A DNA stretch of 17,836 bases from Spirochaetaceae bacterium. Its GTDB lineage: Bacteria; Spirochaetota; Spirochaetia; SZUA-6; Bin103. Shown piece after piece: positions 1 through 17,836 of the stretch (position 1 is the stretch's first letter; each line of letters opens with the position of its first letter). The stretch lies in contig JAPPKD010000112.1 in assembly GCA_028820215.1 (NCBI GenBank), positions 1-17,836 on the forward strand. Direction: 5' to 3'. The translations under genes and the position numbers were made by a program. The notes under the pieces are model-generated. The model was not told where the DNA came from. It saw only the letters and a list, made by a program, of their open reading frames with translations, and did not search any database.

Positions 1-1174
1 GTCGTCCCTCCGACCCGAATCGGCCGACAGAGACCCCTACAGCGCAATTTCCTCCCGTGGTTCCGCTCTTGACGGCGAGATCGATCTCGGCCACCGCGGC
101 TGTCTTCGATCCGGGGTAGGTGAACGTCACTCCCTGTGCCGTAATGCTCGGAGCGGCTCTCACCGGGCGGGGGTCACCCATCGCCCTCCCCTCGGAGCGC
201 CGGAGAAACTCGACGAGATGTGCCGCCGTCGCACTCGCCTGATACGACTGCCCGAACAGATCGAGCATCGCGCCCGTCAAAGTCATGAATCTGCTCAAGG
301 CATAGACGACAACGGCAAACCCTCCGATGTCGATGTCACCGCGAGCGAGCAGCAGCGCTGCGAGCACGAAGCAGCCGCCGTATCCGACCAGGACGAGAAT
401 GTTGATCGCCAGGTCGATACCGCCCACACGAAGGCTCTCCCGCCATCGCTCGATGTTGAAACGGTGGAGCGTGCGTCGGTACCTCCCGAGGAGATATGAT
501 CCGATACCAAGGCATCTGGTCTCCTTGTAGTACGCGCGATCCACCAGGCATTGCTCCAGGTAGCGGAATTCACGGAGCGTCGGCACGGTCCTGCGCTCCA
601 ACCGATAGTAGCGACTTCCACGAATCAGGTGGCTCGCGATGCGGGGCGCGAAAATCACGGGAACAACGAGCGCCAGCGGTGGGGACAGTGAATGGAGGTA
701 TACGGCAGAAGCTACCAACGAAAACAACAGGAGAACCGGGTACAGAAAGCCGATCAGCATCCCGATCGCTCCCTGCATTCCCGCCTTCGCCAATTCCAGC
801 CGCTCGTTGGCGTCGAGCGTTTCGAAGTCGATGAGCTCCAGGCGTTCCGCTTTCTCGTTCATCGCCTCCGTGATGACTCCGAGGGCCTTGTCCATGAAGT
901 ATCCGGCGATGAGGTCACCGATCATGTAGAGCAGATCACGGATGAGGATAGCGACTCCGACAACCAGAATGGCCCCGACGAGATCATCGCGTACCTCGGC
1001 GTATGCGAGTTGCGACATGATGATCTCCAATCGATGAAGTACGAGGAGATCAGCGCCGGCACGGCCCGTGCCGACAAGAATGAACGCGGCCATTGCGAAC
1101 GGCGCACGGTGGGCTACCAGACCCGTAACTCTGGCAAGAGTACCCGTGAACGACGGCCTGCTGCTACGTTTCAT
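1..1174 (-). CDS. ABC exporter half-transporter ABC2' (membrane domain; nucleotide-binding domain lost or cut at the edge)
   Basis: Second subunit of a probable two-subunit ABC exporter, expected in the inner membrane. From the ATG at 1174 I translated 391 codons without a stop. The region aligns residue by residue with the membrane domain of ABC2 at 11323-13094, sharing blocks such as LIDFETLDANER, IRGSRYYRLER and GQSYxASATAxHLxEFL. The NBD begins with an A-loop-like stretch (TFTYPG, about codons 352-357). Recognisable sequence stops just after a Gly-Thr-Thr at about position 56, where the homologue continues into its Walker A. The last 18 or so codons have no P-loop. The start overlaps the stop of ABC1' by 11 bases, so the pair is translationally coupled. 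Either this copy is a C-terminally broken pseudogene or a rearrangement lies at the edge; sequence to the left would decide. Confidence 0.8.
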   Translation of the reverse strand, partial: MKRSSRPSFTGTLARVTGLVAHRAPFAMAAFILVGTGRAGADLLVLHRLEIIMSQLAYAEVRDDLVGAILVVGVAILIRDLLYMIGDLIAGYFMDKALGVITEAMNEKAERLELIDFETLDANERLELAKAGMQGAIGMLIGFLYPVLLLFSLVASAVYLHSLSPPLALVVPVIFAPRIASHLIRGSRYYRLERRTVPTLREFRYLEQCLVDRAYYKETRCLGIGSYLLGRYRRTLHRFNIERWRESLRVGGIDLAINILVLVGYGGCFVLAALLLARGDIDIGGFAVVVYALSRFMTLTGAMLDLFGQSYQASATAAHLVEFLRRSEGRAMGDPRPVRAAPSITAQGVTFTYPGSKTAAVAEIDLAVKSGTTGGNCAVGVSVGRFGSEGR

Positions 1175-3002
1175 ACCAGTGTTTCTGTGAATTGAACATC
1201 TGCGCGTACAACCGATCGCGCTGCATCAGGTCCTCGTGTGTGCCGGCCTCGACGATCGCTCCGTCGTCGATCACCAGGATCTCTTCGGCGATCTTCGTCG
1301 AACCGAGTCGGTGGCTGATGAACAGCGTTGTGAGCCCGCCGGCAACATCGGCGTACGACTGATACAGACGGCTTTCGGCAAGCGGGTCCAGCGCCGCCGT
1401 GGGCTCGTCGAGGATGCGTACGGGCGCGGCACCGGCCAGGGAGCGGGCGAGGGCGATGCGTTGCCATTCACCGCCGGACACGTCGACGCCGCCTGCCAGC
1501 ACCTTGCCCAGCGGTGTGTCGCAGCCCTGCGGCAACCTCTGGACGAGCTCGGCGAGTCCCGCGCGTTCCAGGCTACGTTCGACAACGGCATCGTCGACGT
1601 GACCGAGATTACCGAAGGCAACGTTGTCGCGCACCGTGAGCGAGTAGCGGGCGAAGTCCTGGAACACGACGCCGAACAAGCCGTTCAATGCGTCCTGAGG
1701 CCACTGCTCAATGGATCTGCCGTTGATAAGAATACGGCCGTTCGTCGGGCTATAGAGACGCAGCATAAGTTTAGTAATGGTCGACTTTCCGGATCCGTTT
1801 GCACCGACGAGTGCGTAATGATAACCGGCTTTCAGCGAGAAGCTGATGTCCACGAGGACACGTTCTTCCGTGCCGGGGTACGCGAAGCTCACACCGTCGA
1901 ACTCGATCGACTCGAACCGCTCCTCCGGCGAGCGTCGAGTGAGCGAACTCCGTGTCTCTGCCAATGATGAAAACGACGTGAGATCGACGAAAAACTCTCG
2001 ATGCTGAGCAAAACGAGAGGTGATTTCAACCAGTTGTCCCGTTACGATAGTCTCCGCTTGCAGGATTGCTAAAACCGCTGCCGTGTAGAAGGCGACGTCG
2101 ATGAGTCCGGCGCGCAGGGGTTGGAGAAGCATCAGCATGGCGATCACGATGCCTGCGACCATGAATACGCTCCCACCTCGGTAGCGGAGCCACAATCGTA
2201 CACTCAATCCGAGCCGTGAGCGACGGACTTTGGCGAACGCCGCACGCCAACGCTCGTTCACATAGTTCGAGTAGCCGAACATCGTCCGCTCTCCGGCGGC
2301 ATCGCGGCCTTGCAGCACTTCCTCAGACAGGTAGTCGGCACGGCGCAGCAGGTCTGACAGGCGACGCTGCAGGTCGTACACGAGGCGTCCTCCTCGGATG
2401 CCCAGGAGAACCATCGGCACGGTGAGCACGACCACGACGGGAACGATCCACCAGCCCAGGCGCGCCAGCACGACAGCGACTCCGATGACCCGAACGGCGA
2501 TGGTGATCAGCTCGATTCCGTCGTCGAACGCCTTCTTTACCGGACCGGTCTCCGGTTCCGATGCGACGCGATGCAGCAGGTCCCAAGTCTCAGGATTCTC
2601 AACGTATTGGTACTCGAGGCGTGCTCGCTTCTCGGTCAAGTCGGAGCGCAAACCGCGGCGAAGGTTTGCCTCGATCGCCGTGTCAGCGAGCCGGCGGACC
2701 ACCGTCTCGAGGGTTTCCACCGAGAATATCGCGAGGAGTACGATCACCGGGGCCGATAGGTCACCGAATGGCAGCCGTCCTGCCGCTACATCGAGTGCTG
2801 TCCCGATGAAGCGCTCGATTCCCAACACCAACAACGGACCGGTTGCCACTCCCGCTCCCAGCGCAAACAACAGGCGGAGCACGGCGGCCGGCGCGGCATC
2901 CTCGAATACGATCCACATTCCTCGCAACAACGTGTAACGGCGACCGGAAAAGCGGGCGCGATGAGGTGTTGCCTGGTCACGGATCCTTGCATTCGCCTTC
3001 AC
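1164..3002 (-). CDS. ABC exporter half-transporter ABC1' (membrane domain plus ATPase domain)
   Basis: A 612-residue exporter half-transporter of the MsbA/peptide-exporter type, the usual length for this family. The membrane domain covers about residues 30-335, with hydrophobic segments near 38-62, 84-98, 163-200 and 278-315. The ATPase domain has Walker A GANGSGKST (400-408), Q-loop Gln448, signature VSGGEWQR (508-515), Walker B ending ILDEP (530-534) and H-loop His564. All catalytic motifs look intact. I chose the GTG at 3002 because a purine-rich stretch (AAGGTAGGT on the coding strand) lies about 5 bases upstream and the paralogue at 9489 has a similar N-terminal extension before the first helix. 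ABC2' follows with an 11-base overlap, suggesting a heterodimer. The substrate is unknown; a small peptide is a family-based guess. Confidence 0.93.
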   Translation of the reverse strand: MKANARIRDQATPHRARFSGRRYTLLRGMWIVFEDAAPAAVLRLLFALGAGVATGPLLVLGIERFIGTALDVAAGRLPFGDLSAPVIVLLAIFSVETLETVVRRLADTAIEANLRRGLRSDLTEKRARLEYQYVENPETWDLLHRVASEPETGPVKKAFDDGIELITIAVRVIGVAVVLARLGWWIVPVVVVLTVPMVLLGIRGGRLVYDLQRRLSDLLRRADYLSEEVLQGRDAAGERTMFGYSNYVNERWRAAFAKVRRSRLGLSVRLWLRYRGGSVFMVAGIVIAMLMLLQPLRAGLIDVAFYTAAVLAILQAETIVTGQLVEITSRFAQHREFFVDLTSFSSLAETRSSLTRRSPEERFESIEFDGVSFAYPGTEERVLVDISFSLKAGYHYALVGANGSGKSTITKLMLRLYSPTNGRILINGRSIEQWPQDALNGLFGVVFQDFARYSLTVRDNVAFGNLGHVDDAVVERSLERAGLAELVQRLPQGCDTPLGKVLAGGVDVSGGEWQRIALARSLAGAAPVRILDEPTAALDPLAESRLYQSYADVAGGLTTLFISHRLGSTKIAEEILVIDDGAIVEAGTHEDLMQRDRLYAQMFNSQKHWYET

Positions 3003-3039
3003 GGGACCTACCTTACAACATGTGCGGCGCTCGACGCGG

Positions 3040-3426
3040 TCACCAGATCGTGTCGGCTCCGAGCGCCCGAAGAGCCGGATCGGGGGTCGCGACCTTGATC
3101 TTCTGGACCATCGCCTGGGCCGCGATCATCCGGTCGAAAGGATCGCGATGGGAGTGTGGGAGGGAGCCCGCGCGCAGCGCGTGTACGCTGGCGATTGCCA
3201 GTTGGCGAAAGCCGTCCTGAGCCAACCGGTCCTCCCATTCGTCGATGACGTGGCGGCCGGCCGGGTAGTTCCCCCGCCTGTGCTGCGTCGCGATCTCCCA
3301 GGCGCTCGCGGCGCTCACCCACACCTTGTGGTGCGGATCCACAAGGAGACGCTGGACGCGCTCGCTGAGCTTGTGGGGCTCCGCCCAGGTCCACAGCAAC
3401 GTGCATGTGTCGAGCAGGAGTCTCAT
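3040..3426 (-). CDS. vapC: VapC-family PIN-domain toxin, copy 1
   Basis: A 128-residue PIN-domain protein of the VapC toxin family, which acts as a metal-dependent ribonuclease until bound by its antitoxin. The acidic residues expected of a PIN site are visible: Asp6 in LLLDTCTLLW, Glu44 in ASAWEIA, Asp95 and Asp98 in HRDPFDRM, and Asp116 in VATPDPA. Many relatives have LLLDTHALLW at the start, so Cys-Thr replaces His-Ala here. The ATG overlaps the antitoxin stop by 4 bases, which is the usual toxin-antitoxin operon order with the antitoxin first. It is about 84% identical by my count to the toxin at 7491-7877. Nothing suggests inactivation. Confidence 0.92.
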   Translation of the reverse strand: MRLLLDTCTLLWTWAEPHKLSERVQRLLVDPHHKVWVSAASAWEIATQHRRGNYPAGRHVIDEWEDRLAQDGFRQLAIASVHALRAGSLPHSHRDPFDRMIAAQAMVQKIKVATPDPALRALGADTIW

Positions 3427-3662
3427 CCTCCCCCGTCCCAGCCCGCGAGCTCGGCATCGTCGAGCGGTTCCAGGAACGAGTCGGGCACCGAGCCGTCGCG
3501 GTCGCGATACCGCCCCAACTCGCGTGGCGGAGGCTTCTCCATCGGCACCAGCCGGACGCAGCGGACGCCGGCCTTGGCAATCACGATCTCCTCCCCGGCA
3601 TGCGCCCGGTCGACCAGCCGTGCGAGCTGCGGCACGGGCTCATGCACGCTCACCATCGTCAT
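3423..3662 (-). CDS. Phd/YefM-type antitoxin, copy 1
   Basis: A 79-residue antitoxin paired with the adjacent PIN toxin. The N-terminal half is a classic Phd/YefM DNA-binding fold, with VSVHEPVPQLARLVDRAHAG followed by EEIVIAKAG and VRLVP. The C-terminal half (PPPRELGRYRDRDGSVPDSF, then LDDAELAGW) is the part expected to wrap the toxin. I chose the ATG at 3662 because the duplicated antitoxin at 8113 begins at the same residue and similarity falls off upstream. Proteins of this kind usually repress their own promoter, which would lie in 3663-3720. That interval is shared with copy 2 and is the flank facing the sigma-factor remnant. About 85% identical to copy 2. Confidence 0.9.
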   Translation of the reverse strand: MTMVSVHEPVPQLARLVDRAHAGEEIVIAKAGVRCVRLVPMEKPPPRELGRYRDRDGSVPDSFLEPLDDAELAGWDGGG

Positions 3663-3714
3663 GCCGTCAGCATAGTTCTCCGACGAACGCCGGTCCACGA
3701 AACGGTGCTGTGCC

Positions 3715-4122
3715 CGACTCGGGACTGGGCCGGCGACCTTGCGCAGGAGACCTTCGTCCGCGCCTAGAGCCACCCTTCCGCTGCTCAGCGTCCTGTCCCT
3801 CCTGCAGCGGACGACGCTGCGGCGGGTGCTGGCGAACATCTTCGTCGACCAGTACCGGCGGAACGTACGGGAACGTGACCTGATCGCCACGCTCGATCAC
3901 GACTCGTCGGCCAGCGCCGTCGATCCTTCCCTGTCCCTGCAGGTGCGGAAGCTTCTGGGAATCCTGCCGGAACCCTGCGTGACCTGTGGTACCGCCGATA
4001 CGTGCAGGGGATGAATGCCGCGGAGATCGCCCGCCCAACTGGGCATTCCCCACGGCACCGGGCGCTCGAGACTGCATGCCGCGCGCAGGCTTCTGCGCGG
4101 GGAAGTGGAACAATATCTGTAA
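3715..4122 (+). pseudogene. Remnant of an ECF-like sigma-70 factor gene
   Basis: Pieces of a sigma-70-family (ECF-like) factor can be read in order but in three frames. First is a region-2 block, DWAGDLAQETFVRA, ending in a TAG at 3765-3767 (compare the family pattern D-x-x-DLxQETFLRA). Second, in another frame, is LRRVLANIFVDQYRRNVRERD (end of region 2, about 3808-3870). Third is a region-4 helix-turn-helix, LWYRRYVQGMNAAEIARPTG, which shifts frame near 4041 into GIPHGTGRSRLHAARRLLRG and ends at the TAA at 4120-4122. The N-terminal part of region 2 is missing. The gene would have ended 14 bases before the repeat-protein ATG at 4137, so the two were probably co-transcribed. It cannot make a working factor as read. 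Copy B has lost the gene entirely. Confidence 0.75.
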
Positions 4123-4125
4123 TTC

Positions 4126-4131
4126 AGGAGG
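4126..4131 (+). promoter_or_regulatory. Ribosome binding site for the copy A repeat protein
   Basis: A perfect AGGAGG sits 5 bases before the ATG at 4137. It fixes the family start as Met-Ser-Asn-Glu-Asp, about 17 residues upstream of where the copy B protein can begin. Confidence 0.75.
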
Positions 4132-4136
4132 AAGCC

Positions 4137-4626
4137 ATGAGCAACGAGGATCAGGGAATCGTCTACGGAAACATCGGCGTCCTGACATTCGCGCGGCGGA
4201 TGGGGCGGCGCTGCGGGGAATCAGGCGTAATCGGGAATCTCGGGCTGCTGCTGCATGGCCCGGACAATGCGGCTCTGGTGAACACGCTGTCCGCCGGAAA
4301 TCTCGGCTGCACCGTCAAAGCGCCGGCCCACGACAAGCTGGAGATGGTGCCGGTTCGGTGGATGCCAAGGCTCTGCGCATCCGGTCCGAACCGCTCGGGA
4401 TGGTCATCATGGGTCCGGTCATCTGCCCGGAGGACGTGGTGCCAGCACTGAGTTCGAAGACCGAATAGCAAGTGGGACCGGTCACAAGCTATCCGGTCGG
4501 TGCCAGGCTGGTCTCAATCCTGGGAGCTGAAACTCGAACACGATGCGCTCGCCACGCTGGAGGATGGTACGGCGCTCAACGTGGAGGGTCGACTCACGGT
4601 GCCGGAGCCGCTGACGGCGGATCATC
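4137..4626 (+). pseudogene. Broken copy of the repeat protein (copy A)
   Basis: Homologue of the intact gene at 8247-9419. The first part is in frame (MSNEDQGIVYGNIGVL, then VIGNLGLLLHGPDNAALVN). Damage accumulates after that: a frameshift after EMVPVR near 4358; a deletion that joins LGMVI directly to MGPVICP and removes about 25 codons present in copy B, apparently between short ATCAT repeats; and a nonsense codon TAG at 4466-4468 where copy B has CAG. Homology continues through the segment encoding LEDGTALNVEGRLTVPEPL and ends near 4626, so repeats 3 and 4 of the protein are absent. Its N-terminus and ribosome site are nevertheless better preserved than those of copy B. No function remains likely. 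Confidence 0.85.
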
Positions 4627-4697
4627 GCGGCCGCATTGCAACGCGGCGAGGACGCGTGCCACTCTCGCAAGAAAAGGTCGCAAGACAATCGATAGCA

Positions 4698-5891
4698 TCA
4701 ATTGAATTCATTTTGCAGCGGAGGAGGCCATAAGAAATTCCACATATACGCGACCTCATCCTGGGATCCATCAATAGTAACACGGATATATGGATCCAAT
4801 ATATGTTCCCAAACACGCACCACTAAATCGTGTTCAGTTCCGGTGCTCACAGCCTCTGCCGTACGCTGCCAATCAGTTTCTCGTGACCGCTGGATGTCCC
4901 GTTGCGCCCTGCGCCAGTCGTACGTACGTTCGTTGATGCTCAGTCTCCGTCGATACAGAGAGCGAATAACATATCCGCGTACCGAGTCTCTATGCCCTGT
5001 AATCTCTCGCGCACCATCCGGTAGATTCTTGGCAGAGAGAGGACGCGTCGCCCAAGGAACATCCTCAAATACATTCGACTCCTCATCCCATCTGACGCTT
5101 AATCCAGAGGCTAGCCCGCATGAACGACGAATGAAGTACGATAGGAGCGGAATTTTGACAAGCTTTGACTTCCAGTCCGCAAGCGCTTCAGTGAATTCAT
5201 CACTCGCCTCTCTCTCAGGGATTCCGCGATATTCCTCCCACAAGAGCTGTGCGGCACGATTCAACAGATCATCGTCTGGCAGATGCTTACACAAGACCGG
5301 ATTAGTGCATCGAAGCTCGTGCCAAATTTCGGAACTGGGCATAGGTAGACCACGCCAGCGGCCGCCTCGATGCATAATCAAATGTATGCTGGCACGCCAA
5401 ACGGCCAGCATGCCCTCCGGGCTGTTGGTAGGAATGTCATTCTCTGGTTCAACTAGAGCATATCGCCAGTTTTCATAGCCGCGCCCGTCCATCGACGAAA
5501 TCCCTGTCATGAACGAGGACAAATCTCGATGATGTATGTAATTGTGCAGCGACTGATAGCACCTGTAGTATGCCGTCAGATAGCTCTGGGCTTCTTGGTC
5601 GAGTGCAACGAGCAGCTTGCGTAGATCGTGATGGTTGTGTTGTCTGGTTGATCTGCGCATTTCGGGGACAGACATGCTGCAGGATGAAGCTATCAAATAC
5701 TTGAAGCTTTGCTCTATGCCGGAGTAGGAAGCTGTAATAATAGGCCAACTATTTACGAGGTTAACACTGGGTATAAAGTCATGACTAGGTGGCATATTGT
5801 CGAACAATTCTTGACAGCGCTTATACGCCATTTCGAGTCGCATTGGAACATCTGTCTCGTATGGCAGCTGCCATGATCCGCGCATACCCAT
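4698..5891 (-). CDS. Low-GC hypothetical protein with a possible HEPN-like N-terminal half
   Basis: A 397-residue protein that I do not recognise. Base composition drops to roughly 45-53% GC over sampled lines, against about 65-70% around it, and codon use differs, so it looks recently acquired. The N-terminal half is mostly helical, with SYSGIEQSFKYLI (55-67), R80-x4-H85, HHDLRKLLVAL (87-97) and HNYIHHRDLSSF (116-127). The order 'glycine-acid-lysine helix, then H-D-L helix' recalls HEPN domains, and R-x4-6-H is the motif of HEPN ribonucleases, but this is only suggestive. The C-terminal half is rich in Trp and Arg and matches nothing I know. It lies where ABC1 of copy A should be, opposite in direction. 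Several Met codons (5891, 5885, 5843) compete as the start; GAGGG upstream fits the second slightly better. An accessory or defence role is a guess. Confidence 0.75.
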   Translation of the reverse strand: MGMRGSWQLPYETDVPMRLEMAYKRCQELFDNMPPSHDFIPSVNLVNSWPIITASYSGIEQSFKYLIASSCSMSVPEMRRSTRQHNHHDLRKLLVALDQEAQSYLTAYYRCYQSLHNYIHHRDLSSFMTGISSMDGRGYENWRYALVEPENDIPTNSPEGMLAVWRASIHLIMHRGGRWRGLPMPSSEIWHELRCTNPVLCKHLPDDDLLNRAAQLLWEEYRGIPEREASDEFTEALADWKSKLVKIPLLSYFIRRSCGLASGLSVRWDEESNVFEDVPWATRPLSAKNLPDGAREITGHRDSVRGYVIRSLYRRRLSINERTYDWRRAQRDIQRSRETDWQRTAEAVSTGTEHDLVVRVWEHILDPYIRVTIDGSQDEVAYMWNFLWPPPLQNEFN

Positions 5892-6605
5892 TACCCTCAG
5901 TCTATCGATGGCACTGCGCCGGTAGAGAAGGGGCCGTGTCGGATGAATCTTGAAGATGATTGGAGGAGGGTGTCAACCCCGCTCGTGAGGGCATGGGTCG
6001 GCTCGACGAAGTTGTAGGTGTACATGAACAGCGCCACCATCGCATCATCGCATGTGGTTCTGGGCTTCCGCAGGAGTCAGTTGGGCTTCGTGAAGTGCCG
6101 CGTCCGCATTCAGTTGTGGGGTCCAAGAAGGAAGTAGATGTTGACCGTGCTGGCGGCCGCCGGCCGCTCACGTGCATGACGTGCCCAGGGTTGGCGTACG
6201 TAAGGCGTCACCAAGTTGGCGAAATCCACTTCTCCACCGAACGCCGTCGGCACGGCGTTCTTCGCGCTCGGCTGAGTGCATCTTCATTTCCGGTACACAC
6301 TCGCCGCAGACGATCGCTTGAACCACACTTGAGCACGCGAGACGCGCAACACCGCACCATCGACATCTACATGACGCTCCAACGGGGGACGATCGCAAAC
6401 TGCCCCATTACCTTCGTGACCGCCGCGCCGCGGATGCATGTGGTGCAGATACGGCGGTTGACGGATCATCCGTTCGATTCCGTCGACCTCAGGCTGCACC
6501 ACGTGCCGATGCGCCTCGTGGGCAACCCGACGCCGGTCGTTCTCGCTGTAGACGGGCCTTCTTGGCCGCCTTCAGCTGCGTACACGAATGGAGGAAGTGA
6601 CGGGG
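5892..6605. other. 714-base stretch with no confident gene
   Basis: I find no gene I would defend here. On the minus strand one frame is open from about 6560 to 6130 apart from a single TGA near 6286; it contains LERHVDVDGAVLRVSRAQVW and, after the stop, GGEVDFANLVTPYVRQPWAR. Two other minus-strand frames further down read ALHEAQLTPAEAQNHMR and VALFMYTYNFVEPTHAL. The last faintly recalls the YNFxRPHxAL end of some DDE transposases, but the order of the pieces is wrong for that. The high GC makes chance open frames common. Best described as decayed DNA between the foreign gene and the ABC2 remnant. Confidence 0.4.
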
Positions 6606-6606
6606 C

Positions 6607-6840
6607 ATGTTCGGGCAGTCCTACCGCGCCAGTGCGACCGCTTCCATCTGTTCGACTTCGTCGAACGCGACGAAGGCAGGCCGGTGGTGGTCGCAGTCAA
6701 GAGAAACCGCCAGGGACTTGACCGCCCGCAGGGTGTCATTCACCTATCCGGGAACGGACGCGGCCGCCGTCGACGACCGTGAACCTGGACCTCGCGCTGG
6801 GCACCACCGTGGCGCTGGTCGGCGCCAACGGCGCCGGGTG
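6607..6840 (+). pseudogene. Remnant of ABC2 (junction of membrane domain and ATPase domain)
   Basis: A short stretch highly similar at DNA level to 12240-12468 of ABC2. It starts at the segment encoding GQSYRASATAS, loses one C early (CTTCCATC against CTTCCCATC), and is shifted again later. It then runs through the codons for SFTYPGTDAAAVDD and, in another frame, TVALVGANGAG, where it stops abruptly inside the Walker A motif. The rest of the ATPase domain and almost all of the membrane domain are missing. Its orientation and place downstream of the broken repeat protein match the gene order of copy B, so it is most likely what remains of the ABC2 gene of copy A. Confidence 0.8.
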
Positions 6841-7028
6841 GAGTCGTAACCGGCGTGGTGCCACTTGTTGTCCAGTTGGAAGCCGACGCGGCCGGGAGGG
6901 ACCCGGCCGGTGGTCAGATCGTCCGTGCGGCGGTTGAGCGACTGCAGCTCCCCGGCGCTCATTACCGCGCCAAGCGGCAGGTAGCCGTCGGCATGGAATC
7001 GATCGAGCTGTTCGCCGTCGAGCGCCAT
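6841..7028 (-). pseudogene. N-terminal fragment of a phytanoyl-CoA-dioxygenase-like gene
   Basis: About 62 residues from the ATG at 7028, beginning MALDGEQLDRFHADGYLPLG and continuing VMSAGELQSLNRRTDDL. This N-terminal pattern (helix, F-H-x-DGY/F, then a helix starting at SxxEL) is typical of the phytanoyl-CoA dioxygenase (PhyH) family of Fe(II)/2-oxoglutarate oxygenases. After GFQLDNKWHHAGYDS the sequence passes directly into the ABC2 remnant read backwards. All iron-binding and oxoglutarate-binding residues, which lie further downstream in the family, are gone. A minus-strand frame does stay open to about 6744, but those added residues are antisense ABC sequence. The start lies 4 bases after the stop of the upstream gene, so the two were an operon. 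Confidence 0.7.
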
Positions 7029-7032
7029 CGGT

Positions 7033-7425
7033 CTACTCCCCGGCCGGTGTGCCGCGCAGCTTTTCCAGGATGAACTCGTTCCCCAGGCCGTAGGTCTTCG
7101 ACTCATCCATCATCAGCGCCATGTTCGGGAAGCTGATGATCCGCCAGCCGTCGTTCATCGCCTCCAGCACGCTCTGGTACGGCCAGTCCTCGGGATCCTC
7201 GGGACACGCCTTGACGTCGCCGTCCTCCACCAGGGCCATGCCGTTGACCTTGGAGGTGACCGACGAGAACAGTGTCCACAGGTAGAGGACATCCTGCCGG
7301 TGGCCGTTGCCGCGCAGCGCGCGAGCTGCTTCGGCGCAGGCGCGCAGGCGCGCCGCCGGCAGCCGGTCCGACTCCAGAAGCCGGACGCACTCCTGCAGCT
7401 CGTCAGCGAGCTTGTCCGCGTCCAT
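7033..7425 (-). CDS. Hypothetical protein, 130 residues, upstream of the PhyH fragment
   Basis: A small soluble protein of unknown function. It starts MDADKLADELQECVRLLESD with a helical N-terminal half, followed by a more conserved-looking half with LYLWTLFSSVTSKVNGMAL, EDPEDWPYQSVLEAMNDGWR and IISFPNMALMMDESKTYGLG. The pattern of Trp, Pro and Gly suggests a folded domain, but I cannot name it. I prefer the ATG at 7425. A GTG at 7494, overlapping the VapC2 stop as GTGA, would add 23 residues, but the same GTGA occurs at the end of VapC1 without a following gene, so it is probably part of the toxin end rather than a start. No good ribosome site precedes either. It lies 4 bases upstream of the PhyH fragment. 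Confidence 0.7.
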   Translation of the reverse strand: MDADKLADELQECVRLLESDRLPAARLRACAEAARALRGNGHRQDVLYLWTLFSSVTSKVNGMALVEDGDVKACPEDPEDWPYQSVLEAMNDGWRIISFPNMALMMDESKTYGLGNEFILEKLRGTPAGE

Positions 7426-7490
7426 GGGAGCACGCTGTTCCGTCACCGCGCGCGCTGTCAACAGCTCGGCACTGCCCGCCCCTACGGCGG

Positions 7491-7877
7491 TCACCAGATC
7501 GTGTCGGCGCCGAGCGCGCCGATCGCCGGATCGGGCGTCGCGACGCTGATTCTCTGAACCATCGCCTGCGCGGCGATCATCCGGTCGAAGGGATCACGAT
7601 GGGCGTGGGGGAGGGCGCCCGCGCGCAGCGCATGTGCGCCGGCGATCGTGAGTTGGCGAAAGCCGTCCTGTGCCAGCCGGTCGTCCCACTCCTCGATGAC
7701 GTGGCAGCCCGCCGGGTAGTTGCCCAGCCGGTGCTGCGTGGCGATCTCCCAGGCGCTCGCGACGCTGACCCACACCTTGTTGTGCGGATCCTCGAGCAGT
7801 CCGCGCACCCGGCGGCTGAGCTTCTCGGGCTCTGCCCAGGCCCACAGCAGCGTGCAGGTATCGAGCAATAGCCTCAT
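7491..7877 (-). CDS. vapC: VapC-family PIN-domain toxin, copy 2
   Basis: A 128-residue PIN-domain toxin, the paralogue of the one at 3040-3426, differing at about 21 positions. The acidic site residues are all kept (Asp6, Glu44, Asp95, Asp98, Asp116). Differences cluster on the surface-like segments EKLSRRVRGLLEDPHNK and AGAHALRAGALPHAH, which may matter for antitoxin specificity. The ATG overlaps the antitoxin stop by 4 bases. Neither copy shows a stop or frameshift, whereas the neighbouring cassette genes are decaying, which fits selection to keep toxin-antitoxin pairs intact. Confidence 0.92.
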   Translation of the reverse strand: MRLLLDTCTLLWAWAEPEKLSRRVRGLLEDPHNKVWVSVASAWEIATQHRLGNYPAGCHVIEEWDDRLAQDGFRQLTIAGAHALRAGALPHAHRDPFDRMIAAQAMVQRISVATPDPAIGALGADTIW

Positions 7878-8113
7878 CCGCTCCCGTTCCAGGCCGCGAG
7901 CTCGGCGTCGTCGAGCGGCTGCACGAACGAGTCCGGCACCGCGCCGTCCCGATCGCGGTGCCTCCCCAGATCGCGCGGCGGAGGCGTCTGAAGCGGCACG
8001 AGCCGCACGCAGCGAACGCCCGCCTTGGCGATCACGATCTCCTCCCCGGCATGCGCACGGTCGACCAGCCGGGCGAGCTGCGGCACGGCCTCGTGCACGC
8101 TCACCATCGTCAT
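7874..8113 (-). CDS. Phd/YefM-type antitoxin, copy 2
   Basis: A 79-residue antitoxin with the Phd/YefM N-terminal fold (VSVHEAVPQLARLVDRAHAG, EEIVIAKAG, VRLVP) and a C-terminal toxin-binding tail (PDSF, LDDAELAAW). It differs from copy 1 at about 12 of 79 positions, mostly around residues 41-43 and in the tail, the region expected to contact the toxin, so the two pairs may be partly insulated from each other. The start at 8113 is supported by identity with copy 1 from the first residue. DNA similarity with copy 1 extends about 50 bases upstream, to around 8172, then stops where copy A enters the sigma-factor remnant. Confidence 0.9.
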   Translation of the reverse strand: MTMVSVHEAVPQLARLVDRAHAGEEIVIAKAGVRCVRLVPLQTPPPRDLGRHRDRDGAVPDSFVQPLDDAELAAWNGSG

Positions 8114-8246
8114 GCGGGCAGCATAGTCCTCCTCTCCTGCATCGGTCGACGAATCCGGTGCCGCGCCCGAACACTACTGGAGGCTCGTTCGTTATTCATG
8201 CAGAAGCGGGGAGGCGAAGGCGATCGTATGGCAGTGAGATGGAGCG

Positions 8247-9419
8247 GTGCGATTCGCGGCTGATGAGGCGGCGCTGCGCAAGGTCAGGCGGATCGGGAAT
8301 CTCGGGATGCTGGTGCACGGCCCGGACAACGCGGCTCTCGTGAACATGCTGTCCGTGGGCAATATCGGTTGCACCATCGAAGCGCCAGCGCACTACAAGC
8401 TGGAGGTGGCCCCGGTGCGGTTCAATGCCCAGGCGCTGCACAACCAGCCAGAGTCGCTCGGGATGATCATCTTGGCTCCTGTTGCCGTGGAGTCCGATGT
8501 CTCGGCGGAGGACATCGAGCAGTGCATTGAGCGGTTGTTCATCATGGGCCCGGTCATCTGCCCGGACAACGTTGTGGCAGCCTTGCGCTCGAAGACCGCG
8601 CAGCAAGTGGGACCGGTCACAAGCTACCCGGCCGGTGCCAGGCTCGTGTCGATCCTTGGGGCGCTGAGACTCGATTACGGTGCCGTCGCCACGCTGGAGG
8701 ATGGAACCGCGCTCAACGTGGAGGGTCGCCTGACGGTGCCGGAGCCGTTGTCGGCGGATCTGTTAGTGCGGAAGATCCGGTGGCTCAACGTGGATGGTGC
8801 GGTCCTGTGTCATGAGGAGAGCGCTCCGATCCTGCGCTCCCTGATGCCGGAGGGTTCGGGAAGATTCACGCCGTTGCCGGCCGGGTTCAAGGTTGTTGAG
8901 CGAGCGCTGAGTATCGACGGTACGTTCCTTCGGTTCAACGCGACCGAGAAGCTGTACGGTAGCGCGAGAATTACCATAGATTCCGCGGTCACCGAGGACG
9001 AGGTAGACCGGAACCTGAAGGAGCTGCGCTGCGCGGGAACGATCCTGGCGCCCGCTCGGCTGCGCGACGTACTGGCTCCCAAGTGTGACCTCGAACGGGA
9101 TCAGGTGCTGTTCTACGAGGGAACGCTGTGGCTGGAGGAGGGCAGCACGGCACTGACCACGGAGCGTTTCGCGTACCTGGAAGGGGTGGCAACCCTGATC
9201 GTCGAAGGACTGGTGACGATTCACGACACAGTGGACCCTGCCTTGCTTATGGAGCGGCTTGCCCAGGTGCACAACTACGGGACCATTCGCTGCACGCCGC
9301 CGCAAATGGGCGCGCTGCATGCGCTCATGGACCGGAACGACGGGGCGCTGGTCGACAGCACGGCCGGCGACGAAGAGGAATCGGTCGGCGTCGGCAACCT
9401 CGGCTTTCTGGCCCTGTAG
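8247..9419 (+). CDS. Repeat protein with five repeats of about 81 residues (copy B)
   Basis: A 390-residue protein of unknown family. A G-x-hydrophobic-hydrophobic element recurs at residues 20, 101, 184, 264 and 345, giving a period of 80-83. Each is preceded by an acidic start (such as VSAEDI or VTEDEV) and a helix of about 20 residues, and before that by a strand-like stretch (GRLTVPEPL, ARITIDSAV, ATLIVEGLV). This suggests alternating beta strands and helices, perhaps a solenoid. GN(I/L)G occurs at residues 17-20, 38-41 and 383-386, that is, at both ends. No signal peptide or membrane segment is visible. The start is doubtful: the GTG at 8247 has only a GGAG two bases away, and compared with copy A about 17 N-terminal residues are missing. 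It precedes ABC1 by 69 bases, so a role with the exporter is inferred. Confidence 0.85.
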   Translation: MRFAADEAALRKVRRIGNLGMLVHGPDNAALVNMLSVGNIGCTIEAPAHYKLEVAPVRFNAQALHNQPESLGMIILAPVAVESDVSAEDIEQCIERLFIMGPVICPDNVVAALRSKTAQQVGPVTSYPAGARLVSILGALRLDYGAVATLEDGTALNVEGRLTVPEPLSADLLVRKIRWLNVDGAVLCHEESAPILRSLMPEGSGRFTPLPAGFKVVERALSIDGTFLRFNATEKLYGSARITIDSAVTEDEVDRNLKELRCAGTILAPARLRDVLAPKCDLERDQVLFYEGTLWLEEGSTALTTERFAYLEGVATLIVEGLVTIHDTVDPALLMERLAQVHNYGTIRCTPPQMGALHALMDRNDGALVDSTAGDEEESVGVGNLGFLAL

Positions 9420-9488
9420 GCTCCGTGGCACCGGGAGCTGTTTCGTGAACGGATCCGGATCTTCCACGTATCCCGTGGCTGGAATGTG

Positions 9489-11336
9489 ATGCTAGGCGAG
9501 GAGCGAGGGCGCCGCCGCTTCGACAGGCGCCGCTATGGGCTCCTGAGCGGAACCTGGATCGTGTTCCAGGACGCACCGCTCGCCGCCGTGATCCGCGCCG
9601 TGGTGACGCTGTCGGCGGGCGCGGCGACCGGACCGCTGCTGGTGCTGGCGACCGAGCGCTTCATCGCCACGGCGCTCGACGTCGCCAAAGGTCAACTCCC
9701 CATGGCGGCTATCACCCTTCCGGTCATGGCGCTGGCCGCGCTGTTCGCGGTGGAGATCGTCGAAACCGCCGTGCGTTCCCTGGCTGACGCCCGGATCGAA
9801 GCAGGCTTACGGCGCGGCTTCCGAGCCGACCTGACCGAGAAGCGGGCGCGTCTGGAGTATCGCTACATCGAGACTCAGGAGACGTGGGACCTGTTGCGGC
9901 GTGTGGCCGCGGGTCCTCAGATGGAGTCCCGGCCGGCGCCCGAGCGGGGACCGGTGAAGCAGGCGTTCGACGACGGAATCGGACTGGCAGCGATCGCCGT
10001 GCGCGTGATCGGCATCGCCGCCGTGCTGGCGCGGCTGGGATGGTGGATCCTCCCCGTCGCGGTGGCGCTCATGGTTCTGTACGTGCTGCTCGGAATCGGG
10101 GGCGGGCGCCGTCTCTACGAGTTCGAGCGCCGGGCGGCGAGCCGTAGGCGCCGCGCCCAGTACCTGTCGGACGAGGTCCTTCAGGCGAGGGAGGCCGCCT
10201 CGGAGCGGGGATTGTTCGGCTATGCAGGTCTCCTGAACGGACGCTGGCGTGCCGTGTACGTCGGAGTGGTCAGGTCGTTCGTCCTGGTGAACATCCGCAA
10301 CTGGATCCGCTTCAAGGCCGCGGCCGTTCCGGCGATCGCGCTGGTGATGACTGCCATGCTGGTGCTGCTTCGGCCCCTGCAGGCCGGCACGATCGACGTC
10401 GCCTTCTACGTCGCGTCGATCATGGCGCTCCTGCACGCGGAACGTCTCGTATCGCAGGGTCTGGTGCAGATCACCTCGAGGCTCTCTCAACACCGGGAGT
10501 TCTTCGTCGATCTGACCGCGTTCTCGGCGATGGCCGAGACGCCGCGCCCGCTCACGCGGCGCGCGCCGAAGGAACTGTTTCGGTCGATCGAGTTCGCGGG
10601 GGTGAGCTTCACCTATCCCGGCACCGAGCAGCCGGTCCTGAGAGGGATCAGCTTCGTATTGGAGGCCGGCCGTCATTTCGCGCTGGTCGGCACCAACGGG
10701 TCCGGCAAGTCCACCATCGCCAAGCTGATGCTCGGTCTCTACCCTCCCGACGGCGGGCAGATCCTGATCAACGGCACCCCGATCGGCGAGTGGCAGCAGG
10801 ACGCCGTGAACGGGCTCTTCGGCGTGGTGTTCCAGGACTTCGCACGCTATTCGCTCACGGTCCGCGACAACGTCGAAGTCGCCGCGGCCGGCCGCCTTGA
10901 CGATGACGCGGTGCGGGAAAGCCTCTCAGGTGCCGGCCTCGGCGACGAATTCGTCGGACGGCTGCCGCGGGGGTACGACACGCCACTGGGCAAGGTGCTG
11001 CGCGGCGGCGTGGATGTGTCCGGCGGTGAGTGGCAGCGCCTTGCGATGGCGCGTTCACTCGCTGCTGACGCACCGATGCGCATCCTGGACGAGCCTATGG
11101 CGGCGCTGGATCCGCTGGCCGAGAGCGATCTGTATAGGTCGTACTCGCGCGCCGCGACCGGGCTGACGACGCTGTTCATCAGCCACCGCCTGGGCTCGAC
11201 CAAGATCGCAGACCGGATCCTGGTGGTCGATGGGGGTGCGATAGCCGAGTCCGGCACACATGAGGAGCTGATGCGGCAGGGCAGTCTGTACGCGCGGATG
11301 TTCACGGCGCAGAGGCACTGGTATGAGACCGGATAA
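9489..11336 (+). CDS. ABC exporter half-transporter ABC1 (copy B)
   Basis: An intact 615-residue exporter subunit, close paralogue of ABC1' at 1164-3002 (shared blocks include GLFGVVFQDFARYSLTVRDN and TLFISHRLGSTKIA). Numbering from a GTG one codon earlier at 9486, Walker A VGTNGSGKST ends at 410, Q-loop Gln450, signature VSGGEWQR 511-518, Walker B ILDEP 533-537 and H-loop His567. Membrane helices lie at about 36-60, 76-95, 168-205 and 280-320. The residues after Walker B are MAALD where ABC1' has TAALD. GTG and ATG are adjacent at 9486 and 9489; I took the ATG. No strong ribosome site is visible. It overlaps ABC2 by 14 bases with the same HWYET ending as ABC1'. Compared with ABC1' it has about five extra residues near 145-155. 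Confidence 0.93.
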   Translation: MLGEERGRRRFDRRRYGLLSGTWIVFQDAPLAAVIRAVVTLSAGAATGPLLVLATERFIATALDVAKGQLPMAAITLPVMALAALFAVEIVETAVRSLADARIEAGLRRGFRADLTEKRARLEYRYIETQETWDLLRRVAAGPQMESRPAPERGPVKQAFDDGIGLAAIAVRVIGIAAVLARLGWWILPVAVALMVLYVLLGIGGGRRLYEFERRAASRRRRAQYLSDEVLQAREAASERGLFGYAGLLNGRWRAVYVGVVRSFVLVNIRNWIRFKAAAVPAIALVMTAMLVLLRPLQAGTIDVAFYVASIMALLHAERLVSQGLVQITSRLSQHREFFVDLTAFSAMAETPRPLTRRAPKELFRSIEFAGVSFTYPGTEQPVLRGISFVLEAGRHFALVGTNGSGKSTIAKLMLGLYPPDGGQILINGTPIGEWQQDAVNGLFGVVFQDFARYSLTVRDNVEVAAAGRLDDDAVRESLSGAGLGDEFVGRLPRGYDTPLGKVLRGGVDVSGGEWQRLAMARSLAADAPMRILDEPMAALDPLAESDLYRSYSRAATGLTTLFISHRLGSTKIADRILVVDGGAIAESGTHEELMRQGSLYARMFTAQRHWYETG

Positions 11337-13094
11337 CCGGCTCTCGTACTTCCGGGTCCTCGGCCGGATGATGGCCCTCGTCGTGCGCAGGGCACCGTTC
11401 CCGTTATTGGCCTTCGTGGTCGTCGGCTTGGCGCTCATGGGCGCGAATGTATTGGTGTTCCATCTGCTGGAAGGCGTTCTGTCGCAACTCACCGACCGCG
11501 AGCCGTTGAGTCAGCTCGCCGGAGCAATTCTCGTCGCCGGAGCCGTGATCGTGCTCCGAGAGGTGCTCGAGATGGTGTCCGATCCCATTGCGGCGTACGT
11601 GTGGGGAACGACCACCGCGGTGTTGACCGGGGCGATGAATCAGAAGGTCGAGCGGCAGGAAGTCATCGATTTCGAGACCCTGGATGCGAACGAGCGCGTG
11701 GAGTTGGCCCAGGCCGGTATCGTGAATGCGCTCAGCACGCTCATGGCCTTTCTGTTTCCGGTCTTCCAGTTGACGTTCTTCGCGGCCGCAGCGATCTATC
11801 TCTTTTCGCTCTCTCCCGTGTTGGCTCTGGTCGTTCCCCTTACCTTCTTGCCTCGCATTGTGAGTCATCTCGTTCGAGGAAGTCGTTACTATCGGCTTGA
11901 GCGAAAGACCGTGCCGATGCTCCGGGAGTTCCAGTACCTGGAGCGCTGTCTGACGGATCGCGAGTACTTCAAGGAGACGCGCATCCTGGGAGCCGGGTCC
12001 CGGCTGGCGCGGCGGTACCGAAATACGCTGAGGCGCTTCAATGTGGAGCGATGGCGCGAGGATCTCTGGATCGGCGGCATCGATCTTGGGCTGAGCGTCC
12101 TGGTGTTGCTCGGTTACGCAGGCTCCTTCGTGCTGGCGGCGTTCCTGCTGGCGGACGGGAGCATCGTGTCGGCGGCTTCGCCGTGGTCATCTACGCGGTG
12201 AGCCGGCTCATGATGATGACGCGCGCCGTGATGGACATGCTTGGACAGTCCTACCGCGCCAGTGCGACCGCTTCCCATCTGTTCGAATTCCTGGAGCGGG
12301 ACGAAGGCCGGCCGATGGGCGATCGCGCTGGCGAGACGGGCGGGACCGTGACGGCCCGCCGGTTGTCATTCACCTATCCCGGAACCGATACGGCGGCCGT
12401 CGACGACGTGAGCGTGGACCTCGCGCCCGGCACCACCGTCGCGCTGGTCGGCGCCAACGGCGCCGGCAAGACCACCCTGGCCAAGCTGCTCCTGGGGCTC
12501 TACGTCCCGAGCAGCGGCGACGTCATGCGGGGCGCCGTCAACACGCGAGACGCGACCAAACAGGACATCCGCGAGCGCACCTCCGCCGTCTTCCAGAACT
12601 TCCAGCGCTACCAGATGACGCTGCGCGACAACGTCGCCCTGGCCGACGTAACCCGCGCGGAGGACGAGGCGGCGGTGATCCGGGCGCTCGAACGGGGCGG
12701 GGTGCCCGCGGAGCTGTGGCAGGGAGAGGAAGGGCTCGACCTGATGCTGTCGCGCGAGTTCGGGACGCGCGACCTGTCGCTCGGGCAATGGCAGCGCGTC
12801 GCGATCGCCCGCGGACTGTTCCGGGAGCACGACCTGATCCTGCTCGACGAGCCGACCGCCTCGATCGACCCGCTGGAGGAACAGGCGGTGTACGAGCGGT
12901 TCATGGAGATCGCAGCCGGCCGCACGGCGATCCTGGTCACGCACCGGCTTGGCTCGGCACGGCTGGCGGACCGGATCCTGGTGATGCGGGACGGCCGCAT
13001 CGTCGAGGACGGCACGCACCGGCAACTGCTTGAACGGCGCGGCCTGTACCACCAGATGTTCACGGCACAAGCCGACTGGTACGAGCGAAGCTGA
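11323..13094 (+). pseudogene. ABC exporter half-transporter ABC2 (copy B), broken by a one-base deletion
   Basis: Second exporter subunit. It reads in frame from the ATG at 11323 through the membrane domain to about 12168, then continues in another frame to the TGA at 13094. Comparison with ABC2' pinpoints a one-base deletion: ABC2' has 27 bases encoding GDIDIGGFA where this gene has 26. With the base restored it would be about 590 residues. The ATPase domain is complete: Walker A GANGAGKTT, Q-loop FQNF, signature LSLGQWQR (Leu for the usual second Gly), Walker B LILLDEP and H-loop THRLGS. A single lesion in an otherwise clean gene could be a sequencing or assembly error. If real, this copy makes a 292-residue membrane fragment with no ATPase. 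Confidence 0.9.
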
Positions 13095-13126
13095 CGGCGC
13101 CGTGCGGCTCGCAGCCCTGATCCCGG

Positions 13127-13143
13127 AACGGCCTTTGGCCGTT
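13127..13143 (+). terminator. Hairpin after ABC2
   Basis: AACGGCC, loop TTT, GGCCGTT: a perfect 7-base stem 33 bases after the ABC2 stop. No T-run follows, so termination activity is uncertain. Confidence 0.4.
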
Positions 13144-13148
13144 GCGTG

Positions 13149-13189
13149 CGATCGGGGGATGGGCGATGATCCCGGCCATCCCCCGATCG
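13149..13189 (+). terminator. Perfect 14-base inverted repeat after ABC2
   Basis: CGATCGGGGGATGG at 13149-13162 is exactly complementary to 13176-13189, with a 13-base loop. There is no T-run. It lies between the exporter genes and the secreted-protein gene, whose ribosome site starts about 20 bases later, so it could be a terminator, a 5' leader structure or an operator. Confidence 0.45.
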
Positions 13190-13209
13190 GGCGAACGCCC
13201 TGGTACAGG

Positions 13210-13215
13210 AAGGAG
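13210..13215 (+). promoter_or_regulatory. Ribosome binding site for the secreted protein
   Basis: AAGGAG lies 7 bases before the ATG at 13223, within a purine-rich run. It settles the start: an earlier start at 13142 would place 27 residues in front of an obvious signal peptide. Confidence 0.7.
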
Positions 13216-13222
13216 AGAGGCA

Positions 13223-13726
13223 ATGCGCTTTGGCAAGGGTGCGGTCGCCGTGCTGGCCGCGACGATGATGGCGGTGGTGGCTCAGGCCGCAATGGCGGAC
13301 GAGAGTGGAACGTTCCGTTCACTGAGAAGTTACCACCATGACTACCTGACCATCGATCACGGCGGGAGGACCTTCACGGGAGGGGTGATCACGGGAACCG
13401 GGACGGTCATCGAGAGCAGTGGCGGCCCGTTCATGGCAGGGTCGAACCGTTACTCCGAGTGCCTAGTGTTCTCCAGCAGCGTGGACGGAACCGTGTCGCT
13501 TCTTGAAGCGCCCTGCACCGACACCGACGCGTCCGGGGACATCCTCTATTCGCGCGCCGTGAGAGAGCAGGGCGAGGTGGTCGCCGGCGGCGGTGGCGCA
13601 GGCGTGTGGGAGCTGCTCGGCGGAACCGGCAAGTACGCGGGCGTCACCGGGACCTGTTCGTACGACACCGAGTACCTGGAAGACGTCCTGGTCACGATCG
13701 CCGACTGCACCTGGAGCAAGGCATAG
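13223..13726 (+). CDS. Small secreted protein, possibly allene-oxide-cyclase-like barrel
   Basis: A 167-residue exported protein. Residues 1-26 form a signal peptide (MRFGKG, a hydrophobic run to about residue 22, then AMADE with likely cleavage after AMA). The mature part is rich in Gly, Thr, Ser and beta-type residues, with four cysteines (in YSECLVF, EAPCTD, TGTCSY and IADCTW) that could form two disulfides, consistent with a periplasmic or extracellular location. The segment WELLGGTGKYAGVTGTCSYD matches a pattern common near the end of small beta-barrel proteins related to allene oxide cyclase/dirigent folds (GGTGKFAGxTG). The actual activity is unknown. It precedes the response regulator by 18 bases, so it may belong to the same transcript. 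Confidence 0.85.
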   Translation: MRFGKGAVAVLAATMMAVVAQAAMADESGTFRSLRSYHHDYLTIDHGGRTFTGGVITGTGTVIESSGGPFMAGSNRYSECLVFSSSVDGTVSLLEAPCTDTDASGDILYSRAVREQGEVVAGGGGAGVWELLGGTGKYAGVTGTCSYDTEYLEDVLVTIADCTWSKA

Positions 13727-13744
13727 GATGAGCTCCGATCGGCG

Positions 13745-14920
13745 ATGAGCGTGGTGAAGCAGCCTCACAAGATCCTCGTGGTCGACGACGAGCCGGACGT
13801 CGAGCCGCTGATCCGGCAGCGGATGCGGCGTGACGTCCGCGCCGGCAAGTACGAGTTCGTGTTCGCCCGCGACGGGGTGGAAGCCCTGGAGATGCTGGAG
13901 CAGCATGCCGACATCGACATGGTCCTGTCCGACATCAACATGCCGAAGATGGACGGACTGACCCTGCTGGCGCAGATCGCCAAGGTGGACCCCAACCTGC
14001 GCTGCGTCATCGTCTCCGCGTACGGCGACATGGAGAACATCCGCACGGCGATGAACCGGGGGGCCTTCGACTTCGTCACCAAGCCGCTCGACTTCGCGGA
14101 TCTGCGGGTGACCATCGACCGGACGTTGCGCCGGGTGGCCGAGTGGCGCGAGGCGCTGGAGTCGCGGGACAAGCTGGTCGTGCTCCAGAACGAGCTGGAC
14201 CTGGCCAGCAAGATGCAGCAGTCGATCCTTCCCACCCGGTTCCCGGAGGGGCCGGACTTCCGGATCCACGGCCACATGGAGCCGGCGCGCGCCGTCGGAG
14301 GCGACTTCTTCGACGTCATGCCGCTGGAGAACGGCCGCATCGGCGTGGCGATCGCCGATGTCTCGGACAAGGGCGTGCCGGCCTCCCTGTTCATGATGTC
14401 GACGCGTACCCTGCTCAAGGGCGCGTCCGTCGGCCTCGGCGAACCGGGCGAGGTGATGGGCGAGGTCAACGATCTGCTCAACGACGACAACGAGGCGGCG
14501 ATGTTCGTCACCGTCTTCTACGCGACCTATGACCCGGCGAGCGGGGCGTTCACCTACGCCAACGGCGGACACAACTCACCGCTGCTGGTGCGCGCCGACG
14601 GCAGCTCGGAGCTGCTGCCGCTGACCGACGGGCTCGCGTTGGGGGTGATGCCGGGCTACCACTACGGACAGCACTCCATCACCATCGAGCCCGGCTCCAC
14701 CCTGGTCCTGTACACCGACGGGGTGACCGAGGCGATGAACGACGTCAAGGAGGAGTTCGGAGTGGAGCGCCTGCAGGCGATCTTCGCCGGCGCTCCGCCG
14801 GGAGACAGCGGGGCGAGCAGCCAGGCGGTCTTCGATGCCGTGCACGCGTTCGCCGGCGACACGCCGCAATCGGACGACGTGACCTGTCTGACGCTCTCCC
14901 GGGGCGAGTTCGGGACGTGA
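13745..14920 (+). CDS. Response regulator fused to a SpoIIE/RsbU-type PP2C phosphatase
   Basis: A 391-residue cytoplasmic signalling protein. Residues 8-130 are a receiver domain with the acidic pair Asp14-Asp15 (ILVVDDE), phospho-acceptor Asp63 (LSDINMPKMDG), Ser91 and Lys113 (VTKPLD). A helical linker (131-165, ending ASKMQQSILP) is typical before this phosphatase type. The PP2C-like domain follows: AVGGDFFDV (183-191), IADVSDKGVPASL (203-215), YANGGHNSPL (271-280), YTDGVTEAM (323-331) and SDDVT (376-380); its acidic metal ligands are present. Proteins like this dephosphorylate an anti-sigma-factor antagonist when the receiver is phosphorylated, and so release a sigma factor. No antagonist or anti-sigma gene is in the window. 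The likely phospho-donor is the kinase at 16226. Confidence 0.95.
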   Translation: MSVVKQPHKILVVDDEPDVEPLIRQRMRRDVRAGKYEFVFARDGVEALEMLEQHADIDMVLSDINMPKMDGLTLLAQIAKVDPNLRCVIVSAYGDMENIRTAMNRGAFDFVTKPLDFADLRVTIDRTLRRVAEWREALESRDKLVVLQNELDLASKMQQSILPTRFPEGPDFRIHGHMEPARAVGGDFFDVMPLENGRIGVAIADVSDKGVPASLFMMSTRTLLKGASVGLGEPGEVMGEVNDLLNDDNEAAMFVTVFYATYDPASGAFTYANGGHNSPLLVRADGSSELLPLTDGLALGVMPGYHYGQHSITIEPGSTLVLYTDGVTEAMNDVKEEFGVERLQAIFAGAPPGDSGASSQAVFDAVHAFAGDTPQSDDVTCLTLSRGEFGT

Positions 14921-14960
14921 ACGCACGGCGGCGGCCGACCCCGGTGACCCACGGGAGCGC

Positions 14961-16229
14961 ATGAAACCCCGGCGTCGCGCGGGCACGGCGCCCGTCGCGG
15001 TCCTTACCGGCTCGGCGCTGCTCGCGATGCTGCTGTCCTGCAGCCCGGCCGACCAGCCCGCCGTCACGGAAGCGCCGGCCGGCCGCACGGAGCAGGCGAG
15101 CGCCGCCGCACCCGCCGAACCCGCGCGCGGACCGGTCCCCGGCGTGTCGCCGACGCACGTTCTGTTCGGGCAGTCCGCCGCCTTCAGCGGCCCGGCGAGG
15201 GAGCTGGGCCGGAACATGCGGCTGGGTATCGAGGCGGCGTTCCAGGAGGCCAACAGCGGCGGCGGCATCCACGGCCGGCGGCTGGAGCTGGTGACCCTCG
15301 ACGACGCCTACGAGCCGGAGGCGGCGATCGCCAACACCGTCCACCTGATCGAGGAGCACCGCGTGTTCGCCCTGATCGGCGCGGTCGGCACGCCCACCTC
15401 GCGATCCGCCACGCCGGTCGCCGCGGAGGCGGCGGTGCCGTACATCGCCCCGTTCACCGGCGCCGAGTTCCTGCGCGACCCCGAGTGGGACAACATTCTC
15501 AACCTGCGCGCCTCCTACTACCAGGAGACCGAGGAGATGGTCGCGCGCCTGACCGAGGACCTGGGCGTGACCCGCATCGGGGTGCTGTACCAGGACGACT
15601 CGTTCGGCCGCGCGGGCTACCGCGGCGTGCGGCTGGCGCTGGACCGGCGTGCCATGCAGCCGGTGTCGATCGGTCTCTACCCGCGCAACACGACCGCCGT
15701 GAAGACCGCGCTGCTCGACCTGCGGCGGGGCGATCCGGAGGCGGTGATCATGATCGGCGCCTACCAGCCGGTGGCGGCCCTGATCACCTGGGCGCGCCAC
15801 GTGGGAATGGACCCGACCTTCCTCACCGTCTCCTTCGTGGGCAGCAACGCCCTGGCCGAGGAGCTCGGACCGTCAGGCGAGGGGGTCTACGTGACGCAGG
15901 TGGTGCCGTTCCCGGCCGACGACTCGCTGCCGGTAGTGGGTGCCTACCTGCGTGCCCTGGCGGCTTACGACCCGGAGGCGGAGCCCGGCTTCGTGTCCTT
16001 CGAGGGGTATCTGGCCGGCCGGCTGGCGGCCGCCGGGGTCGCCGGCTGCGGCGGGGAGGTCACGCGCGACTGCTTCCTCGGGAGCTTGCGCGCCAGTGAC
16101 GCGATCGACATCGACGGCTTCCGGCTCCGCTACGGCGACGCCGACAACCAGGGCTCCGACGCAGTGTTCCTGACGCGGATCGGTGCGGACGGCCGCTACC
16201 GGCCCGCCGCCACCCTGCGCGGGCGATGA
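14961..16229 (+). CDS. Branched-chain-amino-acid-type solute-binding lipoprotein
   Basis: A 422-residue type I periplasmic binding protein (Peripla_BP_6/LivJ-like). The N-terminus is a lipoprotein signal (MKPRRR, a hydrophobic run, then LLSC with Cys27 as the lipidated residue), followed by an Ala/Pro-rich tether to about residue 55. The binding domain has the family start LFGQSAAFSGPARELGRNMR, then IHGRRLELVTLDDAYEP, LIGAVGTPTS, APFTGAEFLRDP, IGVLYQDDSFGRAGYRG and VSFEGYLAGRLAA. GGGAG stands 3 bases before the ATG. It is unusual for this family that no permease or ATPase gene adjoins it. Instead its stop overlaps the kinase start as ATGA. I infer a sensory role, with the liganded protein presented to the kinase, rather than uptake. 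Confidence 0.92.
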   Translation: MKPRRRAGTAPVAVLTGSALLAMLLSCSPADQPAVTEAPAGRTEQASAAAPAEPARGPVPGVSPTHVLFGQSAAFSGPARELGRNMRLGIEAAFQEANSGGGIHGRRLELVTLDDAYEPEAAIANTVHLIEEHRVFALIGAVGTPTSRSATPVAAEAAVPYIAPFTGAEFLRDPEWDNILNLRASYYQETEEMVARLTEDLGVTRIGVLYQDDSFGRAGYRGVRLALDRRAMQPVSIGLYPRNTTAVKTALLDLRRGDPEAVIMIGAYQPVAALITWARHVGMDPTFLTVSFVGSNALAEELGPSGEGVYVTQVVPFPADDSLPVVGAYLRALAAYDPEAEPGFVSFEGYLAGRLAAAGVAGCGGEVTRDCFLGSLRASDAIDIDGFRLRYGDADNQGSDAVFLTRIGADGRYRPAATLRGR

Positions 16230-17836
16230 CCGGGCACCTGCAGCGGCTGCTGCAATTCCGCTCCCGCCTGTCGGGCCAGTTCTCCCTGGGGATCGGGGCG
16301 GCGGTGGCGCTCACCGTGGCCGCCAGCCTGGTCGGCTGGTTCTTCTTCGATCGCGTCGCCGGCGTGCAGCGGCGGGTGAACGAAGGCAGCGTCCCGCGGA
16401 TGGTGGCCGCGTTCGGGGTGGCGCAATCGGCCGGCAACCTGGTGGCCGCCGCGCCGCGGCTGACCACCGCGGCGACGCAGGAGGAGTTCGCCGGCGCCGC
16501 CTCCCGCATCACGGATACCCACGACGCGCTGCAGGTCGACCTGGACGCACTGCGGCAGGCCGGCGCCGACGCGGAGACGATCGGCCGCGCCCGCGCCCAT
16601 GCCGACGCGTTGCTGGCCAACATCGAGGAGATCCGGGGCGGCATGACCGAGCTGTTCCCGCTGCACGAGCGGAGCGCCGCGCTGCGCGCCGAGCTGGCCG
16701 CCCTGCGCAGCAGCCTGGACGAGCTGGTGATCCCGGCGATCGACGATCAGCTCTTCTACACGATCACCGGCTACCACACCCTCGGCGAGCCCCCGGCGCC
16801 GCGCGCGGAGCATCTGTCCGAGCAGGAGCTGGGCCGCTACCGCCGGCTGGCCGACCTGCAGGCGGACGGCGGTATCGCCTCGCAGCTCCTGGCGAGCGCC
16901 TTCAACCTGCAGGACGCCTCCTCGATCGAGCCGTTGCGCGAGCGGTTCGAGTCCGCCGCCGGCCGCATCGAGCGCAGCCTGGCGGCGCTCGACGAGTCGC
17001 TGCTGCGCGGCGCGTTGGTGCCGATCTTCGCCCGCCTGCTGGCGCTGGGGCTGGATGAAGGCAGCGGTTTCGACCTGCGCACGCGGGAGTTGAGGCTCGC
17101 CGAGCGGCAACGCGACCTGCTGGCGCGCAACCGCGACCTGGCCGTGGAGCTGGTCGCCGTGGTGGACGAGCTGGTCGACACCGCGCACGGGGACACCCAG
17201 GAGGCGACGCAGGCATCCACCCAGGCGATCGTGACCGCGCGCACCCTGCTGTTGCTCATCAGCGCCGTCAGCCTGGTCGGCGCCCTGTTGATCGCCTGGC
17301 TGTTCGTGGGCCGGGTTCTGCTGCGCCGACTGGGCATGCTGTCGGACTGGATGCGGCGCATGGCCGGCGGCGACCTGGAGGCGCGGGTCGAGATCGGCGG
17401 CCGTGACGAGGTGGCCGACATGGCCGCCGCCCTGGAGGTGTTCCGCCGCCACGCCCTGGAAGTGCAGAGGCTGAACCTGGTGGAGCGGCTGGCCCAGGAG
17501 CTGCAGGGCAAGAACGAGGAGCTGGAGAACGCGCTCGAGGACCTGGGCCGCGCCCAGGACCAGATCGTGGTGCGCGAGAAGCTGGCCGCCCTGGGCGAGC
17601 TGACCGCCGGGGTCGCGCACGAGATCCGCAACCCGCTGAACTTCATCAAGAACTTCTCCGAGGCCTCCGAGGAGCTGATCGACGAGCTCAAGGAGGTGCT
17701 GGAGGAAGAAGGCGGAAAGCTGGGCGACGAGCAGCGCTCACTGCTGGCGGAGGTCACCGGCGACCTGGTCGACAACCTGGGGCGCATCCGCTCGCACGGC
17801 GACCGCGCCAACCGCATCGTGCACGACATGCTGATG
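16226..17836 (+). CDS. Membrane histidine kinase with TorS-like sensor region (runs off the right edge)
   Basis: The first 537 residues of a sensor kinase. Membrane segment 1 is at about 20-40 and segment 2 at about 340-361; between them is a helical periplasmic region of about 300 residues. It begins SVPRMVAAFGVAQSAGNLVAAAPRLTTA (55 on), the pattern seen at the start of the TorS sensor domain (VPxxxxAxxLAxxSxxLxAAAPxL). A HAMP domain (about 364-413) and a coiled coil (about 420-455) lead to the H-box, GVAHEIRNPLNFIKNFSE, with His465 as the phosphorylation site. The ATP-binding domain lies outside the window. The start overlaps the lipoprotein stop as ATGA, so both are made together. Expected partner: the response regulator at 13745. 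Confidence 0.93.
   Translation, partial: MTGHLQRLLQFRSRLSGQFSLGIGAAVALTVAASLVGWFFFDRVAGVQRRVNEGSVPRMVAAFGVAQSAGNLVAAAPRLTTAATQEEFAGAASRITDTHDALQVDLDALRQAGADAETIGRARAHADALLANIEEIRGGMTELFPLHERSAALRAELAALRSSLDELVIPAIDDQLFYTITGYHTLGEPPAPRAEHLSEQELGRYRRLADLQADGGIASQLLASAFNLQDASSIEPLRERFESAAGRIERSLAALDESLLRGALVPIFARLLALGLDEGSGFDLRTRELRLAERQRDLLARNRDLAVELVAVVDELVDTAHGDTQEATQASTQAIVTARTLLLLISAVSLVGALLIAWLFVGRVLLRRLGMLSDWMRRMAGGDLEARVEIGGRDEVADMAAALEVFRRHALEVQRLNLVERLAQELQGKNEELENALEDLGRAQDQIVVREKLAALGELTAGVAHEIRNPLNFIKNFSEASEELIDELKEVLEEEGGKLGDEQRSLLAEVTGDLVDNLGRIRSHGDRANRIVHDMLM

Follow-up and report, generated by a model that had tools for sequence, protein, structure and literature searches.

A putative ECF sigma factor unit with a large predicted solenoid protein as partner: two decayed copies in a Spirochaetaceae contig and relatives in distant bacteria

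Two decayed copies of the unit in one contig

The window, i.e. the whole stretch of 17,836 nucleotides that was analysed, carries two copies of a gene encoding a repeat protein, each accompanied by exporter genes or their remnants and, for one of them, by the remnant of an ECF sigma factor gene. The features of the two copies are as follows.

Copy A
1164–3002, minus strand: ABC1 paralogue, 612 aa, open, inverted and displaced
3805–4122, plus strand: ECF sigma factor gene remnant, with frame breaks and an internal stop, without a promoter of the conserved type ahead
4137–4634, plus strand: repeat protein gene, native start kept, pseudogene with frame breaks and stops
6603–6837, plus strand: ABC2 remnant, direct repeats D5, D6, D8 and D9

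Copy B
8170–8195, plus strand: ECF-type promoter AACAC-N15-CGTTAT, immediately ahead of the truncated repeat gene without an intervening sigma gene
8247–9419, plus strand: repeat (predicted solenoid) protein gene, 390 codons open, family-homologous part from 8256
9486–11336, plus strand: ABC1, exporter half-transporter (membrane part and ATPase), open frame
11323–13094, plus strand: ABC2, second half-transporter, two overlapping frames (11323–12201 and 12051–13094)

In copy A, the sigma remnant is matched by tblastn from 3805 to 4107 (best E 1e-5, with the sigma proteins of loci L001, L030 and others as queries). Between its stop codon, TAA at 4120–4122, and the ATG of the repeat gene at 4137 lie 14 bases, exactly the spacing given in the initial annotation. 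The repeat gene of copy A was delimited with a close relative of the copy B protein, P0001 (tblastn E 2e-33), and by three-frame reading; it shares with copy B three stretches (D2–D4) of 102–130 nt that are 84–87% identical. The ABC1 paralogue displays 65% identity with ABC1 of copy B, and the direct repeats D5, D6, D8 and D9 pair the ABC2 remnant with positions 12233–12466 (80–92% identical). A search of copy A for a promoter of the conserved type gave no match. A copy of a PIN-domain gene also stands to the left of each copy of the unit, the two being 87% identical over 300 nt.

In copy B, the 390-residue reading frame with repeats that had been described is a real ORF but has lost its native start. 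In the alignment to relatives, it is truncated at the 5' end, by 19 codons with respect to the family: residues 20–406 of P0001, which is 95% identical to copy B, align to positions 8256–9416, and full-length relatives are about 408 aa long with the N-terminus MSNEDQG..YGNIGVLDIR. The GTG at 8247 is thus very likely not the native start. The repeat gene had also been described as lying directly upstream of two coupled exporter genes; ABC1 is indeed open and begins 66 bases after the repeat ORF, but ABC2 is frameshifted and corresponds to two ORFs instead of one. The sigma gene is absent from copy B. Because it is missing there and broken in copy A, the unit in the window can no longer work in the way proposed below, and both copies are, judging from their reading frames, decayed relics that would not make up a working unit.

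A repeat protein family with a predicted solenoid fold

A search of a 5.8-billion-protein collection yielded at least 35 relatives of the repeat protein at 47–95% identity; the family searches scored the approximately 8,000 candidates sharing most words, and this family size is a lower bound. The copy B protein has no match in NCBIfam and just two weak ones in Pfam (E 0.03 and 0.09), the three repeat proteins scanned against NCBIfam gave no match, and a sequence search of the PDB detected no relative. As far as these scans tell, neither Pfam nor NCBIfam holds a family for this protein.

The internal repetition at intervals of about 81 residues is real: the self-alignment scores 83 where shuffled sequences average 32 (z 11.8), at offsets of 161–163 residues that correspond to two units. 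The five repeats counted previously are nevertheless better described otherwise, since the secondary structure of the P0001 model shows units that begin near residues 87, 170, 251 and 331. The protein is therefore modelled as four full units preceded by a divergent N-terminal part, rather than as five equal units. In this model (pLDDT 91.6, pTM 0.77, from 39 sequences), short strands and helices alternate regularly, each stretch of about 81 residues comprising roughly three strand-strand-helix turns. The model of a repeat protein from another branch of the family, named Butyrivibrio, alternates strands and helices in much the same way (pLDDT 86.1, pTM 0.61). From the secondary-structure strings, the periodicity and short LRR-like matches, the repeat protein is predicted to be an LRR-like solenoid. 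No LRR family of Pfam matches the repeat protein family, and among the Foldseek matches listed, TM-scores are below 0.2 and none reaches E ≤1e-3.

Inspection by eye revealed no evident signal peptide in the repeat protein, and the highest 19-residue hydropathy ranges from 1.07 to 1.49 in 10 of 11 family proteins, reaching a borderline 1.74 in L030, against 2.43 in an ABC control. On these grounds, the protein is taken as probably cytosolic. The lack of an evident signal peptide or clear membrane segment speaks against the scaffold, polymer or substrate role that the initial annotation had envisaged for it.

One Pfam family shows a partial likeness. PF17723 (RHH_8) matches 13 of 39 family members at E 0.01 (best E 1.1e-6), the match covering profile positions 65–115 of 119 and lying inside single repeats in the three proteins for which it was displayed. 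The C-terminal part of RHH_8 proteins thus resembles single units of the repeat protein. RHH_8 proteins are short and combine a DNA-binding domain at the N-terminus with roughly one unit, whereas the repeat protein has several units and no matched RHH part. The family searches also matched three short proteins, of which the two inspected (L008 and L009) look PF17723-like. The likeness of the units to the C-terminus of a regulator would be a second tie of the unit to transcription control.

Distribution across bacterial genomes

A scan of named genomes revealed two distant relatives of the repeat protein, about 30% identical, in two MAGs, one of Halobacteroidaceae (L001) and one of Oligoflexia (L002). 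Profile or protein searches, in which each count includes the source genome of the query, detected the protein in 7 of 398 genomes from the phylum of the L001 genome (three of the seven were later dropped), 1 of 290 from the phylum of the L002 genome, 17 of 99 relatives of G144, 10 of 391 genomes from the class of G144, 2 of 101 relatives of G058 (of which one was judged a false match), 1 of 13 from the class of G058 and 1 of 4 from the class of G074. Short proteins in G313, G243 and G193 (L008 and L009 inspected) and a 58-residue fragment in G700 were dropped before counting. A match in G088 was taken as false: it is a 608-aa protein in a different gene cluster.

The protein search also gave names to two branches, Butyrivibrio and Cytobacillus. 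The Butyrivibrio branch and that of the window are highly diverged, but their profiles match each other (hhalign probability 96%, E 1.9e-9, 225 columns). The pair formed by the sigma gene and the repeat gene is, to judge by these searches, widespread but patchy, occurring in Bacillota and in an Oligoflexia MAG among others.

A minimal ECF sigma factor gene precedes the repeat gene

Among the 29 loci that searches with the repeat protein retrieved, 26 have an ECF sigma gene immediately upstream of the repeat gene. This holds for 17 of 20 loci of a first set (L001, L002 and the loci in G058, G074, G144, G707, G745, G726, G715, G716, G748, G727, G702, G724, G701, G693, G696, G728, G699 and G706) and for all nine loci of a second, independent set retrieved later, one of the nine carrying a frame break. 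Recurrence of the order sigma, repeat, ABC1, ABC2 in unrelated genomes had been named as the sign of a conserved system; what recurs is the sigma-repeat pair, and the complete order is found besides only in G058.

The three exceptions belong to the first set. The locus of G748 (L036) retains a 65-codon sigma piece, and no sigma gene lies upstream in G726 and G693. The intact repeat genes without sigma (L033 and L041) are also without promoter. No sigma of the unit's type was found elsewhere in the G693 genome, and the remainder of G726 has merely a 27%-identical ECF. G693 also carries a scar, in which an exact copy of the promoter precedes scraps whose end resembles that of the repeat gene.

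In L001 and L002, the ECF sigma gene has 153 codons, and its end is separated from the repeat gene by 17 and 21 bases, respectively. The sigma proteins of L001, L002, L146, L148, L046 and L030 have Sigma70_r2 and r4_2 above the Pfam cut-offs, and those of L001 and L002 also score above the cut-off of TIGR02937. By these domain matches, the sigma of the unit is a minimal ECF factor of about 150 aa with sigma2 and sigma4 only. Sigma proteins of eight loci across branches show 27–50% pairwise identity. As inspected by eye, no neighbour other than the sigma gene is common to all branches, the others being shared only within branches. In several loci of the Butyrivibrio branch, the unit is followed by a gene with a DLDGT motif, which we take to be HAD-like.

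A conserved promoter and a regulon that looks tiny

ECF promoters have as consensus AAC at -35 and CGT at -10, and the promoter of copy B, the 11-base core of which is intact, is of this type. It is the single match in the window even with one mismatch allowed (chance expectation 0.06; 11 of 200 shuffles had one). AACAC-N15-CGTTAT also stands upstream of sigma genes in other genomes, and a 16-base form, AACACTTT-N12-CGTTATAT, is common to most sigma-repeat loci.

With at most one mismatch in 11, the promoter was found in 12 of the 17 sigma loci of the first set and in none of 165 upstream regions of other ORFs (Fisher p 3e-15), a count that is partly circular since the pattern was derived from the same loci, many of which are related; the control ORFs (at least 120 codons, from the same loci) may include spurious ones. 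The poor matches of the first set have two mismatches in 11 in G728, G699 and G706, which 8 of the 165 controls equal, and three in G074 and G701, the contig of the latter beginning 188 bases before the sigma gene. Three tests that depend less on these loci agree with it. One is the single match in the window, which is of another lineage; another is the search of related genomes given below. The third is the later set of nine loci, of which eight carry the promoter ahead of sigma with no more than two mismatches in 16 (L147 is without), and these loci show no other such site; the chance of one is about 3 in 10,000 per upstream region (104 sites in about 73 Mb).

The exact 16-base form occurs at 15 sites in 14 of 294 related genomes, against none for the reversed control. 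Eleven of these sites precede a sigma-repeat operon, the others being a site ahead of an exporter in G707, the scar of G693, the contig end of G701 and a site in G708 with no unit behind. Four of the 14 genomes had not been known to have the unit, and in three of these (G794, G796 and G798) the operon was found directly behind the promoter; the promoter-found loci (L131–L133) are left out of both the 26/29 and the 12/17 counts.

Looser patterns are not enriched genome-wide: the 11-base pattern has 44 sites against 49 for its reversed control, and the 16-base pattern with two mismatches has 104 against 104. Since the genomes scanned have few exact 16-base sites beyond the operon itself, the regulon of the sigma factor looks tiny, comprising its own operon and, in two genomes, also an exporter. 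The ECF-type promoter ahead of the sigma operon suggests autoregulation.

Exporters near the unit

The presence of ABC1 and ABC2 in the window raises the question whether the gene order sigma, repeat, ABC1, ABC2 stands for a dedicated export system, with the repeat protein as the cargo, scaffold or polymer of the exporter. The full order recurs in just one other of the 29 loci, that of G058 (L046). In this genome, only two exact 16-base sites exist, one before sigma and the other between the repeat gene and ABC1 (L046 7560–7587, with ABC1 starting at 7640), so that both the order and a sigma promoter before the exporter favour a link. The ABC proteins of the window and of G058 are 25–38% identical, a general likeness only. 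MFS transporters follow the unit in L034, L035 and L039, which also fits an export function. Furthermore, P0021, a frameshifted protein from another contig, ends in sequence that matches by eye the start of ABC1, so that the repeat-ABC1 neighbourhood would recur in the clade of the window.

However, a likely exporter is the next downstream gene in only 4 of the 29 loci and the kinds differ, ABC in L046 and MFS in L034, L035 and L039 (neighbours were assigned partly by eye, L035 by likeness to L034, and some loci end nearby). The exporter is thus usually not next door, a second point against the role as scaffold, polymer or substrate. Other next genes encode an alpha/beta hydrolase (L030) or a CAAX-protease-like protein (L040), and the repeat protein shows no recognisable signal peptide, although L030 has a single stretch of borderline hydropathy. 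In L154, L146 and L148, ABC genes are located on the other side of the unit, ahead of sigma. In G707, a second, distant exact site precedes genes for an MFS_3-type transporter and an FtsX permease; besides this site and that of G058, no second promoter was found near the exporters scanned, and the three loci with MFS downstream have no second good site.

ABC1 and ABC2 belong to the superfamily of MsbA/HlyB-type ABC half-transporters, although each falls below the cut-off of every one of its best 25 NCBIfam matches. Pfam detects no peptidase domain in either, and the ABC proteins score far below the cut-offs of TIGR03796, TIGR03797 and TIGR01193, which weighs further against a dedicated export system since no peptidase-type ABC is involved. 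Neither a peptidase domain nor a peptide-modifying enzyme was found among the 10 window proteins scanned; for these proteins, the conclusion that this is no standard bacteriocin locus is supported. Altogether, a dedicated export system is considered unlikely, and exporters look like repeated, optional add-ons to the unit.

Possible roles of the solenoid protein

The sigma-then-partner order, the promoter of the sigma's own type, the likely cytosolic solenoid and the lack of any other shared neighbour are together best fitted by a pair of regulators. We therefore favour, with about even confidence, a self-controlled two-gene unit made up of a sigma factor and a soluble solenoid regulator. The sigma factor would transcribe its own operon from the shared promoter, while the solenoid protein would bind, in the cytoplasm, either sigma itself or a signal by which sigma is controlled. 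Most simply, this soluble regulator would be an anti-sigma factor or sensor made in step with sigma. An internal signal would relieve the control and sigma would then amplify itself; in some lineages, the released sigma might also turn on an exporter (ABC pair or MFS).

The repeat protein has neither the transmembrane segment nor the anti-sigma domain of canonical membrane anti-sigma factors, and no anti-sigma family of Pfam matched the 39 members at E 0.01. It is also far larger than soluble anti-sigma factors are known to be. The main objection to the regulator is that a protein acting purely as an anti-sigma factor would be expected to disappear along with its sigma, and the repeat genes of L033, L041 and L036 are intact.

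The survival of repeat genes without sigma in two of the 29 loci, to which one with a sigma fragment is added, better fits an effector. Here, the solenoid would be the main output of sigma, for instance a cytosolic binder or scaffold that sequesters a harmful ligand, and sigma would be controlled otherwise, e.g. transcriptionally. The repeat gene is often the sole non-sigma gene directly behind the exact promoter, and ECF factors without anti-sigma partners are known (PMC8999054). A sigma targeting only its own operon would nevertheless need another brake, and no other neighbour is common across branches. We hold this explanation to be less likely than not, and less probable than the regulator pair.

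Within branches, some cysteines of the solenoid are invariant or nearly so (in CPD and KCDL motifs, and in INCxxCDAR in Butyrivibrio). In a variant of the regulator reading, they could bind metal or report redox state and thereby gate sigma, as ZAS anti-sigma factors do in a different manner. Conservation of these cysteines does not extend from one branch to another, and several of them occupy repeated positions and may merely pack the core; such a redox or metal sensor seems improbable, even more so than a dedicated export system.

Comparison with known systems and significance

The SigY operon of Bacillus subtilis consists of an autoregulated ECF sigma with unusual partners, an ABC transporter in the locus and a very small regulon; its partners (YxlC/D/E) are small membrane-associated proteins and are not known to include a solenoid protein. 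The units of the type found in the window would resemble it by the autoregulated ECF, the unusual partner, the ABC transporter and the very small regulon, and differ from it by the predicted solenoid partner. The SigY family NF007216 scores 56.8 and 61 bits with sigma proteins of the unit, far below its cut-off of 194.

As in canonical ECF factors with a cotranscribed anti-sigma factor (ZAS such as ChrR and RshA), sigma comes first, its partner lies directly behind and an ECF-type promoter stands ahead. Unlike in these systems, the partner is here a predicted solenoid of about 400 aa without recognised anti-sigma, zinc-binding or transmembrane domain. The reviews consulted describe few types of ECF partners (PMC8999054, PMC8103513). 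The soluble ones named in that of PMC8999054 are ZAS, NepR, CfrX, Asp23-family and ECF121-anti-sigma-like proteins, none of which is described there as a solenoid, and the partner is on this basis classed as a new type. A literature search, mostly of open-access sources, found no description of the sigma-repeat unit or of such a partner. On these comparisons, the unit is best read as an ECF sigma factor joined to a putative partner of a new type.

A broader view can be put forward tentatively, with less than even confidence. LRR-like solenoids may constitute a new class of soluble ECF partners in which the curved protein would wrap sigma and double as a cytosolic ligand sensor. The unit would then be a self-contained, mobile switch whose only universal target is itself, exporters having been recruited later, lineage by lineage, by promoter copying, and the repeat unit fused to an RHH domain in PF17723 proteins would be a one-component form of that sensor.

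ECF sigma factors are one of the main routes by which bacteria sense stress. A sigma factor and a large predicted solenoid devoid of any Pfam or NCBIfam family appear to be kept together in bacteria that are only remotely related, Butyrivibrio among them. Their conserved promoter opens a direct way to test these ideas, the predicted regulon amounting to one or two promoters per genome, and the sigma-promoter pair might serve as an orthogonal part in synthetic circuits.

Genes around the two copies in the window

Besides the two decayed copies (A and B) of the sigma-repeat unit, an ECF sigma gene followed by the gene of a predicted solenoid repeat protein, the window contains:

3040-3426, minus strand: PIN-domain toxin-like gene, copy 1, immediately left of one unit copy
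4698-5891, minus strand: 397-codon ORF between copies A and B
7487-7786, minus strand: PIN-domain toxin-like gene, copy 2, immediately left of the other unit copy
13745-14920, plus strand: response regulator with a SpoIIE phosphatase domain (Pfam)
14961-16229, plus strand: Peripla_BP_6 substrate-binding protein (Pfam), next after the response regulator

The two PIN-domain genes share 87% identity across 300 nt, and this gene apparently belongs to the segment duplicated with the unit. The 397-codon ORF, which had no match in Pfam, NCBIfam or PADLOC, lies in a stretch (4501-6500) of 51-55% G+C, against about 59-74% in the remaining window, and is possibly an insertion into copy A. The last two genes (13745-16229) may constitute a separate signalling operon.

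Related loci in other genomes

At two loci (L150 and L151), tandem genes located immediately 3' of the unit, at positions of about 7.2-12.5 kb in the locus, encode proteins with almost identical N-termini (M..TKK.LWL.AVS.MLC..MLLGTTFAWFTDSV.N..N.I.AG), which by eye look like secreted or surface proteins. The repeat-protein family profile also matched short ribbon-helix-helix-like proteins at L008 and L009, whose C-terminus seems to carry about one solenoid repeat unit, as does that of the PF17723 regulators.

Finally, locus L081 (G693:C4, from about 5457 downwards) is the scar of a lost unit: it retains the exact promoter, followed by operon scraps terminating in a C-terminus typical of the repeat protein. 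The same genome carries an orphan repeat gene on a different contig.
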